A stretch of DNA of 64,000 nt, taken from contig JAFGCN010000009.1 of NCBI GenBank assembly GCA_016932615.1, positions 62,001 to 126,000 of the forward strand, written 5' to 3'. This document shows positions 1-64,000 of this stretch, piece by piece; the first letter of the stretch is position 1, and each line of letters starts with the position of its first letter. Below the pieces are notes generated by a model. The model was not told the origin of the DNA. It saw only the letters and a list, made by a program, of their open reading frames with translations, and made no database searches. Made by a program: the position numbers and the translations under genes. Source of the stretch: Candidatus Aenigmatarchaeota archaeon. GTDB taxonomy: Archaea > Aenigmatarchaeota > Aenigmatarchaeia > QMZS01.

Positions 1-848
1 TACCTGCCGAGTGCGCGAGATTTCTTAAGGAAAATTCTTCAGCGGTTCTTGAGAATCTTGAGAAAAGAGCGAACCTTTCTGAAATTGATATTGTGGCGGT
101 TTCCGTTGGGCCGGGCCTGCCACCCAGCCTGTCTTTTGGGCTTGATTTTGCAAGGGGCTTGGCAAAAACTTTGGGTAAACCCCTCTACGGCGTAAACCAC
201 TGCCGTGCCCACATAGATGTGGGGGTATTTCTTACTGGCTGCACCGACCCGGTTGTCCTTTATGTTTCCGGAGGGAACACACAGGTAATCTATTACAATG
301 ATGGCTACCGGGTTTTGGGGGAGACCCAGGACATTGGAATAGGAAACGCAATTGACAAGCTTGGAAGAATCATGGGGCTTAAGTTTCCGGCAGGGCCTAA
401 AATTGAGCAAATGGCAAAGAGCGGAAAATTCATTCAGCTTCCCTATTCTGTAAAGGGCATGGACCTCAACTTTTCGGGCATACTGTCGGACTGTGTTAGG
501 AGACTTGGCTCACTGGATAAGGATTCTCTTGAGCAGGGATATGCTGACCTCAGCTACTCCTTTCAGGAGGTGTGCTTTTCCATGCTTACCGAGGTGACCG
601 AAAGGGCGATGGCGGCGATGAACAAGCGCGAGCTTCTTCTGGTCGGTGGGGTTGCCCAGAACAGGCGGCTCCAGGAGATGCTTGAGCTGATGTGCGCTGA
701 GAGGGGCGCCCGGCTGTTTGCAGTGCCAAAGGAGTATGCAGGCGACAATGGGCCCATGATTGCGGTTTCAGCTCTTTTAAGCCATAGGAAAAAGGAGTAC
801 GAAAACCCGGCTGACATAAGGCCCAACTGGCGGCTTGACCGGCCTTAA
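1..848 (+). CDS. kae1: Kae1/TsaD, KEOPS tRNA t6A synthase catalytic subunit (5' truncated)
   Basis: The reading frame is open from the left window edge, so the start lies outside. Kae1 transfers the threonylcarbamoyl group to A37 of ANN-decoding tRNAs in the cytoplasm. Visible hallmarks are the GPGLPPSL nucleotide-binding segment, the metal-binding HCRAHID (HxxxH), YVSGGNTQ, the VGGVAQN loop and the C-terminal AGDNGPMIA, all in family order. The protein ends soon after the metal-binding DNG and has no fused Bud32 kinase domain; Bud32 is a separate gene at 32.6 kb. It is followed convergently by a deaminase gene 6 bases away. Identification is firm; only the N-terminus is missing. Confidence 0.96.
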   Translation, partial: PAECARFLKENSSAVLENLEKRANLSEIDIVAVSVGPGLPPSLSFGLDFARGLAKTLGKPLYGVNHCRAHIDVGVFLTGCTDPVVLYVSGGNTQVIYYNDGYRVLGETQDIGIGNAIDKLGRIMGLKFPAGPKIEQMAKSGKFIQLPYSVKGMDLNFSGILSDCVRRLGSLDKDSLEQGYADLSYSFQEVCFSMLTEVTERAMAAMNKRELLLVGGVAQNRRLQEMLELMCAERGARLFAVPKEYAGDNGPMIAVSALLSHRKKEYENPADIRPNWRLDRP

Positions 849-854
849 GGGCAG

Positions 855-1319
855 TTACTTGGGCTTAGAGGATTTTTCAAGGAATTGTTTTAGCAGTTTT
901 GAAGACTTTTCTTTCTGGACGCCAGATAAAATCTCCAGGTCTTTTCCAATTCCATTTTTCCTGAGGATATCGAAGGTTTTCCTAGTCCCGTATTCTTTAT
1001 GTTCTGTGCCGTATACTACCTTTTTGGCTCCCGAATATACAATTGCTTTAGCGCACATGAGGCAGGGCTCGATATTTGAGTAGATGGTGCAGCTTTCAAG
1101 AAATCTGGATTTCAATTTTCTGCAGGATTTGCTGATTGCAATAAGCTCTGCATGTGCAGTTGAATCATTTTTTGTTATCCCAAGGCTTCCCGATTTGGCA
1201 ATGACTCTTCCCTGCTTTACCACAACGCACCCTGCGGGATAATCCCCCCTGGATAGGGCTTTTTGCCCCTCAAGATTTGCAAGGTTCATGAAGTAAAAGT
1301 CATCTTTCCGATCTTCCAT
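855..1319 (-). CDS. CMP/dCMP-type zinc deaminase
   Basis: A 154-residue protein of the cytidine/deoxycytidylate deaminase superfamily. The catalytic zinc motif is complete: H56-A-E58 and P85-C86-L-M-C89. Such proteins deaminate nucleobases or nucleosides, or adenosine in tRNA, through a zinc-activated water. Length and the HAE...PCLMC pattern fit the guanine-deaminase/TadA-like branch, but the substrate cannot be read from sequence. It is convergent with kae1 and has no obvious operon partner. Confidence 0.9.
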   Translation of the reverse strand: MEDRKDDFYFMNLANLEGQKALSRGDYPAGCVVVKQGRVIAKSGSLGITKNDSTAHAELIAISKSCRKLKSRFLESCTIYSNIEPCLMCAKAIVYSGAKKVVYGTEHKEYGTRKTFDILRKNGIGKDLEILSGVQKEKSSKLLKQFLEKSSKPK

Positions 1320-1395
1320 AATATTCTTGAGGCAGCTTAGTTTTGCTTGGCATAAGCTTTCTTAAGTAAATATAACTCAAACAAGCCATTAAGTT

Positions 1396-1683
1396 ATGGA
1401 AACGACAGTCAAGCGGATTGACACTGCAAGCTTTGCGTTTTCAATGGCAGTACTTCACGCAGTGCTTGGGCTTTTCCTTGGAATCCTGCTGGCGGCCTTT
1501 ATGGCTGTGTATCTTCCAAGGGGCGCAGTATTTTACGTATTTCTGGTATTGCTCTACCCAATCCTGGGCTTCATTGGCGGATTTATAAACGGCGCAATAT
1601 TTTCCTGGATATACAATTTCCTCTCAGCCAGGTATGAAGGGGTGAGGTTTCGAATAGAAGCGCCCAGGCGCCGCTTAGAGTGA
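1396..1683 (+). CDS. Small membrane protein with two transmembrane segments
   Basis: A 95-residue protein with a short polar N-terminus, a first hydrophobic segment at about residues 15-42 and a second at about 48-72. A basic tail (APRRRLE) follows. The Gly-rich second helix followed by a W/Y-N-F motif resembles the small archaeal DUF3566-like membrane proteins, which have no known function; I hold that match loosely. It ends 44 bases before the aIF5A gene, which has its own TATA box. Confidence 0.72.
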   Translation: METTVKRIDTASFAFSMAVLHAVLGLFLGILLAAFMAVYLPRGAVFYVFLVLLYPILGFIGGFINGAIFSWIYNFLSARYEGVRFRIEAPRRRLE

Positions 1684-1698
1684 TTTTGCTTCTTTTTC

Positions 1699-1706
1699 TT
1701 ATAAAT
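1699..1706 (+). promoter_or_regulatory. TATA box of aIF5A
   Basis: TTATAAAT is centred about 25 bases before the aIF5A ATG at 1728, the expected spacing for a near-leaderless archaeal transcript. Confidence 0.6.
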
Positions 1707-1727
1707 TCTTAAAAAACAGTCTAGATT

Positions 1728-2096
1728 ATGCCAGAAATGAGGGACCTTAAGGAGGGAGGATATGTATTGGTCGATGGAGAACCCTGCAAAGTGCTTAGCT
1801 TGGTAAAGTCAAAGCCGGGAAAGCACGGAGAAGCAAAGGCGAGAATTGAGGTTATCGGGATTTTTGACGGCAAGAAAAGAAGTGTTGTCAAGCCGGTTAC
1901 AGGCAGCATTCAGATTCCCATGATTCTTAAGAAAAAGGCGCAGGTTGTAAGCGTACAGGGCGATTCTGTGCAGCTTATGGACCTTGAGACCTATGAGATG
2001 TTTGATTTGTCCATACCGTCAGGAAGGTCATTTAATGATGGAGACGAGGTCGTTTATATTGAAGTCGAAGGGAGGCGTGGCTTTCCTGACAAGTAG
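1728..2096 (+). CDS. eif5a: Translation factor aIF5A
   Basis: A 122-residue aIF5A (usual length about 130). It binds the ribosomal E site and relieves stalling, notably at proline runs. The hypusination loop is visible as KPGKHGEAKA; Lys32, between Gly31 and His33, is the modified lysine. An N-terminal SH3-like domain (about 1-65) precedes an OB-fold (about 70-122). The ATG at 1728 is set by the TATA box 22-29 bases upstream. The next gene starts 6 bases after its stop, so the two may be cotranscribed. Confidence 0.96.
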   Translation: MPEMRDLKEGGYVLVDGEPCKVLSLVKSKPGKHGEAKARIEVIGIFDGKKRSVVKPVTGSIQIPMILKKKAQVVSVQGDSVQLMDLETYEMFDLSIPSGRSFNDGDEVVYIEVEGRRGFPDK

Positions 2097-2102
2097 CTTA
2101 TA

Positions 2103-2648
2103 ATGAAGCAGGTTTCACCCGGCCTAGTTGAAGTTGTAATTTATGGCAGGGGCGGCCAAGGCGCCAAGACTGCGGGAGAAGTTTTGGCGGAAGCTGCAAT
2201 TCTTGAGGGAAAATTCGCCCAGGCGTTTCCCGAATATGGCCCCGAAAGAAGGGGCGCGCCTACAAGGGCTTTTGTGAGAATCTCAGGAAAAGAAATCAGG
2301 ACGCACGAGCCGATTCTAAAGCCCAATTATGTTCTTGTCCTTGACAGGACACTTCTTGGTCTTATCGAAACAAAGGACGCGGTTGGCATAATAAATTCCC
2401 CGGCAGCGGAAAACCACTTCAGGGAAAACTACACGATAGATGCCTCTAAGATTTCATGCCTTGCAATCGGAAAGGATGTGCCAAATACAGTCCTTGCCGG
2501 GGCATTTGCAAAGGTCAGCGGGGCGATAGGGCTTGATGCGCTTTTAAAAGTCACGGAAAAGGTTTTCGGAAAGAAGTTTGACCACACGATAATTGAGAAG
2601 AATCTCGGGCTTGTGAAAAGCGGATTTGAAAAAGTGGAGAAGGTTTAG
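2103..2648 (+). CDS. 2-oxoacid:ferredoxin oxidoreductase, gamma subunit
   Basis: A 181-residue protein matching the gamma domain of pyruvate/2-oxoglutarate/indolepyruvate ferredoxin oxidoreductases. It has the N-terminal GRGGQGAKTAGE motif and the FPEYGPERRGAP segment typical of PorC/KorC. These enzymes oxidatively decarboxylate 2-oxoacids to acyl-CoA with ferredoxin. No alpha, beta or delta subunit is beside it in this window, so its partners must be elsewhere. It directly follows aIF5A. Confidence 0.9.
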   Translation: MKQVSPGLVEVVIYGRGGQGAKTAGEVLAEAAILEGKFAQAFPEYGPERRGAPTRAFVRISGKEIRTHEPILKPNYVLVLDRTLLGLIETKDAVGIINSPAAENHFRENYTIDASKISCLAIGKDVPNTVLAGAFAKVSGAIGLDALLKVTEKVFGKKFDHTIIEKNLGLVKSGFEKVEKV

Positions 2649-2701
2649 TTTGCCTGCCGATACATTCAACAAGTTCCCTGGAGCCACGATTTCTTAAAAA
2701 C

Positions 2702-3373
2702 CTAAAATATTTTGAACTTTGCTTTTTCTATTCCCGAAGATGTTATTTCGAACTCCGCTTTTTTCCCTTCAGGCATGCTCCGGTGCTTTCTGATTATTGC
2801 GACCCTGCGGTTTTCGTCGGACTTCTTGATTTCCACAAGGCACTTGCTCCAGTATTTTACAACGTCCCTTCCGGAAAGCTCAATTTCGTTTGAGCCGATG
2901 CTGTAGACTTGGTTTGTTATTATCACCGGAATGTTCTTTTCCCTTGCAATGTTTGACAGGTGCGCCATCTGCCCTGCAAGTTCGCGGTTGACCGTTGTCA
3001 CATTTTCTTCGTTTAACACAAGCCGGTAGAGTGAAACAAATGAGTCCACTATGAGAAGGGAAATTTCCGCCTTTTTTAGTTTTTCGATAGCCCTTTTTTG
3101 ATCGTCGAAACTTGCAGGATTTTCGTAAATTATCTTCTTTAGGTCATCGGGGGTTCCGCCCATCTGGAAAATCCGCTCCGTTGAAAATCCGCTCTCGGTA
3201 TCTACATAGGCGACACTTCCTCTTTTAATGGCAGAAAGCGCAAAAAGGAGGCACAGGTTTGTTTTTCCAGAGCCGGCAGGCCCGTAGAAGTTGGTTATCA
3301 CCCCGCTTTCAATTCCGCCTCCCAGAAGGTCGTCTATAACTTTTGACCCGGAAGACATCCTCTCAACATGCAT
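2702..3373 (-). CDS. radB: RadB, RecA/Rad51-family recombinase paralogue
   Basis: A 223-residue single-domain RecA-fold ATPase. Walker A is GPAGSGKT at residues 31-38 and Walker B ends at Asp110 (LLIVDS). It lacks the N-terminal HhH domain of RadA and has the short RadB length. RadB is thought to help RadA-dependent homologous recombination. The family occurs in Euryarchaeota and related lineages but not in Crenarchaeota, which helps place the organism. It is convergent with the 2-oxoacid oxidoreductase gene. Confidence 0.94.
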   Translation of the reverse strand: MHVERMSSGSKVIDDLLGGGIESGVITNFYGPAGSGKTNLCLLFALSAIKRGSVAYVDTESGFSTERIFQMGGTPDDLKKIIYENPASFDDQKRAIEKLKKAEISLLIVDSFVSLYRLVLNEENVTTVNRELAGQMAHLSNIAREKNIPVIITNQVYSIGSNEIELSGRDVVKYWSKCLVEIKKSDENRRVAIIRKHRSMPEGKKAEFEITSSGIEKAKFKIF

Positions 3374-3451
3374 AAAGATTGTTCGATTTTATGAATAAGC
3401 TGCCTTATGCGCTGGACCTGCCCTCAAGCTGCCCGTAACCCTTCTTTTTTG

Positions 3452-3460
3452 CCATATATA
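3452..3460 (+). promoter_or_regulatory. TATA box of the PP2C-like gene
   Basis: CCATATATA lies 15-23 bases before the ATG at 3475, suggesting a leaderless transcript. Confidence 0.5.
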
Positions 3461-3474
3461 GGGCTAAGGTAATT

Positions 3475-4350
3475 ATGGTGGAGATTGTTGAAAGCTTTCT
3501 GATGTCCAGGAAAGGGATGTTTGACGGAGGCGAGGACCGGCTAATAACCGGCCCAAACTTTTTTGGAGTTTGTGATGGCGTTCCCGACAAGACGGGGCTT
3601 AGCTGGGGAGAAAAGCCCTCTTCAAATGGAGGTGGTGGATTTGCCCTTTCAGACCTCGTAAAGGGGTTTTTCGAGTCGGAGGAGTCTCATGGGATAGCTC
3701 CTGAAAAAGCAGTTGACCTGCTCAGCAAAAAGGTGCGTGATGCGGCGGCTAAGTCCGGTGTTGACCTGTCCGTGCCGCACGACCGTGCGGCAGTCGGCTT
3801 TATGGCATATAATGCGCAGAAAAGAGAAATCTGGCATGTGGGTGGGGTTTCGTACGGCACGCTGGACTCAAAAGGAGCTTTCAGGCAGCACAGGTTTGAT
3901 GCGCCTGTCGACCGGCTCATGGGAAAAGTCAGGGCAGCGGTCTCGGATTGGTACATAAAAGAGGGGGGAGACCCTTTTGAAGGCGGCCGGGACCGTGGAC
4001 GGGAATTCATAGAGCCATTTTTGCGCCGCCAGGTGGAGCTTCAGAATTTGGAGGTAAAATCCGATGAGGTGTGGCTTCCCGGGATTCCGAAAAGAATGGT
4101 TTCCTTCCGGGTGATTAACGGCTTTCCGACAAAGATATCTGTTTTTTCTGTTCCGCTCGACATATTGGAGCTCACCTTTGCGACAGACGGGCTTGGGGCA
4201 ATCCGACCCTCATGGGACCTTACGAGAAAGGCCTGGCTTAAGCACCTGAGGGTAGACCCGCACCACATACACCTTATTAAGGCAACAAAAGGGCTAATGC
4301 CAGGAAACAAAAGCTTTGATGATATTGCCTATATCAGAATCCGGCTTTAA
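3475..4350 (+). CDS. PP2C/PPM-like phosphatase-fold protein
   Basis: A 291-residue protein in which the metal-dependent PPM phosphatase motifs appear in order. These are FFGVCDG (Asp34-Gly35), a central AAVGFMAYN strand and HVGG (about 105-124), LELTFATDGL (Asp238-Gly239) and a final SFDDIAYI (Asp282-Asp283). PPM enzymes remove phosphate from Ser/Thr with two metal ions held by such aspartates. The region 165-210 is family-atypical and contains several charged segments. Divergence is considerable, so activity is inferred. It could counter the protein-kinase-like genes at 25.0 and 32.6 kb, but nothing in the sequence shows that. Confidence 0.7.
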   Translation: MVEIVESFLMSRKGMFDGGEDRLITGPNFFGVCDGVPDKTGLSWGEKPSSNGGGGFALSDLVKGFFESEESHGIAPEKAVDLLSKKVRDAAAKSGVDLSVPHDRAAVGFMAYNAQKREIWHVGGVSYGTLDSKGAFRQHRFDAPVDRLMGKVRAAVSDWYIKEGGDPFEGGRDRGREFIEPFLRRQVELQNLEVKSDEVWLPGIPKRMVSFRVINGFPTKISVFSVPLDILELTFATDGLGAIRPSWDLTRKAWLKHLRVDPHHIHLIKATKGLMPGNKSFDDIAYIRIRL

Positions 4351-4369
4351 GGTGGAAACTGCCAGTTTG

Positions 4370-5146
4370 TTATTTTTTTCCGGAAAGTATCTTTTCCGCC
4401 TCTTCGTGCTCCTTGAATGTGTTTACGGAGTGCCAGACCTGCGAAGGTATCACCATTCCGAAAACCTTGTTTTCGGAGGCAAGCTGAGGCAGTATCCCGT
4501 GCTCAAGCTCGGGGCTTTCGGCTGAATTGAGGTCTATGTCCTTTTCGATTCTGCTGAGGACTTCCGGTTCGATTATGTACTGTCCGGTGTTGGTGTACTG
4601 CTGGATGAATGGCTTTTCTATGAAGTTTGTAACCCGCATATCTGAGTCAAGCTCTCCGACTCCAAAAGGGTAGTGCGTGCCTGAAGTGAATAATATCGTA
4701 ACCAGCGCATTTCTTGCCTCGACTATGTGGAGGTGCTGGAGGAGAAGCTTAATTGGAAGCTGCCTGTCCGTGAATATGTCATCGGGGTAATAGATGAGCG
4801 CCCTTTTGTTTTTGTCAATCTTTCCGGTTTCAAGCGCGTACTTTATTGCCTTTGCCCTTCCCTTTACAGTCTCCGGCTCCACTGAGTAAGTCGCCTTGAT
4901 CCCATACTTCGAGCCGTCGCCGATGTGGCTTTCGATGTCCTCGTGGCGGTATCCCAGGAGAAACCTGAAGTCCTTGAAGCCGCATCCCGTAAGAATATCT
5001 ATCGTGTGGTCAAGGAGCGTTGTGCCGTTTACCTGCAAAAGGGCCTTGGGCTTGTCAATATTTCCCATTCTTTTGGCTTTTCCGCCTGCAAGAATAATTA
5101 CCTGAGTATTTTGAATTTCCTTTGAAAGCTTATCAAGCTCGTTCAT
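4370..5146 (-). CDS. NDP-sugar pyrophosphorylase-type nucleotidyltransferase
   Basis: A 258-residue protein with the GT-A nucleotidyltransferase signature near the N-terminus: VIILAGGKAKRMG (about 16-28), then DKPKALLQVNG. Such enzymes activate a sugar phosphate with an NTP to give NDP-sugar plus pyrophosphate, usually for surface glycans. The start was set at the ATG at 5146. A longer open frame continues to 5308 but would run into the tRNA-Ala gene. It lacks the left-handed beta-helix acyltransferase domain of GlmU-like proteins. The exact sugar is unknown. Confidence 0.88.
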   Translation of the reverse strand: MNELDKLSKEIQNTQVIILAGGKAKRMGNIDKPKALLQVNGTTLLDHTIDILTGCGFKDFRFLLGYRHEDIESHIGDGSKYGIKATYSVEPETVKGRAKAIKYALETGKIDKNKRALIYYPDDIFTDRQLPIKLLLQHLHIVEARNALVTILFTSGTHYPFGVGELDSDMRVTNFIEKPFIQQYTNTGQYIIEPEVLSRIEKDIDLNSAESPELEHGILPQLASENKVFGMVIPSQVWHSVNTFKEHEEAEKILSGKK

Positions 5147-5320
5147 AATTAGTCTAGATATGCATAATAAATAGTCTTTTCGTTTTGGGGTTGCGGAGGT
5201 ATTCTTTTTGTCTGACAATTCCATTACGCGCTTTGCCAAAGAGATATGAAAAGCGATTAATCTTATTTTGAGTATGTACCTTATGGGCCCGTGGTGTAAT
5301 GGCAACACGCCGCCTTCGCA

Positions 5321-5399
5321 TCAAGACTTTTCTTGCGAAGAAAAGTCCTGAACGTCAAAAGAAGCAGATTCGTCTGATTCTCAGACGTATAAACGGAAT
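5321..5399 (+). other. tRNA-Ala intron 1 (anticodon loop, 37/38)
   Basis: 79-base intron. The exon bases UUCG (5315-5318) pair with intron CGGA (5394-5397), giving the 4-bp central helix of a bulge-helix-bulge motif with 2+1 base bulges at both splice sites. Inside are a 10-bp hairpin (5325-5334 with 5338-5347) followed by CTGAACGTCAAAAGAAG, and a 7-bp hairpin CGTCTGA-ttc-TCAGACG (5371-5387). Confidence 0.88.
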
Positions 5400-5416
5400 T
5401 GGCGGAGACTCTGGGT

Positions 5417-5475
5417 AAAGACTTTCTTTTAGAAAAAGAAAGTCCTTAACGTCAAAGAAAACTAGACTTCCAGAA
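5417..5475 (+). other. tRNA-Ala intron 2 (T loop, 54/55)
   Basis: 59-base intron. Exon CUGG (5411-5414) pairs with intron CCAG (5470-5473), a clean 4-bp bulge-helix-bulge centre with bulges GU^A and AA^U. Inside is an 11-bp hairpin (5420-5430 with 5434-5444) followed by CTTAACGTCAAAGAAAA, nearly the same element as in intron 1 of the same gene. Confidence 0.88.
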
Positions 5476-5569
5476 TCAACTCCCAGCGGGTCCACAACTC
5501 TTTTTCGCCTTTGGTAGCATTCATATGATTTACAAAGCATTTCCATTTACTTTAGCTCAGATCGTGGGT

Positions 5570-6301
5570 CTACAGCTTTCTTGCCTCCAGTATATTGAAT
5601 TGCCCGGTCGTATCACTCCAGACAAGGGGTCTATATCCCGCATTCTCCCCAAGTTTTCTCAGCTCTTCTTGTGTTCTTGCAGTCAAGTCACATCTTTTGG
5701 TGCTGTTGACCGCGTGCCCCAGTTGCCTCATGCGTTGAGCGGCACGCCCCAGAATGGAAGGATTTAGATTGCTTGAGAGGAGTAACCCTCCACTGCAAAG
5801 GTGGTCTTTGGCGTCAGACAATAATCTGCCTGTGGATTTGTCATCCATATACTCAATGAGACCCATTATTACGATTGCATCATAGGTTTCAGATTCCTTT
5901 AGCTTGGCGAATGCATCTCCCTGGATGAAATTGATTCTTGAGCTCACCCCGTACTCTTCTGCGAGCTTCTTTCCATATTCTATGGCTTTTGGGTCCAGGT
6001 CTATGCAGTCCGCACGGACATTGGGATTTCTTATCATCACTTCCATCATGTCTCTTGCAGGTCCCGACGCAATGCTCAGTACATGGTATTCCCTGGAATT
6101 TTTTGGCAGGAGGCATTCCTGATTGAGAAGGGCAATGGTAGTGTGGTATCTATTCATGACCCCCTTCCCAAGCGGTATGCGGGATATCACTTTGGGCTGA
6201 AGTCCTTGATTTTGGTATATTCTGTCAAGGTGCTCCCAGCCGTTAGGATTTTTAAGTGCCTGATAGATAGGGCTGTCTTCGATAATTCCGCGTATTTCCA
6301 T
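5570..6301 (-). CDS. Class I SAM-dependent methyltransferase
   Basis: A 243-residue protein with a Rossmann-type methyltransferase core. Motif I is VLSIASGPARD (about 70-82), an acidic motif II follows (CIDLDPKAIEYG, near 98-108), then INFIQGDAF and a motif-IV-like YDAIVIMGLIEYM. About 60 residues precede the core. No substrate-specific feature is recognisable, so small molecule, lipid or RNA targets all remain possible. Its 3' end lies about 75 bases after the tRNA-Ala gene, in the opposite orientation. Confidence 0.82.
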   Translation of the reverse strand: MEIRGIIEDSPIYQALKNPNGWEHLDRIYQNQGLQPKVISRIPLGKGVMNRYHTTIALLNQECLLPKNSREYHVLSIASGPARDMMEVMIRNPNVRADCIDLDPKAIEYGKKLAEEYGVSSRINFIQGDAFAKLKESETYDAIVIMGLIEYMDDKSTGRLLSDAKDHLCSGGLLLSSNLNPSILGRAAQRMRQLGHAVNSTKRCDLTARTQEELRKLGENAGYRPLVWSDTTGQFNILEARKL

Positions 6302-6324
6302 AATTATACTCTAGAGGGACACTA

Positions 6325-7647
6325 TTATTTCCGTTTCTTTTTGCTGCTTTTGGCAACTGGCTCTGCTGGAGGGCACTCGCACTCATTCATAATCCTGTCC
6401 AGGATGTCTACGAACTTTTTGACATAGCTTCTTGTGAGCTCAACGTCCCGCTCGGTTATCTTTGAAAGGTCCTCTTCAGCGGCTTTCTTCATGCCGACAA
6501 CCCTGTTGAATGTGTCAAGGTAGCTTTTTGGAAGGTAGTTCTTGTTGACCAGGTGGGTTTTTATTGCGCCGGGCAGGTCTTTAGGGTCCTGAGGAAGCTT
6601 GTCCATTTTCTTGAGGGCAAATATTGTCGACTTGATGAGCACTTCATAGTTTCTGTCTATAACCCCTTGCTTCTTTTGGTTTTGAAGGTTGAGGTAGATT
6701 TTCTCCATTTCCTTTACATAATTTTCGGCTTTTTTTATCCACCTGTCAACTTCGGCGCCGGTTATGTCTTTTATGTGCTTGTGCTCGACATCTTTTCTGA
6801 ACTTTATGACGCTTTCAAGCATCTCGAAGTAGGACTTTGGAAGTATCTTCGTGTCCACAAGGTATTCTTTTATTGCTTTTGGAGTATTCTTTGGGTCTGG
6901 TACGGGCTTGCCCAGGTACATCAGGATGGCCTGGCTTGAGTTAAGCATTGCCCCATAACAGTCTTCGGTAACCTGGTAAAGTTTTACTCCTTTGGCCCGG
7001 TCTATCTTCTGTGGGGCTGAAGCCATCAAAAGCTCTACTGCCTCAAGGGTTGCCGGGATTTTGCCCCTCTCAAGGAGCTTTTTGATTGGTATGAAAAATC
7101 CCTCGTCGTAAAGCGCCCAGCCGTCTCTGAGGACGGTGTGGAGGAGCGGGTGAGAAAGCCGAACCATTTCCCAGAACTCTGTAACTGTCCAGGCGGGCTG
7201 CACGTGAAGCCGCTCGTCAGTTTTCTTTGCAATATCAAATGCCTCGCGGGTCACCCTATCCTTGAACTCGGGGGTTATCATGACTTTTGTGTCGTCAAGT
7301 AGAATCAGAATGTCGAGGTCGCTTTCCTTAGTGAAGTCGTTACGAAGGTAGGAGCCAAACATAAATATGGTTTTTACAAGGTCTTTGTGTTTTCTTAGAA
7401 GCTGCTTCTTGAAGCTTTCGGCCTTTTTGAAAACATCTTTTTTTATACTATCCATCTCTTCAGGTGTCAGTGGTTTTGGGGGAACTAGAGATTTCATCTC
7501 TTCCGCTTTACTTTCTTTAATACCCGCTTCTTTAAGGAAGGCTTTTTCGTCAGTTTTGCCTTTACCTTTTCTTTCAGGGTTTTCTTTCTTTTTGGAAGAA
7601 GGCCCAGCAGCCATTCTTTTAGCCCCTTTTTCTTTTTTTTCTGCCAT
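6325..7647 (-). CDS. MNT nucleotidyltransferase fused to HEPN-like repeats
   Basis: A 440-residue protein. Residues 1-60 are Lys/Glu-rich and probably disordered. Residues 80-150 hold a minimal nucleotidyltransferase (MNT) with GSYLRNDF (98-105) and the catalytic SDLD (109-112). The rest is helical with two copies of a repeat: residues 251-289 (AIKEYL, LPKSYF) and 354-392 (AIKTHL, LPKSYL). The first copy ends in RKDVEH (R284, H289), the Rx4H active-site motif of HEPN domains; the second has lost it. MNT and HEPN are usually separate antitoxin and toxin proteins, with the MNT AMPylating the HEPN. Fusion in one chain suggests self-regulation, or a non-toxic nucleotidyltransferase. Confidence 0.75.
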   Translation of the reverse strand: MAEKKEKGAKRMAAGPSSKKKENPERKGKGKTDEKAFLKEAGIKESKAEEMKSLVPPKPLTPEEMDSIKKDVFKKAESFKKQLLRKHKDLVKTIFMFGSYLRNDFTKESDLDILILLDDTKVMITPEFKDRVTREAFDIAKKTDERLHVQPAWTVTEFWEMVRLSHPLLHTVLRDGWALYDEGFFIPIKKLLERGKIPATLEAVELLMASAPQKIDRAKGVKLYQVTEDCYGAMLNSSQAILMYLGKPVPDPKNTPKAIKEYLVDTKILPKSYFEMLESVIKFRKDVEHKHIKDITGAEVDRWIKKAENYVKEMEKIYLNLQNQKKQGVIDRNYEVLIKSTIFALKKMDKLPQDPKDLPGAIKTHLVNKNYLPKSYLDTFNRVVGMKKAAEEDLSKITERDVELTRSYVKKFVDILDRIMNECECPPAEPVAKSSKKKRK

Positions 7648-7723
7648 AACATATAATATATTTCACATTTTATATATTAATAAAAAGTCACTCCTTTGTG
7701 GCTACAAATAGCACAGGGGCTGC

Positions 7724-9004
7724 TTAAGGTGTGAGCCGCTCGGTGTCTCTTGGGAACAGCACCGCTTCCCTTATGTTTTCAAGCCCAAGTAGCTGCATGA
7801 CCAGCCGCTCGATTCCAAGCCCGAACCCACCGTGGGGCGGCATGCCGTATCTGAAAGACTCTATGTAAGAGCTTAGGGATTCGACAGAAATGTTTTTCTC
7901 CTTTGCCTGAGCCAAAAGAACCTCCAGCCGATGCTCTCTCTGCCCTCCGGAGATTATCTCAAGCCCCCTGAAGACAAGGTCGAATGAGTCTGTAAGCGCA
8001 GGGTCATTAGCGTTTTTCATCGTGTAAAAAGGCCTTGCAGAGAAGGGGTAATTTTTGATAAAGACAAAGTCTGAGCCGAGCTTTTCAAGGACTTTCGAGC
8101 CGATAAGCTTTTCCTCTTCGGCAGTCGGGTCTTCGACAGACCTCCCAATAAGCTCAAAGCACTCCTGAAGTGTAAGGCGCGGGAACGGCTCCTTGTAATT
8201 TGGCATGGTGACGCCAAAGGATTCGATTATATCCTTATGATCTTCCTCGAGCTTTTCGAGGGTGTATTTGATTACCGCTTCTGCAGTGTCCATTACCTCC
8301 TCGAAGCTTTTGATAAATGACATTTCACAGTCAAGCCCCCAGTACTCTGATATGTGCCTGATTGTGTGGCTCTTTTCGGCCCTGTAAACAGGCCCGATTT
8401 CAAAGACTTTTTCAAAGCCGGCTGCCTGCATCATCTGCTTGTAGAGCTGCGGCGACTGGGCAAGGTAGCCCTCCTGGTTATAATAGAGTATTGGGAACAT
8501 CTCGCTTCCCCCCTCGGCTCCAAGCTTTACGATTTTTGGGGTGTGTATCTCTACAAAGCCCTTTTTATGCAGGAACTTCCGAAAGCGGTTTGTAATTTCT
8601 GACTTTATTAGAAAAATTTCCTTGGTTTGGGGGTTTCTAAGGTCAATGTAGCGGTAGTCAAGCCGTTTGCTCATGTTCGTGTCTATTTTGCCTGAAAACT
8701 CGATTGGAAGGGGCTCTGCCTTGCTTATGGTTTTTACCTCGCTAAGCTCGATTTCAGAGCCTCCGGGAGCGCTTTTGCTTTCCTTTACAAGCCCCCTTGC
8801 CTCGATGACATATTCCCTTGAGAGGTCCTTTATCTGGTCGAAGGCGGGAGTGTCTTTTCGGGCAATTGTCTGGACTTTGCCGCTCCTGTCCCTGATGACC
8901 ACAAATGTGATCTTTCCAAGAGCCCTTATCGCGTCAACCCAGCCATATACTGTGACCTCTTTTCCCGCGTTTTCTTTGACCTCTCCAGCATATACCCTGT
9001 CCAT
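7724..9004 (-). CDS. aspS: Aspartyl-tRNA synthetase, archaeal type
   Basis: A 426-residue class II synthetase that charges tRNA-Asp (or tRNA-Asp and tRNA-Asn). The N-terminal OB-fold anticodon domain contains VYGWVDAIRALGKITFVVIRD. Motif 1 lies near YRYIDLRNP, motif 2 is around PVYRAEKSHTIRHISEY, and motif 3 is GGFGLGIERLVMQLLG, with the archaeal ending LFPRD. Length is normal for the archaeal AspRS/AsnRS family. The cognate tRNA-Asp gene is at 34.1 kb. Whether it is discriminating cannot be decided here; the residue after GWV is Asp, not the Trp of some discriminating enzymes. Confidence 0.95.
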   Translation of the reverse strand: MDRVYAGEVKENAGKEVTVYGWVDAIRALGKITFVVIRDRSGKVQTIARKDTPAFDQIKDLSREYVIEARGLVKESKSAPGGSEIELSEVKTISKAEPLPIEFSGKIDTNMSKRLDYRYIDLRNPQTKEIFLIKSEITNRFRKFLHKKGFVEIHTPKIVKLGAEGGSEMFPILYYNQEGYLAQSPQLYKQMMQAAGFEKVFEIGPVYRAEKSHTIRHISEYWGLDCEMSFIKSFEEVMDTAEAVIKYTLEKLEEDHKDIIESFGVTMPNYKEPFPRLTLQECFELIGRSVEDPTAEEEKLIGSKVLEKLGSDFVFIKNYPFSARPFYTMKNANDPALTDSFDLVFRGLEIISGGQREHRLEVLLAQAKEKNISVESLSSYIESFRYGMPPHGGFGLGIERLVMQLLGLENIREAVLFPRDTERLTP

Positions 9005-9125
9005 AATTAGAGATGATTAAGCTTTTTAGGAAAGAAGGATTCGCCTTTGCAGGAAGGCGTTTTTTCCATACCTTGGGAATTGGAACGCTTCTTATAAGCT
9101 GTTTGAAGGGGCATAATAACTAAAC

Positions 9126-9133
9126 ATTTATAT
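9126..9133 (+). promoter_or_regulatory. TATA box of PHP-domain gene
   Basis: ATTTATAT about 31-38 bases before the ATG at 9164. A Shine-Dalgarno-like GGAGG at 9148-9152 lies between, favouring the ATG at 9164 over an upstream TTG at 9146. Confidence 0.5.
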
Positions 9134-9163
9134 CTAGGCAATTTTTTGGAGGCAATTAGTCTT

Positions 9164-9775
9164 ATGTACGACTACCTCATAGATACTCACCTCCATACTC
9201 CTGCCTCAGATGGGCATTCGGATTATGCTGAGATACTTCGGGTGGCTTCTTCCAGGGGCTTAAGTGCGTTAGCAGTCACTGACCATGGCACAATGGCTGG
9301 CGTTGGGCCTATGCAGGCATTGGCAGGGGACTTTGAAGTGGAGATAGTTCCCGGGATCGAAATAAATTCCGGCCAGATGCATGTAGTCGGTTTAGGGGTG
9401 TGCGAACCAGTGCCTAACGGGCTTGGAATTGAGAAAACCTTTCATGAGATTGATGCTCAGGATGGGCTGATAATCATTGCGCACCCTACGAATGGTCGTC
9501 AAATATACCTTTCTGAAGTGGCTGGCCTTTTAGACAGTTACTTTGTGGGGGTTGAATGCATGGGGATTCATGGAGGTTACGGAGTGCCCTACAAATTTGG
9601 CAATGCATTCAAATTTTGCAAGCAGTATGGTCTTCCAAGAATTGGCTGTACAGATGCCCATAGGGCAAATCACGTAGGGCTTATAGCCACGGTTTGTGGT
9701 GGAGAAAGCTTTTCTGATTTTAGGAGGGCTTTTGAGTCGGCGAAAACCGATATTTGGGTAAGCAGATACTCGTGA
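9164..9775 (+). CDS. PHP-domain metal-dependent phosphoesterase
   Basis: A 203-residue protein made of a single PHP domain. The metal ligands are visible in family order: HLHTPASDGH, VTDHGTM, EIVPGIEIN, IIAHP and CTDAH. PHP proteins hydrolyse phosphoesters such as nucleotides, histidinol phosphate or polymerase-linked substrates. A stand-alone copy of this size most resembles the small TrpH/RNase AM-like group, though the substrate is unproven. The uS15 gene follows 44 bases later. Confidence 0.88.
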   Translation: MYDYLIDTHLHTPASDGHSDYAEILRVASSRGLSALAVTDHGTMAGVGPMQALAGDFEVEIVPGIEINSGQMHVVGLGVCEPVPNGLGIEKTFHEIDAQDGLIIIAHPTNGRQIYLSEVAGLLDSYFVGVECMGIHGGYGVPYKFGNAFKFCKQYGLPRIGCTDAHRANHVGLIATVCGGESFSDFRRAFESAKTDIWVSRYS

Positions 9776-9819
9776 CGGCGGCTAGAGTTCCTTCTTATAT
9801 TTTTAACATACACTCTTTT

Positions 9820-10275
9820 ATGGCTCGAATGTACGCTAGAAAGAAGGGCAAAAGCGGCTCAAAGAAGCTTTACCGGAACAAAGCCCCCGAATGGCAACCT
9901 CTGAGTGAAAAAGAGGTGACCGAAAAGGCGGCTAACCTTAAAAAAGAGGGCAAGAAGCTTGCTGAAATAGGGCTGCTTCTTAGGGACACAGAAGGGATAG
10001 CATCTATTCGCCTTGCTACGGGCTTTCGGCTAAAGAAGCTTTTGGAGAAAAACGAGCTTAAGGATGCCTATCCTGAAGACCTTATGAACCTTATGAAAAA
10101 GGCGGTAAAGCTCAGAAAGCACCTGTCCACTAACAAGATGGACTACCACAACAAGAGGGCTTTGCAGCTTACAGAATCCAAGGTAAGGCGCCTTGGAAAG
10201 TACTACATAAAGAAAAAGCAGCTTCCTGTTGGCTGGAGGTATAAGCCAGAGCAGGCAGAGCTTCTGGTCAGGTAA
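9820..10275 (+). CDS. rps15: Ribosomal protein uS15
   Basis: A 151-residue archaeal uS15 of the 30S subunit, which binds 16S rRNA in the central domain. The archaeal N-terminal extension (ARMYARKKGKSGS, then APEWQPLSEKEV) and the conserved core (LRKHL, YHNKRALQLTESKVRRLGKYY) are both present. The ATG at 9820 is chosen because it gives the standard MARMYARKKG start; a longer frame from 9754 overlaps the previous gene. Confidence 0.95.
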   Translation: MARMYARKKGKSGSKKLYRNKAPEWQPLSEKEVTEKAANLKKEGKKLAEIGLLLRDTEGIASIRLATGFRLKKLLEKNELKDAYPEDLMNLMKKAVKLRKHLSTNKMDYHNKRALQLTESKVRRLGKYYIKKKQLPVGWRYKPEQAELLVR

Positions 10276-10288
10276 TTGTAATTCCAAT

Positions 10289-10583
10289 ATGGATAAACTA
10301 AGCAGTATTCTTTGTGGTGTTTCAGGAGAATATTTTGTTGCTGCTGAACTGTCCCGGAGAGGGCATATTGCTTCAATCACCTTGAGAAACACAAAGGGTG
10401 TAGATATTCTTTGCTCTAATGCTGAAGCCACCAAGACTGTAGGGATTCAGGTCAAAACCAGCATCATGCCAATTGGCTGAAAAAAACCGATAGGAAGGGA
10501 AAAGGCACAATGACAGCCCGATGAGAAAATTCGTTGACCTGGAAGGAAATTATTTAGATCGCTGGGATTTGTTTGGTCTTTAA
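10289..10583 (+). pseudogene. Decayed PD-(D/E)XK nuclease-like gene
   Basis: The intact 5' part (64 codons, stop at 10478-10480) encodes MDKLSSILCG, VAAELSRRGH, NTKGVDILCS and GIQVKT. This is the front of a small PD-(D/E)XK nuclease fold, with the Asp and QxK positions. After the stop, sequence resembling the C-terminus of the same family resumes in another frame: from about 10505 it reads HNDSPMRKF and ends DRWDLFGL at a stop at 10581-10583. The middle (about half the domain) is missing. I read this as an internal deletion with frameshift. The family match is from memory, so the exact family is uncertain. Confidence 0.65.
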
Positions 10584-10586
10584 AGT

Positions 10587-11858
10587 TTATGCAAAAATTG
10601 CTGCCCCGAAGTTTATCAGCAGCAGCCCCAGCACCAGGAGGGTGCTTGCCTTTGCGATGCTGCTGTTTGTAATGGCTTCAAGCACAAGGCCGCCGTCAAG
10701 CGGCTTCATCGGAAGCATGTTGAATATGGCGACCCCTATGCATACTGCGATTATGAAGTTTGTCAGGGACAAAAGAAAGTCCAAGACTGGTTTTGCGACC
10801 TCGCTTTTCGCCTCGTATGGCCTTACATTCTGAGGGGCTATCAGGGCGACCATCGTGTTTGGCTTGTTGAACTGGATTCCGAGGTATGCAGTTCCGTTTC
10901 GGTCGGCAAGAGTGGGAGTGTAAGTCCCGCTGGAAGTTACAATCTCAACAGTTTCTCCCGGGCTGAAGGTTGATAGCGCCTGCCGCACCTCTTCAGGGTT
11001 GTTTGTCTCAAAGCCGCCTATACTCTTTATGACGCCCGAAAGGTTGTTTCTTGCTGCGGGGAGGTCTTCGTATGCCGCAATAAGGGTTTCATTTTCCTGC
11101 GCGCTCAGCAGGGCGGGAGTCAGAAGGTAAATTTCGTTTTGTGTCCTAAGCTCAACAAGCCCGTTTTCCAGGGTTTGGTTTGAAACAACCTCACTTGTGT
11201 TCAGCATGGTCCAGGGCAGGCTGTAAGTTATTCCGGCAGGTGCGTAAAATCCGGCGAGAAGCATGTGCGTGAATAGAACTAGCACCAATCCCACAACGAG
11301 GTTTGAAAAGCTTCCTGCGCAGTAGACCTGGAGCTTTTCTTTCTTGCCCGCTTTCTTAAGCTCCTCCTCGTCCGGCTCTACGAATGCGCCGGGTATTATG
11401 AGAAGGGATATCAGCCCAAGGGATTTTATTTTCAGCTTGTTTGCTGCCAAGGCAAGGCCGTGAGAAAGCTCGTGGGGTATAAGAAGAAACGGTATTGCAA
11501 GCACCCAAAGCCAGGCGGGTACTTTTAGAAGGCCAGACTCATAGGATATCTCTGAGGTGGGGTATGGGATTACCAGCCCGAAAGCGGGAGTGGATTTTCC
11601 TGATATAAGGTCAATGGTGGTTCCCGATATATAGGCAAGGCCGAGTATCATAATCAGCACTCCTACGAGTATTCCCAGGCTGAAATACGCTTTCCAGAAG
11701 GTTTTGTGGTCTTTGCCAATCTTGTAGATGCTGCTTCTTAGCTTTGTGGTCTTGTAGAGGGCGAGCACGCCCTGGAACTCTATCTCCTTTCTTTTCAGGT
11801 AGAGCACGGCCAACATGAAAGCGATAAATATCACGAAACTTGCAGTACCTACATCCAT
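10587..11858 (-). CDS. Site-2-protease-like M50 membrane metalloprotease with PDZ-like insert
   Basis: A 423-residue multi-spanning protein. The zinc motif HELSH is at residues 129-133 (IPHELSHGLA). A second zinc ligand motif, MLPMKPLDGG, is near the C-terminus, and a periplasmic-side PDZ-like stretch (GFETNNPEEVRQAL, SPGETVEIV) lies between them. M50 enzymes cut transmembrane segments in regulated intramembrane proteolysis. The ATG at 11858 was chosen over longer starts that would overlap the divergent gene at 11884. Only 25 bases separate the two divergent starts. Confidence 0.87.
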   Translation of the reverse strand: MDVGTASFVIFIAFMLAVLYLKRKEIEFQGVLALYKTTKLRSSIYKIGKDHKTFWKAYFSLGILVGVLIMILGLAYISGTTIDLISGKSTPAFGLVIPYPTSEISYESGLLKVPAWLWVLAIPFLLIPHELSHGLALAANKLKIKSLGLISLLIIPGAFVEPDEEELKKAGKKEKLQVYCAGSFSNLVVGLVLVLFTHMLLAGFYAPAGITYSLPWTMLNTSEVVSNQTLENGLVELRTQNEIYLLTPALLSAQENETLIAAYEDLPAARNNLSGVIKSIGGFETNNPEEVRQALSTFSPGETVEIVTSSGTYTPTLADRNGTAYLGIQFNKPNTMVALIAPQNVRPYEAKSEVAKPVLDFLLSLTNFIIAVCIGVAIFNMLPMKPLDGGLVLEAITNSSIAKASTLLVLGLLLINFGAAIFA

Positions 11859-11883
11859 ATTTAATGAACGTTTTAAGTTACTT

Positions 11884-12477
11884 ATGAAGCATAAGGAGAT
11901 TAAGGATATACTCATTTCCTGGGTGGCGCTTAGCATTGCATTTATGCTTCTTTTCAATGGAATCACCCTGTTTACTCTTGGAAACCTGGCCGGTATTTCG
12001 TTAAATGTCCTCTTAACCTTTCTTTTTCTGGTGGCAGTATCTTTTCTCTCGCATGAGTTTGGGCATCGCCAGGTCGCAAGGAGATATGGCTTTCAGGCAA
12101 ATTATGAAATGTGGCCCGTGGGGGTAATTTTGGCCGTATTTTCGTCGCTCTTTGGCTTTCTCATTGCCGCGCCCGGGGCGGTGGTTATCCGGCACGGAGG
12201 CGCTTTTCTTGCAAGCAGGAAGAAGCTTAACGACATCTCGCTTAAGATATCTATCTCGGGGATAGCCGTTAACCTTGCCCTGGGAATTCTTTTCGCTGTT
12301 GCAAGCTTTTTTGCATTTCCGGACATGTTCCGGCTGGCGGCAAGCATCAATTTCTGGCTTGCTTTCTTCAACCTTCTGCCTATAGCCCCCCTTGATGGGT
12401 CAAAGGTACTTTACTATAGCAAAAAGGTCTGGGCAATCTTCTTTGCCCTTTCAATCATACTTTTCTTTTTGGTGTAG
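11884..12477 (+). CDS. Small M50-like membrane metalloprotease
   Basis: A 197-residue membrane protein with the zinc motif HEFGH (residues 57-61, SHEFGHRQVARRYG). A C-terminal NLLPIAPLDGSK provides the third ligand Asp. It has about five hydrophobic segments and lacks a PDZ domain, like the compact site-2-protease relatives of archaea. The ATG at 11884 gives a normal N-terminus. It is divergent from the larger M50 gene, so the two may act on related substrates; that is inference from position. Confidence 0.85.
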   Translation: MKHKEIKDILISWVALSIAFMLLFNGITLFTLGNLAGISLNVLLTFLFLVAVSFLSHEFGHRQVARRYGFQANYEMWPVGVILAVFSSLFGFLIAAPGAVVIRHGGAFLASRKKLNDISLKISISGIAVNLALGILFAVASFFAFPDMFRLAASINFWLAFFNLLPIAPLDGSKVLYYSKKVWAIFFALSIILFFLV

Positions 12478-12507
12478 TCTCCGGGCTTTTGGAAATGGGG
12501 AAGGAGA

Positions 12508-13479
12508 CTAGAGCTCGCAGCGCACGCCATGCCTTTTAAGCCGTGACATTACTGCCCCTCCGATGAACAGCGGAATCCAGTAACTTACCACTCGGCTCAG
12601 GAGAATTATTGAAGCTGCAAGCGCGGCAGGCATCTGCAGGACGGCAAGGACTGAAATGGAGCCAATTTCTACAAGCCCGACGCTGCCGGGAAGCCAGGGC
12701 AGTCCGGAAAGGAAGGCCTCCAGGATCCATAGAGTAAGGACTATTCCAAGCCCAACGTTCAGCCCAAGCGCAAGAAATATCAAGCTCAGCCGCGCAAACT
12801 CAAGCAAACGGCAAAAGAAGGATATTGCAAGCGTTCCATAGAACAGAGGGACATTGCTAAAGAAGGTGTTTATGCTGCAGTTGAGCTGCTTTGAGGCAAG
12901 CTTTGCATTAATGGTAGTAAACCTAAGGATTACGCTTTTTATGAACCTCTCAAGACGCTTTTGGGACATTAATACCTTGAAGGAGCCAAGGAAAAAGAGG
13001 ACGAACAGGCCGAACATCAGTATCCCCAGATAAGTGTAGTTGGGTGGCAGGTGGTTTGTTATGGTGAGGTAAGCAAGTATCAGGATGAATGTCGAATAGA
13101 AAGAGAAGGTTTCTGTGGCTATTTCACCAATTACCGAGGCGCAGGACATCATGGAAGGAAGGTTCGCCCTTGAGAGATAATGTACCTTGAGGGGGATTCC
13201 GCCGACCTTTACGACAGGGGTCATGAGGTTTGCGGTATTGCTTGCAACATGGATTTTTGTGGCATTCCAAAGACCGAGCTGGTATTTCTGGGCATCCAGA
13301 ATCATCTTCAGACGTATCGAGTGGAGAAGCATTATGGTTAGGGTAAGATAGATTGCCCAGGAGAGGTAATTCAGGTTCATCTGGGCCAGGGTATTGAGAA
13401 CTGTTTCTGTGCCTATGAAGTATATGGAGAGGAGCACCAGAACAATGCCGCTAATAAGCCCGGCGATTGGCTTCATCAT
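12508..13479 (-). CDS. AglD/UPF0104-type lysylphosphatidylglycerol-synthase-like membrane protein
   Basis: A 323-residue protein with about eight transmembrane segments. It has the family pattern near residues 75-105 (SNTANLMTPVKVGGIPLKVHYL-like) and the late PGSVGLVEIGSISVL motif. The UPF0104/flippase-like domain occurs in archaeal AglD-type proteins and bacterial MprF relatives, which act in lipid-linked sugar or lipid handling at the membrane. A glycosyltransferase gene lies about 0.8 kb upstream on the same strand, consistent with surface glycosylation. Confidence 0.82.
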   Translation of the reverse strand: MMKPIAGLISGIVLVLLSIYFIGTETVLNTLAQMNLNYLSWAIYLTLTIMLLHSIRLKMILDAQKYQLGLWNATKIHVASNTANLMTPVVKVGGIPLKVHYLSRANLPSMMSCASVIGEIATETFSFYSTFILILAYLTITNHLPPNYTYLGILMFGLFVLFFLGSFKVLMSQKRLERFIKSVILRFTTINAKLASKQLNCSINTFFSNVPLFYGTLAISFFCRLLEFARLSLIFLALGLNVGLGIVLTLWILEAFLSGLPWLPGSVGLVEIGSISVLAVLQMPAALAASIILLSRVVSYWIPLFIGGAVMSRLKRHGVRCEL

Positions 13480-13513
13480 AACTATTAAGCCCTCTTCACT
13501 TTAGGTATCTTGT

Positions 13514-14212
13514 TCAGGCCAGCTTTTTCTGCTCGCTTGCCGCTTTTGCCTTATGTTTTTCCCCGCTTTTGGCTTTCTTTTCTTCTTCTGCCAGGGCTGT
13601 GACAGGGGCAGGCGCATCAAGCGCCTCTGCGGCTGGCTCAGAATCCACCACAATATCTTCTTTTGGCTCTTCTGCACCCAGAACTTCCTCATTTTCCGGC
13701 TCTTCTGAAGCAGGTAATCTTGACTCTGCTTTGGCGGGGGTTTTTTCTATTGTGGCTTCAGATGTAGTCTGTTCGGCTGTAGATATCGTTGGCTGCGCGC
13801 TTTCTGGGGAGGCAGGGTGTCGCCTGAGCTTTCTAAGCTCAAGCTTTCTAAGGACTTCAAAATTTGGGTCTTCCACCTTTGCAACTATCTCCGGCTGAAG
13901 GTACCTTTCCCCATTGTACTCCCTTATCTTTGCAATCACATCTACGGTGTCTCCCTTTTCAATCGCTTCTATCACTCTCAGATCCTGGAATGCCTTTAGC
14001 CTTATGGTGTCGACTCCGTCATCCAGTGTGAGCGTGCCGTAATTTCCATCCTCGGAGAGAAACTTGTCAATAACTGTTGCCATTACTCGCACTCTTGAGA
14101 GCCGCTCGCCGTCCACTTCGATATAATTCGGGTTGAACCCTTCCTGTATCGTATATTGTCCACTATACAAGGTCTTTATGTCCGACTTTCTGGCAACAAG
14201 TCTTTCCTGCAT
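13514..14212 (-). CDS. OB-fold nucleic-acid-binding (RPA-like) protein with charged tail
   Basis: A 232-residue protein. Residues about 35-110 form an OB-fold like the small RPA subunit: an RVRVMATVIDKF strand, GTLTLDDGVDTIRLKAF, and KGDTVDVIAKIREYNGERYL. From about residue 130 the chain is Ala/Glu/Pro/Ser-rich and acidic, then turns Lys-rich at the end. This pattern suggests a flexible linker plus a basic tail. The likely role is single-stranded DNA or RNA binding. It could be a partner of RadB, but no neighbour shows that. Confidence 0.78.
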   Translation of the reverse strand: MQERLVARKSDIKTLYSGQYTIQEGFNPNYIEVDGERLSRVRVMATVIDKFLSEDGNYGTLTLDDGVDTIRLKAFQDLRVIEAIEKGDTVDVIAKIREYNGERYLQPEIVAKVEDPNFEVLRKLELRKLRRHPASPESAQPTISTAEQTTSEATIEKTPAKAESRLPASEEPENEEVLGAEEPKEDIVVDSEPAAEALDAPAPVTALAEEEKKAKSGEKHKAKAASEQKKLA

Positions 14213-14255
14213 AATTCATCTATCTTCTATCTTTTAGAATGATTTTGGAAGGTTT

Positions 14256-15011
14256 TTACTTGGCTTTTTTTGTTTTTGGGGTGCTTTTTGGCTTTTCGTC
14301 TGACCGGCAGTACTTTTTATACTTGAGGTGCTTGTACTTTTCTGGGTCTTTTATATTCTTTTTCTGTACGATGAGCAGTTCAATGTAGTAGCGAAGCGCG
14401 CCGAAAAGCCCGAAATTCTCGAGCCGCCTCGGGGAGGTTACGACTTTTCTTTTCGCAAGAAATATGGTTTTTCCGTATTTTTTGAGGTCTTCACCCATTT
14501 TTATGTCCTCAAGCTCTATGTCCTTAAAGCCGCCGACTTTGTCGAACAGCTTTTTTGGCATCCCTATATTGAAGCCCATCAGGTAGGAGTGCCCCCAGAG
14601 GTTTTTTAGCACATAATAGCCGTTTGCAACCGGGCAGGCAAGGTGTATTTTCGGGCTGGTCTCGGAGAACCTAAATCCGGTAGACACCCCCACAAAGCCC
14701 TTTTCGAGATGCTTGTAGACGAGTGAGAGGTAGTCCTTGTCGATGACAGTGTCTGCGTCGATGAAAATGAGGTATTTTCCTTTGGCAAACCTTGCGCCAA
14801 GATTTCTGCCGTACCAGATCCCTTTTTTGTTTGTCACGACGACTCTGTCTGCGTACCTGCGCGCTATTTCGGTTGTCCGGTCAGTGCTTTTCCAGTCGGA
14901 AACAATTATCTCGTACTTTTCCCTTGGAAATGTCTGGTCGGAAATTGATTCCAGGCAAGCCCTTACCTGTGTTTCCTCGTTTGAAGTAGGGACTATGACC
15001 GAGATTTCCAT
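14256..15011 (-). CDS. Family 2 glycosyltransferase
   Basis: A 251-residue GT-A glycosyltransferase. The N-terminus reads SVIVPTSNEE, and the nucleotide-binding DxD-like DAD motif lies in LIFIDADTVID (about 90-100). Downstream is the acceptor-side ELEDIKMGEDL segment with the catalytic-base-like ED. It has no membrane segment and ends in a Lys-rich tail (TPKTKKAK). It probably transfers sugar from an NDP- or lipid-linked donor in cell-surface glycan assembly. Confidence 0.88.
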   Translation of the reverse strand: MEISVIVPTSNEETQVRACLESISDQTFPREKYEIIVSDWKSTDRTTEIARRYADRVVVTNKKGIWYGRNLGARFAKGKYLIFIDADTVIDKDYLSLVYKHLEKGFVGVSTGFRFSETSPKIHLACPVANGYYVLKNLWGHSYLMGFNIGMPKKLFDKVGGFKDIELEDIKMGEDLKKYGKTIFLAKRKVVTSPRRLENFGLFGALRYYIELLIVQKKNIKDPEKYKHLKYKKYCRSDEKPKSTPKTKKAK

Positions 15012-15036
15012 AATTTATGTGCAATTAATAATAGAT

Positions 15037-16134
15037 TTAGCGCAGGGCATTTACGAGGTCGCCAAAGCTCTTTTTGGTCTTTATGCCTGTTCCCAGGAAG
15101 TGCGTTCTTACGCCGCCAAGCTTTTTTAGGAGCTCTTCGGTTGGAGGAATCTGCCGCCCGTTAAGCTCCGCAATCCTGTGGACGTCGCAGTATGGAGGAA
15201 AGCCCTGCTCGCTTTTGACTGTTCCTATAAACTGCTTGTGTTTTTCATTTATTTTGGGAGAAGGTGTTTTTTCAGTTTTGTCCTGGGCTTTTTGCGATTC
15301 CAGAACTTGCTCGCAAAAGCTCTTTGACGAAAAGTCCCCGATGTAGACGGGCTCGACAATGGCCATTTTGCTGCTGCACCTCCTGCAGTTTTCCTGTATT
15401 CCGTAATCTCTGTAGCCGCATTTACGGCAGTAGGACAAATGGCTGAAGCTTTCGAGAAGCTTGTCTGCTTTTTGGGCGCCACGAGCCACCTGCCCGAAAA
15501 TTCTAAAGTAATGGCGGCGCGAGTAGGAGAAAATGGGATGGTAAGCAAGCTCTTCTTTTGAAAAATACCTCATCGCCGCTGAAATCAGGATTCGAAGCCC
15601 CAGCTCCTTTGAAAAGTCGCACCTCATGCTTTTGACCCCGTATTTCCTCAAGGACGCATTTGGAGACGTTCCACAGAGGGCGGCTGTGTCGGTTGCAGTT
15701 ATTGCGACCACTCCGTTGTTTCTTATGGACTTAGAGGCGGCGTCAAGAAAGTAAATGGGGGAGCCGAAGGGGTCAATGTCGATGAAGTCGAAAAATTCTG
15801 AGTGCAGGATTTTAAGCAGCCCCGTGTTTTCGGTTCTTACAGAAAGAACGTTTTCCTTTGCGTTCTTTTCCGCCAGTTTTACTGCCGTTGGGTTTAGGTC
15901 ATTTAGGACAACTTCGGAATCAGGGAGAATTGACTTGTACCGGAGGCCCCGCACGCCGCTTGCGCACATAGTGTCAATTACCTTCTTTGGCTTCAGAACA
16001 GAAATTATTGCTTCAGACAAGTCCCTGTCAAACTTCATCTCCGGGTTATAGAATGTGCTCATCTTTTTGGTAAGCTCCTCGCCTTCCGGGACGAGTAGTT
16101 TTATGTTTCCTTCAGTTATTTTTTGGGTTTTCAT
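15037..16134 (-). CDS. trm1: tRNA (guanine26-N2)-dimethyltransferase Trm1
   Basis: A 365-residue Trm1, which dimethylates G26 of tRNAs using SAM. Seen here are the N-terminal ITEGNIKLLVPE, motif I TMCASGVRGLRY and FIDIDPFGSP (the catalytic DPFG). Four cysteines (CRKCGY...CRRCSS) form a zinc-binding site in the C-terminal domain. The ATG at 16134 starts the conserved MKTQKITEG; longer frames add unrelated residues. An XRE-type regulator ends 13 bases upstream of the start on the same strand. Confidence 0.94.
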   Translation of the reverse strand: MKTQKITEGNIKLLVPEGEELTKKMSTFYNPEMKFDRDLSEAIISVLKPKKVIDTMCASGVRGLRYKSILPDSEVVLNDLNPTAVKLAEKNAKENVLSVRTENTGLLKILHSEFFDFIDIDPFGSPIYFLDAASKSIRNNGVVAITATDTAALCGTSPNASLRKYGVKSMRCDFSKELGLRILISAAMRYFSKEELAYHPIFSYSRRHYFRIFGQVARGAQKADKLLESFSHLSYCRKCGYRDYGIQENCRRCSSKMAIVEPVYIGDFSSKSFCEQVLESQKAQDKTEKTPSPKINEKHKQFIGTVKSEQGFPPYCDVHRIAELNGRQIPPTEELLKKLGGVRTHFLGTGIKTKKSFGDLVNALR

Positions 16135-16147
16135 AAAAGTTAGACTC

Positions 16148-16360
16148 CTATTTTGATAAATCCGATTTCTCAAAAACAAAAACCTCCTCAATGCTTTCTG
16201 CCTCCAGCGCCTTTGCAACTTTCTTGGCTAAAAGGAGGGAGGGGTTGTATTTGCCCTTCTCCAAAAACAAAATGGTCTCTCTCCTGACACCGACTTTCTC
16301 CGCCAGCTCTTCCTGAGTTATACTAAGTCGCGCCCGAAGCTCCTTGATTTTTGTCTTCAT
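16148..16360 (-). CDS. XRE-family helix-turn-helix regulator
   Basis: A 70-residue protein that is almost only a Cro/C1-type helix-turn-helix ([36 protein letters not shown]). It ends with a short VFVFEKS tail typical of a small group of prokaryotic regulators. It starts 5 bases after the DUF2178-like membrane gene. The pairing of this small HTH with that membrane protein recurs in archaea and bacteria, so it probably regulates its neighbour. Confidence 0.9.
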
Positions 16361-16365
16361 CTTAC

Positions 16366-16758
16366 TTATTGCACATCTCCTTTCCTTGAGAGTATCCAGC
16401 CGATGATTATCTGGGTTATGGCAATAGTGAATAGCAGGATTCCAAGGACTGCGCCGACTGTGAGGTCAGCAAGCTTCAGGTAGTCCACCCAGAAAAGGAT
16501 TGCTATGGCGATGTAGGTCAGCCACCAGGAGTATGCCGCAGAATATGCCCAGATTTTTCTTGTCCTCTCGTCTCCCTTGTATGCATCACCATATTTCATT
16601 TTTCGGATGCCCACCACTATGAATATCGCGCCCATTGCGGTTATTATGGACACTAATATATTTGGGATTCCCTGCCAGAATAGCCCCAGGGCAATTCCGC
16701 CAAGAAGGAGTATTGGCCCGAGGATTAGCCGCCAGTTGTATCTGCTTTTCGCTTCCAT
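16366..16758 (-). CDS. DUF2178-like four-helix membrane protein
   Basis: A 130-residue protein with four predicted transmembrane segments in two pairs. A cytoplasmic loop between them holds the recognisable GDERTRKI motif. This fits the DUF2178 family, usually encoded directly before a small XRE regulator as it is here. Function is unknown. Its ATG follows an A+T-rich stretch on the complementary strand that could be the promoter for the pair. Confidence 0.8.
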
Positions 16759-16861
16759 ATATTAGTATGTTAAGTATTTATAACTTAATGTTAGAATTAG
16801 ATAACCTTTATTTGCCAAAGGCATAAACCTGTTCGAAAATTTTGAAAAATCAAAAATTAGC

Positions 16862-18457
16862 TTATTTGCAGTCCCAAGGGCAGGTGGCTATGGTTTCTTT
16901 CTTGTTGCAGGATCCATCGCAGTTACAGAATGCTCCTCGAGGTACGCATACGCTTGCTGTGCAATCGGAGTCTGTTTCTGAAGAGCATCCTGCAGGGCAA
17001 CATCCGTCACCGCTTATGCACTGTGTAATTGAAGTATAGGTGCAGGTCGCACCGCATGTGAATGGGTTTGAGCAGGCGTCAACTGTGCAGGCATTGTTAT
17101 CGTTGCAGTTGATATCTTCCGAACACTCCTGTGCCGTGCAGATTCCTGAGCAGCAAAGCCCGATTGAGCAGGTTGTTCCCTCTTCAACTGGCGGGAATTC
17201 ACATTTTCCAGTTAGGATGTTGCAAGTGTTGGTAGTGCATTCGTTTCCGTCATTGCACTCACTGTCGAGAGTGCATGGGGTATTTGAAGGTATTGCGTTT
17301 ACTGCTCCAAGGGCGTCAACTCTGCCCCATCCGTAGTATTTGTCCCAGCCAGTTGAGCCAAGGTCTACTGCTGTGGTGTAGAGCGCGTCCTTTATCTCTG
17401 AATCTGTTGCTTCAGTGTTTTTCTGCTTCATCATTGCGACTACTGCCGCTACATGAGGTGTTGCCATAGAGGTTCCGGAGGCAATAGCGTAGCCGCCATC
17501 CAGGTAAGTCGAGTAGATGCTGACTCCAGGAGCCATTATGTCCAGGGCAAGCCCTCTTCCTGAAAAGGAGGCCCTTATGTCATTTTTGTCAACTGCTCCA
17601 ACTGCAATCGCGCCGCTTGCGCATCCAGGGATTGAAACATATCTGGCGTTATTCCCTGCAGCAACAACGACCGTTACGCCGTTTTCTGCTGCCCAGTTTA
17701 CTTTTTGCGCCAAGTAGTCATAGTCGCAGTTTTCGGAAGTTGTTCCTCCTCCACCAAGACTCATGCTAATTATGTCTGCTTTTCCTCCGTCAACAACATC
17801 TTGGATTGCCAGAGCAATGTCTGAGGTGTATCCAGAGCCGCTTGCGTCAAGGACTTTTCCTGCCCAGATTTTAGTGTCTGGCGCTGCTCCGGTTGCTTCA
17901 GGCCTTTCTCCTGTTGCGGTGATTATTCCTGAGCAGTGGGTTCCATGGCCATTGTCGTCAAGTGGGTCCTCGTCTTCGTTTACGTAATCATATCCGCCAA
18001 CATAGTGGTTTGAAAGTTCCACGTGATTGTAATCGATTCCGGTATCCAAAACCGCTACGGTGACTTCTGATCCCGTGTATCCCAATGCCCAGACGTCATC
18101 TGCGTTTATCTGCAGGCCGGCGATAATATCCATTGCGTATACTTTTTTGTCTTCAATCGCGCCGGTTATAGATGTTCCTTTGGGGCATTCTATTGCAAGG
18201 GCATCGCTAAGCTCGTGCACAATCGTGCAGCCAGCTGCCTTTATCTTTGCCTTGTCAGTTGAATATCCTTCCGGGACAATCAACCTTTCTTCGATAGCTG
18301 GTGACTTGTCTATTGCATTCTGAGGCACTTCTATTTCAGTTCCTGAAGGAATTACTTCTGCAGGAATCCTGTCCATAGAAGCCGCGATTGCAAGTCCGCT
18401 GATCATCACTAGTGCCACTAGGGCTGCTGCTAAACCAAATGAATTTTTTGCTTTCAT
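16862..18457 (-). CDS. Secreted subtilisin-like serine protease with cysteine-rich C-terminal region
   Basis: A 531-residue preproprotein. A signal peptide (about 1-26) is followed by a propeptide to about 110. The S8 catalytic domain has Asp138 (VAVLDTGID), His171 (NGHGTHCSG), oxyanion Asn269 (AAGNN) and Ser330 (SGTSMATPH). From about residue 395 the chain becomes very cysteine-rich with repeated CxxDxxCNDxxxCTxxxC-like units, ending near PWDCK. Such disulfide-rich modules probably bind a surface or partner and stabilise the protease outside the cell. The start has a clean signal sequence and Lys residues. Confidence 0.93.
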   Translation of the reverse strand: MKAKNSFGLAAALVALVMISGLAIAASMDRIPAEVIPSGTEIEVPQNAIDKSPAIEERLIVPEGYSTDKAKIKAAGCTIVHELSDALAIECPKGTSITGAIEDKKVYAMDIIAGLQINADDVWALGYTGSEVTVAVLDTGIDYNHVELSNHYVGGYDYVNEDEDPLDDNGHGTHCSGIITATGERPEATGAAPDTKIWAGKVLDASGSGYTSDIALAIQDVVDGGKADIISMSLGGGGTTSENCDYDYLAQKVNWAAENGVTVVVAAGNNARYVSIPGCASGAIAVGAVDKNDIRASFSGRGLALDIMAPGVSIYSTYLDGGYAIASGTSMATPHVAAVVAMMKQKNTEATDSEIKDALYTTAVDLGSTGWDKYYGWGRVDALGAVNAIPSNTPCTLDSECNDGNECTTNTCNILTGKCEFPPVEEGTTCSIGLCCSGICTAQECSEDINCNDNNACTVDACSNPFTCGATCTYTSITQCISGDGCCPAGCSSETDSDCTASVCVPRGAFCNCDGSCNKKETIATCPWDCK

Positions 18458-18521
18458 TAATTGACTTACTTTCCTATACTTTAAGCATCACTTTTTGAGT
18501 AAAATATGCATATTAATATAT

Positions 18522-19718
18522 ATGTTCCTTGAGTTGCTACTTTATCTGCTTCTAGGGGCTTTTCTTGGAACTCTTGCCGGCCTTGTGCCGGGCCTGCACC
18601 CAAATACCATTTCTTTCCTGATTCTTGCAGCTTCCCCTTTCCTTGGGCTTGACATCTTCTTTCTGGTGGCGCTTGTTGTGGGCTGCGAGATGACAAATGC
18701 TTTTGTCAATTTCATACCTGCAATCCTCTTTTCCGCTCCTGAGGAAAGCACTGCGATGGCGACAATGCCCGGGCAAAAGCTTCTCCTGGCGGGCAGGGCG
18801 TATGAAGCAATTCTTTTGTCCGTTTATGGGGGGATTTTCGCAGCCATGTTCATACTCATCCTTTTTCCATGCTTTGTAATTTTCATACCGAGGGCTTACT
18901 ATGTCCTTAAGCCCGCCATAGTGTTTCTTCTTCTCGTGACCATTATCCACCTTTTCTGGACAAGCCGCAGGAAACTTCTTCCCTCTGTCCTTGTATTTGG
19001 CTTTTCTGGCATTTATGGGCTTCTCATATTCCAGCTCCCGATTTCGTCAAGCCAGGTTCTCTTTCCGACATTTTGCGGGCTTTTTGGCCTTTCTGCTCTT
19101 GCGCTCTCATCTGCTTCGGGAGGCATACCAAGCCAGGAGATGGATGCCGATTTTTCTGACTCTTCCAGGCGGAAGAGCTCGCTCATGTCTGTTTTGTGTG
19201 GGCTCCTTGCAGGAAACCTCCCTGGGGTGGGGACAAGCGAAGTGACTGTAATGTCACAGGAAGTTTCCGGGACAAGCAGCCCAAAAGATTTTATGATAAC
19301 TGTCGGGGGAATTGCCTCAGCCAGCTCGATTTTTTCGATAATTGCCCTCTGGACTCTTGGAAACCCCAGAAGCGGCTCTAGTGTTGCCATTCAGGCGCTT
19401 CAGTTTGAGTACACGGTTTGGACAATGCTCCTTGTGCTGTTTATGATTGTGCTTAGCGCAGGGCTTGGGGCGCTACTTACTTTGATTATGTCGAGAATTT
19501 TCATAAGGAACTCGAGCCGCATAAATTTCTCCAAGCTGTCAAAGATTATCTTTGTGTTTTTGCTGGCCCTTGTTGTTATGACTACGGGCTTACTCGGAAT
19601 ACTTGTCGCTGCGACCGGATTTTCGATAGGTGTTTATTGCATAACCGCTGATGCAAGGCGGAGCCTGATGATGGTAGTTTTGATAGTGCCCACGCTTTTG
19701 TTCTTTTTGGGGATTTAA
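18522..19718 (+). CDS. TctA/DUF112-family membrane transporter
   Basis: A 398-residue integral membrane protein with about 10-12 hydrophobic segments. It has the TctA signature near the N-terminus (LGTLAGLVPGLHPNTISF) and its repeat in the second half (AGNLPGVGTSEV, then GIASASSIFSIIALWTLGNPRSG). Bacterial TctA works with TctB and a binding protein in tricarboxylate uptake. The archaeal relatives stand alone, and no partner is seen here, so the substrate is unknown. The ATG at 18522 sits just after a TATA-like ATTAATATAT; a TTG at 18495 is a less likely start. Confidence 0.86.
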   Translation: MFLELLLYLLLGAFLGTLAGLVPGLHPNTISFLILAASPFLGLDIFFLVALVVGCEMTNAFVNFIPAILFSAPEESTAMATMPGQKLLLAGRAYEAILLSVYGGIFAAMFILILFPCFVIFIPRAYYVLKPAIVFLLLVTIIHLFWTSRRKLLPSVLVFGFSGIYGLLIFQLPISSSQVLFPTFCGLFGLSALALSSASGGIPSQEMDADFSDSSRRKSSLMSVLCGLLAGNLPGVGTSEVTVMSQEVSGTSSPKDFMITVGGIASASSIFSIIALWTLGNPRSGSSVAIQALQFEYTVWTMLLVLFMIVLSAGLGALLTLIMSRIFIRNSSRINFSKLSKIIFVFLLALVVMTTGLLGILVAATGFSIGVYCITADARRSLMMVVLIVPTLLFFLGI

Positions 19719-19720
19719 CA

Positions 19721-20866
19721 TTAAATCAGCGGCGACAAAGTTGTCCAGAAAGCCCACATGGAAAAGGCAAGGAAAACAAGCATCATCATCCCTGTCAGGT
19801 AGCTTGGAATCCTGAGCTCGTACTCGGGCTTTCTGTCCCCCCCAAGCTGCCTTGCTTTGTAGAACGTGTAGATTACGATGAGGTAATATGGTCCGGTGAA
19901 AAGGACGCCGGTGTACGCGATTAGGGTTGCAAAGTCAAGAGAGGGCAGGATAATGTTCGAAGCAAACAGGGCTATAAGAGGGACAAAGCAGGCAAGAGCC
20001 CAGGAGAGTTTCCTGTTTATTTTGAGGTCTTTTGAATATGTTTCGGCAACTGCGTTTGAAAATGAGATAAAGCCCGTGGACATGGCAAGAAGCGCAAAAA
20101 TTCCCCCCAGTAGGTAAAATGCCCGTCCGTACTCTGCAAGCCCCATTGTCGCGACTTCTCCTACATTTGTTCCAAGCGCCCCGATGGAGGCAAAGCAGAA
20201 GAGCGCGTAGAGGAGAATGGGAATGGAGATTCCAATAATTATGCTTTTTTTGAGGCCCTTTTTTTCTCTTGACAAAATTTCGTTCATCTGAGGGATTGCA
20301 GGAAGCCCCTCGAGCGCGAATACAAGGACCCCTATGGGTAAGAGAATGTTGGCAATGCTTCCTGTAGTTACGTTCGAGGGGTTGTAGAAGAAAAGCGCGC
20401 CTGCTGACATGGCCAGAAGGCAGAGCACCAGAAGCCCTGTAAGAAACCCCTCAGATTCCTCGACGCCTTTTATGCCGTAGTAGGTTACAAAAGTAACTGG
20501 CACGAAAAATATGAGCTTTGCAAGGAATGGGCTAAGCCCGAAAAACTGGTTTATGACCAGGGCTGAGCCGTGAATATATGCAATAAGCCCGCCGTATATT
20601 CCAAGTATCGAAAAAATGACTGCCATCTGGCTTGCCCTTTTCCCTGCGTATTTTCTGGCAAGCCCTGGTAGCTGGTGGACCCCTCTTGTCCTGAGAACAA
20701 CCTCCCCGAACATGAGGGCTGCGAGGGCTATTAATGCCCCCACTCCAAATATGATTGCAGTTCCGTAAATGAGCCCTGTTTCTGCTATGACGGAAGGAAG
20801 CGCAAGCACTCCGGCTCCGATAATAGTACCTGCAAAAAGAAACGCCGCCTTAAGCACTTGACCCAT
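19721..20866 (-). CDS. Amino-acid permease (AAAP/HAAAP-like)
   Basis: A 381-residue protein with about eleven transmembrane helices. The first helix carries FAGTIIGAGVLALPSV, the unwound GAG substrate site typical of LeuT-fold amino-acid permeases (APC superfamily). It imports or exchanges amino acids; aromatic substrates are typical of the closest groups, but specificity is not visible. It overlaps the open frame upstream of the divergent AMMECR1 gene only if that gene used an early start. Confidence 0.87.
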   Translation of the reverse strand: MGQVLKAAFLFAGTIIGAGVLALPSVIAETGLIYGTAIIFGVGALIALAALMFGEVVLRTRGVHQLPGLARKYAGKRASQMAVIFSILGIYGGLIAYIHGSALVINQFFGLSPFLAKLIFFVPVTFVTYYGIKGVEESEGFLTGLLVLCLLAMSAGALFFYNPSNVTTGSIANILLPIGVLVFALEGLPAIPQMNEILSREKKGLKKSIIIGISIPILLYALFCFASIGALGTNVGEVATMGLAEYGRAFYLLGGIFALLAMSTGFISFSNAVAETYSKDLKINRKLSWALACFVPLIALFASNIILPSLDFATLIAYTGVLFTGPYYLIVIYTFYKARQLGGDRKPEYELRIPSYLTGMMMLVFLAFSMWAFWTTLSPLI

Positions 20867-20896
20867 AAAAGATATACTAATTCGGGTTATCTACTT

Positions 20897-21520
20897 ATGG
20901 CTATTTCCGTTAAGGGCGGAGAATTTCTCGTAAAGCTTTCAAGGGACTCGATAAAATACTATCTTCAAAATCTTGTCCCTATGCCTCCTCCAAAAATGTT
21001 TCCCATAGAGCTTAAGGCAAAACAGGGCGCTTTTTGCACACTTCTAACTTACCCTTCGGAGAAACTCCGGGGATGCATCGGAGTGATTGTCCCCGAAAAA
21101 AACCTTGTCGAGACTATTACAGGGGTGAGCTGCTCTGCAACGCAGGACCCAAGGTTTTTTCCTATGCAGGAGTTTGAGCTTGACGAGACTATAATTGAAG
21201 TTACCGTTTTGAGCCCCATGGAAAAGATAACTGTCTTCGAGCCGAGGGACTACCTTAAGGAGGTCAGCATTGGAAAGGACGGGCTTTTTATCCGATCGGG
21301 CTTTCATTCGGGGGTTTTCCTGCCGCAGGTTCCTGTCGAGCAGGGCTGGGACGTAAAGACTTACCTTTGTGAGCTTTGCCACAAGGCAGGCCTTGACAGG
21401 GATGCCTGGATTGTAAGCCCCGTCCAGATTTACCGGTTTCAGGCGCAGATTTTTGCCGAAACCGATCCAGAGGGCAGCGTTTACGAAAAGAAGCTGGAAA
21501 CAATGGGTGAAGACGAGTAG
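20897..21520 (+). CDS. AMMECR1-domain protein
   Basis: A 207-residue single-domain AMMECR1 protein. The invariant LRGCIG motif is present (about 52-57), followed by AFCTLL-type and DPRFFPM segments and LPQVPVEQGWD. Biochemical function is unknown. In many archaea AMMECR1 genes associate with Memo and a radical SAM enzyme, but neither is adjacent here. The ATG at 20897 is preferred over 20858, which overlaps the divergent permease gene. A corrinoid adenosyltransferase gene follows 141 bases later. Confidence 0.92.
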   Translation: MAISVKGGEFLVKLSRDSIKYYLQNLVPMPPPKMFPIELKAKQGAFCTLLTYPSEKLRGCIGVIVPEKNLVETITGVSCSATQDPRFFPMQEFELDETIIEVTVLSPMEKITVFEPRDYLKEVSIGKDGLFIRSGFHSGVFLPQVPVEQGWDVKTYLCELCHKAGLDRDAWIVSPVQIYRFQAQIFAETDPEGSVYEKKLETMGEDE

Positions 21521-21661
21521 GAGGCATTTGTGGGGGCGCATATTTGGTTTTTGGAAGCACTGGCGGCAAATGGGATGCTATTTTGACTAAAATTATCTAT
21601 GGGGACATAGTTACTTTGGTCAAACAAAGCGGCTATTATATCTTATCTCTATCTTGATTTT

Positions 21662-22324
21662 ATGTCCGGGAAAGTTTTGGTCTATACCGGTGACGGTGAA
21701 GGCAAGACTACTGCTGCCTTGGGCCACGCTATAAGGTTTGCTGGCTATGGAAACAAGGTTGCGATAATTCATTTCATGAAGGGTAGAAAGACAGGGGAAT
21801 ACCGCTTTCTGGAGCCAAGCTCTTTGGTGGACGTATTTCTTTACGGGCCGCCTTATTTTCTTTCGACAACCCAGTCAGTCCTGAGCGGCTGGATTGAGGG
21901 AAACCCTGATGTGCAGTTTGTGACTTCCGCAAACATTGCCCCGAGCGCGGGCGCAAAGAAGGGGGGGCGGAAAAACGGCAAAAAGGTTGCAGCAGACAAG
22001 CTTGCCTCTGACCTCAAGTCCTGCTCGTTTGATGCCCACCTCAAGAAGGCAAAAAAAGGCCTGGAGTTTGCGCTCAAAGTCATGGAAGAGAAAAAGTACA
22101 AGCTCGTGGTTCTCGATGAGATTCTTTATGCAATAAAGTTCAAGCTTCTAAAAGAAAGCGATGTCGTTTCGCTCCTGTCAAAGAGAAACGGCACTAATGT
22201 GATACTTACCGGGAGGGGAGCTTCGGAGAGAATAATTCAGCTGGCCGACCTTGTCACAAACCTGGGCGAGGAGAAGCATTATTTCAGCACTGAGAAAAAG
22301 GCGCTTATTGGCCTGGATTTCTGA
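21662..22324 (+). CDS. cobO: Corrinoid adenosyltransferase (CobA/BtuR type)
   Basis: A 220-residue P-loop protein. The N-terminus has the family nucleotide motif TGDGEGKTTAALGHAIRFAG, and KLVVLDEILYAI is the Walker-B-like segment. The C-terminus retains ILTGRGAS and ADLVTNL. It transfers the 5'-deoxyadenosyl group from ATP to cob(I)alamin. A Lys/Gly-rich insertion near residue 100 is unusual. The gene implies cobalamin use, which fits the B12-type radical SAM gene at 54-56 kb, though that protein may not bind B12. Confidence 0.92.
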   Translation: MSGKVLVYTGDGEGKTTAALGHAIRFAGYGNKVAIIHFMKGRKTGEYRFLEPSSLVDVFLYGPPYFLSTTQSVLSGWIEGNPDVQFVTSANIAPSAGAKKGGRKNGKKVAADKLASDLKSCSFDAHLKKAKKGLEFALKVMEEKKYKLVVLDEILYAIKFKLLKESDVVSLLSKRNGTNVILTGRGASERIIQLADLVTNLGEEKHYFSTEKKALIGLDF

Positions 22325-22338
22325 TAGGTTATCTTAAA

Positions 22339-22710
22339 ATGCAAAAAGCAAAATCTGCCAAAAAAATAAATTCAGCGAAATTCAAGACAGACTTTTCAAA
22401 GTACCTCGAGCACACGGAGAAAAAATACAATGAGCAGGTCACAGTTCTTCTCAGGGCGATAGACAAGGCGGAAAAGGAAGGCGACACGGAGAAGCTGAAG
22501 GTCTCTAAAGGCATTTCTGAATCCTGGATTGCGTACTTTGATGTAGTGAAGGGTGTCCTGAAAAAGAGCGCAAAGAAGGACAAGGCGGGTCTTAAGATAG
22601 CCGCAAAGTTTCTTGATGACCAGATAAAGTTCTTCAAGCTGCTTTCAAAGGAACTCGACAAAAAAATCAAGGAAGGAAAAGCAAATAAAATCCGAAAGTC
22701 GCTTGAGTAA
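22339..22710 (+). CDS. Small alpha-helical orphan protein, paralogue of 40601-40981
   Basis: A 123-residue, Lys-rich, probably all-helical protein. It shares with the protein at 40601 the pattern KKYxxxVTVLLxAIxxAE, ISxSWxxYF and FLDDQIKFF/FINDQVRFL at the same spacing. The two are therefore paralogues. No signal peptide, membrane segment or known motif is visible. It starts 14 bases after the corrinoid adenosyltransferase gene, but I see no functional link. Function unknown. Confidence 0.75.
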   Translation: MQKAKSAKKINSAKFKTDFSKYLEHTEKKYNEQVTVLLRAIDKAEKEGDTEKLKVSKGISESWIAYFDVVKGVLKKSAKKDKAGLKIAAKFLDDQIKFFKLLSKELDKKIKEGKANKIRKSLE

Positions 22711-22801
22711 ACAGCTAAATTTCATTTTTTGTTTTGAAATTCGTTTTTGTTGTCCTGGCTTGCCGAATCTGTCTGTTTCAGTATTTTTTCAAACCCTTAT
22801 T

Positions 22802-23365
22802 ATGGCTGAAGATGCGCATATTCTGGACCTGATGTTTGAGTTGGGCCAGCTAAAGAGAATAAGTCGGAGCGGATGGCGGCTTGCAGGGATAGATTGTCCG
22901 GAAAGCGTTGCTGACCATAATTCGAGGACCATACAAATAGGATACCTTCTTGCGCTGATGGAGGGCTATGAAGACCCGGGAGAAGTTTGCGCAATTCTTG
23001 CTTTTCACGAGATTGCGGAGTGCAGGATTTGCGATATAGACAAGGTCGCAAACCGCTATGTGGATTACGATGAGGAGGAGATTCTGGAGGACCAGGTAAG
23101 GCCACTTGGGGACATGGGAAAGGAGATTGTTGCGCTTACAAGAAAAATTCTTCGAAAGGATTGCAGGGCGGGAATAATTGCAAAGGATGCGGACTTTTTG
23201 GAAACTGCGCTTACCGCAAAGGAATATCTTGAAAAGGGCTATGATACAAAGCCCTGGATAAAGAACTCGCTTGGCCGGCTTCAGACCCGCTCGGCCATTC
23301 GGCTCGGGCAGGCGCTGCCGGAAGTTTCATCGACCGACTGGTGGCAGGGCTTAAAGAAGCTTTGA
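22802..23365 (+). CDS. HD-domain phosphohydrolase (HDDC2/YfbR-like)
   Basis: A 187-residue HD-domain protein. Ligands of the metal site are seen as ESVADHN (first His), FHEIAE (the HD-equivalent, here HE) and KDADFLE (late Asp). The pattern WRLAGIDCPESVADH is typical of the HDDC2/YfbR group, which dephosphorylates deoxynucleoside 5'-monophosphates. The ATG at 22802 follows the previous gene by 91 bases and gives the standard family start. Confidence 0.87.
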   Translation: MAEDAHILDLMFELGQLKRISRSGWRLAGIDCPESVADHNSRTIQIGYLLALMEGYEDPGEVCAILAFHEIAECRICDIDKVANRYVDYDEEEILEDQVRPLGDMGKEIVALTRKILRKDCRAGIIAKDADFLETALTAKEYLEKGYDTKPWIKNSLGRLQTRSAIRLGQALPEVSSTDWWQGLKKL

Positions 23366-23399
23366 AACTCCATCGCTTCCCTAGTAATCTATATAAGCT

Positions 23400-23960
23400 A
23401 TGATTATGGACGCGATAATCTTGATACCACTGGCGATTCTTGGGCTTGTGCTGCTGATTGGCATCTATTATTTCAACCGGATAATCGGGCTTGAAAACAC
23501 AATTGACAACGCATGGGCACAGATTGACGTGCAGCTTAAGAGGCGGGCTGAGCTTATTCCAAACCTCATGGAAACGGTCAAGGGCTACATGAAGCACGAG
23601 CGGGAGGTCCTTGAGAATGTGACAAAGGCAAGGTCTGCGCTTATGACTGCAAAAACTCCAAAGGCCCAGATGGAGGCAGACGGGATGCTTACTGGCGCTC
23701 TGAAATCGCTTTTTGCGGTTGCAGAAAACTACCCTAAACTTCAGGCCAGCCAGAACTTCCTTCAGCTTCAGGACGAGCTTACCAGCACCGAGAACAAGAT
23801 TGCCTTTTCCAGGCAGCACTTCAATGATACGGTCCTTGTCTTCAACAACATGGTCGAGACAATCCCCGGCAACATTTTTGCCGCCCTGATGAAAAAGAAG
23901 GAAAAGGAGATGCTGAAGATTGAGGAAGCTGAAAGAAAGGCGCCAAAAGTCAAATTTTAG
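23400..23960 (+). CDS. lemA: LemA-family membrane protein
   Basis: A 186-residue LemA protein. One N-terminal transmembrane helix (about 5-24) precedes the conserved helical domain beginning YYNRIIGLENTIDNAWAQID-like and RRAELIPNLMETVKGY. It ends with the family AFSRQHFNDTVLVFNNMVETIPGN. The role is unknown; LemA is often next to HtpX, as here (63 bases apart). Both are thought to act in membrane protein quality control. Confidence 0.94.
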   Translation: MIMDAIILIPLAILGLVLLIGIYYFNRIIGLENTIDNAWAQIDVQLKRRAELIPNLMETVKGYMKHEREVLENVTKARSALMTAKTPKAQMEADGMLTGALKSLFAVAENYPKLQASQNFLQLQDELTSTENKIAFSRQHFNDTVLVFNNMVETIPGNIFAALMKKKEKEMLKIEEAERKAPKVKF

Positions 23961-24022
23961 TGTTTTTGTTTGTTTCTGTTTTTTGATTTACAAGCCCCTC
24001 CTATTTTGTAAATAGTTAGATT

Positions 24023-24922
24023 ATGGCTCAGAAGGTTTTGCTTGAGGACCAGATTTCAAGAAACAAGCAGAAGACCGTTTTGATTTGCCTGTTTATGCTG
24101 GGGCTTATGTTTGCGCTTGTCTTTTCCATTGCCTGGGTCTGGGGAGTCCCGACTGAGCTTGCGGCATTAATTGCATTTCCGGTCGCCCTTTTTTACGTGC
24201 TCATGTCCTACAGCTTCTCAGTCCAGTCAGTAATAGCCGCGACAAAGGCAAGGCCGGCAGACCCGAAAGTCAGGGCTGAAAAGCTGCTCATATATAAGGT
24301 TGAAGAGATTGCAATAGCTTCAGGAATGCCAAAGCCGAAAGTTTACATTCAGGACTCAAAAGACATCAATGCTTTTGCCACGGGGAAAAATCCGGATGAA
24401 AGCGTAATCTGCGTTACGACAGGCGCCCTTGAGCAGCTTAAAGGAGAAGAGCTGGAGGGCGTTATCGCGCACGAGATGTCGCATATAATGAATAGGGATA
24501 TTCTGCTTGCTACCGTTACTATTGGAGTTGTCGGGGCAATTGCGCTTATCTCGGAGATTCTTTTAAGGTCATTTATCTGGGGCGGAGGAAATTCGGACAG
24601 GAACAAGGGAAGCGGGGCTTTGATATTGGTAGGGATTCTCTTTGCAATTCTTGCCCCGATTTTTGCTAAGCTCACGTACCTTGCCATTTCCAGAAACAGG
24701 GAATACCTGGCAGACGCAAGCGGAGCGCGCCTTTCGAGAAACCCGGAGGGATTGGCAAAAGCACTTGAAAAGATAAAGGCAGACCTGCCGGACCACCCCG
24801 TGGGGTCAAAAACCGCCGCGTCTCTATACATTGCAAACCCGTTTTTGGGGAGAAATGTCTCCAGCATATGGGCGACCCACCCGCCTATCGATGAGCGGAT
24901 TAAGCGGCTACGGGAGATGTAA
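24023..24922 (+). CDS. htpX: HtpX-type M48 membrane zinc protease
   Basis: A 299-residue integral membrane metalloprotease. Four hydrophobic segments are visible. The active-site motif is HEMSH in GVIAHEMSHIMNRD (about 150-160), with the third ligand Glu in REYLADASGARLSRNPE. HtpX degrades misfolded membrane proteins, with its catalytic domain facing the cytoplasm. It follows lemA in the same direction. Confidence 0.95.
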   Translation: MAQKVLLEDQISRNKQKTVLICLFMLGLMFALVFSIAWVWGVPTELAALIAFPVALFYVLMSYSFSVQSVIAATKARPADPKVRAEKLLIYKVEEIAIASGMPKPKVYIQDSKDINAFATGKNPDESVICVTTGALEQLKGEELEGVIAHEMSHIMNRDILLATVTIGVVGAIALISEILLRSFIWGGGNSDRNKGSGALILVGILFAILAPIFAKLTYLAISRNREYLADASGARLSRNPEGLAKALEKIKADLPDHPVGSKTAASLYIANPFLGRNVSSIWATHPPIDERIKRLREM

Positions 24923-24968
24923 ATTGTAACTAAAAAGTAGTATAAATACTACCGAAGAGTATAGATTT

Positions 24969-25766
24969 ATGGCAGGTATCTTCAAATCGCCTTTTGGGGC
25001 GAAAGGGGCAAAGGAGTGGTTTTTTGATATAATAACCCACCAGAATGACTTTAAAATCGGGCCGGATTCGGTTATAAAGCATTACGGCTCGGCGCGCACC
25101 CGGGCTGGGCATAGGATGGTTACTTTAGTTCCCCTTATGACCTATGAGCATAGCTCTCCCTATGAGAGGTGCTCTAATGAAGAATATGTTCTGAGGTATC
25201 TTAGCGGTATGGGCGTTCCGGTTCCAAGGGTTATCGGCTGCGGCCCGGATTATTTGGAGATGAATAAAATAGAGGGATTACCTTTGTCAAAGGTTTATCC
25301 AAACCCAAATGTCAGCCGTGAAGATAAGCTCCAGATTACCAGTAATGCTGGTGAATTAGTCAGAAAAATGCACGACGCAGGCATAGTTCACGGAGACCTA
25401 TTTGCAAGGCAGATTATGGTTGAATGCCCGGAACTTGAAGATGGGAAACTTCCGGAGAATTTGGGCGAAAGCAAGCTGCACCTTATTGATTTTGAGCTTG
25501 TGCCTAAAAAGTTTGGCCCAGAGGGGCGCGCTATCGACAACATATTCTACACGCTTACCGCTTCATGCTATTCAGGGATTCCATTTAGGGAGGTAAGAAG
25601 TAAATATGAGGAGGGCTATGGTTCTGGGGTTGATTCGAGCTTTTTTGACCAGGCTCTCCAGGCAAATACCTGTTTTATGGCACTAGGCATATCTCCAAGG
25701 TCGATGTCAGGCAATTACTGGGCCATGAGGGGTGATTTCCTTTCAGAAAGGGCGGCAGGCATTTAG
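24969..25766 (+). CDS. Protein-kinase-like protein (Bud32/RIO-related) with DFE in place of DFG
   Basis: A 265-residue protein with a kinase-like lobe: EEYVLRYL helix, MNKIEGLPL hinge, and catalytic loop IVHGDLFARQ (His141-Gly-Asp143, a form seen in atypical kinases such as Bud32 and RIO). The metal-binding segment reads LIDFEL (174-176, DFE rather than DFG). An N-terminal Lys for ATP contact is plausible at VIKHYG. It differs strongly from the standard Bud32 at 32.6 kb, so it is a second, divergent family member. The target is unknown. It starts 46 bases after htpX. Confidence 0.78.
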   Translation: MAGIFKSPFGAKGAKEWFFDIITHQNDFKIGPDSVIKHYGSARTRAGHRMVTLVPLMTYEHSSPYERCSNEEYVLRYLSGMGVPVPRVIGCGPDYLEMNKIEGLPLSKVYPNPNVSREDKLQITSNAGELVRKMHDAGIVHGDLFARQIMVECPELEDGKLPENLGESKLHLIDFELVPKKFGPEGRAIDNIFYTLTASCYSGIPFREVRSKYEEGYGSGVDSSFFDQALQANTCFMALGISPRSMSGNYWAMRGDFLSERAAGI

Positions 25767-25820
25767 AGAGGTAACTTTTATTGATTAACCATTTAATTTA
25801 TGGACCAGTAGCTCAGCTTG

Positions 25821-25856
25821 GAAGCCGACTTTAGGTACTCCCTTCGCGGCTGAGAA
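25821..25856 (+). other. tRNA-Ile intron 1 (D loop)
   Basis: 36-base intron between the D-loop guanines; the boundary is ambiguous by one base because G is repeated. Exon CTCAGC (25812-25817) can pair with intron GCTGAG (25849-25854) for 6 bp, and GAAG (25821-25824) with CTTC (25842-25845). The central helix is thus longer than the usual 4 bp and the bulges are not canonical. Confidence 0.75.
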
Positions 25857-25892
25857 GTTAGAGCGCTACGCTGATAACGTAGAGGTCGCAAG

Positions 25893-26039
25893 TGAAGCTT
25901 TCCTTCAGCGAAAGAACCCTCATTCCGAAAGGAATGGGGCCTCATTTGCTTTGCAAATGAAGGAAGCTCCAGGACCAAAAGAAAGCGAAACTGCCTGCTT
26001 TGCAGGCAGAAGTAACCTTCCAAGGCCCGCATCTGCGAA
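25893..26039 (+). other. tRNA-Ile intron 2 (T loop, 53/54), 147 bases
   Basis: CGCA (25887-25890) pairs with TGCG (26034-26037), a clean bulge-helix-bulge core with bulges AG^U and AA^U. The intron begins with a stem (25896-25906 with 25959-25968) followed by CCAGGACCAAAAGAAAG. Its loop holds CATTCC-gaaa-GGAATG and CATTTGC-ttt-GCAAATG hairpins, and an 8-bp hairpin follows at 25991-26009. Bases 25964-25985 are identical over 22 positions to the tRNA-Asp intron. Confidence 0.85.
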
Positions 26040-26146
26040 TTCAAATCTTGTCTGGTCCATTATATTTTAATATTGGCTGAAAGCCATCTTGATCTAACCG
26101 GGATATTGCGGGGTCCACTATTTCTTTTTAAAAAACTTGTGTTGTT

Positions 26147-26458
26147 ATGGCAGAATTTGGAAAAATCCAGAAGATTATAGACGAAAAGAAGATTGGCCCA
26201 GGCGAAAGCGATTACCATACTCAGAGGGGGCTTGAAAATGGAGGCAAGATAAGGGTTCTTTTGCTAAAAGGCGAAAAGGAAGCCCATGTCGAGTATATCT
26301 GTCCCTATTGCGGCTTTTATGAGTACACAAAAAAGCCCTTCAAAAGGCCATTTTCGGTAAAGTGCGCTGGCTGCGATCGGCAGGTTAGGGTCCAGCGGCT
26401 CAAGTACCTGGCCGACAAGGCAAGAAAAGCTGCTGAAGGGCAGATTGAGGAAGAATAG
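26147..26458 (+). CDS. Small zinc-ribbon protein
   Basis: A 103-residue protein with one zinc ribbon: CPYCGF (about 51-56) and CAGCDR (about 74-79). It is flanked by a charged N-terminus and a basic helical C-terminus that ends acidic (QIEEE). The size and single ribbon suggest a nucleic-acid-binding or ribosome-associated role, common for archaeal zinc-ribbon orphans. I do not recognise the family. It follows tRNA-Ile by 87 bases. Confidence 0.75.
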   Translation: MAEFGKIQKIIDEKKIGPGESDYHTQRGLENGGKIRVLLLKGEKEAHVEYICPYCGFYEYTKKPFKRPFSVKCAGCDRQVRVQRLKYLADKARKAAEGQIEEE

Positions 26459-26532
26459 CGTCCAGGAAAGGTTATTTCGGCAAAGGACGGATTTTTTATT
26501 GAAGGATAATATCTTTTTGTTTTGGAGTAATT

Positions 26533-27411
26533 ATGTCTATACTTTCCAAGCCAGTTGAAGTGACCATATATCCTCAGGATATACTGAGACTCCCTCAGGT
26601 TGCTGATTTTATTGGGGGTCAGGAGGAAGAGCTTCTAAGGATTGCCAAGTCTTTGGGGAGGGACGCTCTAGCAATAAGGACAGATGTAGCCCTTTTGTCG
26701 GGATTGCTTGTGCTTGAAACCCGTTCCCGTGAGGAATCAGAGCCGGTTCTGTCGGCAGATATATTTTCCGGTGCACCCAACCAGGATCTTTATGTTGTAA
26801 GAGCATCTATTTCGGGAATTTTGGACCCTGGAGGCCAGATTTATAAATGGGGCGAAAAGTCCCCGGAATATTGCAGCGTTTATCTTTATCCTTTGCTAAG
26901 GGGAGAGGGTGTTGAGGTAAAGAGCTTGCCCGTTGATAATTTTGGGCTGTTCGAGCCCCCATTTTATGCGGGCTGCAATTTTTCACGGGGCAATCTTTTG
27001 GCAGACTGCATTGTGGGTAATGCTGAAGCATTGGAGTCTGGATTGCCTGGCTATAGGCAGTATGTTGAGAAAAATCGCAGGGATTTTTTGGGTTCAGAAC
27101 TTCCTGCCTGTGGCTCTATTTTCAAGGGCAAGTGCCGGTACCTTGTGGGGCTCTCTCGTCTATTGGGACCGGATTCTGGAGATGAGGTATATGTTCTTCA
27201 AGACCAGGGTGACCTTATCGGCCTTGCAAAGTCAGTTGAGATTGCGCGTCTTGCCAAGACTTATCCCGGAAAGAGTTACGAACTTGAGGAACTTGCGAAA
27301 AAAAGGGCAGATGTTTTTCTTTCTGGGTTCAGGAAGGTTCAGAAATCGGCTCTAAGAGAGGTAAGAGATGCTTGGAGGAAAAGCACGGACGAAATGCTTA
27401 TTTACGGCTGA
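26533..27411 (+). CDS. Protein of unknown function (292 aa)
   Basis: A soluble-looking protein without signal peptide, membrane segments or a motif I recognise. It starts VEVTIYPQDILRLPQV, has a Cys-containing middle (YAGCNFSRG, CGSIFKGKCRYLVGL) and a C-terminal helical, charged end (RADVFLSGFRKVQKSALREV). Base composition and codon use look like the neighbours, and it has an A+T-rich promoter region upstream. It is convergent with adenylate kinase, with no gap between the stops. Confidence 0.7.
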   Translation: MSILSKPVEVTIYPQDILRLPQVADFIGGQEEELLRIAKSLGRDALAIRTDVALLSGLLVLETRSREESEPVLSADIFSGAPNQDLYVVRASISGILDPGGQIYKWGEKSPEYCSVYLYPLLRGEGVEVKSLPVDNFGLFEPPFYAGCNFSRGNLLADCIVGNAEALESGLPGYRQYVEKNRRDFLGSELPACGSIFKGKCRYLVGLSRLLGPDSGDEVYVLQDQGDLIGLAKSVEIARLAKTYPGKSYELEELAKKRADVFLSGFRKVQKSALREVRDAWRKSTDEMLIYG

Positions 27412-28020
27412 CTATCGGTTTATTCCGGCCCTTACTTCCTCCATTATGCCTTCTATCTCCTTTTCACCATTGATGGTAAGCAGCTGGTCATTGTAGTGGT
27501 CTAGAACGGGCTTTGTCTGCCGGTTGAAGGTGTCAATTCGCCCAAGGATTATCGCTTCCTTGTCATCCTCTCTCTGAAATAGCTCTCCTCCGCACTCGCA
27601 TTTGCCTGGCTTAGGCGGCGGGAGAGTTACCAGGTTGTAGATTTTGCCGCATTTTGAGCAGACCCTCCGGTTTGTCATTCTCTGGATTATCTTGTCGTTT
27701 CCGGTTTCAAGATATATGACCTGCCCGACCTCTTTTCCATCGTTTTTCAGGAACTGGTCAAGAAGCTTTGCCTGCGCGAGGTTTCTGGGGTAGCCGTCAA
27801 GAATATAATTGTCTTTGCCTTTTATCGCCCGCTCGACGACTCTGGCTACCAGTTCATCAGGCAAGAGCCGTCCGGAAACAAGGTATTTTCTAATCTCCTC
27901 GTCGTTTAGCTCCCTGAAAAGGTCTCCGCTGGAGATGTGCTCAAGCTGAAACTCCGCCTTCATCCTGCTTGCGGTAGTGCCTTTGCCTGATGCGGGAGGA
28001 CCGATGATGAGGTAAATCAT
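27412..28020 (-). CDS. adk: Adenylate kinase with zinc-binding LID
   Basis: A 202-residue adenylate kinase (AMP + ATP to 2 ADP). The P-loop is GPPASGKGT (residues 7-15), with the NMP-site LDGYPRN. The LID carries four cysteines (CSKCG near 118 and CECGG 25 residues later), a structural zinc site as in many bacterial-type adenylate kinases. This is the bacterial-type Adk rather than the short archaeal AdkA. Its start overlaps the stop of the upstream NAC gene (ATGA), so the two are translationally coupled. Confidence 0.94.
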   Translation of the reverse strand: MIYLIIGPPASGKGTTASRMKAEFQLEHISSGDLFRELNDEEIRKYLVSGRLLPDELVARVVERAIKGKDNYILDGYPRNLAQAKLLDQFLKNDGKEVGQVIYLETGNDKIIQRMTNRRVCSKCGKIYNLVTLPPPKPGKCECGGELFQREDDKEAIILGRIDTFNRQTKPVLDHYNDQLLTINGEKEIEGIMEEVRAGINR

Positions 28021-28337
28021 TCTTTAGCCCTCTTTATTGCCAAAAGCAGGTCTCCTGTTTCAGTAAGGAGTTCTTCGGCCTTTTCCTTGCTTATCCCAGT
28101 CTTTTGCACAAGAATCTCGATGTCTTCTGCCTTGACTTTGTCCTCCCTTGTGACTTCTCCCATCACCTGGAAGGTTTCTGTTGAGCCCATGCAGACCTTC
28201 GTGACCTGCGGGCTCTTTATTATCCAGTCTCCATCCGGCGACTTGATTATTACTTCGGTCGCATCAATGTTTTGGACCTGCATGCCCATCTGGCGGGCCA
28301 TTTTCTCGAGCTGCTTGGGGTTAATGTTTGGTATCAT
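28017..28337 (-). CDS. nac: Nascent polypeptide-associated complex protein (aNAC)
   Basis: A 106-residue archaeal NAC. The NAC domain (about 20-65: VIIKSPDGDWIIKSPQVTKV, GSTETFQVMGE) is followed by a UBA domain at the C-terminus (EDIEILVQKTGISKEKAEELLTE, split here as helices). NAC homodimers bind nascent chains at the ribosomal exit. An N-terminal NPKQLEKMARQMGM segment is typical. The gene overlaps adk by 4 bases. Confidence 0.94.
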   Translation of the reverse strand: MIPNINPKQLEKMARQMGMQVQNIDATEVIIKSPDGDWIIKSPQVTKVCMGSTETFQVMGEVTREDKVKAEDIEILVQKTGISKEKAEELLTETGDLLLAIKRAKE

Positions 28338-28420
28338 AAAACTATATTCCGGCTTTTTTTATAATAGCCGCCCCCTCTTTTTAAATTTCTGTTTCAATTT
28401 ATGCTGAGTGGTCAGAAAAG

Positions 28421-28428
28421 TATTTAAG
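28421..28428 (+). promoter_or_regulatory. TATA box and ribosome-binding site of the 28460 gene
   Basis: TATTTAAG lies 32-39 bases before the ATG at 28460. An AGGTGA ribosome-binding site at 28449-28454 ends 5 bases before it, which decides for this ATG over a GTG at 28451. Confidence 0.55.
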
Positions 28429-28459
28429 CTTTTTTTACTACTTAGTTTAGGTGAACAAT

Positions 28460-28759
28460 ATGAAACGATTTCCTCAGATACTTCCTGGTGGAGCAGACCT
28501 TGGCGTAAACCGGAACAATAGACCGCCTTATGATCTAGTCAGGGACGATCTAAACAGGTATGCGGGGTGTGAAATAGTCAATGCTCTTTCGACGGACAGC
28601 ACTCAGTGGCCAACCCGGTCCTTTGTTGAATCAGCGTCTAAATGGCAGAGTAGAATCAGCCAAAAAGAGGCGGAACCTTGCGGGTTAACAACCACATATA
28701 CTGGAAGCCCAATGACCCCCTCGATGAGGGTGTACTTTGACAGCACCAGCCAGCGATAA
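28460..28759 (+). CDS. Small protein of unknown function (99 aa)
   Basis: I do not recognise this protein. It is polar, rich in Ser, Thr, Arg and Asn, and has no membrane segment or signal. It opens MKRFPQILPGGADLGVNRN and ends STSQR. A TATA box, a good ribosome-binding site and isolation between two convergently placed operons suggest a genuine gene. The composition resembles a disordered or secreted-by-other-means protein, but that is guesswork. Confidence 0.55.
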   Translation: MKRFPQILPGGADLGVNRNNRPPYDLVRDDLNRYAGCEIVNALSTDSTQWPTRSFVESASKWQSRISQKEAEPCGLTTTYTGSPMTPSMRVYFDSTSQR

Positions 28760-28813
28760 CGCTTACTTTTTTAATTTTTATCAAAATTCATTCAAGAAAA
28801 TAAAATATCTCAA

Positions 28814-29512
28814 TCAGTCTTCCCTATATTCCATCAGGGCGTTCTTCTGGAAGTCGTGTATCTGCTTGCACGCCTCAATTGATTTTGAGGTCATTTCACT
28901 GAATTCTCCCCTGTTGATTATGCCGTCCATCTGGAGAAGCAGGACTTCCTCAGTCAAAGGCAGATATGCGATTGGCAGGTCTACCTCCCCTTCGGTGTCC
29001 TCCTTTCCTGCAACGTCTATGACAACCTGGTCTTCCACCTTTCCTGCGGCGCAGCTTGCAACTAGGTCCTTCATGGGAATCCCGGCTGTTGCCAGTGCAA
29101 GGGAGGCGGCGTTTATCGCAGCGCACCTGGTCGATGCATCTGCGCACAGGATGTCGATGTTGACGATTATCTTGGTTCTTGGCATGTCCTCGAGGAATAT
29201 GGCGCTTTCAAAGACCCTCTTAATAAGGGACGATATCTCAACGCTTCTTCTTGAAAAGCCCGGCCTCATGCGGTCGTCGGTTGAAAATGGAAGCATCTGG
29301 TAGTTTACCTCAAGAATGGCCCTGTCGGCCTTCTCGAGAAATGCAGGGTAAACCTCCATCGGGCCGTGCACGCTTGCTATTGCAATCGTGTCGCCCATCT
29401 TGAACATCGCTGAGCCGTCTGCGTTTTCCACCACTTTGAGCTTTGCGCTTAGGGGCCTAAGCTCTTCTAGCTTTCGGCCGTCCCACCTTATTCCGTCCTT
29501 AATCAATGTCAT
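28814..29512 (-). CDS. rrp41: Exosome catalytic subunit Rrp41
   Basis: A 232-residue RNase PH-type protein, the phosphorolytic active subunit of the archaeal exosome. Seen are LIKDGIRWDGRKLEELRP, the RPGFSRRSVEIS phosphate/RNA loop, CADASTRCAAINAASLALA and EDTEGEVDLPIAYLP with the catalytic aspartates. It overlaps the rrp4 gene by 14 bases, so the two are cotranscribed. Rrp42, its ring partner, is not next here but lies at 47.2 kb. Confidence 0.95.
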   Translation of the reverse strand: MTLIKDGIRWDGRKLEELRPLSAKLKVVENADGSAMFKMGDTIAIASVHGPMEVYPAFLEKADRAILEVNYQMLPFSTDDRMRPGFSRRSVEISSLIKRVFESAIFLEDMPRTKIIVNIDILCADASTRCAAINAASLALATAGIPMKDLVASCAAGKVEDQVVIDVAGKEDTEGEVDLPIAYLPLTEEVLLLQMDGIINRGEFSEMTSKSIEACKQIHDFQKNALMEYRED

Positions 29513-30182
29513 TTTCCTTCACCTCTTTACTTAGCATGTCCGTTATCCTGTCGGTAAGCCCTGGTATGTGCGCCTCTTTTTCTATTTTCTGTATGGCCCT
29601 TATCGTGAGGTCACATTTTCCGCCTTCAATCCAGACTAGGCCGTTTTGCCCTGTTTTTATGTGGCAGTCGGTCTTTTCCTGGAGTAGGTGAATCATGCTG
29701 CCCTTTTTGCCAATGACTCTTGGTATCTTTGACGGGGAAATGGTTGCGAATCGTCCGCCTTTCAGGATTTTTGCTTCCCTGTTTTTCATTGAAAGCTTTA
29801 CCCTGTCGGTTATCTCTGAAACTTCCGCGAATATCCAGGTTCCCGGCTTGAAGACATTCATAAGCTGGTCCTGCCTTCCCTCCCTTATGTTTATGTCCTT
29901 GACAAACAGGAAGCTTGGGCTGGGGGCGAATATATCCACAATCCAGAAAGGATGCTTGAAGTCCCTGATTTGGCCGATTACCATGTCGCCTACCTGCGGC
30001 GCGTACTTCTGGTTGAATGGGACAACACTTGTCTTGTATTCTGTCTTCTTGACGATTCCAAAATATTTTGAAAAGGTCTTTCCGTTCATTATGAACGTCC
30101 CTTCACCCATTTTTTCGCTTGTTGCAAGAAGCGTCCCGGGCGTTACTACTATATATCCTTCTCCTTCGTTTTCCATAAACAA
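29499..30182 (-). CDS. rrp4: Exosome RNA-binding cap subunit Rrp4
   Basis: A 227-residue protein with the three Rrp4 parts: an N-terminal domain (VVTPGTLLATSEKMGEGTF), an S1 domain (GDMVIGQIRDFKHPFWIVDI) and a KH domain with RVIGKKGSMIHLLQEKT (GxxG as GKKG). It caps the Rrp41-Rrp42 hexamer and threads RNA into it. It follows the SBDS gene and overlaps rrp41, the conserved archaeal order. Confidence 0.95.
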   Translation of the reverse strand: MFMENEGEGYIVVTPGTLLATSEKMGEGTFIMNGKTFSKYFGIVKKTEYKTSVVPFNQKYAPQVGDMVIGQIRDFKHPFWIVDIFAPSPSFLFVKDINIREGRQDQLMNVFKPGTWIFAEVSEITDRVKLSMKNREAKILKGGRFATISPSKIPRVIGKKGSMIHLLQEKTDCHIKTGQNGLVWIEGGKCDLTIRAIQKIEKEAHIPGLTDRITDMLSKEVKENDID

Positions 30183-30249
30183 TTTATCTCTGAAATTATT
30201 AATCGGGCGTTGCTGACAGTTATGTTCTTTGGAATATATGTCAGATAAT

Positions 30250-30930
30250 CTACTTTGACTCAGTTATGACTGCTTCTCCGTGCGTTAGCCCCCCTAATTT
30301 GTCGTAAACATCGTTTTTCTGCCCTGCAGGGACTTCCAGGACGCAGCTTAAGCTTCCGTCCGGGTTCCAGGACTCCCTCATAATCTTCCCAATGGCCTTT
30401 ATCTTGCCGTAGGCCATCCTGCCGTACGCCATGGGGACTTTTATCTCGAGCCGGACATTTTCAATCGAAATCGGTATTTCCACGCGTATTTTCTCTACAA
30501 TCCTCTGGACCTGGTCTTCGGCGCTGTGGTATGGGTCGACGTTTACGCCAAGCTTGTCCATAACTCCCAGAATCCTTTCCGGGGGGTGCGGCGCCTTCGT
30601 TTGTGGGTTTACGCCCATTTTGGAGATGATGGCGGCAATCTGCCTTTTTTTCTTGTCAAGCATCTCATCTCTCATGGCTTTGGGGAGTTGCACTTCGCCT
30701 TCTTTTATGATGGTTTTGGCGATTTCCTGCTTGTTGTCTGTTTTAAAGGCCTTTTTGAGGTCATTGTCGGGGGCTTTTTTGCCCTTCTGGACATCCAGGA
30801 ATATCTCGTCGCTTACCAGAACATTAGTCAGTTCTCCAATTCCTTTCTTGAACTCGACGGCCTCTTTAGGGTATACCAGAATCTCGAAAGTGTCCCTTCC
30901 ACGCCGAAATCTTGCAACTACGGGCTCCAT
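30250..30930 (-). CDS. sdo1: Ribosome maturation protein SBDS/Sdo1
   Basis: A 226-residue SBDS homologue. The N-terminal FYSH domain (VARFRRGRDTFEILVYP) is followed by the helical middle domain (LPKAMRDEMLDKKKRQIAAI) and a C-terminal ferredoxin-like domain (IPISIENVRLEIKVP, AYGRMAYGKIKAIGKI). It helps release aIF6 from the large subunit. It heads the SBDS-rrp4-rrp41 cluster conserved across archaea. Confidence 0.95.
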   Translation of the reverse strand: MEPVVARFRRGRDTFEILVYPKEAVEFKKGIGELTNVLVSDEIFLDVQKGKKAPDNDLKKAFKTDNKQEIAKTIIKEGEVQLPKAMRDEMLDKKKRQIAAIISKMGVNPQTKAPHPPERILGVMDKLGVNVDPYHSAEDQVQRIVEKIRVEIPISIENVRLEIKVPMAYGRMAYGKIKAIGKIMRESWNPDGSLSCVLEVPAGQKNDVYDKLGGLTHGEAVITESK

Positions 30931-30958
30931 AATATACTCTGGCAGGGCTTTTATGCTT

Positions 30959-31627
30959 TTATTGCCTCAATGAGCTTGCTGTAGGTCGGGTGGCACTGCC
31001 CGTGTTTTTGTTTTGCGCCATGCATTGAACTATCATCTCGGGCATAGTTTCTTCGTAAATGCCGCTGGTTTTGTACCATGCCCTAGAGCAGTCAAGTTTC
31101 CAGTCCGGAGGGTCGGCAATCAGGTCGCCTGAAGTTGCTATCTTAAAGCCCTCCCTGATTGCGCCTTCCCCGGTACTCTTGAGGCAGGAAGAGGCCTTAA
31201 TTCCCGCAAGAATTACCGTCTGGGTTTCGCGCTCTTGCAACATGCGCGCCAGTTCAGTGTCACAGAAGGCGTTATCCCACTTCTTTTCCACCCGCCCGTA
31301 GCTGGGCGTGAGTTTTGCAAGTGATGCAAGCGGCTCTATAGTCGGACCTCGCATTGCTGAGCCCCGGCTTCGGTATTCCAAAACTATGGTCGGGATCTGA
31401 AGGGGTATGCAGAGCTCCAGAAGGTCTCCTTGGGCAGATATTAGTCTGTTTCTATTTTCCCCCCCAATTGCTTCCAGGTCTGGAGACTGCATGTCGGTAA
31501 TAAGGACAGCAAGCCCTCTGGCGTATTGGGGAGGTGTTTCAAGCAAATGGGCGTACTGGGAGGGCAACTCTCTGTAAGCAGCACTCGGTAATCTTGAAAG
31601 AGTCGTGAGTTCTCCTGAGTAGGCCAT
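30959..31627 (-). CDS. Isochorismatase-like cysteine hydrolase
   Basis: A 222-residue protein of the isochorismatase/nicotinamidase fold. The catalytic triad is visible: Asp45 (VLITDMQ), Lys115 or Lys116 (VEKKWDNAF) and Cys148 (GIKASSCLKST). Such enzymes hydrolyse amides or vinyl ethers of small metabolites; nicotinamidase is the commonest role in archaea, but substrate residues cannot be assigned. The gene occupies the position upstream of SBDS where a proteasome subunit is often found. Confidence 0.88.
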   Translation of the reverse strand: MAYSGELTTLSRLPSAAYRELPSQYAHLLETPPQYARGLAVLITDMQSPDLEAIGGENRNRLISAQGDLLELCIPLQIPTIVLEYRSRGSAMRGPTIEPLASLAKLTPSYGRVEKKWDNAFCDTELARMLQERETQTVILAGIKASSCLKSTGEGAIREGFKIATSGDLIADPPDWKLDCSRAWYKTSGIYEETMPEMIVQCMAQNKNTGSATRPTASSLRQ

Positions 31628-31693
31628 ATATAACTACCTAGCAATAAACCACTCATTAGAGTTAGAGCATATTGTCGGCAAAAATTCTCCTAA

Positions 31694-31876
31694 TTAGACT
31701 TTCACTGCATACCTGCCAGGCGCCTCGAAACCAAGTTCTCTGGCGACTTCTGACTTTTCAGGGTTGAAGATAATAATTATCCCCTGCCAGTTTTCCGTAA
31801 GGTCCTTGGTTTTGCAGGCAGGGCACTCCTTGTCTTCAGTTACCCTATGGCAAATCTTGCAAGCTTTCTCTGTCAT
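31694..31876 (-). CDS. spt4: Transcription elongation factor Spt4 (RNA polymerase E'')
   Basis: A 60-residue Spt4. Its zinc ribbon uses CKICH (6-10) and CPAC (18-21), followed by the conserved NWQGIIIIFNPEKSEVAREL. Spt4 pairs with Spt5 to increase RNA polymerase processivity. RpoE', its usual upstream neighbour, is not present here. Confidence 0.95.
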   Translation of the reverse strand: MTEKACKICHRVTEDKECPACKTKDLTENWQGIIIIFNPEKSEVARELGFEAPGRYAVKV

Positions 31877-31907
31877 AAAAGAGGTTAGAGAAATAAATTA
31901 AAGGGCT

Positions 31908-32585
31908 TCAGGCGACTTTTTCGGGATTTATTCCGTTTATGCGCTTTGGGATGTAAATGGCTGAACTATCTATAGTATTCCCTTGGTTAAGCCCTTTTAC
32001 GCCAATTATGCCTCCGGCATAAAGTTGAGATACCATTTTATTGGCATCTATTTTTTGTTTTGACCTGACATTTTCAAAATGAGCACCTATGGCCGATTTA
32101 GCTATAGGGGCAATACTTTCATCGAGGAAGAAGTAACCTCTCCCAAAAAAGTTTTTTTCTTCTGCACCTTTGCAGTGGCTCTCCAAGATATCGTATGCGT
32201 CTTTGATATAACCGCCAAATGGTCGGTAAAAACCGATCTTATGGAAGTCTGATGTAGCCAAACCTAATTCCGTTTGCAGTGCTTTTGCGGTTTTGTAGAT
32301 ATTTTCTGGATGAATCCCTCTGGATTGAATCTCCAGGTTTCCCTTCTTTTTTAATTCGGGGTCATTAATCAGGTGGGGGTAGGTGGCTCCTTTTGAGGTT
32401 ACGCCGAGCAAAGACTCCCCCCGGGAGGGATAGGTGCTGCTTACCTCAGCTTTAAGCATGAAATTCAGGGTTGAAGAATTAAGCTTGCCTTCAATAACGT
32501 AAGCTCTTATCTCCTTTATGGCCTCGTAGAGGTTGGAGTTGCTATCCAAATAGCCGTCTCTAAACTCCTTCTTTAGGTCTAACAT
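31908..32585 (-). CDS. Protein of unknown function (225 aa)
   Basis: I do not recognise this protein. It is soluble, with helices in the first 45 residues (LYEAIKEIRAYVIEGKL), then a Gly/Ser-rich centre (YPSRGESLLGVTSKGATYPHL). The C-terminus holds FGRGYFFLDESIAPIAKSAIGAHFENV and GGIIGVKGLNQGN. No signal peptide or membrane segment is visible. It lies 21 bases after bud32 and 31 bases before spt4 on the same strand, so these three may be one transcript. Confidence 0.7.
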   Translation of the reverse strand: MLDLKKEFRDGYLDSNSNLYEAIKEIRAYVIEGKLNSSTLNFMLKAEVSSTYPSRGESLLGVTSKGATYPHLINDPELKKKGNLEIQSRGIHPENIYKTAKALQTELGLATSDFHKIGFYRPFGGYIKDAYDILESHCKGAEEKNFFGRGYFFLDESIAPIAKSAIGAHFENVRSKQKIDANKMVSQLYAGGIIGVKGLNQGNTIDSSAIYIPKRINGINPEKVA

Positions 32586-32606
32586 AATGTTACTATAATT
32601 TAAAAG

Positions 32607-33191
32607 TCAATCTATTTGAATGTATCTTCGCCTTTTCAGCATCTTCTCAAAGGTCTGGAGCACTTTTTCCTGGTTTCTGTAGCCCTCAAGAAAGTGTTTC
32701 CAGCACTCGACGTCTGGATGAACCGACTGGAAGTTCTGGAAGAGCGTAAGGAGGTCAGCGGCTTTCTGTTCGAGGGATTTTGTCTCTATTGAGAGGCCAA
32801 AGTCGATAAAGTAGATTTCCTCTTCCTTTACCAGTATGTTTGAGGTCGTAAGGTCGCCGTGGACGAGGCTTCCATCGTGCATCTTCGAAACGGCAAGTCC
32901 GATTTTCCTGCAGAATTTGCCTGAGTTGTCATTTGTGAGGATGTCCTTAAGCTTCTTCCCCTCTATAAGCTCCATCTCTATCGTGAAGTCGGTTGTGTCG
33001 AAAATAACGGGTGCGTTAAGGCCGAGCCGCTTTGCGTCAGAGATAATTTTTGCCTCCTTTTTTGTCCGGGTCTTTCGAAGAAAACTGTCAAGCTCGGTGA
33101 TGCGGTAGCTTTTTTTGACTCTTTCTTTCAGGATTTTATTTTCGTCTGTGAGGTACACCTTTGCTTCCGCTCCCTGGGCGATGAGTTTCAT
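32607..33191 (-). CDS. bud32: Bud32 kinase/ATPase of KEOPS
   Basis: A 194-residue stand-alone Bud32. It has the short N-lobe MKLIAQGAEAKVYL, ATP-contact Lys22 (ILKERV), the catalytic VHGDLTTSN (His111, Asp113) and DFG (130-132). The basic C-terminus (LKRRRYIQID) contacts tRNA in KEOPS. Bud32 activates Kae1 for t6A formation. It is not fused to Kae1, which is at the window start. The divergent ROK kinase starts only 20 bases away, so both promoters must reach into the neighbouring coding sequences. Confidence 0.95.
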   Translation of the reverse strand: MKLIAQGAEAKVYLTDENKILKERVKKSYRITELDSFLRKTRTKKEAKIISDAKRLGLNAPVIFDTTDFTIEMELIEGKKLKDILTNDNSGKFCRKIGLAVSKMHDGSLVHGDLTTSNILVKEEEIYFIDFGLSIETKSLEQKAADLLTLFQNFQSVHPDVECWKHFLEGYRNQEKVLQTFEKMLKRRRYIQID

Positions 33192-33210
33192 AATCTAAAT
33201 ATAGATAATT

Positions 33211-34059
33211 ATGCCCTACAGGATAGGCATAGACATCGGCGGGACAAAAGTCCTTGGCGTCATTTTGAATAATGGAAAGATTTTGAGAAAAAAGAAAATC
33301 CAGATTTCCAGGAAAAATCCTTCTGACTTCATGGATTCTGTAGACAAGCTAATAGATTATCTGCTTGATGGAAAGCCCTCGATGGGCTCGGCAATTGGCC
33401 TTGCTTTTCCAGGTGATATCGAGAAGGGAAAACTCCTTAAGGCACCAAATCTGCATTATCTGGAGGGCTTTGACTTTTCCGGGTTCCTGCGCGGCCAGAA
33501 GTTCAAAAAAATTTCTTTTGCAAATGACGATGCCTGCTTTGCGCTTGGAGAAGCGATACGGCTGAACAGAAAGAACCTTGTTGGAATTACCATCGGCACC
33601 GGTTTTGGTTCAGGTGTCGTGGTTGGCGGAAAAATTTACTGCGGCCAGTCGAATTCAGTTGAGCTTGGCCATACGATAGTCCGACCGGGCGGCCGGCTTT
33701 GCCACTGCAAGAACAGGGGGTGCCTGGAAGAGTACATCTCCACGAGGGCGCTTCTTCGTGAAACAAAGAAGGTTTTTGGAAAGGAAGTGGATGCCTACGA
33801 ACTGAATGTTCTCTCCAGGAAGGGAAACAAAAAGGCCACCGAAGTCTGCAAAACTTTGGGGTTCTACCTTGGCATAGGCCTAGGCAACATTTCAAACATC
33901 CTGAACCCGGAAGTGATTTCTGTTGGCGGGGGCCTGGCAAAAAACAGGCTGATTGTAAAGTACGGAATTGAAGAAATGAGAAAAATACTATACTCCCACG
34001 AGCCAAAAGTCGTGTTTGGAAAGTACGAGAGTAACGCTATTGGCGCGGCGAGCTTATGA
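33211..34059 (+). CDS. ROK-family sugar kinase
   Basis: A 282-residue ROK kinase. The ATP phosphate loop is IGIDIGGTKVLGVI, and the catalytic NDDACFALGEA includes Asp. GTGFGSGVV and the zinc site LCHCKNRGCLEEYIS (Cys-x-Cys...Cys) complete the family pattern. ROK kinases phosphorylate glucose, N-acetylglucosamine or N-acetylmannosamine. No sugar operon is nearby, so specificity is unknown. Confidence 0.92.
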   Translation: MPYRIGIDIGGTKVLGVILNNGKILRKKKIQISRKNPSDFMDSVDKLIDYLLDGKPSMGSAIGLAFPGDIEKGKLLKAPNLHYLEGFDFSGFLRGQKFKKISFANDDACFALGEAIRLNRKNLVGITIGTGFGSGVVVGGKIYCGQSNSVELGHTIVRPGGRLCHCKNRGCLEEYISTRALLRETKKVFGKEVDAYELNVLSRKGNKKATEVCKTLGFYLGIGLGNISNILNPEVISVGGGLAKNRLIVKYGIEEMRKILYSHEPKVVFGKYESNAIGAASL

Positions 34060-34084
34060 ATTGGAGTTGTAGAAATTTAAAATG

Positions 34085-34248
34085 CGCCCTGGCCGGGATT
34101 TGAATACCCTTACCAACTTCAAGGTATTATTCCGCGAAGCGGTAAAACCCTTTCTTTTGGTCCTGGAGCTTTTCTTTGGAAAGAAAAGCTTCACCCGGGT
34201 CGAGGGATTGACAGTCCCTTATCCTAGACCGAGCTAGACTACCAGGGC
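34085..34248 (-). tRNA. tRNA-Asp (GTC) with one T-loop intron
   Basis: On the minus strand the exons are 34248-34194 and 34104-34085. The acceptor GCCCTGG pairs with CCAGGGC and the discriminator is G73, as expected for tRNA-Asp. The anticodon stem AGGGA/TCCCT encloses CTGTCAA (anticodon GTC). The T stem is CCGGG/CCCGG with loop TTCAAAT, and the variable loop is only 4 bases. No anticodon-loop intron is present. Its cognate synthetase is aspS at 7.7-9.0 kb. Confidence 0.93.
34105..34193 (-). other. tRNA-Asp intron (T loop, 53/54 or 54/55)
   Basis: 89-base intron whose exact end is ambiguous by one base, since T lies on both sides. It starts with an 11-bp stem AGCTTTTCTTT/AAAGAAAAGCT (34167-34190) followed by CCAGGACCAAAAGAAAG. 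Bases 34150-34171 are identical over 22 positions to the tRNA-Ile T-loop intron. The bulge-helix-bulge pairing is weaker (CCC/GGG) than in the other introns. Confidence 0.8.
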
Positions 34249-34289
34249 ATAACAGTACTTCTGAATAAATTTATTCTCGATTAATGCCT

Positions 34290-34583
34290 CTAGAAGTTTA
34301 TCAACTTCCTTTTCCTGAGCTCATCTGCTTCAGGGCCCTTGTATTTGGCGATTATGTCTCCCCTGTCATCTGGCTGCGCTTCCCAGGGCCTTACCAGCAC
34401 AATCATGTCCAGGTCAATCCAGAGGCTTCTTTTCATGGCGCCGGGAATCCTGCAGAGCCGGATTTTGTCGTCAGTGCAAAGGACCTTGAAATGCGCCCCT
34501 CCGCACTTTTCCTCGACAATTCCCAGAATCTCGCCTTTTTTAGGGTATCTGACCCGTACCTCCTGAGGGATTTCTTCAGCCAT
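34290..34583 (-). CDS. eif1a: Translation initiation factor aIF1A
   Basis: A 97-residue aIF1A, an OB-fold protein that binds the A-site region of the 30S subunit during initiation. Core motifs are present: GEILGIVEEKCGGAHFKVLC, DDKIRLCRIPGAMKRSLWI and VLVRPWEAQPDDRGDIIAKY. It lacks the long helical extension of the eukaryotic protein. It starts 29 bases after the preceding long gene on the same strand, so it may end that transcript. Confidence 0.95.
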   Translation of the reverse strand: MAEEIPQEVRVRYPKKGEILGIVEEKCGGAHFKVLCTDDKIRLCRIPGAMKRSLWIDLDMIVLVRPWEAQPDDRGDIIAKYKGPEADELRKRKLINF

Positions 34584-34612
34584 AAAATTAGATTCTTTTA
34601 ATAAGTTTGCCC

Positions 34613-35902
34613 TCAGTAGCCCCAGGTATAAAGCTTTACTGTGAAGGGTATCTGGCTTTCCCTGAGGCCCGTGTAGAAATGCATCGCAATGTTTCTCTTG
34701 CTTGGTATGGGCTTGTTGAAGACAAAGTAATGCTCCCCTGAAGACCAGATTATCCCTGTTTTAAGAAGAAGATTTAGGTCGTCTTTTTTGCGGTCATAGC
34801 CATAAATCCAGAACATTCTTGGCTCGGTTTCGTAAAAAAGGGAATATTCTCCGACCACCGCGTTTGCAAAGCTGTTGTCCTGCCAGGACAGCACTGTGCT
34901 TTCAGTTTTTTCGACTGCCAAGGGCACAAGGTCTTCAAAGGAGTAGTCTCTCTGGTTGTCCTTGTAAGACCTGATGTAAATGTCCATCCACTTCTGCTCA
35001 AGGGGGTCTATCTGGAACAGTGTGAGGTTGACAATAGGGGTTATCTGGCAACTTTCGCCTTCGTGAAGGCAGTCGGGGCAGGAGGAAATCGTGACACACT
35101 CGGCTGCGACGTTCTGTTCAAGGTCAAATTCTGTGTCCTGGATATAAAGCTTTCCTGTGAGGTTTGTCCCTTCGGTCTGAACGCGCACAATGTTGTTAAC
35201 ATATCTTTTTGAGATTCCGGAGGTTATCTCCTTTGAGAGGTTTTCGAATTTCATGCTTCTTGTGCCGGAACTTCCCCCCGTGTAAGAAATACCGAACATT
35301 TCTTCGGTCATGCTGTCGGGGCTTGATGTGAAGTTTGCTATCAGCACGAAGCCCTTGCCTTTTGAAAGCATCTCTGTTATGTTTCCCCGGTATGATTCAA
35401 GGCCCTGATTGCCAAATATTACGAAGGTGTCAAAGGATTCAGACAAATTTGCAAGGGCAATTCTTTTTATAGCGAATTCAAAGGTCGGGTACGATGGGGT
35501 CAATATCTTGCTTTTGAGCCAATCTTCTTCTTCTTCGCTGCATATGCACCCGATTGAAACCCTGGGCGGGGCGACGTTTTTAACCTCATACTCGAAGTCA
35601 TATATTACCGGGAAGATTGAAAGAGTGGTGTTTTCGAGAAGCTCAATGTCGGCATCGTGCTCTGCGAGTATGCTGTGTCCATCAGTAATGGGGTCTGTGA
35701 TAAGCACGTCATCGAGGAGTTTGTTTTTTTCAAAGGCAAACAGGAGGTCCTGGCTGAGGATTACGTTTTTTGCCGCTGTCCAGTCGTTTACGTCTTCGTA
35801 CTTGAAAAAGCTTGGCAGAAGTATGGCGAAAAGAAGAAAGCTGAACAGCACCATCTCGAATACGCGTATTATTCCCTTCTTATTAAGCAGCTTACCCGAC
35901 AT
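34613..35902 (-). CDS. Large exported protein of the pilus-like cassette
   Basis: A 429-residue protein with one N-terminal transmembrane segment (about 10-31) after a positively charged start (MSGKLLNKKG). The rest is extracytoplasmic, rich in Asn and Thr. It has Cys pairs (CICSEEEE and ECVTISSCPDC) and a short SSGTRS stretch. The domain is not recognisable. The start overlaps the end of the preceding pilin-like gene, so it belongs to the same cassette as the two T2SS-F-type genes. It is probably a surface component or subunit. Confidence 0.65.
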   Translation of the reverse strand: MSGKLLNKKGIIRVFEMVLFSFLLFAILLPSFFKYEDVNDWTAAKNVILSQDLLFAFEKNKLLDDVLITDPITDGHSILAEHDADIELLENTTLSIFPVIYDFEYEVKNVAPPRVSIGCICSEEEEDWLKSKILTPSYPTFEFAIKRIALANLSESFDTFVIFGNQGLESYRGNITEMLSKGKGFVLIANFTSSPDSMTEEMFGISYTGGSSGTRSMKFENLSKEITSGISKRYVNNIVRVQTEGTNLTGKLYIQDTEFDLEQNVAAECVTISSCPDCLHEGESCQITPIVNLTLFQIDPLEQKWMDIYIRSYKDNQRDYSFEDLVPLAVEKTESTVLSWQDNSFANAVVGEYSLFYETEPRMFWIYGYDRKKDDLNLLLKTGIIWSSGEHYFVFNKPIPSKRNIAMHFYTGLRESQIPFTVKLYTWGY

Positions 35903-36404
35903 AGATACTGACCTCTACAATTTCATTTTCAAAAGTGGAAATCCTGCTTACAAGCGCGCTCCTTCGCTTTATGGATTCCGGGTTTACTTCATTTCCCGGA
36001 GCGCTGCACTGCAGGAGGTAAGTGCCGTTGAGATACGCTATGCTGATCAGCACATCCTCATTGTAAAGCCCCACTGAATTCAGGAGGCGCTCTACGTGCT
36101 CAGGGTCCGACCTGGAGCAAAGAGAATTAAGTGCCGCCAGCTTTGTTGCGTTAATCTCGTAGGGTACTGATGAAATGCCAAGCCGGGTCACGCTGTCCTC
36201 GCCCCAGTCTTCAGGATAACCTTCATCCTTTACCAGAAATTCTGATATCGAGTATGCCTTTCCGTAAAGCGAGTTTATGCGTATGCTTTCCGCTTTTGAT
36301 GGGTAAAAGCTCACCATGATAAAGACAAGGTATATAGAAAGCGAAATGAAGACTGCAACGCTTACAAGAAAATAGACATTCACCTGCCCTTTTTCTCTTG
36401 GCAT
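35892..36404 (-). CDS. Pilin-like secreted protein with GQ-hydrophobic N-terminus
   Basis: A 170-residue protein with a short, basic leader (MPREKGQ) directly followed by a hydrophobic helix (about 8-32) and a polar body. That layout is typical of archaeal type IV pilin-like proteins cut by an A24 peptidase such as the one at 52.1 kb. It ends with ENEIVEVSIYVG and overlaps the next gene by 11 bases. Its position after the two T2SSF genes supports an archaellum- or pilus-type assembly role, which is inference. Confidence 0.7.
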   Translation of the reverse strand: MPREKGQVNVYFLVSVAVFISLSIYLVFIMVSFYPSKAESIRINSLYGKAYSISEFLVKDEGYPEDWGEDSVTRLGISSVPYEINATKLAALNSLCSRSDPEHVERLLNSVGLYNEDVLISIAYLNGTYLLQCSAPGNEVNPESIKRRSALVSRISTFENEIVEVSIYVG

Positions 36405-36407
36405 AAT

Positions 36408-37385
36408 TTAGAAGAACCCCAGGGCATTTGCCGCTACGATTATGACCATCCCTGCAAACATCATAATGAACCCGTGCTTTAGCCCTTCAAGCCAGCTCTT
36501 GCCAGATATCTGCCCTGCAATTATGCCGCTGAAAAAACCCTGGGTTACCGTCATAAGGAAGAATAGTGACTTGTAGTATACATGGAGGGGGTTGGTGCCA
36601 AAGCCAAACATTCCAGCAACAACCTGAAACATCTTGCACAGTATCCCGCAAAAAGGGTTGGAGCACCCATCACAAGGAGAAGCGACAGTCATAAGCTGAA
36701 GGCCTCCAAGGTTGCTGTCTGTGGAGCCTGCACCCATCTGGTCGAGCATAGGTATGAGAAAATGCCCAAGCATTATGATGAGTACAATGTACATAAGGAA
36801 AACTCCGTACATCATCATGACATGCTGCTGCATTATTGCCTTACGATAGTCTTCACTTTCCATGATCTTTAGGAGCGAGCCCCTCAGCGTTTCAAGAATA
36901 TTTTCGACGTTTCCGCCAGAGCGGTAGGTCTCAAGAAGAACAGTTATGCTTCTTGAAAGTATTCTGCTGTCATCAAGGTTTTTTTTCATCTGCTTTAGGG
37001 CATCATCTATGCTAATTTCCCAGCTTATGTCCTGCTGGAGCTTTCTTACGTGCTGGTTTAGGGCGCCATATTCTCCACGGCAGTTCATTATTGCCTGAGG
37101 AAAAGAAACCCCGCTGTTTTTTGCTTCCTTCAGGTCGTCAAGGAAATTGGGAAAGTATGTTTCGCATTCCCGGACATCCCTGAAATGCAGGTATTTTAAG
37201 AGAAAGACAGGAAAGATGAGGATGAATATAGAGATTAGCAGGAAGTTGTACAGGAAGTTCGAATTTTTATAGACTACAGAAATGATAAGCCCAAGTATGC
37301 TAAAACCAAGGGCGCCTATCGCAGAGTATATCAGCCACACCTGTGTTTTTGAAAGGTGACTCTTGAACTTTTTTTTTGAAGTCAT
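36408..37385 (-). CDS. Type IV pilus/archaellum membrane platform protein (T2SSF domain), copy 1
   Basis: A 325-residue multi-spanning protein (six or seven helices) with a cytoplasmic helical T2SSF/GspF domain (about 95-200: FLDDLKEAKNSGVSFPQAIMN, TYRSGGNVENILETLRG). It forms the membrane platform of type IV pili. It overlaps the second T2SSF gene by 4 bases. Two such proteins side by side are common in archaeal Tad-like pili. No pilus ATPase is in the window. Confidence 0.83.
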   Translation of the reverse strand: MTSKKKFKSHLSKTQVWLIYSAIGALGFSILGLIISVVYKNSNFLYNFLLISIFILIFPVFLLKYLHFRDVRECETYFPNFLDDLKEAKNSGVSFPQAIMNCRGEYGALNQHVRKLQQDISWEISIDDALKQMKKNLDDSRILSRSITVLLETYRSGGNVENILETLRGSLLKIMESEDYRKAIMQQHVMMMYGVFLMYIVLIIMLGHFLIPMLDQMGAGSTDSNLGGLQLMTVASPCDGCSNPFCGILCKMFQVVAGMFGFGTNPLHVYYKSLFFLMTVTQGFFSGIIAGQISGKSWLEGLKHGFIMMFAGMVIIVAANALGFF

Positions 37386-38239
37386 GGTGAAACCATCTTG
37401 ATATAATACGCAAGTGCGATTGAGATTACTGGAAGTATTACAAAGGATATGAAGAACTGCATGACCAGTATATTTTGCGCGCCGCCCATCATGGACATAA
37501 CCGTTGAAAGAATGGTAAAGAATATGGAGCCGACAATAACTACAGTAATGTAGATTTCAACAATCATGGAGAGGAGGTTTGAGTAGTCCTTTATTTTTCG
37601 CTGGTAATTGGTAAAGAGCGTGTTTGCCCTGTTGCTTAAGAAAAGAGATAGGTCTCCGCCGCTTCTTAGCGTCGAGTCAATTCCGATAAGTAGTTCCTTG
37701 TACTGCCTTGAAGGCGTTCTTTTTGCTTCCCTCTTCAGGGCACCGCTGAGGTCAAGCCCAAGGCCTTCTACATCCCTTATCACATTCATCGCCTGCTCTT
37801 TTAGCTCAGGATACTCGTCAAGTTTTGACACTGCCTTGAATATCTCTATGGGCGGGGCATCCGAGGAAGCGGTTGCAGTCATGTAGCTTACCGAGAACGG
37901 AAGGCCTCTTTCAATCTCCACAGCAATAGAATCATACTGCGTTTTGGGGTAAGTCGTAAAAAGAAAGAAAACCATCATAGTAAGCGATGCTGAGATGGCT
38001 ATTGCCATCAGGAGCGCCCAGACAACATGTGTGAAAAATGAAAATATGAAAGTTATCACTGGAATTTCTATGCAGAAGAGAATGAGGGATATGAAGAGAG
38101 CCATTGAAAGGTATTCTTCGGCAGTGTACCTTAGGCCGCTTTTCTTGAGGTCTTCTTTTAGGTATCCGAAATTCGGCGAAAGCTTTTGGGCAACTTCACC
38201 GTAAAAAGAATATGCTCTCTTGAAGTAAGATTCAAGCAT
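37382..38239 (-). CDS. Type IV pilus/archaellum membrane platform protein (T2SSF domain), copy 2
   Basis: A 285-residue paralogue of the preceding platform protein. It has the same T2SSF fold (SVSYMTATASSDAPPIEIFKA and LRSGGDLSLFLSNRANTLF) and membrane segments at both ends. The second gene of such pairs (TadC-like) usually caps the platform. It lies first in the cassette, with a 47-base gap to the uL5 gene upstream. It probably works with the pilin-like gene 35892-36404. Confidence 0.83.
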   Translation of the reverse strand: MLESYFKRAYSFYGEVAQKLSPNFGYLKEDLKKSGLRYTAEEYLSMALFISLILFCIEIPVITFIFSFFTHVVWALLMAIAISASLTMMVFFLFTTYPKTQYDSIAVEIERGLPFSVSYMTATASSDAPPIEIFKAVSKLDEYPELKEQAMNVIRDVEGLGLDLSGALKREAKRTPSRQYKELLIGIDSTLRSGGDLSLFLSNRANTLFTNYQRKIKDYSNLLSMIVEIYITVVIVGSIFFTILSTVMSMMGGAQNILVMQFFISFVILPVISIALAYYIKMVSP

Positions 38240-38286
38240 AATATTCTTGGTTTTTATTTAGCAAACCCCTCTTCTAGAAAAGGCGC

Positions 38287-38781
38287 CTATAGGAACTTGA
38301 CTCCAAAATTCTTTGAAACAAAATCTCTTGCTTCATCAGAGCTTATCTGATGGCTCTTTCCGACCTTTTTTCCTTTTTTGATTCCAGCTCTTCGAAGCGT
38401 TACGCAGATGTCCATTCCCATGATACCTATTTTGGGGTCGTATTCCATCTTAGGAATGTCTAAGTACTCAGGTATTCCGAACGAAAAGGTCCTTCCCGAA
38501 AACGACTTGCTCTTAAGTTTGCCTTCCTTTGCTTTGATAAGCCGGGCAAGCATTTCCTTTGTAGTGTCTCCTCTCAGGGTTACGACCACTCCGATGTTCC
38601 TTCCTTTCGCTACGCCAAAAGTGGTTCTTTTCATGGTTTTGCGAAAGCAGGGGTTTTTTCCGGTGAGCCGCTCAAGGATTGTTTTTGCACTCTCTAGGCG
38701 CTCTCCCGGCTCTCCAATGCCGGAGTTTATGGTCACCTTCTCTATTTTTATTTCCTTCATAGGGTTTGTTTTTTCTGCCAT
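38287..38781 (-). CDS. rpl5: Ribosomal protein uL5
   Basis: A 164-residue uL5 of the large subunit, which contacts 5S rRNA. Recognised by IEKVTINSGIGEPGERL, TMKRTTFGVAKGRNIGVVVTLRG and the C-terminal FGIPEYLDIPKMEYDPKIGIMGMD-type stretch, with DEARDFVSKNFGVKF at the end. In most archaea it sits in the long spc-type ribosomal operon; here it stands alone between pilus genes and an unknown gene, so this operon is broken up. Confidence 0.96.
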   Translation of the reverse strand: MAEKTNPMKEIKIEKVTINSGIGEPGERLESAKTILERLTGKNPCFRKTMKRTTFGVAKGRNIGVVVTLRGDTTKEMLARLIKAKEGKLKSKSFSGRTFSFGIPEYLDIPKMEYDPKIGIMGMDICVTLRRAGIKKGKKVGKSHQISSDEARDFVSKNFGVKFL

Positions 38782-38917
38782 AAACCCTTTTCGAGAAATA
38801 AATTAAAAGGGCACTTGTAATGTTCCATATATAGTTTAGAGTTGCAGTAGGGGGAGAAAATTTCTTTGCAGATATTGCCATATTTGGCAATTAGGGTGGC
38901 TAAAAGCCATTTCAGCC

Positions 38918-38925
38918 CTATAAAT
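38918..38925 (+). promoter_or_regulatory. TATA box of the 38945 gene
   Basis: CTATAAAT about 20-27 bases before the ATG at 38945, in a 163-base gap that is otherwise A+T-rich. Just upstream is GGCTAAAAGCC (38899-38909), a small hairpin. Confidence 0.55.
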
Positions 38926-38944
38926 ACGCAATTTAAATAATCTT

Positions 38945-39232
38945 ATGAGCAACTCTTCAGAAAGCGGAGACTGCGGAGAGGATGACGGCGGCGAGCCGCC
39001 TCCAGATGGAGTGAGCGCATATTCAGGAGATCCCCGGAATTATAGGTTGGCTATTTATGATGGCTATGGGGCTTTTGGGGCAGGTAATGGCGGATATGGG
39101 GTAATAGAGGCCCAAGCTGCCTTGAATTCTGACTACCTCATGACTCTGGATGACCTTGGACCTGACGGATGTTCTATCTTCTGGTCTGCAATGCCTCCCG
39201 TCTATATAAAGATGGACTTGCCAAAGGAGTAG
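38945..39232 (+). CDS. Small acidic Gly/Asp-rich protein of unknown function
   Basis: A 95-residue protein with no recognisable domain. The first 30 residues are acidic and Ser/Gly/Pro-rich (SGDCGEDDGGEPPPDG), the middle is Gly/Tyr-rich (DGYGAFGAGNGGYGVIEA) and the end is hydrophobic-charged (VYIKMDLPKE). No signal peptide is visible. A TATA box at the correct distance supports expression. I cannot name the function. Confidence 0.55.
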   Translation: MSNSSESGDCGEDDGGEPPPDGVSAYSGDPRNYRLAIYDGYGAFGAGNGGYGVIEAQAALNSDYLMTLDDLGPDGCSIFWSAMPPVYIKMDLPKE

Positions 39233-39273
39233 TTCTTTGGCCTTTGCTTTTTCTTTTTGTTTGAAATCTGTAT

Positions 39274-39864
39274 TTATAGTAGTGTCAGCGCAAGCATGAC
39301 CGCCGTGAGCGCAATGGGTATGGCAAGATTATCGTCAACAGGCGAGAAAAATTCCACCAATGCGCCGATAAAGCCGAAAAACAGGGAATATGCGGGGTTA
39401 TGGATAAAAACCCAGGCGGCTGGAACCGAAAAAACAATGAATCCAAGTGCTCCCTCAATGCTCTTTTTGCCTCCAAATAGCTTTCTTTTTCCAAAGAATT
39501 TTCCGATAAGGGTGGCGGCGGCGTCCCCGACAGACAGGATTGCTATTACCGCGCAGGCGGAAAGCGTGTCAAGGAAGAGGATTGGGATGGAGACTCCAAG
39601 GCCGTAGAAAATCACTCCTTTGTAGAGAGTCCGGGCTTTTTTATCCCGTTCGAAGTTACCGACAAGAAACCTGTTTATCGGGTTTTCCCTGAAGGCCTGG
39701 AGAATGTAGAATACCAGGACACCTGCAAGGATGGGCAGGGCGACGAGCTTTCCAAAGGCGGCCCCGAGGAAATAAACGTAAAGAGTTATGCAGATTCCAG
39801 CTATCAGGTGAAAAGACTTTCTTTTCAGCTCAAGAGGCAGAGCGCCTTTTTCAAGCTTATTCAT
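39274..39864 (-). CDS. SEC59/DGK1-type CTP-dependent lipid kinase family protein
   Basis: A 196-residue membrane protein with about six hydrophobic segments. Family marks are ELKRKSFHLIAG at the N-terminus, SVGDAAATLIGKFFGKRKLFGGKKSIEG and VEFFSPVDDNLAIPI. Members are phytol/dolichol-type kinases that use CTP. In archaea a role with isoprenoid phosphates (archaetidyl lipid metabolism) is likely but unproven. The uS7 gene begins 63 bases away in the opposite direction. Confidence 0.86.
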   Translation of the reverse strand: MNKLEKGALPLELKRKSFHLIAGICITLYVYFLGAAFGKLVALPILAGVLVFYILQAFRENPINRFLVGNFERDKKARTLYKGVIFYGLGVSIPILFLDTLSACAVIAILSVGDAAATLIGKFFGKRKLFGGKKSIEGALGFIVFSVPAAWVFIHNPAYSLFFGFIGALVEFFSPVDDNLAIPIALTAVMLALTLL

Positions 39865-39927
39865 AAATAATCCAGGGTTTATTATTTTACCCCCCCATCA
39901 AGCTTAATTTAAATTTTAGTAAGTTTT

Positions 39928-40500
39928 ATGGACGCAAAGCTGTTTGGTAAGTGGCCTTATGACGTGCAGGTGAGTGACTTGGGGCTTAAGCCCTATATGA
40001 ACCTGAAGCCGACAGTTATCCCAAAAACCTGCGGCAGGGTGAGAAACAAGCCGCTTGTAGAGCTTTTGATTGCCCACATGATGGTTCCAGGCCACAAGGG
40101 AAAAAAGCACAAGATTACCTCCGGGCTTTGCACGGGAAAATATACTACCGTTTACGGCATAGTTGAAGATGCATTTAACCTTATGGAGCAGAGGACAAAA
40201 AAGAACCCTCTTGAGGTCCTCGTAAAAGCCATAGAGAACTCAGCTCCTTATGAGCTTACGATTTCGCAGCAGATTGGAGGCATTGTCGCAAGAAAGCCGG
40301 CAATATGCGCTCCCAAGAAGCGCCTTGACCTCGTAATGAGGCGCCTTGTTCAGGGAAGCTACTCAAAAGCATTTAACTCCAAAAAAGGCATGACTGAAGC
40401 ATTGGCTTCAGAGCTTGTCGCCGCTTACAAGAACTCGACTGAAAGCTTTGCGGTAGCAGAGAGGCAAAGAAACGAAAAGGAGGCCGAAGGCGCAAGATAA
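39928..40500 (+). CDS. rps7: Ribosomal protein uS7
   Basis: A 190-residue uS7 that nucleates assembly of the 30S head domain. It has the archaeal N-terminal extension (LFGKWPYDVQVSDLGLKPYMNL) and the core VYGIVEDAFNLMEQRTKKNPLEVLVKAIENSAPYE. RRLVQGSYSKAFNSKKGMTEALASELVAAYKNSTESFA completes the core in several stretches. A TTAATTTAAAT box at about 39904-39913 precedes it. The usual neighbours uS12 and elongation factors are not here. Confidence 0.96.
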   Translation: MDAKLFGKWPYDVQVSDLGLKPYMNLKPTVIPKTCGRVRNKPLVELLIAHMMVPGHKGKKHKITSGLCTGKYTTVYGIVEDAFNLMEQRTKKNPLEVLVKAIENSAPYELTISQQIGGIVARKPAICAPKKRLDLVMRRLVQGSYSKAFNSKKGMTEALASELVAAYKNSTESFAVAERQRNEKEAEGAR

Positions 40501-40600
40501 TTCGCGGAACTTTTTGCAGGCAGAAGGTAGATATTTGCGGTTTAAGCTTATTATGCTTATGTCTGTTGTCCTTATCTAATAGTCTGGCTTTAAGGTAAAT

Positions 40601-40981
40601 ATGAGAGAAAGAGGGTCCTGGTTTGGATTAGGCCCCGGTTCAGGAAGGGATTTTGGCAGAGTGCTTAAAACGCTTCTGGAGGTGGCGGAAAAGAAGTATG
40701 ACTACGAAGTTACGGTTCTTCTGCAGGCAATAGGCGAAGCAGAGAGCATAGATGACCTATCCCGCCTTGAGTCATGCTATGGCTTGTCCATTACCTGGGC
40801 CAACTATTTCAGGTCCCTAAAGTTGCTCATCCGGTCTGATTGCGACCCTCTGGAGGAGGACACAGAGGCGGTCGTGGGCTTTATAAACGACCAGGTGAGG
40901 TTTCTTGAGGATATTGCCTGGCGGCTCGAGAGGCGAATTTGTGACATTAAGTCGGGAAATCCCGGCTTTTCAGGCATCTAA
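40601..40981 (+). CDS. Small alpha-helical orphan protein, paralogue of 22339-22710
   Basis: A 126-residue protein with an unusual Arg/Gly-rich opening (MRERGSWFGLGPGSGRDFG) followed by a helical core paralogous to the protein at 22339: EKKYDYEVTVLLQAIGEAE, SITWANYFRSL and FINDQVRFL align with KKYNEQVTVLLRAIDKAE, SESWIAYFDV and FLDDQIKFF. Function unknown. It stands 65 bases before the L7Ae gene, which has its own TATA box. Two copies suggest a lineage-specific family. Confidence 0.75.
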   Translation: MRERGSWFGLGPGSGRDFGRVLKTLLEVAEKKYDYEVTVLLQAIGEAESIDDLSRLESCYGLSITWANYFRSLKLLIRSDCDPLEEDTEAVVGFINDQVRFLEDIAWRLERRICDIKSGNPGFSGI

Positions 40982-41020
40982 TGGAAATGCCAGGGATATA
41001 TGTATTTGCTTCCCCCTGAG

Positions 41021-41028
41021 TATTAAAT
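41021..41028 (+). promoter_or_regulatory. TATA box of L7Ae
   Basis: TATTAAAT, 19-26 bases before the ATG at 41047; the transcript is probably leaderless. Confidence 0.55.
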
Positions 41029-41046
41029 ATTTTCGCATATTAGGTT

Positions 41047-41382
41047 ATGGCAGTAGAAAACAAGGTTGATGTTAAGGCACTTTGCGGACTTATAGAGAAA
41101 GTGGCAGCAAGCGGAAACGGAAAGGTTATCAAGGGAATTAATGAGGTTACAAAAGCAGCTGAAAAGGGCCTTGCAAAACTGGTTGTCGTTGCCCAGGATG
41201 TTGACCCCAAAGAGCTTATTTTGCACATTCCGGTAATCTGCAAGGAGAAAGGAATTACGTATTTTGAGCTTCCTTCAAAGTCAGAGCTTGGCAAAGTCGC
41301 AAAGCTTCCAGTTTCCTGCTCATCCATTGCTGTTGTAGAATTTGGAGAGTTTTCAGACGAAGCCAAAAAGCTTTTGAAATAG
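41047..41382 (+). CDS. rpl7ae: Ribosomal protein L7Ae
   Basis: A 111-residue L7Ae that binds kink-turns in 23S rRNA, C/D and H/ACA guide RNAs and RNase P. Seen are the GNGKVIKGINEVTKAAEKGLAKLVVVAQDVDP RNA-binding stretch and IPVICKEKGITYFELPSKSELGKVAKLPVSCSSIAVVEFGE, in separate segments. Length is a little short but normal. Its RNA targets could include structured introns, but nothing here shows that. Confidence 0.95.
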   Translation: MAVENKVDVKALCGLIEKVAASGNGKVIKGINEVTKAAEKGLAKLVVVAQDVDPKELILHIPVICKEKGITYFELPSKSELGKVAKLPVSCSSIAVVEFGEFSDEAKKLLK

Positions 41383-41419
41383 TCTAATTTTGGCCGGCTT
41401 ATAAGGTTTATTCCGTACT

Positions 41420-42241
41420 ATGCTTATGCCTTCCCGATTAGATATTGTCCGTCCGGGGGTGTGCCTTCTTTCTGTGATGGGGCTGGTTGTGGGAATGATT
41501 TTGCTGGATATCTCCGTAAATGCCTGGTATCTTCCCATGCTTTCCGTGGCACTGCTTTGCGCATCGGGAAATACTATAAATGACTTTTTTGACAGGAAAA
41601 TCGATGCAATAAACCGCCCTAACCGGCCCATTCCTTCCGGAAGGATGACTCCTGGAGAAGGTTTTCTCATTTATCTGTTTTTGACATTTACAGGGCTTTT
41701 GCTGTCTTTTTTTGTTTCGTGGAACTTCTTTATTTTCGCAGCGTTTAACTCGATTGTGATTTATCTCTACTCTATGAAGTTTAAGCGGACTGTCCTTGGT
41801 AACCTTGTTGATACCTACCTGGCGGTTTCGGTTTTTATCGCCCCGGTATTGATTGGAGGGGGCATTTTTGACTTTCCTAAGAGCCCCTTGATTTTTATTG
41901 CGTCGATCTCATTTTTTGTTAACTACGGGCGTGAGATTTTAAAGAGCGTTGAAGATGTCAGGGGGGACAAAAGCGCGGGGGCAAGGACTCTTCCGATTGT
42001 AATTGGGGAAAAGAATGCTGTTTTGTTTGGAAAAATCATGGTTCTTGTCGGCTCGTTATTCCTGTTTTTGCCTTACTACTTTGGGCTTTTCGGGGAGGCC
42101 TACTTTATCTTCTCACTTGCCCTGTTTTTGGGTGTTGTTTTCATACTTGGCCTGAAAAATGCTTCAAAGGTTCAGCGGCTTATAAAGATTGTGATGTTTT
42201 TGGCCTTGCTGGCTTTTTTGGCCTTTTCAGCAAGTCTTTGA
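41420..42241 (+). CDS. UbiA-family prenyltransferase, DGGGP synthase-like
   Basis: A 273-residue protein with about nine transmembrane helices. The first aspartate-rich motif NDFFDRKID (with GNTINDFFDRKIDAINRPNRPIPSG in pieces) and the second motif DVRGD in VEDVRGDKSAGARTLP bind the prenyl diphosphate with magnesium. This fits digeranylgeranylglyceryl phosphate synthase, which attaches the second isoprenoid chain in archaeal lipids. Other UbiA enzymes (quinone or heme-linked) are possible. Confidence 0.88.
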   Translation: MLMPSRLDIVRPGVCLLSVMGLVVGMILLDISVNAWYLPMLSVALLCASGNTINDFFDRKIDAINRPNRPIPSGRMTPGEGFLIYLFLTFTGLLLSFFVSWNFFIFAAFNSIVIYLYSMKFKRTVLGNLVDTYLAVSVFIAPVLIGGGIFDFPKSPLIFIASISFFVNYGREILKSVEDVRGDKSAGARTLPIVIGEKNAVLFGKIMVLVGSLFLFLPYYFGLFGEAYFIFSLALFLGVVFILGLKNASKVQRLIKIVMFLALLAFLAFSASL

Positions 42242-42249
42242 GGTCCGGG

Positions 42250-42257
42250 TATATATA
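42250..42257 (+). promoter_or_regulatory. TATA box within a palindrome before the 42275 gene
   Basis: TATATATA lies in GGTATATATACC, a perfect 12-base palindrome, with a second ATATATA at 42264-42270. The first is 18-25 bases before the ATG at 42275. The palindrome could bind a dimeric regulator, but that is inference. Confidence 0.5.
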
Positions 42258-42274
42258 CCGGGGATATATAGATT

Positions 42275-43210
42275 ATGGTTGTTCCTGCAGCAGTTTCTGC
42301 GCTTACCGCAAGTGCGAAGGCCTTGGAATGGTATAATCATAAAGAAGGTGCTGTTTCTGGCAAGGGTTATTCCGGGGCAGCAGCTAATGCTCCTGCGGCT
42401 GGCTACAGCACGGGTGGAAATAAATCTGCCATGAGCTATGCAAGTGGCCTTACAAGCAAGGTGGGCAATACGGTTCTCAAGCGCCCTGTTCAGGTTGCAG
42501 CTCTTGTAGGCGGCAGCCTGGCGGCACTTTACCTCTCTAAAGCGGTTTTAGGGCTTGACGCTTCAGATTATCTTCAAAAGCTTCCGGTTCCCTTCCTTGG
42601 CGGTGAGGATGGTCTGCTTGACAAAACTTTGGATGGTTTTTACGCAAAGGGCGATGAGCTTGTTGAAGCGGGCGATAAAGCGATTCAGAAGCTTGGCGGC
42701 TATGAAGAGCTTAATCCACTTGAGGCAGCGAAATCTGATCCAGCATCTACAGTTTTGACGAGGGATGATGTCTTAAATGATGCCATTCTTGGCGTTCAGG
42801 AAAATGGGTTTTCTGATAATATGAAAAGCTTTCTGGAGAGTCAGGGATATACTCCTGAGCAGATTGACGCCATGGCTGCTGATGGAATTGATACTATTGA
42901 GGCAACTCGTGCAGTTCAGAGCATGGATAGCTCGGTTTATGCAAGTGTCAAAAGCGCCATGGAAACTGCCCGTGCTGCAGGTGATAATGTAAACGCGGCA
43001 GGCACAGCGGCATTGGAGGGGGCGTCTTATGATCCCTTTGTTTTGGAGGCGCATCCTGACCTGCAGCACCTGGACCCACAAAATATTGATGCCTGGCGGA
43101 CAAAAGGTGAGGTTATTGCGGGAGCTGTTGGAGCCGCAGGCTTTGGGGGGTATGCCGTGCTGAAAAAGAAGGGTCAGGAGCAAGCGCAAAAACCGCTCGG
43201 GTTTGCATAG
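42275..43210 (+). CDS. Ala/Gly-rich protein of unknown function (311 aa)
   Basis: A 311-residue protein that I do not recognise. The first 75 residues are Ala/Ser/Gly-rich with YNHKEGAVSGKGYSG. A hydrophobic stretch follows at about 73-90 (VQVAALVGGSLAALYLSKAV). The middle is acidic and helical (EEL, DDVLNDAILGVQENGF) and the C-terminus has another hydrophobic segment (GEVIAGAVGAAGFGGYAVL) before KKKGQEQAQKP. The gene has a strong TATA palindrome. The overall look is of a structural or surface-linked protein. Confidence 0.7.
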   Translation: MVVPAAVSALTASAKALEWYNHKEGAVSGKGYSGAAANAPAAGYSTGGNKSAMSYASGLTSKVGNTVLKRPVQVAALVGGSLAALYLSKAVLGLDASDYLQKLPVPFLGGEDGLLDKTLDGFYAKGDELVEAGDKAIQKLGGYEELNPLEAAKSDPASTVLTRDDVLNDAILGVQENGFSDNMKSFLESQGYTPEQIDAMAADGIDTIEATRAVQSMDSSVYASVKSAMETARAAGDNVNAAGTAALEGASYDPFVLEAHPDLQHLDPQNIDAWRTKGEVIAGAVGAAGFGGYAVLKKKGQEQAQKPLGFA

Positions 43211-43266
43211 AAGTTTTACTTAGAGAAGTATTTTTGAAACAGAACCGCTTATTGATATGTGCTAGG

Positions 43267-44346
43267 CTACTTCCAATTATTTGCAACTAACTCAACAAAC
43301 TTCAGTGTTTCCTCGACGTCCCGGGTATCGAAAATCTCGTAAGGTGTATGGAGGTTTCTTGTTGGGATGCCAATGGAACATGCGAGAATCCCCCTTTTTA
43401 CAATCTGTACTATTGCCGCTTCAGTCAGGCCGCCTTCAGAGATTTCGAGCTGGTGCTTTATCTTGTTTTTCTTTGCAGTTTCGAGGAGGAACTTTCTCAG
43501 TGTGTCCGGAAGAACTGTTCCCTGCCCGTCAGCTTCAAGGAGGACTATTGTCGGGCCTTTTCCAAGGGATATTTCTGATTCTTTCTTGCTAATCATCGGA
43601 AGGTCGCCGCTGGGGGTCGTGTCGAGTATAATGGCAAGGTCTGGCTCTATCTCATAAGTTGCGGTGCGCGAGCCCTTGAGACCGACCTCTTCCTGGGTTG
43701 AGAAAACAAAGTACAGGTCATCTTTGTGGTTTTTTAGTTTCTTGAGAAGCTCTATAAGGCAGTAGACTCCAAGCCGGTTGTCAAATGATTTCCCGCAGTA
43801 TGTCGTGTCAGTCATTTTAGTGAACTTGCTCGCAAAGCTTATGGGGGTTCCCTTTTCTATCTTGATTTTTGGGCTTTCCTCTCCGTTTTCTTCTTCCTCG
43901 CCCTCTTTTTTCTTTTTCTTCTTTTCGTGCACGAGCCCTAGGTCGATGCACATGTCATCATATTTTATCTGCTTGTCGCGGTCTTCCTTTTTCTGGAAAA
44001 ATATGGGCTTTGAGACGATAATTCCATCGTAATCCTTTTCGGCCTTTATTATGACTTTTCGGGATGCAAGAATCCTGTCATCAATGCCTCCGACTTTTAG
44101 GAACTCGACAAACCCGCCGCTCATTCTTTTCGCGATAAATCCTATTTCATCCATATGCGAGACAAATGCAATCTTTTTTGGTTTCTCCCCATTGCCTTTA
44201 CGAAAGGCAATAAGGTTTCCCATGTTGTCGGTTTTCACCCAATCGGCTTCTTTTTCAACTTCTTTTTTTATGACTTCCCGGACTTCTTCTTCGAATCTGG
44301 AAACCCCGCGGGCTTCGCTTAGTCGCCTTATTAAATCGATGTCCAT
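43267..44346 (-). CDS. M42-family metalloaminopeptidase/cellulase-like peptidase
   Basis: A 359-residue M42 peptidase, forming large tetrahedral particles in other archaea that trim peptides. Metal-site residues are seen in FVSHMDEIGF (His), SFDNRLGVYCLIELL (Asp), FSTQEEVGLKGSRTA (Glu-Glu catalytic/metal) and ILDTTPSGDLP. A Lys/Glu-rich insertion (about 140-165, HEKKKKKKEGEEEENGEE) is unusual and probably forms a flexible loop. The lipoprotein-like gene starts divergently 21 bases away. Confidence 0.93.
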   Translation of the reverse strand: MDIDLIRRLSEARGVSRFEEEVREVIKKEVEKEADWVKTDNMGNLIAFRKGNGEKPKKIAFVSHMDEIGFIAKRMSGGFVEFLKVGGIDDRILASRKVIIKAEKDYDGIIVSKPIFFQKKEDRDKQIKYDDMCIDLGLVHEKKKKKKEGEEEENGEESPKIKIEKGTPISFASKFTKMTDTTYCGKSFDNRLGVYCLIELLKKLKNHKDDLYFVFSTQEEVGLKGSRTATYEIEPDLAIILDTTPSGDLPMISKKESEISLGKGPTIVLLEADGQGTVLPDTLRKFLLETAKKNKIKHQLEISEGGLTEAAIVQIVKRGILACSIGIPTRNLHTPYEIFDTRDVEETLKFVELVANNWK

Positions 44347-44367
44347 TATATAAGCTGTTTTTAATTT

Positions 44368-45162
44368 ATGAGGGCACCACCTTTTGGCATTCTGATGTTT
44401 TCGATGGTGGCTTTGGTTTTTCTTTCGGGGTGCACGGCTGATCCCGGCAACAATACTGACCCATATAGAGGGGTGATGAATGCTTATCTTTTGTCCGAGC
44501 TTGAGCGTGTGAGGGGAGGGGATTATACTGTGCTTGACCTGGTTGTGGAAAACCCGAGCAGTTATGACCTTTATACTGAGGACCGTTATGACGTTACTGC
44601 CAAAATTTCGAGTCTGGGCCTTTTTGACACTTCTTCAGAAACAAAGGAGCAGACTGCGGATATGCGGGGCGTCAGGAAAAAGACCTTTTCATGGAAGCTT
44701 GTGGCGCCAGACGACCTTGCTGCTCAGGCAGACACTACGGTTAGAGTCCGGCTCCAGGTTGAGAGGACAGCGACCTTTACGATGCCGCCCATAATATTTG
44801 CCGACCAGGAGTATGCCACTTCAAGAGAGGTGGCGGGAAACCCCATACCAAAGGGCTCGACTCAGGTTGTCTTTTCGGATAATTTTGTGGATGTTTATGT
44901 GGACCTAAACCAGGCGCCGCCCATAACTACCGACTCCGTGCATGGAAACGTCAAGTTTGTCCCCAAGGGAAACGGGCTTATCGATATAGGGAGCATTTCC
45001 ATGCCCAAGGGCACGTGCAGGGACATAGACAAAGTTGCAAAAACCGCATCATGCGAGTTTAAGGCAAACCCGGACACAATGGTAGAGGAAACGTTTCAGA
45101 TGAAGATAAGCTACACTTACAAGCTGGACTTGGAGAAATCCCTGGCAATATACCCATATTAA
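44368..45162 (+). CDS. Predicted lipoprotein with LEA14-like/Ig-like domain
   Basis: A 264-residue protein with a short hydrophobic leader and a lipobox-like LSGC (about 18-21), so it is probably lipid-anchored outside the cell. The remaining sequence is beta-rich: YTVLDLVVENPSSYDLY, TFSWKLVAPDD and VRVRLQVERTA. It resembles an Ig-like or LEA14-type domain, but the match is only by pattern. No enzyme motif is visible. It is divergent from the M42 gene. Confidence 0.7.
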   Translation: MRAPPFGILMFSMVALVFLSGCTADPGNNTDPYRGVMNAYLLSELERVRGGDYTVLDLVVENPSSYDLYTEDRYDVTAKISSLGLFDTSSETKEQTADMRGVRKKTFSWKLVAPDDLAAQADTTVRVRLQVERTATFTMPPIIFADQEYATSREVAGNPIPKGSTQVVFSDNFVDVYVDLNQAPPITTDSVHGNVKFVPKGNGLIDIGSISMPKGTCRDIDKVAKTASCEFKANPDTMVEETFQMKISYTYKLDLEKSLAIYPY

Positions 45163-45202
45163 ACTCTTTTGCTTGACTTTTAAATTTATTCCAACTAAGA
45201 TA

Positions 45203-45742
45203 ATGGAGAAAATAAAGATTCCGGAAGGGACAAGCGCTGAAGTCAGCGGCTTTAAGGTAAAAATCAGCGGAAAGCTTGGTACCTTGGAGAGGGACTTCTA
45301 CAATAGGGGAACCGCTTCCATCGTAAAGCTTGAGAAAACCCCCGAAGGGATAAATGTGGTGGGTAAGGACGAAACCCGCAAATCAAAGGCCCTTGTAGGG
45401 ACGATTGCCTCGCACCTCAAGAACATGGTTGCTGGCGTAAATAAGGGCTATAAGTACTCCCTGAAGGTGCATTATGTCCACTTCCCCATGTCTCTTGAGC
45501 AGAAAGGCCAGGAAGTAACCGTCAAGAATTATATGGGCGAGAAGGGCAATAGGAAGCTTAGGGTGCCTGACGGGGTAAAAATCCAGATAAACAAGCAGGA
45601 CATTACGCTTACCGGCATAGACCTTGAAAAAGTGGGCCAGGGGGCGGCAAACTTCGAAATTGCCACAAGGCATACCAAAAACGACCGCAGGAGGTTCCAG
45701 GACGGCATTTTCATTGTGGAGAAGGCAGCTCCAATGGAATAG
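45203..45742 (+). CDS. rpl6: Ribosomal protein uL6
   Basis: A 179-residue uL6 of the large subunit near the factor-binding site. It has the repeated folds with IPEGTSAEVSGFKVKISGKLGTLERDF and GVNKGYKYSLKVHYVHFPMS in pieces, and the C-terminal NYMGEKGNRKLRVPDGVKIQINKQDITLTGIDLEKVGQGAANFE. The ATG at 45203 gives the normal start; an upstream start at 45173 would add unrelated residues. It is alone, not in a ribosomal operon. Confidence 0.96.
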   Translation: MEKIKIPEGTSAEVSGFKVKISGKLGTLERDFYNRGTASIVKLEKTPEGINVVGKDETRKSKALVGTIASHLKNMVAGVNKGYKYSLKVHYVHFPMSLEQKGQEVTVKNYMGEKGNRKLRVPDGVKIQINKQDITLTGIDLEKVGQGAANFEIATRHTKNDRRRFQDGIFIVEKAAPME

Positions 45743-45868
45743 TTTTTCCAGCTCTTATCTTTTTAGGTGGATTTGGGGCTATTGGCAGATATTTTTGAAA
45801 ATCACAGAACTTAGAGAGAATTGCCTCTAGGGTGGCTAATGGCTTAAAAATAAACAAAATTACTTGCC

Positions 45869-46240
45869 TTATGCAGTGGCTTGTGCTTTGGATGCTGTGC
45901 GGCCCTTGTACCTGAAAGGCGTTCCTGTGGCTTTTGCAACCATTATGTCTCCTGCAGGGCCCATTGGCTCGGTTCCAGCAGAGTAGCCGACAATTCCGTC
46001 GATGTCTCCGTACAGGGCAGAGGCCCGGCTTACCATGTCCTCCTTTGCGCCTTCTACGGCCTTTCTCACCATTTCTTTATACTCTGGGACGCCCATTCCA
46101 AATGCGCTCCTGACGTTTGCAAAGAAGTCCCTTATGAAGTCTTTTGAGGTTGCTGCATAGCCCGTTACTTCAGGCATTAATTCGATTTCCTTTCCAGGCA
46201 TAGTTGGGGTCGTATATACCGGAGGATTATTTGCGTTCAT
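45869..46240 (-). CDS. YbjQ/UPF0145-like protein
   Basis: A 123-residue protein of the YbjQ (UPF0145/DUF74) type, which forms pentameric rings of unknown role, often called heavy-metal-binding. The family pattern is visible in TTPTMPGKEIE, GYAATSKDFIRDFFANVRSAFG, YKEMVRKAVEGAKEDMVSRA and GIVGYSAGTEP. It is longer at the C-terminus (FRYKGRTASKAQATA). The ATG at 46240 follows an AGGTGAT ribosome-binding site; a GTG at 46249 is inside that site. Confidence 0.8.
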   Translation of the reverse strand: MNANNPPVYTTPTMPGKEIELMPEVTGYAATSKDFIRDFFANVRSAFGMGVPEYKEMVRKAVEGAKEDMVSRASALYGDIDGIVGYSAGTEPMGPAGDIMVAKATGTPFRYKGRTASKAQATA

Positions 46241-46323
46241 TTTTATCACCTAGATATAGTTACTTTATAACTATAAATGCTTTTCAGGACCTTTTCTTAG
46301 ATTAAGTATTAAGCCGTTGGGAG

Positions 46324-46596
46324 TTATCTCTTATTTGAGCCCCTTGCCTTTCCTGGCTGGGAGATTCTTCTGTGCCTTGCGCAGCTGGGGCATACATAGA
46401 GTCGATTCTGTGAAGTCAGAAGACCGCTTTCTGCCAAATCCCGCCTGAGACCGGGGTCGGATATGGAAAAGCCCCTCTTCTTGACAAATGTCTTGTATTT
46501 AGGCACTCTTTTGCCGCAATAGGAGCAAGGCACTGTAAGCTCATTGCCTCTCCCTTTTCCGTGCTTATGTACCCTTCTATAAGGTGCTCCTGCCAT
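46324..46596 (-). CDS. rps26e: Ribosomal protein eS26-like zinc protein
   Basis: A 90-residue basic protein with two CxxC pairs: CSYCG (about 24-28) and CPSCARH (about 69-75). The pattern GRGNELTVPCSYCGKRVPKYK matches the eS26 core, and the YVCPSCARHRRIS end fits too. eS26 sits at the mRNA exit channel of the 30S subunit. It differs from eukaryotic eS26 in the middle, so I hold it at moderate certainty; a general zinc-ribbon ribosome-associated protein is the alternative. Confidence 0.78.
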   Translation of the reverse strand: MAGAPYRRVHKHGKGRGNELTVPCSYCGKRVPKYKTFVKKRGFSISDPGLRRDLAESGLLTSQNRLYVCPSCARHRRISQPGKARGSNKR

Positions 46597-46655
46597 AAAT
46601 TTGTATGAAACCTTTATATTTAGACCGATATCTTTAGGTTCTGTGTTTTCTAATT

Positions 46656-47138
46656 ATGAGGGGTCAGACTTTTGTCCTTGGCGCAATTTCACTTGCGCTT
46701 TCCTTTCTCTTGCTGATGCCGGCAGTCCAAAAAGACCTTTACCTTCCGACTTTGGGCGAAGAATCGCTCCAGAATGTCGCGGGCAGCTATAATTCCTGGA
46801 TTGCTTACCAGTCGCTTGAGGGCATCGGGGAGACCAGCTCTTTTGGCAGGTTCGTAAAGGGCGAATACCCGCACCTGGAAATATTTTACGTGCTTGCCGA
46901 TGGAAAAACACTATCTCTCGCAAACTTCTTTGACTCAACGCGGAGCGTTTCCCTTGAAGGTGGGGAGGTTTTGCTTGACAGTGGGGAGGTCAAGAGATTT
47001 TCTTGTGGGAAAAGCGTTTCCATGACATTTGAGGGCAGGAATATATCATATGAGCCGCAAAGCGCCCTTTCCGGGGCGATTTTTATAAGCGGGGGCTTGG
47101 AAGGCGCCAGACTGGAAATCCTCAGAATCTACAAGTGA
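46656..47138 (+). CDS. Pilin-like exported protein with GQ-hydrophobic N-terminus
   Basis: A 160-residue protein. It begins MRGQTFVLGAISLALSFLL, a very short basic leader, GQ, and a hydrophobic helix to about residue 22. This is the same layout as the pilin-like protein at 35892. The body is beta-rich and holds one Cys (FSCGKSV). Likely a surface protein processed by an archaeal prepilin peptidase, though the cut site is not certain. No pilus gene is next to it. Confidence 0.65.
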   Translation: MRGQTFVLGAISLALSFLLLMPAVQKDLYLPTLGEESLQNVAGSYNSWIAYQSLEGIGETSSFGRFVKGEYPHLEIFYVLADGKTLSLANFFDSTRSVSLEGGEVLLDSGEVKRFSCGKSVSMTFEGRNISYEPQSALSGAIFISGGLEGARLEILRIYK

Positions 47139-47173
47139 AATGAATCTGAATCTTAAAAAAATGTTTGCGTGGA

Positions 47174-47965
47174 TTACTTCATCAAAATATTCCTTAGCTC
47201 TTCCTGCTTTTCGGACCCAATCTCGAAAATCTTTTCGAGTTCTTCCTTTGGGATTCCTGCTTCACCCTGCTTTTGCATTGCGCAAATCCTGTCCTTGTCA
47301 AGGTAGGAGATTGTGAGGGCATAGTCTATTGCCTGCTCTTCGACGCTGTTGAGGTCGATAACGTATTTCTGATCTATGCAGGAAACAGTCACCATTACAG
47401 GGATATTCCTTAAGGGTATGGGCTTGTCACCCCTGCCTACCTTTCCATCTTCTGTAAGCACAGGCATCTTCGTGTTCATAAGCGCCTTTATTGCCGCAAG
47501 GTTCAGGGCATCCATGAGATTTCCGTCATAGTTGATTACATACGCATCGATGAATACCGAAAACGCCTTCTCTTTTGGCGTTATGCAAAAATCCTCCATG
47601 TTTAGCATTTTGCTTTCCCTTATGCTCCTGTCGACAACCCTCGAAATCTCGACATCCTTGTTCTGAGGAAGTGTCTTGAAGGTTATTGGAACATAGTTAA
47701 GGGATACCATAAGCCCGCCTTCGTTTGGGCTGTCCGGGTAGGGGGTAATTACATCGAATTTTATGCCCACAATTACCTTTGTATCACCCATAGAGAGCAT
47801 ACAGCAGCCGTCTGCCTTTTTGAGGGCATTGACGACAAGGTCGGTTTTCCTGTACTCCAACGGCTTTCTTCCGTCAAGCCGATTGTCATTTGAAATCAAT
47901 TCTTTTACCAATTCTGGAGATGTTACGTCCATAACACTTAAAGCAAGATAATTATTTGTATCCAT
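47174..47965 (-). CDS. rrp42: Exosome structural subunit Rrp42
   Basis: A 263-residue RNase PH-type protein. It has NDNRLDGRKPLEYR, ADGCCMLSMGDTKVIVGIKFD and VDRSIRESKMLNMEDFCITPKEKAFSVFIDAYVINYDGN in segments. It matches the non-catalytic partner of Rrp41, with the basic Rrp42 C-terminus. The frame is open to 48046; I use the ATG at 47965, and 47932 is also possible. In most archaea rrp42 directly follows rrp41, but here it is 17.7 kb away. Confidence 0.93.
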   Translation of the reverse strand: MDTNNYLALSVMDVTSPELVKELISNDNRLDGRKPLEYRKTDLVVNALKKADGCCMLSMGDTKVIVGIKFDVITPYPDSPNEGGLMVSLNYVPITFKTLPQNKDVEISRVVDRSIRESKMLNMEDFCITPKEKAFSVFIDAYVINYDGNLMDALNLAAIKALMNTKMPVLTEDGKVGRGDKPIPLRNIPVMVTVSCIDQKYVIDLNSVEEQAIDYALTISYLDKDRICAMQKQGEAGIPKEELEKIFEIGSEKQEELRNILMK

Positions 47966-47999
47966 AAAATCCAGACGGGAGTGGCTTCTTGGCAGAAAA

Positions 48000-48200
48000 T
48001 TACTTTTCCTGGCTTTCAATGGATATTGAGGTTGAGGCCTCATCAACCCATTTTTTAATCATTTCCTCAATTACGCTCGACATTTTCATTTCCTTCAGCA
48101 CGCATAGTGCCTTGAACTTAAGGAACAATTCTTTGTCGACTTCTATAGTAGTGGTAAGCTTTTCGGATACTCCCTTCTTTTCTTCACTGACTTCAGACAT
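48000..48200 (-). CDS. Ribbon-helix-helix (CopG-like) regulator
   Basis: A 66-residue protein. After a polar N-terminus, KLTTTIEVDKELFLKFKALCVLKEMKMSSVIEEMIKKWVDE gives the strand-helix-helix of the RHH fold. It probably represses its own gene or an adjacent one as a dimer; the A+T-rich TATATGTATATGATA just upstream (48201-48215) could be its site. No toxin gene is adjacent. Rrp42 begins 34 bases away on the same strand. Confidence 0.87.
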   Translation of the reverse strand: MSEVSEEKKGVSEKLTTTIEVDKELFLKFKALCVLKEMKMSSVIEEMIKKWVDEASTSISIESQEK

Positions 48201-48387
48201 TATATGTATATGATAATAAGCTTAAATACTTAATATTGGTATAAATTTAGGTATTTTTATATTAAGATATGAGTTTCGCCTGAAGACTTTATTCCTTTTT
48301 GCAAGTGGGGTTCGTAGTCTTTCACAACATAGGATTGAGGTATTTGCTAGGGTCTGCTTGTGAAGATTAACATCCACGACACTATAA

Positions 48388-49557
48388 TCATTCAATCACT
48401 CCCCAGCCGATTAATCTCCACTTGTGGTCAATGAGCTTTGAGTAGCTTATCTTGCTTCCCTTGTCGGCGCAAAGGGGGGCATTAAGCTTGCACTTGATTT
48501 GCTTCTTGTCTATGCCGCCGACGCTTCCTGTACTTCTGCTGTTTCTGCAGGTTATTAGTATCGTGTCTCCGGATTTAATCTCGTATTTTTCAAAGAGCGT
48601 GTATGTGGCCACCAACTCCTGAATGGTGGGGGGCATCTTTCCGTTTCCCGCGATGCACCCCACGAGCTTGTCTGACTTGGCAAGTGATGGGTCAAGGGAG
48701 GTCTGTATTGCAACAAGCCCGCCAGACGTCGCCTCTTCATACGCCTCTTCATCCCTCCTTATCTCCTTGATCTTGGTTTCAATTTCGATATATTTGCCAC
48801 CGATAAGGACAGGCTTTAGAATAATCTTTTCGCCTTTTTTGAGCTTTCCACGTATTACGCTTCCGCCAATTACTCCTCCGGAAAGCTCCTCTGGCTCAAT
48901 TCCCGGCTTGTTTGCGTCAAAAGACCGGGCAATGAGAAAAAGAGGGTCACCTTCAATTGCGGGGTGCTCCTCAAGAGACATGAGTTCTGATATCAGGAAG
49001 TCCAACCCGACTTTTTGCTGGGCGGACAGTGGAATGATGGGCGCGTTTTCTGCAATAGTTCCTTTCAAAAAGTCCTTGATTTGTTTGTGGTGCTTTTCCG
49101 CTTCCTCGCGGGTTATGAGGTCTACCTTATTTTGGACCACGATTATGTTTTTTACTTCCCCTACCTGAAGGGCTCTCAGGTGCTCCTTTGTCTGCGGCTG
49201 GGGGCAAACCTCGTTTGCAGCGATCACGAGAATGGCTGCATCAAATAGAGCTGCGCCGGAAAGGACAATCGGTATTAAGCTTTCATGGCCCGGGGCGTCA
49301 ATAAGCGAGAACATCTTAATAGGTGAGCAGTCTGAAAAGCAAGCCATGCATTTTTTTGAAGTGCAGTATTTTTTGCACTTCTGGCATTGGTAGATAGTGA
49401 AATCCGTGTAGCCGAGCCGTATGGTTATGCCTCTTTTTTTCTCCTCAGAATACTTTGACACCCATTTGTCCGTAAGCGCTTCCACCAGGGTGGTCTTTCC
49501 ATGGTCAACATGGCCCATAAGCCCTATGTTTATCTTGGGGTGCATTTTTTCTGCCAT
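48388..49557 (-). CDS. eif2g: Translation initiation factor aIF2 gamma subunit
   Basis: A 389-residue translational GTPase. G1 is GHVDHGKTTL (near residue 15), G3 DAPGHE, and G4 NKVD, with the gamma-specific zinc ribbon CQKCKKYCTSKKCMAC inserted after the P-loop. It carries Met-tRNAi to the ribosome with alpha and beta subunits, which are not in this window. The ATG at 49557 gives the normal MAEKMHPKINIGLMGH; four extra codons upstream are less likely. The next gene is divergent. Confidence 0.96.
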   Translation of the reverse strand: MAEKMHPKINIGLMGHVDHGKTTLVEALTDKWVSKYSEEKKRGITIRLGYTDFTIYQCQKCKKYCTSKKCMACFSDCSPIKMFSLIDAPGHESLIPIVLSGAALFDAAILVIAANEVCPQPQTKEHLRALQVGEVKNIIVVQNKVDLITREEAEKHHKQIKDFLKGTIAENAPIIPLSAQQKVGLDFLISELMSLEEHPAIEGDPLFLIARSFDANKPGIEPEELSGGVIGGSVIRGKLKKGEKIILKPVLIGGKYIEIETKIKEIRRDEEAYEEATSGGLVAIQTSLDPSLAKSDKLVGCIAGNGKMPPTIQELVATYTLFEKYEIKSGDTILITCRNSRSTGSVGGIDKKQIKCKLNAPLCADKGSKISYSKLIDHKWRLIGWGVIE

Positions 49558-49613
49558 AACTATGGACATGTTTTTAACTTTCCTAGAATTAAACTTTCTT
49601 TTGGGTTACAGTT

Positions 49614-50123
49614 ATGCTTTATGAAATACTGCTCTTAGTGATTGTTACTTTTATTCCTGGGCTTGAACTCCGGGCAAGCATTCCTTTTGGAATCTGGGAT
49701 AGGCCACTCCAGCTTCCCTTTGGCTATGTGATTAATGGCCTTGGGATGGACCCCTTTATTGTATTCACCGCATGTGTAGTTGCAAACATATTGCTTGGCG
49801 AGCTTGTTTTTTTTGGGCTCAATTATCTCCTGCCCTACGTTTTGAAAATCGGGCTTTTGAAAAAAGTTTATGAAAAGTGCGTAAGAAGAATCCAGAGGAA
49901 GGCAAAGCCCCATATTGAAAAATATGGCCCCCTGGAGCTTGCGCTTTTTATCGGAATCCCCTTTCCGGGAACAGGTGTCTATAGCGGCGCGCTTCTGGCT
50001 TTCTTGCTTGGATTTCGAAAGCGCGATTTTTCTGTTGCAAATGTCCTGGGCGTCCTTATGGCAGGCATCACGGTAACACTGATTACAGTGGGGGCATTGG
50101 GGGCATTTTCCTTTTTGCTCTAA
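49614..50123 (+). CDS. Small multidrug-export family membrane protein (Sm_multidrug_ex)
   Basis: A 169-residue protein with about five hydrophobic segments. The N-terminus VIVTFIPGLELRASIPFGI and the later FIGIPFPGTGVYSGALLAFLLG are the two repeated glycine/proline motifs of this family (PF06695). Its transport role has not been proven in general. It is divergent from aIF2-gamma with 56 bases between. Confidence 0.88.
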   Translation: MLYEILLLVIVTFIPGLELRASIPFGIWDRPLQLPFGYVINGLGMDPFIVFTACVVANILLGELVFFGLNYLLPYVLKIGLLKKVYEKCVRRIQRKAKPHIEKYGPLELALFIGIPFPGTGVYSGALLAFLLGFRKRDFSVANVLGVLMAGITVTLITVGALGAFSFLL

Positions 50124-50217
50124 AGCCCTGCTCTGGGCGTTATCATTGACCCCTTTGCTTTTAAGGGGGTATTTTGGGCCAAGAACTCCTTTATTTAACT
50201 AAATAAATACTCTATTA

Positions 50218-50427
50218 ATGAAGGAGGAAGCGCAGGTTTACCTTTTCCTTTTTATCGGCTCGCTTTGCCTGCTACTGGCAAGCTTGTTTGCAGGAAATGT
50301 CGAATGGGCACTAGGGGCAACTGCAGCATCATTTTACGGTACGATATTTCTCTCGTTTATTTTGATACTGGTTGCAGGCATATTCTGGGTGTCTGCGGCA
50401 AAGCTTTTGAGGCCTTTGAGACATTAG
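50218..50427 (+). CDS. Small membrane protein with two transmembrane segments
   Basis: A 69-residue protein of two hydrophobic helices (about 7-25 and 34-60) around an acidic/polar turn (GNVEWALGATAAS), ending AKLLRPLRH. No family is recognisable. It is preceded by a TATA-like TTAACTAAATAAATACTC and lies at the left border of the radical SAM island. Confidence 0.6.
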   Translation: MKEEAQVYLFLFIGSLCLLLASLFAGNVEWALGATAASFYGTIFLSFILILVAGIFWVSAAKLLRPLRH

Positions 50428-50482
50428 GGTTGCCTTTTATATGATTTCAGAGCCCCGTTGCATATATTTAAGAAGTTATATT

Positions 50483-51058
50483 ATGTCTCAGGACGGCATA
50501 GTTGTGGAGAAAGCACAGGGCTCAGTCTTAGTGAAGATAGCTCCTAAGATATACCCTCTTCCAATAATTTATCAGGCGGCAGATGTCTTTATAGACAAAA
50601 ATTATGTTTTTCTTGATGGTGACCCGGAAAAAGAAGTCTTGGTTACTATCAAGCCAAAGGATTCCTCTGCAGATTTGGAGGCGATTGCGGGGGACTTTCA
50701 TAACGAGCTTCTGAACTATTCGGCCTATTTCGTAAGGGCTGCCACAAACCGGGATTTGAGGGAGCTTATTCTGAAAAGGGCTTTTTTTTCGGTAAAAATG
50801 GACGCCCAAGAAGACGAAGCATTTAGGGAAAAGCTTGATGAAAAGGAAGTCATAGATATAGGTACAAAGGTTCCAATCTTTGGGGACCTAGAACAAAATG
50901 AGCAAACTCCTTTGGCGGGGGGTTGTGGTTCTCGGTCATCGGACGCAATATGGTCAGAAGAGGATGATTTTGACTTGGACGAGATAAGCAAGCCTTGGGA
51001 CGAGCAAAAAGGGAAAATGGACTCATTGCCAAAACAATTAAAAGAGAATCACAAATGA
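50483..51058 (+). CDS. hxsD: HxsD-like protein with acidic C-terminal extension
   Basis: A 191-residue protein. Residues about 14-102 match the HxsD family of His-Xaa-Ser systems: VLVKIAPKIYPLPIIYQAADVF, VLVTIKPKDSSADLEAIAGDF, then HNELLNYSAYFVRAATNRDLRELILKRAF in parts, corresponding to the family's LLNDYxLRE signature. HxsD accompanies radical SAM maturases and may bind or present the substrate. Residues from about 105 are an extra, very acidic and polar tail (DDFDLDEISKPWDEQ). The start at 50483 is chosen because it lies after A+T-rich promoter DNA; 50441 is possible. The next radical SAM gene starts 13 bases on. Confidence 0.72.
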   Translation: MSQDGIVVEKAQGSVLVKIAPKIYPLPIIYQAADVFIDKNYVFLDGDPEKEVLVTIKPKDSSADLEAIAGDFHNELLNYSAYFVRAATNRDLRELILKRAFFSVKMDAQEDEAFREKLDEKEVIDIGTKVPIFGDLEQNEQTPLAGGCGSRSSDAIWSEEDDFDLDEISKPWDEQKGKMDSLPKQLKENHK

Positions 51059-51071
51059 TATTCCTCTAAAT

Positions 51072-52067
51072 ATGCTTGGAAAAGTGGTTACGGTGGATAT
51101 AAAATTTGGCTATTCATGCAATAATAACTGTGTGCATTGTGTTATTGCCGGGCATAAGGAGAGGCTGAGAAACGAAGGAAAGCCCGTAGACAGAACAACG
51201 GATGAGATAATGGGGCATCTTACCGATGCAAAACGGCTTGGCGCAACCTCGGTAGTATTTACTGGGGGAGAAGTTACCATAAGATCGGATTATTTTGAGC
51301 TTTTGAAGTTTGCGGCAGATTTGGGACTTTTTATCAGCTTGCAAACAAATGGCAGATCTTTTTGCTTTAGGGATTTTGCAAAAAGAACGCTCATTATTTG
51401 TCCAAATATGCATTTTGAGATTGCAATTCATTCGGACAATGCGGCCCGTCATGACGCTATTACTAGGGCAAAGGGTTCTTTTGAACAAACTCTGGCAGGG
51501 ATAAAGAACCTTAAGGAGGTCGGGGCTAAGAGTTTAAATTTTAAGGTGGTTATTTCAAAATTGAACTTTAGATCTTTGCCGGCTATTATTGACTTGGCAA
51601 GGATTTGCGGTGCCAAACAAGTAGATATAGCATATCCTCATGGGATGGGCAATGCGTTAAAGTACTGGCATGAAATCATCCCCCGCTATAGTGAAATCTC
51701 AGAATATCTCCTTGCGGCGGCCAGGGTTGGAATTAGCAGGGGAATAGCAGTAACCTATGAGGCAGTCCCTTTTTGTTTTTTAGCGGGATTTGAAACCTGT
51801 GTCTCAGAACTTCATTATCTGAGGGGTTATTCGAAGGGAGAAACTTCCTCTCTGAGGCAGGTCGGGGACCCTGAAATTGATTGGCAAAGAAATCGCATCT
51901 CCATAAAGGCCAAATCAAAAAACTGTACAAATTGCAAATTTTTCAATATCTGTGAGGGAGTATGGAAAGAATACCTGGAAAAATATGGTTCAGAAGAACT
52001 TAAGCCTGTTTTTGGTAGAGCTATTTTGACCTATGAAGGGCTTTTAGATTGCGTTAATAATCCTTAG
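51072..52067 (+). CDS. Radical SAM enzyme with C-terminal SPASM-like cysteines
   Basis: A 331-residue radical SAM protein. The [4Fe-4S] motif CNNNCVHC is at residues 16-23 (Cx3Cx2C), GGE in VVFTGGEVT contacts SAM, and the barrel follows. A C-terminal CTNCKFFNICEGVWKEY-like group is a reduced SPASM/twitch site for a second cluster, as in peptide-modifying maturases. Directly after the HxsD-like gene, it is a candidate HxsC-type partner by position, though I cannot confirm the subfamily. The A24 peptidase follows. Confidence 0.83.
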   Translation: MLGKVVTVDIKFGYSCNNNCVHCVIAGHKERLRNEGKPVDRTTDEIMGHLTDAKRLGATSVVFTGGEVTIRSDYFELLKFAADLGLFISLQTNGRSFCFRDFAKRTLIICPNMHFEIAIHSDNAARHDAITRAKGSFEQTLAGIKNLKEVGAKSLNFKVVISKLNFRSLPAIIDLARICGAKQVDIAYPHGMGNALKYWHEIIPRYSEISEYLLAAARVGISRGIAVTYEAVPFCFLAGFETCVSELHYLRGYSKGETSSLRQVGDPEIDWQRNRISIKAKSKNCTNCKFFNICEGVWKEYLEKYGSEELKPVFGRAILTYEGLLDCVNNP

Positions 52068-52083
52068 TTTGGTTACAGATATT

Positions 52084-53139
52084 ATGCTCTATCTGACTTC
52101 CTTAGATATTCTTCGAATGTTGATTTTTTCCGTCTTTGGAATATTCCTATCCTATATAGACTTCAAGGAAAAAAAAGTCTACAATCTACACCTGATTTTT
52201 ATGGCTCTGGCAGGTTTGGTTCTATTCGCTTTTGGAATGTATCCCGATTTGTATGGATCCTTGCTGGTAAATTTTCTCTTTGCCTTTTTTACAGGCATCC
52301 TTTTTTGGAAGATTGGGCTCTGGGGGGCAGGCGATGGCAAACTTTTTGCAATTTGCTCATTTTACCTGCCATTTAAGATGTATTTGTCCTTTTTTTACGC
52401 TCAGGTTATATTGGTCAACGTTTTCATTTTGGCTTTTCTAATATGGTTTCTGCCATTAATATTAAAAACCAAATTTTCAGAAAAAGTTCAGGCCTTTAAA
52501 CAAACCTTCACCAGGGATAATGTATTAAACTTAGGATTGCTCATCTTTGGGCTATTTTATTTTGTCGGCACTTTGCTTTCTTTACTTGATTTGGGCCTTT
52601 ATACAACAGGGTATATTATTGCGTTGTTTATAGGTCTGGCGTCATATGCAGTCTTGAGAAGATTTTTTTCACGTAACCTGACCTACATTCTTTTCGTCTT
52701 ATGCCTCGCAAGATTTTTTTTTGATATATCCATATTTACTATGTATTTTTGGGAATTGTTTGCACTCACCATGGCAATTTTGCTAATTGCCATGTGGTTT
52801 GGTAATTTGAGTATCTATATATCGTATGACGAAAAAAGGCTGTGTGATCTGGAGGAAGGGGATGTGCCTATCGGAGTGATCACTACCAAAGGCACGACAA
52901 TTGAGCTCAAAAAATGGCTGGATAGGCATCTTGTTGCTGGTGAGCTTATCATGAAGAAAGGGTTTTCCAAAGAAGATCTTGGGCGATTTGGAGGATTGAA
53001 GGGTATAGAGGGTTTCTTGACTAAGAAGACAGTATGTTTTACCCCTCTGATAATTGTGGCAGTATTGCTGGTCGCAATCCTCAAGGTAGATATACTGACC
53101 TACCTATTGTCTGAGATACACTATCATTTACTTGAATGA
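52084..53139 (+). CDS. A24-family prepilin-type leader peptidase with long C-terminal extension
   Basis: A 351-residue membrane aspartic peptidase. The two catalytic aspartates are Asp26 (YIDFKEKKV) and Asp84 in GAGDGKLF (the GxGD motif). The peptidase part covers about residues 1-180. After it, two more hydrophobic blocks flank a cytoplasmic domain (ISYDEKRLCDLEEGDVPIGVI, KKWLDRHLVAGELIMKKGF), which most such peptidases lack. It could cut class III signal peptides of the pilin-like proteins here, or a leader of a peptide made in the island. The ATG at 52084 is preferred over a TTG at 52069. Confidence 0.85.
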   Translation: MLYLTSLDILRMLIFSVFGIFLSYIDFKEKKVYNLHLIFMALAGLVLFAFGMYPDLYGSLLVNFLFAFFTGILFWKIGLWGAGDGKLFAICSFYLPFKMYLSFFYAQVILVNVFILAFLIWFLPLILKTKFSEKVQAFKQTFTRDNVLNLGLLIFGLFYFVGTLLSLLDLGLYTTGYIIALFIGLASYAVLRRFFSRNLTYILFVLCLARFFFDISIFTMYFWELFALTMAILLIAMWFGNLSIYISYDEKRLCDLEEGDVPIGVITTKGTTIELKKWLDRHLVAGELIMKKGFSKEDLGRFGGLKGIEGFLTKKTVCFTPLIIVAVLLVAILKVDILTYLLSEIHYHLLE

Positions 53140-54147
53140 TTTGCTGATTTTTGAGCAGTCCTCCAAGGCCTCTATGCAATACTTGCCTCTGCAAAGGTCT
53201 TTGTCGCATTCAATGATTCTATTGAAGAATCCTAGCTTTTCCAGGCTTTTGTTGTTTATAGACCTACCGAATTTTTTATTAAAGCAGTCTAGATTGGAAT
53301 CCATGATGTCGAGAAGGTTTCCTTCAAAATTTTCAGAAAGATACGCCTTTGTGGTATTTATGATCCATTCTTTTGAGTGAGATCTTCCGGTTATTTTGAA
53401 ATAATTGGTGATCTTTCCATAGGTTTTTAGATTTTCTGGATTAATCCACGGGGACATTAAGATTAAGCTTGGCTCGTTTGCGGATAGTTTATGGCAATTG
53501 AAAAAGAATGCCTCTTTCGGGTCAATGCCCTCTACTGAACAATGAGATACAAGGTTAAAGTGAAATATCCGGTAGGGGCATTTATAGAGGCATCCTTCAT
53601 TCACCATTAATTTAAGCTCGCATCCCGTAGAATGCCTTATGTCCTCAAGCAGTCTCAAATTCCGGTTGATGTCCCTATCTGGAGTTATGGTGGATGCTCC
53701 AAAACGCTTGAAGAGTACGGCCCTTTGGATGGAATCTATCTGGGACAGTACGGAGGCAGATATTTTAATCTTTGGGAATTCACTGCTTATTTTTTGAATC
53801 CATAGAGGGTTTGCGATGGTGACTCTTTCTAAGCCATGCTCCCGATAAAGTGTCTCTACAAGTTTGAGGACTTTTGAAACATTTGATTCGGAATACCCAT
53901 TTAGACCTTCGCATGTAGAATTCAGAAGCATATTGGCTTTGATACCTTCTTTGTGACAAAATTCGGTAACCTTTGCGATGTCCTTAGGGGTGGTTTTATC
54001 CATTACTCTGCCTGAACCACAATGGTCCTGCGGTCCAGAAAAATAAATCTCCTCTATACGGTTTCCGTTTATTTCCTTTATTCTTGCCAATTCTTCCAAT
54101 AAGGAAAAATCATTATTGTAGGGGACAGAGAACTTCATATTGACCAT
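53128..54147 (-). CDS. U32-family (UbiU/V-like) protein
   Basis: A 339-residue protein with the U32 peptidase-family pattern: the NPLWIQ strand near 114, RFGASTITPDRDINRNL near 148-165 and VNEGCLYKCPYRIFHF near 182-198. The family's conserved Cys residues (C186, C190, C203 and later ones, including CDKDLCRGKYC) suggest an iron-sulfur cluster, as in UbiU/UbiV. Such proteins help hydroxylation or tRNA/peptide modification rather than proteolysis. It overlaps the A24 gene end by 12 bases (convergent), and follows the B12-type radical SAM gene with a 17-base gap. Confidence 0.78.
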   Translation of the reverse strand: MVNMKFSVPYNNDFSLLEELARIKEINGNRIEEIYFSGPQDHCGSGRVMDKTTPKDIAKVTEFCHKEGIKANMLLNSTCEGLNGYSESNVSKVLKLVETLYREHGLERVTIANPLWIQKISSEFPKIKISASVLSQIDSIQRAVLFKRFGASTITPDRDINRNLRLLEDIRHSTGCELKLMVNEGCLYKCPYRIFHFNLVSHCSVEGIDPKEAFFFNCHKLSANEPSLILMSPWINPENLKTYGKITNYFKITGRSHSKEWIINTTKAYLSENFEGNLLDIMDSNLDCFNKKFGRSINNKSLEKLGFFNRIIECDKDLCRGKYCIEALEDCSKISKSFK

Positions 54148-54164
54148 AATTAGGCATTTGACTT

Positions 54165-55703
54165 TTATATGGAATATACTCTTTTTTCATTTTCATGCAC
54201 GATTTCAAAGTTTAAAATTTCACGGGGATTTTTTTCTCTAAATATGCCCAAAGTACAGGATGACTGAAAACAGTCCACCATGTTTTTCCTGAATTGTAGA
54301 CTCCGTTTGTCAGGTGTTGCAAGGCGGTATTTTATACACCGACTTGCCATAGTTTCTATTTTTTCAGGCAATTTTGGGCCAATTATTTTTTGAGGTTCGT
54401 ATGTGATGCCATATTCTTCCGGATGCATTCCCATTGGGCTATTCATGTCTAAATAATGTATGCCAAGGCATGCCTCCATACCTTCTTTAAAGCAGTAGTT
54501 CAGTCTCCTCAATATTTTCAAATTTCTGATAAACTCTGTTTCAGATTCTCCCGGATAGCCATATACCATGCCGATGCGGCATTCTATTCCGGACTGATGG
54601 GTGGCTTCCAGAGTTTTAACCATCTCCGCCACGGTTATCTTTTTATTCATATCCTCCAATATTCTTTGATTGAAGCTTTCAACTCCAAATCTAAGGGTCC
54701 TGCATCCGGAACGTTTCATTTTTTTGAGTATTTCCGGAGTTAGATTCTGTGTCCTTGCACAGGCATCCCAGACAATGTCCAGATTTTCACCAATCAAAGC
54801 ATCACAAAGCCCATTCAGCCACTTAATATCTATGTTGATAGAGGTGTCGTCAAAGCTGAAGATTGCCTTTTTCTTTAGCTTCTCCTTCTGGGTTTTTATC
54901 TCTTCGATTACGCCTTCAATATTTCTTTGTCTAAAATTGATGTAGAGATTGTTGCAAAAGGAACAGCTGTAAGGGCAACCGCGGCTACCCATAATAGGCA
55001 CCAGTTCATATTGGGCAAGGTCTGAGCCATTCCAATCCGGGAATGAAATCTGATCAATATTTATGAGGGGACCAGGTTTATTTTGGATCACTTTGCCCTC
55101 TTTAAAATAACTTATCTGGGGGATAAGGCCTATCTTCTTTTTGCCACAGTAGTAGTCTAACAATTCAACTATTGCTTTTTCCCCCTCACCTTGAACAATG
55201 ATGTCGCACAGGCCAAGCTTCAGAAATAGTTCTTTGTAGAGGTCATAATTGCAGGTCCATCCACCAAAAACTATTGGGATTTTTTCTTCTTCTCGGATTA
55301 TTTTGCTCAAAATAATGCTGAGGTATTCATTAGATTCATGCAAAGAAAATAAGAGTATATCCGGATTTTTTAACAGTATGGACTTCGAATATTTTTCTGC
55401 AAGCTTCCACATACGTTCGATAACCCTTGGCCTATTAGCCCTGCCAGGAAACAATGTGCTCAAGAGAACATTCAAATTCGGCATACCCACAGGGATACGG
55501 TCATTAAAATCATGCTTTTTTTTATCCAGTGCAAATGAAATCAGTTCTTGGTAATCTCGCGGGTTATTGTGGAATAGGTCTATATTTAGATCGTGAATCT
55601 CTGTGGTATGTCCGCAATTCTGTATGGCTGAGTTTATATACCCAATTCCCAGAGGGGCACAATCCATGTAACCTGTAGGTGCGAATACTATGCTTGCTTT
55701 CAT
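54165..55703 (-). CDS. Radical SAM enzyme with N-terminal B12-binding-like domain
   Basis: A 512-residue protein. The N-terminal 190 residues form a Rossmann/B12-binding-like fold (IVFAPTGYMDCAPLGIGYINSA), but the typical DxHxxG cobalamin-ligand motif is not evident. The radical SAM barrel has CPYSCSFC (C243, C247, C250) and FGVESFNQRILEDMNK, GYPGESETEF. Such enzymes catalyse methylations or ring rearrangements. It is translated together with the U32-family gene, so the two probably share a step. Which cofactor is used cannot be decided. Confidence 0.88.
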   Translation of the reverse strand: MKASIVFAPTGYMDCAPLGIGYINSAIQNCGHTTEIHDLNIDLFHNNPRDYQELISFALDKKKHDFNDRIPVGMPNLNVLLSTLFPGRANRPRVIERMWKLAEKYSKSILLKNPDILLFSLHESNEYLSIILSKIIREEEKIPIVFGGWTCNYDLYKELFLKLGLCDIIVQGEGEKAIVELLDYYCGKKKIGLIPQISYFKEGKVIQNKPGPLINIDQISFPDWNGSDLAQYELVPIMGSRGCPYSCSFCNNLYINFRQRNIEGVIEEIKTQKEKLKKKAIFSFDDTSINIDIKWLNGLCDALIGENLDIVWDACARTQNLTPEILKKMKRSGCRTLRFGVESFNQRILEDMNKKITVAEMVKTLEATHQSGIECRIGMVYGYPGESETEFIRNLKILRRLNYCFKEGMEACLGIHYLDMNSPMGMHPEEYGITYEPQKIIGPKLPEKIETMASRCIKYRLATPDKRSLQFRKNMVDCFQSSCTLGIFREKNPREILNFEIVHENEKRVYSI

Positions 55704-55804
55704 AATACTTTTTGCCTATTCAAATACTGCCGGGTCTCTTGGCCCTAAATGCTTCTCTACCCGACATGGGCCTGCAGTATATTGTTTTTTTAAGTCTAAA
55801 GCAT

Positions 55805-56734
55805 ATGGTAAACTTAATAGTTACCGAGAAATGTAACCAGAATTGCCCTTATTGTTTCTTTGAGAGGGTGGGCGGGAAAGAGCTTTCTTGGGAGAACTTT
55901 CAAAAATTTTTGGAATGGTGTGTTAAAAATGATTTGACTAGGGTACAGCTTCTTGGGGGAGAGCCTTTTTTACACAGGGACATCTATAAGATCATTCAGG
56001 TGCTTAACAAAACAGGGATTGGTGTGGACACAATAACTAACGGGCTTGTACCTATCGATAAGGACTTGCTGTTGGGGCTTAACCCGCTTTCCTTTTTGGT
56101 GAATTATACTGCTTCAAGTACAATGGAGAACAGAGAGGAATTGCGTAAAAATCTTGACATTTTGTCTCGGATTAGCCCTTCAGCACTTACAATGGCTGTG
56201 ACGTTGTACCGGTTTAATCAGGACCTTGAGGACCTATGGCGTCTTTTAGATCTCTATAGAATTAGAGCCTTAAGGGTTGATTTGGCTCAACCTTCGGCAT
56301 CGAGGAATAATCTCTTTGTCCCTTTGACCCAGTACTCTGGTTTTAAGGGGCAGTTGGTGGATATTTTCAAGAAATGCAAAAGAAATAAAATCTCTTTGTT
56401 ATTTGACTGTGGTTTGAGTTGCAGCATTAACCGGATATTTTCGGAGGGCGAATTGAGTCTTTTTAGAAAAAACGTTCGCATTGCGACCCGATTCTGCAAA
56501 CCCGTAGTGGATATATTCCCAGATTTATCTGCTTCTTACTGTTTTCCACTACAATACATAAAGATCAAAAATTGTTTGGATTACCGGTATTCAGAGTTGG
56601 TTGGAGAGTTGCATAACGGAGTTAAGGACTACTTGGACTACGATAGACGGTATCAAGGGTGTTGTATTGCACACCTGGAAAATCTGGGGTTAAAGGCAAG
56701 CAAGCCTCTAGACAGAAATGATTCCCGCTGCTGA
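55805..56734 (+). CDS. Radical SAM enzyme with cysteine-rich C-terminus
   Basis: A 309-residue radical SAM protein. The cluster motif CNQNCPYC is at residues 10-17, GGEPF is at about 50-54, and the C-terminus has further cysteines (CGLSCS, CCIAHL, DSRC). It is compact and lacks a separate N-terminal domain, like peptide-modifying maturases. The ATG at 55805 was selected because the longer frame from 55712 runs into the divergent promoter region. The following gene starts 128 bases later. Confidence 0.82.
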   Translation: MVNLIVTEKCNQNCPYCFFERVGGKELSWENFQKFLEWCVKNDLTRVQLLGGEPFLHRDIYKIIQVLNKTGIGVDTITNGLVPIDKDLLLGLNPLSFLVNYTASSTMENREELRKNLDILSRISPSALTMAVTLYRFNQDLEDLWRLLDLYRIRALRVDLAQPSASRNNLFVPLTQYSGFKGQLVDIFKKCKRNKISLLFDCGLSCSINRIFSEGELSLFRKNVRIATRFCKPVVDIFPDLSASYCFPLQYIKIKNCLDYRYSELVGELHNGVKDYLDYDRRYQGCCIAHLENLGLKASKPLDRNDSRC

Positions 56735-56862
56735 AACCCCCGGAGTATAGTATTCCATCTGAACAGAGGTTTGTTGCCAGTTAGGCCTCGACGAAAGGTT
56801 TTACTCCTGACCTGAATTTGGTTTGGTCAGATAGAATATGCTTGTTGAATGGCTATATACTT

Positions 56863-57693
56863 ATGCCAGGGTACAACTTATCAGAGGTTCTTAAAACTAG
56901 CGGGATTCAGGGGGTTGTAGAGAGTATCTATGGGACTTATTATTTGAAAGATGTGGGTGTGGTGAGAGGGGATAATTCATATTTTGTTTTTGCCAAATAT
57001 TCATCTTCTAACCTTGTTGATGAGGTCACCCGGGAAGAGTTTTATTTCATTTTGGAAACTAAGTTTAATTGCGATAGCAGTTATGGGGTAAACTTTAGGG
57101 GAACCTACTTTATAAATACCCATCTGCCCGAACAGAATGTGTTTACATTTAGCATGGCCAATGCCTTTAGAATTTCCTGGCGAGATAAGAACCTTTTAAA
57201 TACCCTGGTTAGCTTTGATCACTGTGAAGAAGAACTGAAACGGCTGGCGTTCTCTATAATTGATGGGCGAAGAGGCGTTAATCAAGAGACCTTAGAGTTG
57301 TTTGCCCGGGTTCCGGAGACTTTTCTTGGATTGAATCTGGCTAAGCTCCAGCAATCATTATGTAGGCTGGTCATTGGGGGCAAGCAGAAAATGTTCAGGC
57401 GGCTTTCAGCAATCTACTGCAAGGAGGGTGGCGATTTAGAAATGTATTTCATGCCCGATGCATCCGCTCGGCTTAACAAAGCATTGCTTATTTGGGAATT
57501 TTTTGGGGATTTTGCAAAAGAGATTACCTTCCATAACGATAACTACTTTGATCTTGGATCTCACCCAAAAACTACCCCGGGCTACTTCTTACTTGCTAAA
57601 CCCAAGAATTGCCTCCTTATTGTATGCTCAAAATCCTACCCTAAGCAAAAACTAAGGTCTATTGCCAAAATGTTTTTGGGTTGTTTAATCTGA
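56863..57693 (+). CDS. Island protein of unknown function (276 aa)
   Basis: I do not recognise this protein. It is soluble, with no signal or membrane segment. Features are PGYNLSEVLKTSGIQG, VRGDNSYFVFAKY, a Cys-containing middle (SFDHCEEEL, LCRLVIGGKQKMFRRL) and a C-terminal hydrophobic-basic end (LIVCSKSYPKQKLRS). It sits between two radical SAM genes, so a substrate, carrier or partner role is possible. The ATG at 56863 is used; a TTG at 56818 would lengthen it by 15 residues. Confidence 0.6.
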   Translation: MPGYNLSEVLKTSGIQGVVESIYGTYYLKDVGVVRGDNSYFVFAKYSSSNLVDEVTREEFYFILETKFNCDSSYGVNFRGTYFINTHLPEQNVFTFSMANAFRISWRDKNLLNTLVSFDHCEEELKRLAFSIIDGRRGVNQETLELFARVPETFLGLNLAKLQQSLCRLVIGGKQKMFRRLSAIYCKEGGDLEMYFMPDASARLNKALLIWEFFGDFAKEITFHNDNYFDLGSHPKTTPGYFLLAKPKNCLLIVCSKSYPKQKLRSIAKMFLGCLI

Positions 57694-57849
57694 ACTCCTT
57701 ATCTATCGAGCTCACCCCCAAATTTGTGGCGCGAGATGCTCTAGGCACACTGTCTGGTTAGGGTGCATTTGGAACTGAATTGCAGTATGAAGTCTACAGA
57801 TACAAGGTCTCTCATTTTGTACAAATAGCTAACCTTTTAGAAAAGGATT

Positions 57850-59304
57850 ATGGAGGTGTCGTCTTGTCAGGACCAGCGTAAACTGAGATATCTGGATAAA
57901 GTGTCTTCAATAGTACCTAAGGTTCGTGATCCTGGCTTGAAGGGGAGATTGGGGAGTTTTGAGCATGCTTTGAGTTGCTATAATGAAGTTGGACTGAGAG
58001 ATGATCCTTTGCCTGCGGAGGCTGTTCCGAGGGATAAAGACTTTGTAAGGGACGCCTGGAAGGTTTGTCTGGAGAGAAGCCCAAATCATCATTTATCACT
58101 CTATATCCACATACCTTTTTGCCTTGAGTCCAGATGCAAGTATTGCCGAGAGTATTCCACCATTTTAGAAGACCGAAAAGAGTTGGTGCGGTATCTGGAT
58201 TACTTGACCGAAGAGATGCAATTTTTTTCTCCGGTATTTTTGAGAAATATCTTTAGCAACCTGTATATTGGAGGGGGAACCTCTTCAATCTTCTCGTCAG
58301 AACAATTGGACATTCTCTATACGCGAATTCATAAATATCTCCAGGTAGACACAAAAAAAGAATGCACTGTCGAAATGTCCCCAAGTACTGCTACAAAAGA
58401 AAAAGTGGATTTGGTTAAAAGACACGGGTTTAATCGGATAAGCTTGGGGATACAATCTCTGGATGAGGGGGTTTTGAGAGAAAATAATCGTATATTCGTT
58501 TCACACACCCGGCTGAAAGACCTATTTGATTATATAAGGAGTAGGAATATTGGATGTTTAAGTGCTGATTTGTTGCTCGGTCTTACTGGTGACACGGAAA
58601 AAAGTCTCTTAAGGAGTATTGAGGGGCTTATCAATCTCGGACCCGATGCAATTGTGTTGATTAGGATAGTCAAAAATCCAGTTATGCCCTTCCCGATGGA
58701 TCCCTTGTCCAGAGCAAATTTATTCAGGAAATTGTATCTGAATCAGAGAGAGAATGTGAATATCGGTATTAATTACCCTGTTGCAGACTATTCTATTCTG
58801 GAGGTTCACAAGAAAGCCGAATCTCTGCTGGAGAGTTGCGGATATATTAAAAAATACGGTGGGGTCGAGACAATAGAAACTCACTTTTTCAAGGAAGGTA
58901 AGGGACCCCATTTTGAGAATTATAATTTAGATCAATATAATGAACAATCTGTGCTGGGGTTGGGAATTGGCGCCGCCTCAAAAGTTGGCTACGGTCCTTA
59001 TTATGCAGATATTACGAATATTAAGTCGGATTATTCTTTCAAAACTTCAGTGTACTACTGTAAATATCATGCCCCAAGAGACCAAATGAGGATGTACCTG
59101 AGAAGCAAACTCTTTTCTCAAAGCCAATTCCCATTCATCTCAATTCCCGAGTTTAGACGCAAATTCAAAACAGAGCTTCTGGAGGAGTTCGGGGAGGAAA
59201 TTGATGTCCTGAAATGGCTGGGTCTTGGTGTGGTGCACAAAGATGAGCTTATTCTTTCCCCCAGAGATGATTATGATCGGGTTTTAATGACCAGAATCTT
59301 TTAG
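57850..59304 (+). CDS. HemN-like radical SAM enzyme with unusual Cx4Cx2C cluster motif
   Basis: A 484-residue radical SAM protein. SLYIHIPF precedes CLESRCKYC (C91, C96, C99), so the first spacing is Cx4C instead of the usual Cx3C. LYIGGGTSS and GFNRISLGIQSL are typical of the coproporphyrinogen oxidase/HemN-like family, as is the C-terminal HemN-type end. An 80-residue helical N-terminal extension precedes the barrel. It could be a methyltransferase-type or HemW-like enzyme; heme oxidation itself is not supported by neighbours. It overlaps the next (opposite-strand) gene by 4 bases. Confidence 0.82.
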   Translation: MEVSSCQDQRKLRYLDKVSSIVPKVRDPGLKGRLGSFEHALSCYNEVGLRDDPLPAEAVPRDKDFVRDAWKVCLERSPNHHLSLYIHIPFCLESRCKYCREYSTILEDRKELVRYLDYLTEEMQFFSPVFLRNIFSNLYIGGGTSSIFSSEQLDILYTRIHKYLQVDTKKECTVEMSPSTATKEKVDLVKRHGFNRISLGIQSLDEGVLRENNRIFVSHTRLKDLFDYIRSRNIGCLSADLLLGLTGDTEKSLLRSIEGLINLGPDAIVLIRIVKNPVMPFPMDPLSRANLFRKLYLNQRENVNIGINYPVADYSILEVHKKAESLLESCGYIKKYGGVETIETHFFKEGKGPHFENYNLDQYNEQSVLGLGIGAASKVGYGPYYADITNIKSDYSFKTSVYYCKYHAPRDQMRMYLRSKLFSQSQFPFISIPEFRRKFKTELLEEFGEEIDVLKWLGLGVVHKDELILSPRDDYDRVLMTRIF

Positions 59305-60260
59305 CTTCTTGCCAATCTCTCTGTTTCTCCGATAAAATTTGCCGTCTGTTTCATACAGTCATAGTCTCTAAGTTTCTCTATGGTTGCTAAAAGAAGTGCT
59401 TCCATACAGGATTCATAATCTCTGAATTCTGGGGTGGTTTCATTGTTGCCAACAGTTATGGAGTAGTTGTTCTTGGTATTAGAAAAGGCAATGTTGAAAA
59501 ATGCTCCGTTGCCACTCTTCTTTATGGGAAGTCCCTTCTGGCTAATATCTGTCCCGGTCTGCTCAATGCTAATTTTGCCTTCGGACATTTTGTAGATAAA
59601 CCTAAGCACCACATTGAGGTATTTTCCCGCCAGACCATAGTTCCCCTGTATGACTGAAACTAGATGATTTTCACCGTCTATATGGTGTCCTTGATATGTG
59701 GCAAATATGGTGGCCAGTTCCCAATCCCCGACTTTCGCAGGGAGATATTTTATAAAATCGAACAAGGGGAGGGAGGTTGGGGTATTTTTTTTCCTTGAGC
59801 AAAGAAGAAGGAACTCTTTGAGGGCATCATCTTTTTTTGCGTCATAAAACGAATGCAGGCCGGTCCAATCTTTGGGATTTGCCTCCTGAACGTTTTTGAG
59901 GCTGATTGCGGTAGTGACTGTAGTTTTGTGTGTGATGGATGCGAAATTATGTCCTCCTTCCGAGAGTTTTTTTGCTAGCGGAAAATCTGGGACATACCCA
60001 AACAGTACCTCCTGCCCCCCTATCCTTTCTGAGCAGAAATAATCTATCTCAGGCACATCTCTAAAACATTCTGTGAGGATTATGTAGTCTTCAGTTGTGT
60101 TCCCCCTTTCCAGAGGAGATCTGGAGTATCGACACCCGATTCTAACTGGAGCGTCTTTACTATAATTGTTGAAAAAGAAGTCTCCTGGAAAGTATATCCT
60201 TCTTAGATCCGGAAGTAGTTTGGCATATTCTGAAAACTTTTCCTTTAGCGCATCATCCAT
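59301..60260 (-). CDS. Island protein of unknown function (319 aa)
   Basis: I do not recognise this protein. It begins with a charged helical stretch (DDALKEKFSEYAKLLPDL) and continues with mixed strands (VLFGYVPDFPLAKKL, SITHKTTVTTAISLK). A Gly/Asn-rich C-terminal third (GNGAFFNIAFSNTKNNYS) precedes the end. One CxxxxC-like pair (ECFRDVPEIDYFC) lies near residue 65. No membrane segment is seen. It is divergent from the small HxsD-like gene, with a 26-base gap. Its codon use matches the island. Confidence 0.6.
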   Translation of the reverse strand: MDDALKEKFSEYAKLLPDLRRIYFPGDFFFNNYSKDAPVRIGCRYSRSPLERGNTTEDYIILTECFRDVPEIDYFCSERIGGQEVLFGYVPDFPLAKKLSEGGHNFASITHKTTVTTAISLKNVQEANPKDWTGLHSFYDAKKDDALKEFLLLCSRKKNTPTSLPLFDFIKYLPAKVGDWELATIFATYQGHHIDGENHLVSVIQGNYGLAGKYLNVVLRFIYKMSEGKISIEQTGTDISQKGLPIKKSGNGAFFNIAFSNTKNNYSITVGNNETTPEFRDYESCMEALLLATIEKLRDYDCMKQTANFIGETERLARS

Positions 60261-60286
60261 AGATTAATTTAAGGTTTGGATTTATT

Positions 60287-60532
60287 ATGTTTCCCATTCA
60301 GAGTTCAGATAAACAGGCAAAAATACGATTTAATAGGGATTTTTACGATATGTTTCCAATAACTGAAGTCTGTGAGCGGTTTGAGAGCATAACCCGGATT
60401 CAGGTAATTTTTGTTCAGGATAAAAACTGGCTGGAAGTAGTTCTGATTCCTAAGACGGATATGGACATTGAAGAGTTGGCATTGGAGTTCTGCAACCATT
60501 GTTTGCATGAGCAGATCATGGTTTCAAGGTAG
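60287..60532 (+). CDS. hxsD: Second small HxsD-like protein
   Basis: An 81-residue protein matching the core of HxsD without the acidic tail of the copy at 50483: AKIRFNRDFYDMFPITEVCERF, VIFVQDKNWLEVVLIPKTDMDIEELALEFCNHCLHEQI. The pattern of an early FY, a hydrophobic V-x-L-x-PK strand and a late helical FxNxxL/FCNHCL stretch aligns with HxsD. It lies 155 bases before the HxsB-like gene, the pairing seen in His-Xaa-Ser loci. Confidence 0.68.
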   Translation: MFPIQSSDKQAKIRFNRDFYDMFPITEVCERFESITRIQVIFVQDKNWLEVVLIPKTDMDIEELALEFCNHCLHEQIMVSR

Positions 60533-60687
60533 TTTGTGGTTTTGATCAGTTGGCACGGCAGTTTTGAGAGGAGGTACCATAAAAAATAAAATTGTCGGGT
60601 CCAGGCCGATTTGCCTCAACTTCGGTTGATTGCCCTGCAAGGCATCCGGATGGACAAAGGGTTAAAAGATAAAGAGTGTGCCTTATT

Positions 60688-62142
60688 ATGGCTCAGACAT
60701 TCTCAATAGATACTAAAGGATATATAGTCAATGAATATTTAACAAGGAAATTGGCGGGTGGAAAGACTCTTGTAACTACCCGACATGGTGGATGGGCGAT
60801 TTTGGACGAAAAAGAATATGCTCTATTGAGGCATGGGGAGGTAGAGGCAGACATAGAGTTGTATAATCTCTTAAGGCAGGAGGGCATAATTCTCACTGAA
60901 GATACCCTTTCCGCGGTTACCACCCAGCATTGCCAAAAATTTCATCAATTATTCGGTGCGACTACGCTCCATATACTTACGCCTACACTGAGGTGCAATC
61001 AAAAGTGTGTTTATTGCTATGCAAATTCAAGACCCCTCAAGGACAAACAATGGGATATGGATAGGAAAACTGCAAAATCAATTGTCGACTTCATATTTCA
61101 GTGTCCTTCTGGACGCATAACCATAGAGTTTCAGGGGGGAGAACCTCTCCTGAATTTTCCGATTTTGCAATATGTTGTAGAGTATGCAAAAAAACTAAGT
61201 GGTCGTAATAATAAGGCTGTGAATTTCCGTGTTGTCACAAATCTAACCCTAATGAACGAAAAGATACTGGACTGGCTGGTTGAGAATAATGTGGAACTGA
61301 ATACCTCCTTGGATGGACCACAATATGTTCATGATAAAAATAGATTCTACGAAAATATGGGGGGTTGCTATGCTGATGTGGTCGAACAGTTAGCGTGTAT
61401 CAAAAAACGAGGGGTTCAAATAGGTTTGATGCCCACAATTACCCGAGGTTCATTGCCTTACTGGAAGGAGATAATTGACGAATATGTTCGCCAAGGCCAG
61501 CCTGGATTTTGGGCAAGGAGGATGGGTATTGGAGGATTTGCGGTTGAGCGTTGGAAGGAAATAGGATATAGCGTGGAAGAATATCTTGACTTCTGGAAAA
61601 AGTGTGTTGAATATATATTTGAGTTAAATCTTAAGGGAACTCGATTTTCTGAGGGTTATGTGGGAATTATACTGAAGAATGTCATTTTTTCAAAAAGATA
61701 TAACTCATTTGTCTGTATGGCTTCGCCATGTGGTTGTGCGTGGAGTCAGGTTTCTTATGATTACCAGGGAAATATCTTTGCCTGTGACGAAGCAAGAAGT
61801 TTTGAAATATTCCGACTTGGGAATGTTAAGGATACTACCTATCCAGAATTGTATTCCAGCTGGGATATTTTAAATATAGTAGATTTAACTTCCGGAAACT
61901 CTTTTGACTGTGCAAATTGCGCCTACCATCCTTTTTGCGGACCCTGCATTGTGGACGAGTATGGCGAACATGGGTCGATAGTTAAAAAACCAGATTCGTT
62001 CAATTGCAGGGTAAAACGAGGGATGCTGGACTATGTTTTCGGTGAGGTTATTCCCAATAAGGAAAGGTTCAAAATTGCGCAGGGCTGGGTGGGTGTGGGC
62101 AGGAACGAGGCTATAAAAGATCTCCCTGAAAACAGCGCATAA
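60688..62142 (+). CDS. hxsB: HxsB-like radical SAM/SPASM maturase
   Basis: A 484-residue radical SAM enzyme. The first 95 residues resemble the HxsB leader-recognition part (TKGYIVNEYLTRKLAGGKT, EKEYALLRHGEV). The cluster motif is CNQKCVYC (C103, C107, C110) in LHILTPTLRCNQKCVYCYA; EFQGGEPLLNFPIL and VVTNLTLMNEKILDWL are close to HxsB. The C-terminal SPASM cysteines are CANCAYHPFCGPC plus a final Cys. HxsB/HxsC crosslink or modify a His-Xaa-Ser peptide. The ATG at 60688 is used; a GTG at 60676 is possible. Confidence 0.82.
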   Translation: MAQTFSIDTKGYIVNEYLTRKLAGGKTLVTTRHGGWAILDEKEYALLRHGEVEADIELYNLLRQEGIILTEDTLSAVTTQHCQKFHQLFGATTLHILTPTLRCNQKCVYCYANSRPLKDKQWDMDRKTAKSIVDFIFQCPSGRITIEFQGGEPLLNFPILQYVVEYAKKLSGRNNKAVNFRVVTNLTLMNEKILDWLVENNVELNTSLDGPQYVHDKNRFYENMGGCYADVVEQLACIKKRGVQIGLMPTITRGSLPYWKEIIDEYVRQGQPGFWARRMGIGGFAVERWKEIGYSVEEYLDFWKKCVEYIFELNLKGTRFSEGYVGIILKNVIFSKRYNSFVCMASPCGCAWSQVSYDYQGNIFACDEARSFEIFRLGNVKDTTYPELYSSWDILNIVDLTSGNSFDCANCAYHPFCGPCIVDEYGEHGSIVKKPDSFNCRVKRGMLDYVFGEVIPNKERFKIAQGWVGVGRNEAIKDLPENSA

Positions 62143-62143
62143 A

Positions 62144-62314
62144 ATGGGTTTTAGAAGTTTTTTGAGAGACCTACTTACTTTGTACTTGGGATACCAGGTA
62201 ATAAAAAGTTACCTGTTTGGAGAGTTTTCATTCAGCATTATTCTACTTCTGGTTACAGTAGTCCTAATGGTTTTTACCCTCTGGTTTTTATTTGAAAAGC
62301 TGGGTCTTGTCTGA
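62144..62314 (+). CDS. 56-residue membrane peptide next to the HxsB-like gene
   Basis: The ATG is 1 base after the HxsB-like stop, so the two are translated together. The peptide begins MGFRSFLRDLLTLYLGYQV and has one long hydrophobic stretch (about 30-50, IILLLVTVVLMVFTLWFLF) before EKLGLV. No His-Xaa-Ser repeats are present. It may anchor or regulate the maturation complex, or be the substrate of an unusual kind; either is inference. The codon pattern fits the island. Confidence 0.55.
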   Translation: MGFRSFLRDLLTLYLGYQVIKSYLFGEFSFSIILLLVTVVLMVFTLWFLFEKLGLV

Positions 62315-62432
62315 GAAGCGGGTCAAAACTGTGATCGCTGCCGTTCTTCCCTCACAAGTTTTCACGGGCATAACCTCTTGAAAGAAGGTTTGTTTTTCTC
62401 AGGAATTACGGATCGGCTTAAGCAACTGTAGT

Positions 62433-63047
62433 TCACTGTGCGGTGATGTGCTGGGTATGTAGGTTCGCTTCCAACGCCGACTGAGGTTTCACCTCTTTTA
62501 AATTTTCCACTGTGTTTATATTTAAGAAATCCGCTGGATCGCTGAACGTAATTTTTTTGGTGCAATTACAGCCATCTATTACCGAATGCATACTTTCCTC
62601 AAAATTCCGATTCTGGAATATATTTTTCCTATATACAGCACATAATGGCTCAAGACGATTTTCAAATATTGGAACGATACAATCCACACTTTCATCCAAT
62701 TCAGATATAATCCTTGAAATGACCCTCTTATTGACTAAGGGCATGTCGCAAGCCACTACGAAAATAAACTTTTCCTCAACAGCGTTAAGTATTCCAGACA
62801 AGCCCGCAATTGGCGAAAATATTTCGCAATTGTCCTCAAGTATTTTTATGTGGGGATTATCGATGATTTTTTCCACTTTTAAGTGCTGTTCTTTATTTTT
62901 GACAACAACAACTGCCTTAAAAAAACATTCCTCCAGCAAATTTGCAAGTCGATTAATGACATAAGTTCCTCCTATATTTAGCAAAGCCTTATCCTTTCCA
63001 AATCTTTTTGAACGCCCGCCAGCCAAGATTACCCCACAAATCTCCAT
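62433..63047 (-). CDS. mobA: MobA-like molybdenum cofactor guanylyltransferase
   Basis: A 204-residue nucleotidyltransferase. GVILAGGRSKRFGKDKALLNIGG (residues about 5-27) and the ACDMPLVNKRVISRI motif fit MobA, which adds GMP to molybdopterin to form the guanine dinucleotide cofactor. The VASCDMP-type Asp is at about residue 99. It starts 22 bases from a divergent molybdopterin oxidoreductase gene, which would need that cofactor. Related MobA-like enzymes for CMP transfer exist, so nucleotide choice is uncertain. Confidence 0.88.
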   Translation of the reverse strand: MEICGVILAGGRSKRFGKDKALLNIGGTYVINRLANLLEECFFKAVVVVKNKEQHLKVEKIIDNPHIKILEDNCEIFSPIAGLSGILNAVEEKFIFVVACDMPLVNKRVISRIISELDESVDCIVPIFENRLEPLCAVYRKNIFQNRNFEESMHSVIDGCNCTKKITFSDPADFLNINTVENLKEVKPQSALEANLHTQHITAQ

Positions 63048-63069
63048 AATTGCTTATCCATATAAAATT

Positions 63070-64000
63070 ATGGGTGTGGGGGATAAGGTCTTTAAAAGTG
63101 CCTGTGGCATGTGCCATGGTGGATGCGGAGTTTTGGTTCATACGAAAGAAGGTAGGGTAATCTCTGTGGAGGGTGATCCAGACTCTCCGTTGAGTCGGGG
63201 AAGCATGTGTTCAAAAGGCAGGGCAAGCATAGAGCATTTGTACAATGAATGTCGTTTAAAATATCCATTGCAGAGAACTGGTAGGAGGGGCGAAGGAATG
63301 TGGGAGAGGGTCTCCTGGAATAATGCGCTAGAAACAATATCTAAAAATCTGAAGGGTATCCGGGACTCATTTGGACCCCATTGCGTTGCTTTTGGCCAAG
63401 GCACTGGCAGGCATCATTATCCTTTTGTTATAGAGTTTGCACATGAGTTTGGAAGCCCAAACTGGACCGAGCCCGGGTTAGCACAATGCTTTTTGCCAAG
63501 ACGGCTTGCAAGTGACTTAACCTATGGCGGTTTTGTCGTTTGTGATTATTATGGGGAGATCTTTCCAAAATGCATTCTGGTCTGGGGGCATAATCCCATA
63601 ATTTCCAATCCCGATGGTGAACTGGGTTTTAGATTTTTACAGGCCTTGGATAGGGGATGTAAGGTGGTGGCAATTGATCCTAGAAAAAGTGAGAGTGCTA
63701 AGACCGCTAACCTGTGGCTGCAGTTAAGGCCAGGAACAGATTGTGCCTTGGCATTGGCAATGATAAATACTATCCTGGAAGAAGGTATGTATGATGAGGC
63801 ATTTGTTAAAAAATGGACGTTTGGCTTTGATAAATTGAAGGAACATGTTGGAGACTTCACTCCGGAATGGGCTGAAGAGATAACCTGGGTGAATGCTGAG
63901 AAAATACGAGCGGCGGCTAGAATGTATGCGACTACAAAACCGGCATGCATCGAATGGGGTGTTGCTATAGAACAGACGCCAAATTCTTTACAGACCTGCC
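63070..64000 (+). CDS. Molybdopterin-dependent oxidoreductase, N-terminal part (3' end outside window)
   Basis: An open frame from the ATG at 63070 to the right edge. It begins with a [4Fe-4S] motif CGMCHGGCG...CSKG. The FGQGTGRHHYPFVIEFAHEFGSPNWTEPG segment and LVWGHNPIISNPDGELGFRFL follow. The molybdopterin dinucleotide-binding VVAIDPRKSESAKTANLWLQLRPGTDCALALAMIN is visible in parts. This fits the DMSO reductase/formate dehydrogenase superfamily. The substrate cannot be decided without the rest. There is no Tat-type signal (RR) at the N-terminus, so the enzyme is probably cytoplasmic. Confidence 0.9.
   Translation, partial: MGVGDKVFKSACGMCHGGCGVLVHTKEGRVISVEGDPDSPLSRGSMCSKGRASIEHLYNECRLKYPLQRTGRRGEGMWERVSWNNALETISKNLKGIRDSFGPHCVAFGQGTGRHHYPFVIEFAHEFGSPNWTEPGLAQCFLPRRLASDLTYGGFVVCDYYGEIFPKCILVWGHNPIISNPDGELGFRFLQALDRGCKVVAIDPRKSESAKTANLWLQLRPGTDCALALAMINTILEEGMYDEAFVKKWTFGFDKLKEHVGDFTPEWAEEITWVNAEKIRAAARMYATTKPACIEWGVAIEQTPNSLQTC

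Follow-up and report, generated by a model that had tools for sequence, protein, structure and literature searches.

We consider it fairly probable that the gene block described here is a horizontally acquired archaeal island for Hxs-type maturation that carries its own His-rich, HxsA-like precursor. Judged by sequence, the block encodes HxsB, two HxsC-like proteins, the paired proteins HxsD1 and HxsD2, an A24 peptidase and the HxsA-like precursor, and the His-rich core of this precursor has lost the His-Xaa-Ser repeat. The window, a stretch of 64,000 nucleotides from a Candidatus Aenigmatarchaeota archaeon (contig JAFGCN010000009.1), had been described in an initial annotation as containing a variant archaeal Hxs-related locus at 50483-62314. 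This description stands, since HxsB scores over its family cut-off and the cluster recurs in other archaea. The genes of that range are likewise present, but the island extends beyond 62314: the gene block of ~22 kb (~50.2-72.1 kb in window-equivalent coordinates) reaches 8 kb past the window end, to ~72.1 kb. This outer part encodes the HxsA-like substrate and a beta-propeller protein, along with two further U32 proteins and another HxsC-like protein, the sixth radical SAM protein. Within the window, open reading frames were verified at every place given in the initial annotation.

50441..51058, + strand: HxsD1, long HxsD-like protein (TIGR03976); the ATG at 50483 is a possible alternative start
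51072..52067, + strand: HxsC-like radical SAM protein (HxsC4 and HxsC matches; CX3CX2C)
52069..53139, + strand: A24 prepilin/preflagellin-type membrane peptidase (PF01478)
53128..54147, − strand: U32a (PF01136; invariant Cys 79, 186, 190, 218, 314, 324)
54165..55703, − strand: B12-binding radical SAM protein, nearest to RiPP C-methyltransferases (TIGR03975)
55712..56734, + strand: radical SAM protein of no curated subfamily (PF04055); the ATG at 55805 is a possible alternative start
56818..57693, + strand: protein with no family match
57850..59304, + strand: HemN/HemW-like radical SAM protein (CX4CX2C), with a relative in locus L046
59301..60260, − strand: protein of 319 aa with no family match, kept in KA24, Nanohaloarchaea GLR72 and Altiarchaeales IMC4
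60287..60532, + strand: HxsD2, short HxsD-like protein (NF038315)
60676..62142, + strand: HxsB radical SAM/SPASM maturase (TIGR03978), initially placed at 60688
62144..62314, + strand: membrane peptide of 56 aa, directly 3′ of HxsB
62433..63047, − strand: MobA-like molybdenum cofactor guanylyltransferase, which adjoins the molybdopterin enzyme in L046 too
63070..64000 and on to window-equivalent 65148, + strand: molybdopterin oxidoreductase, nearest structure acetylene hydratase
Within 14 kb after the window, as island continuation: a 318-aa protein, U32b, U32c, the beta-propeller protein and the second HxsC-like protein
Window-equivalent 71714-72073, − strand: HxsA-like protein, 119 aa (leader motif, HxsA3 match)

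The HxsA-like gene, at a distance of 7.7 kb from the window end and 9.4 kb downstream of the range first reported, was located by its leader motif together with the sequence beyond the window. On sequence grounds its product is a small His-rich protein with an HxsA-type leader, linked to the maturases. It combines the conserved HxsA leader, which matches HxsA leaders of many archaea and bacteria, with an HxsA box (HxHCDPGH), and, independently of the motif search, it matches the NCBIfam HxsA3 model with an E-value of 1.9e-5 (24.4 bits, far under the cut-off of 65). Orthologues that are 61-63% identical occur in KA24 (DPANN) and IMC4 (Altiarchaeales), and the HxHxDPxH box is also found in the repeat-bearing HxsA of tree neighbours of HxsB. 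The count of His-Xaa-Ser triplets in the protein is 3 versus 2.1 expected from its composition (p 0.34), which is chance level. A search of the genome with TIGR03979 gave no HxsA match, and a DNA search for a three-unit repeat pattern (HxSx3) found none in the whole genome; both came back empty because the repeat that they target is gone from the substrate. The initial annotation was thus right that the range contains no His-Xaa-Ser repeat, but not that an HxsA-type substrate is missing: none was seen because of the window edge.

Profile searches place HxsB inside its family (392.1 bits, above the TIGR03978 cut-off of 370) and the protein at 60287, HxsD2, inside NF038315 (48.1 bits, above the cut-off of 41). 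The other HxsD-like protein reported initially, at 50483, matches TIGR03976 with an E-value of 3.3e-9 but stays below the cut-off (37 bits against 50). Both HxsC-like proteins also fall under their cut-offs: the copy at 51072 scores 134.9 bits with NF038332 (HxsC4; cut-off 500) and 91.8 bits with TIGR03977 (HxsC; cut-off 267.9), and the second copy, past the window, scores 102.8 and 106.5 bits. All five radical SAM enzymes listed for the range (51072, 54165, 55805, 57850, 60688) were confirmed by Pfam/NCBIfam; four of them contain CxxxCxxC, and 57850 has CX4CX2C. Having this many radical SAM genes is not exceptional, as several related loci contain arrays of ~5 HxsC-like genes. In a tree of HxsB proteins, the sequence from this genome forms one clade with loci L044-L047 (support 100/99). 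HxsB of the DPANN and Altiarchaeales archaea carrying the HxsA-like orthologues also forms one clade with it. HxsD1 has no sequence match in the PDB; its core is predicted with a pLDDT of 93-98, in a fold that weakly resembles the Rpb11/AC19, Pcc1 and DCoH dimerisation folds (E 0.025 to 0.12), and this resemblance in a predicted model hints that HxsD1 and HxsD2 may pair. We know of, and found, no experiment that reveals what HxsB or HxsC do, and in the literature searched they are called putative maturases with no product reported.

The A24 peptidase at 52069, which was recognised initially along with the U32 protein at 53128 and the two proteins without a family match (56818, 59301), scores above the PF01478 cut-off (36.1 bits), and its residues Asp31 and Asp89, of catalytic type, are invariant in the alignment. 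Of 50 archaeal loci, 37 have such a gene no more than 6 kb from HxsB, and in almost all of the others a contig end accounts for the loss; the whole genome here has two A24 genes. Archaeal class III signal peptides follow a rule that includes the +1 residue. Among 41 HxsA leaders, 40 have Asp, Glu, Arg or Lys at −2 and Gly or Ala at −1 before a hydrophobic stretch, the Gly being fixed by the search pattern, and 2 follow the full archaeal rule including +1, which is mostly Lys. When archaeal HxsA proteins were instead picked by His-Xaa-Ser content, a set chosen without regard to the leader, 24 of 24 carried it. Most bacterial HxsA proteins outside the strict leader pattern have EEGKILKK or EEAKISSK, which makes the −1 residue Gly or Ala. 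In many HxsA proteins, inspection by eye also found that the hydrophobic stretch is followed by an A-x-A site resembling that for signal peptidase. The FlaFind approach has been described (PMC4371748). Because the peptidase is linked to HxsB and HxsA leaders are prepilin-like, the initial proposal that A24 cuts the leader is well supported at the level of sequence.

The cluster is present in unrelated archaea and was not found in the ten genomes from this archaeon's own taxonomic family, in which other genes follow the Sm_multidrug_ex gene; its absence from these relatives and its presence in distant ones indicate that the island was probably acquired horizontally. The GC content of the island is 41.2% versus 46.6/47.8%. 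The host is an archaeon with a tiny genome. Among related loci, the KA24 locus is compact and shares with this genome the order beta-propeller, HxsC and convergent HxsA, while in IMC4 the Hxs parts are dispersed across the genome. MobA (62433) and the molybdopterin oxidoreductase (63070) are also found in loci of relatives. The only broadly shared extras are U32 and the 59301 protein; for the B12, HemW-like and 55712 radical SAM genes, linkage was not established in every relative.

U32a scores above the PF01136 cut-off and has six Cys residues that are invariant in the alignment. U32 hydroxylases have four conserved Cys with CX6CX15CX3/4C spacing (PMC6747719), and the spacing of the invariant Cys here is unlike it. 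The full molybdopterin enzyme (692 aa) has PDB 2e7z as its best solved relative (E 8e-108), all three homologues carry the motif CxxCHGGC, and no partner subunit gene was recognised nearby.

These additional enzymes raise the alternative that two units lie side by side, a compact Hxs unit (HxsD1, HxsC, A24, HxsD2, HxsB, beta-propeller, HxsC2 and HxsA) and an unrelated small-molecule or cofactor unit (U32, B12 radical SAM, 55712, HemW-like, MobA and molybdopterin) that does not act on HxsA. KA24, which does without the B12, HemW-like, MobA and molybdopterin genes, agrees with such a division, as does the placement of several cofactor-type genes on the opposite strand. However, each of the four close relatives has a U32a-type gene next to HxsB, with a molybdopterin enzyme beside U32 in two of them, the extra genes sit among the Hxs genes, with HxsD1/HxsC/A24 on one side and HxsD2/HxsB on the other, and GC is low throughout the whole block. 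We regard two separate units as unlikely.

Far less probable is a substrate within the window. The initial annotation had named as possible substrates the 56-aa peptide or the proteins without a family match, and the 56-aa frame does follow HxsB directly; a Gly/Cys/Ser run (GGCGSRSS) in the HxsD1 tail could also be read as a core. The 56-aa peptide, which shows no substrate-like sign, and 56818 were rejected because neither has a counterpart in the related loci; 59301 is conserved but has 319 aa and lacks an HxsA leader, and its fold prediction from a two-sequence alignment (pLDDT 58, TM-scores ~0.2) is uninformative. The HxsD1 tail, with its motif I-S-K-P-W, was ruled out as a core because, in an alignment of 47 sequences, only the short I-x-x-P-W end is conserved and the Gly-Cys run is not. 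The leader-bearing HxsA-like protein itself argues against any of these candidates. It is similarly improbable that HxsA is a pilin-like subunit of a type IV pilus-like filament, cut by A24 and decorated by radical SAM enzymes: the prepilin-like leader and the linked peptidase would suit a filament, but none of the island genes was recognised as a pilus assembly ATPase or as PilC-like, and the A-x-A site of many HxsA proteins would be needless for a pilin.

According to the reading that we prefer, an Hxs-type maturation island, HxsD1 and HxsD2, perhaps as a heterodimer, would present the precursor to the enzymes, and HxsB and the HxsC-like enzymes would introduce radical-based modifications in the His-rich core. 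In this clade, further modifications could come from the U32 proteins (a family of O2-independent hydroxylases), the B12 radical SAM enzyme and the acetylene-hydratase-like enzyme. A24 would then cleave the leader at EE(K)G| at the membrane, as for a prepilin, and the trimmed product would be anchored or surface-exposed together with the beta-propeller protein. Its plausible role would be that of a surface protein that binds metal or is redox-active. The chemistry, cleavage and function of the island are inferred.

The locus resembles known Hxs systems (TIGR03979/03978/03977/03976) in its HxsB above the cut-off, its HxsC- and HxsD-like partners and the leader and residual HxsA box of the substrate. 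It differs in that the substrate is free of the repeat and far from HxsB, HxsC and HxsD1 are under their cut-offs, HxsD is paired (long and short), A24 is linked, and U32 and molybdopterin enzymes are added. The best library matches are HxsA3 for the substrate and HxsC4 for the HxsC-like proteins (among NF038309, NF038313 and NF038332), yet at 24.4/65 and 134.9/500 both lie outside the curated models. PibD/EppA processing of class III prepilins shares the charged −2, the Gly/Ala at −1, the hydrophobic stretch and the A24 peptidase, whereas here +1 is usually Lys, the leader is longer and Lys-rich and may serve maturase recognition, and A-x-A is often present. U32b matches TrhP and UbiU of the UbiU/UbiV and TrhP group, and the Cys residues of U32a could hold an iron-sulphur cluster; U32a and U32c form a divergent group of their own tied to the island. 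The molybdopterin enzyme resembles acetylene hydratase and thiosulfate reductase-like enzymes in its best solved relative, the adjacent MobA and the lack of a recognised partner subunit gene nearby, and differs in its CxxCHGGC motif; this does not imply acetylene hydratase activity.

HxsA proteins whose repeat has been lost escape searches that look for it, which explains the false call of no substrate. The archaeal loci offer two directly testable handles: a precursor that is short and whose compact core lacks the repeat, which should make it easier to study by mass spectrometry than the long His-Xaa-Ser repeats, and the linked A24 with a predicted cleavage site. If they act on the peptide, the U32 and molybdopterin enzymes beside the radical SAM locus would bring ribosomal peptides within the reach of anaerobic hydroxylation and hydration chemistry. 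We tentatively suggest, as a possibility clearly less likely than its opposite, that HxsA proteins constitute a radical-SAM-modified class whose leader is prepilin-like and which has an A24 peptidase of its own, and that in this clade U32 and an acetylene-hydratase-like molybdopterin/tungstopterin enzyme may act on a non-repeat His-rich core to give an anaerobic, heavily modified surface protein of a previously undescribed kind, which might serve as a metal or redox cofactor.

The island is truncated by the window edge. The window corresponds to bases 62001-126000 of a 221-kb contig (genome size 1.26 Mb, 97% complete), and GC content falls from 46.6% to 41.2% at ~50.2 kb, returning to 47.8% beyond ~72.1 kb. 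Reading on into the next 14 kb (L023; adding 64,000 gives the window-equivalent position) revealed the following genes:

start of L023, remaining part of the molybdopterin enzyme that runs past the window end
L023:1233-2189, 318-aa protein
L023:2149-3162, U32 protein
L023:3224-4618, U32 protein
L023:5271-6599, beta-propeller protein
L023:6742-7680, second HxsC-like radical SAM protein
L023:7714-8073 (window-equivalent 71714-72073), minus strand, 119-aa HxsA-like protein MIPAIKKELRSFILEEKGGAQKQVLISLGAMLAGLDALNVVSHMVTGANISSKHDHCDPGHSSGHSNGASGYSGWHGSGTSHSNADGVPSSHCNDSAHGSNSHRDANAAHGNNIVLNYG

Directly past the island lie very large, related Cys-rich proteins that are probably secreted (1209, 368 and >3300 aa; L023:8142-12901 and L129:25-9999, window-equivalent 72142 onward); the two tested gave no Pfam match.

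The 119-aa protein is an HxsA relative. It matched NCBIfam HxsA3 with an E of 1.9e-5, under the cut-off, its leader is of the general HxsA type, and its HxHCDPGH box aligns to the HxHYDPAH/HxHFDPAH of repeat-bearing HxsA from neighbouring branches. Orthologues occur in DPANN archaeon KA24 (61% identity, in the same convergent layout with an HxsC gene) and in Altiarchaeales IMC4 (63%, ~290 kb away from HxsB). The protein contains three HxS against 2.1 expected from composition (p 0.34), which is chance level. Thus, the initial annotation was right that a His-Xaa-Ser repeat is lacking, but wrong that an HxsA-type substrate is missing. Elsewhere, HxsA leaders are fused to bigger C-terminal domains (L042:7059-8366, L079:3977-5368, L102:6850-7422), with features assigned to families by eye: a Hint/intein-like start 'CCLPGGTKVLMGDGSLKN', a 'CPFVAVWNG' domain and a tail-spike-chaperone-like end.

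An acidic-Gly leader was found on 24/24 archaeal HxsA in a set chosen by HxS content alone; in the same set, the majority of bacterial exceptions show EEG or EEA before a slightly altered continuation, which places Gly or Ala at residue -1. The leader matches the prepilin peptidase substrate pattern, with a predicted cleavage site, except that Lys is frequent at +1, unlike in prepilin peptidase substrates (listed processing sites include KGQV, RALS and DAVS; PMC4371748). An A24 peptidase lies ≤6 kb from HxsB at 37 of 50 archaeal loci (11 of the other 13 end, by contig or stretch, inside the 6-kb range, and IMC4 was scored negative although its A24 sits slightly >6 kb off) and at 4/24 bacterial loci. 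The whole genome encodes only two A24 genes, and both catalytic-type Asp residues are invariant in the A24 alignment. We found no report tying A24 peptidases to Hxs systems in the literature searched. At the Altiarchaeales locus, a NodU-like carbamoyltransferase immediately follows the A24 gene (L047:18006-19769).

Within the window, all genes described by the initial annotation were present where it had placed them. NCBIfam and Pfam backed its five radical SAM proteins, A24 peptidase and U32 protein, and gave no name to the two proteins it had not recognised (56818 and 59301). In profile searches HxsB (60676) exceeded its curated cut-off (392 vs 370 bits), as did the short HxsD-like protein HxsD2 (60287) that of the HxsD-like model NF038315 (48.1 vs 41). 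The long HxsD-like protein, HxsD1 (50441/50483), reached 37 bits against TIGR03976, below the cut-off of 50, and radical SAM protein 51072 was closest to HxsC4/HxsC, with a score far under both cut-offs. HxsD1 has a confidently predicted alpha-beta core weakly resembling Rpb11/Pcc1/DCoH dimerisation folds, which, together with the frequent pairing of HxsD1 and HxsD2, suggests a putative heterodimer. Among solved structures, HxsB is closest to the radical SAM protein 5wgg and to anaerobic sulfatase-maturating enzymes, and a family search placed the B12 radical SAM protein nearest to RiPP C-methyltransferases. The HemW-like radical SAM protein (57850-59304) carries CX4CX2C in place of CX3CX2C; its Nanohaloarchaea homologue (L046) has the usual spacing, but an in-frame stop.

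The first U32 protein of L023, U32b, matched TrhP and UbiU, whose family includes O2-independent hydroxylases (PMC6747719); U32a (53128, in the window) and U32c have invariant Cys residues, but with a spacing other than that of these hydroxylases. At a Diapherotrites Hxs locus (L099:16990-18700) a U32 protein adjoins a 318-aa-protein homologue, as in the U32b pair of the island. The closest solved relative of the full-length molybdopterin enzyme is acetylene hydratase; when just the N-terminal part was searched, thiosulfate reductase was the sole match at the stricter limit.

One scan for HxsB across genome contigs returned 80 loci. The nearest HxsB (60-62% identity), from KA24, two Nanohaloarchaea MAGs and IMC4, form one clade with that of the island (support 100/99). 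These close relatives share HxsD2, HxsB, HxsC-like proteins and U32; HxsD1, A24, 59301, the beta-propeller, HemW-like and molybdopterin proteins and MobA occur in part of them only. IMC4 has HxsD1-like, 59301-like and HxsA genes, but dispersed. Hxs loci L061, L071, L077, L086, L107 and L111 contain HxsC-like radical SAM genes in arrays of roughly five or six. No HxsB match was obtained in ten genomes from this archaeon's taxonomic family, and in the family genomes that were read, the Sm_multidrug_ex gene, which here flanks the island, is followed by other genes. Together with the GC shift, this points to horizontal acquisition of the island.

In the literature searched, His-Xaa-Ser and the Hxs gene names appear only in passing mentions; a 2022 paper describes the motif as 'putatively' dependent on HxsB and HxsC (PMC9062424). 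Beyond gene identification, we infer every mechanistic step for the island. Compared with the canonical Hxs family, its enzyme core is Hxs, whereas the repeat and HxsC tests were negative; beyond the canonical system, it has a linked peptidase and candidate anaerobic tailoring enzymes.
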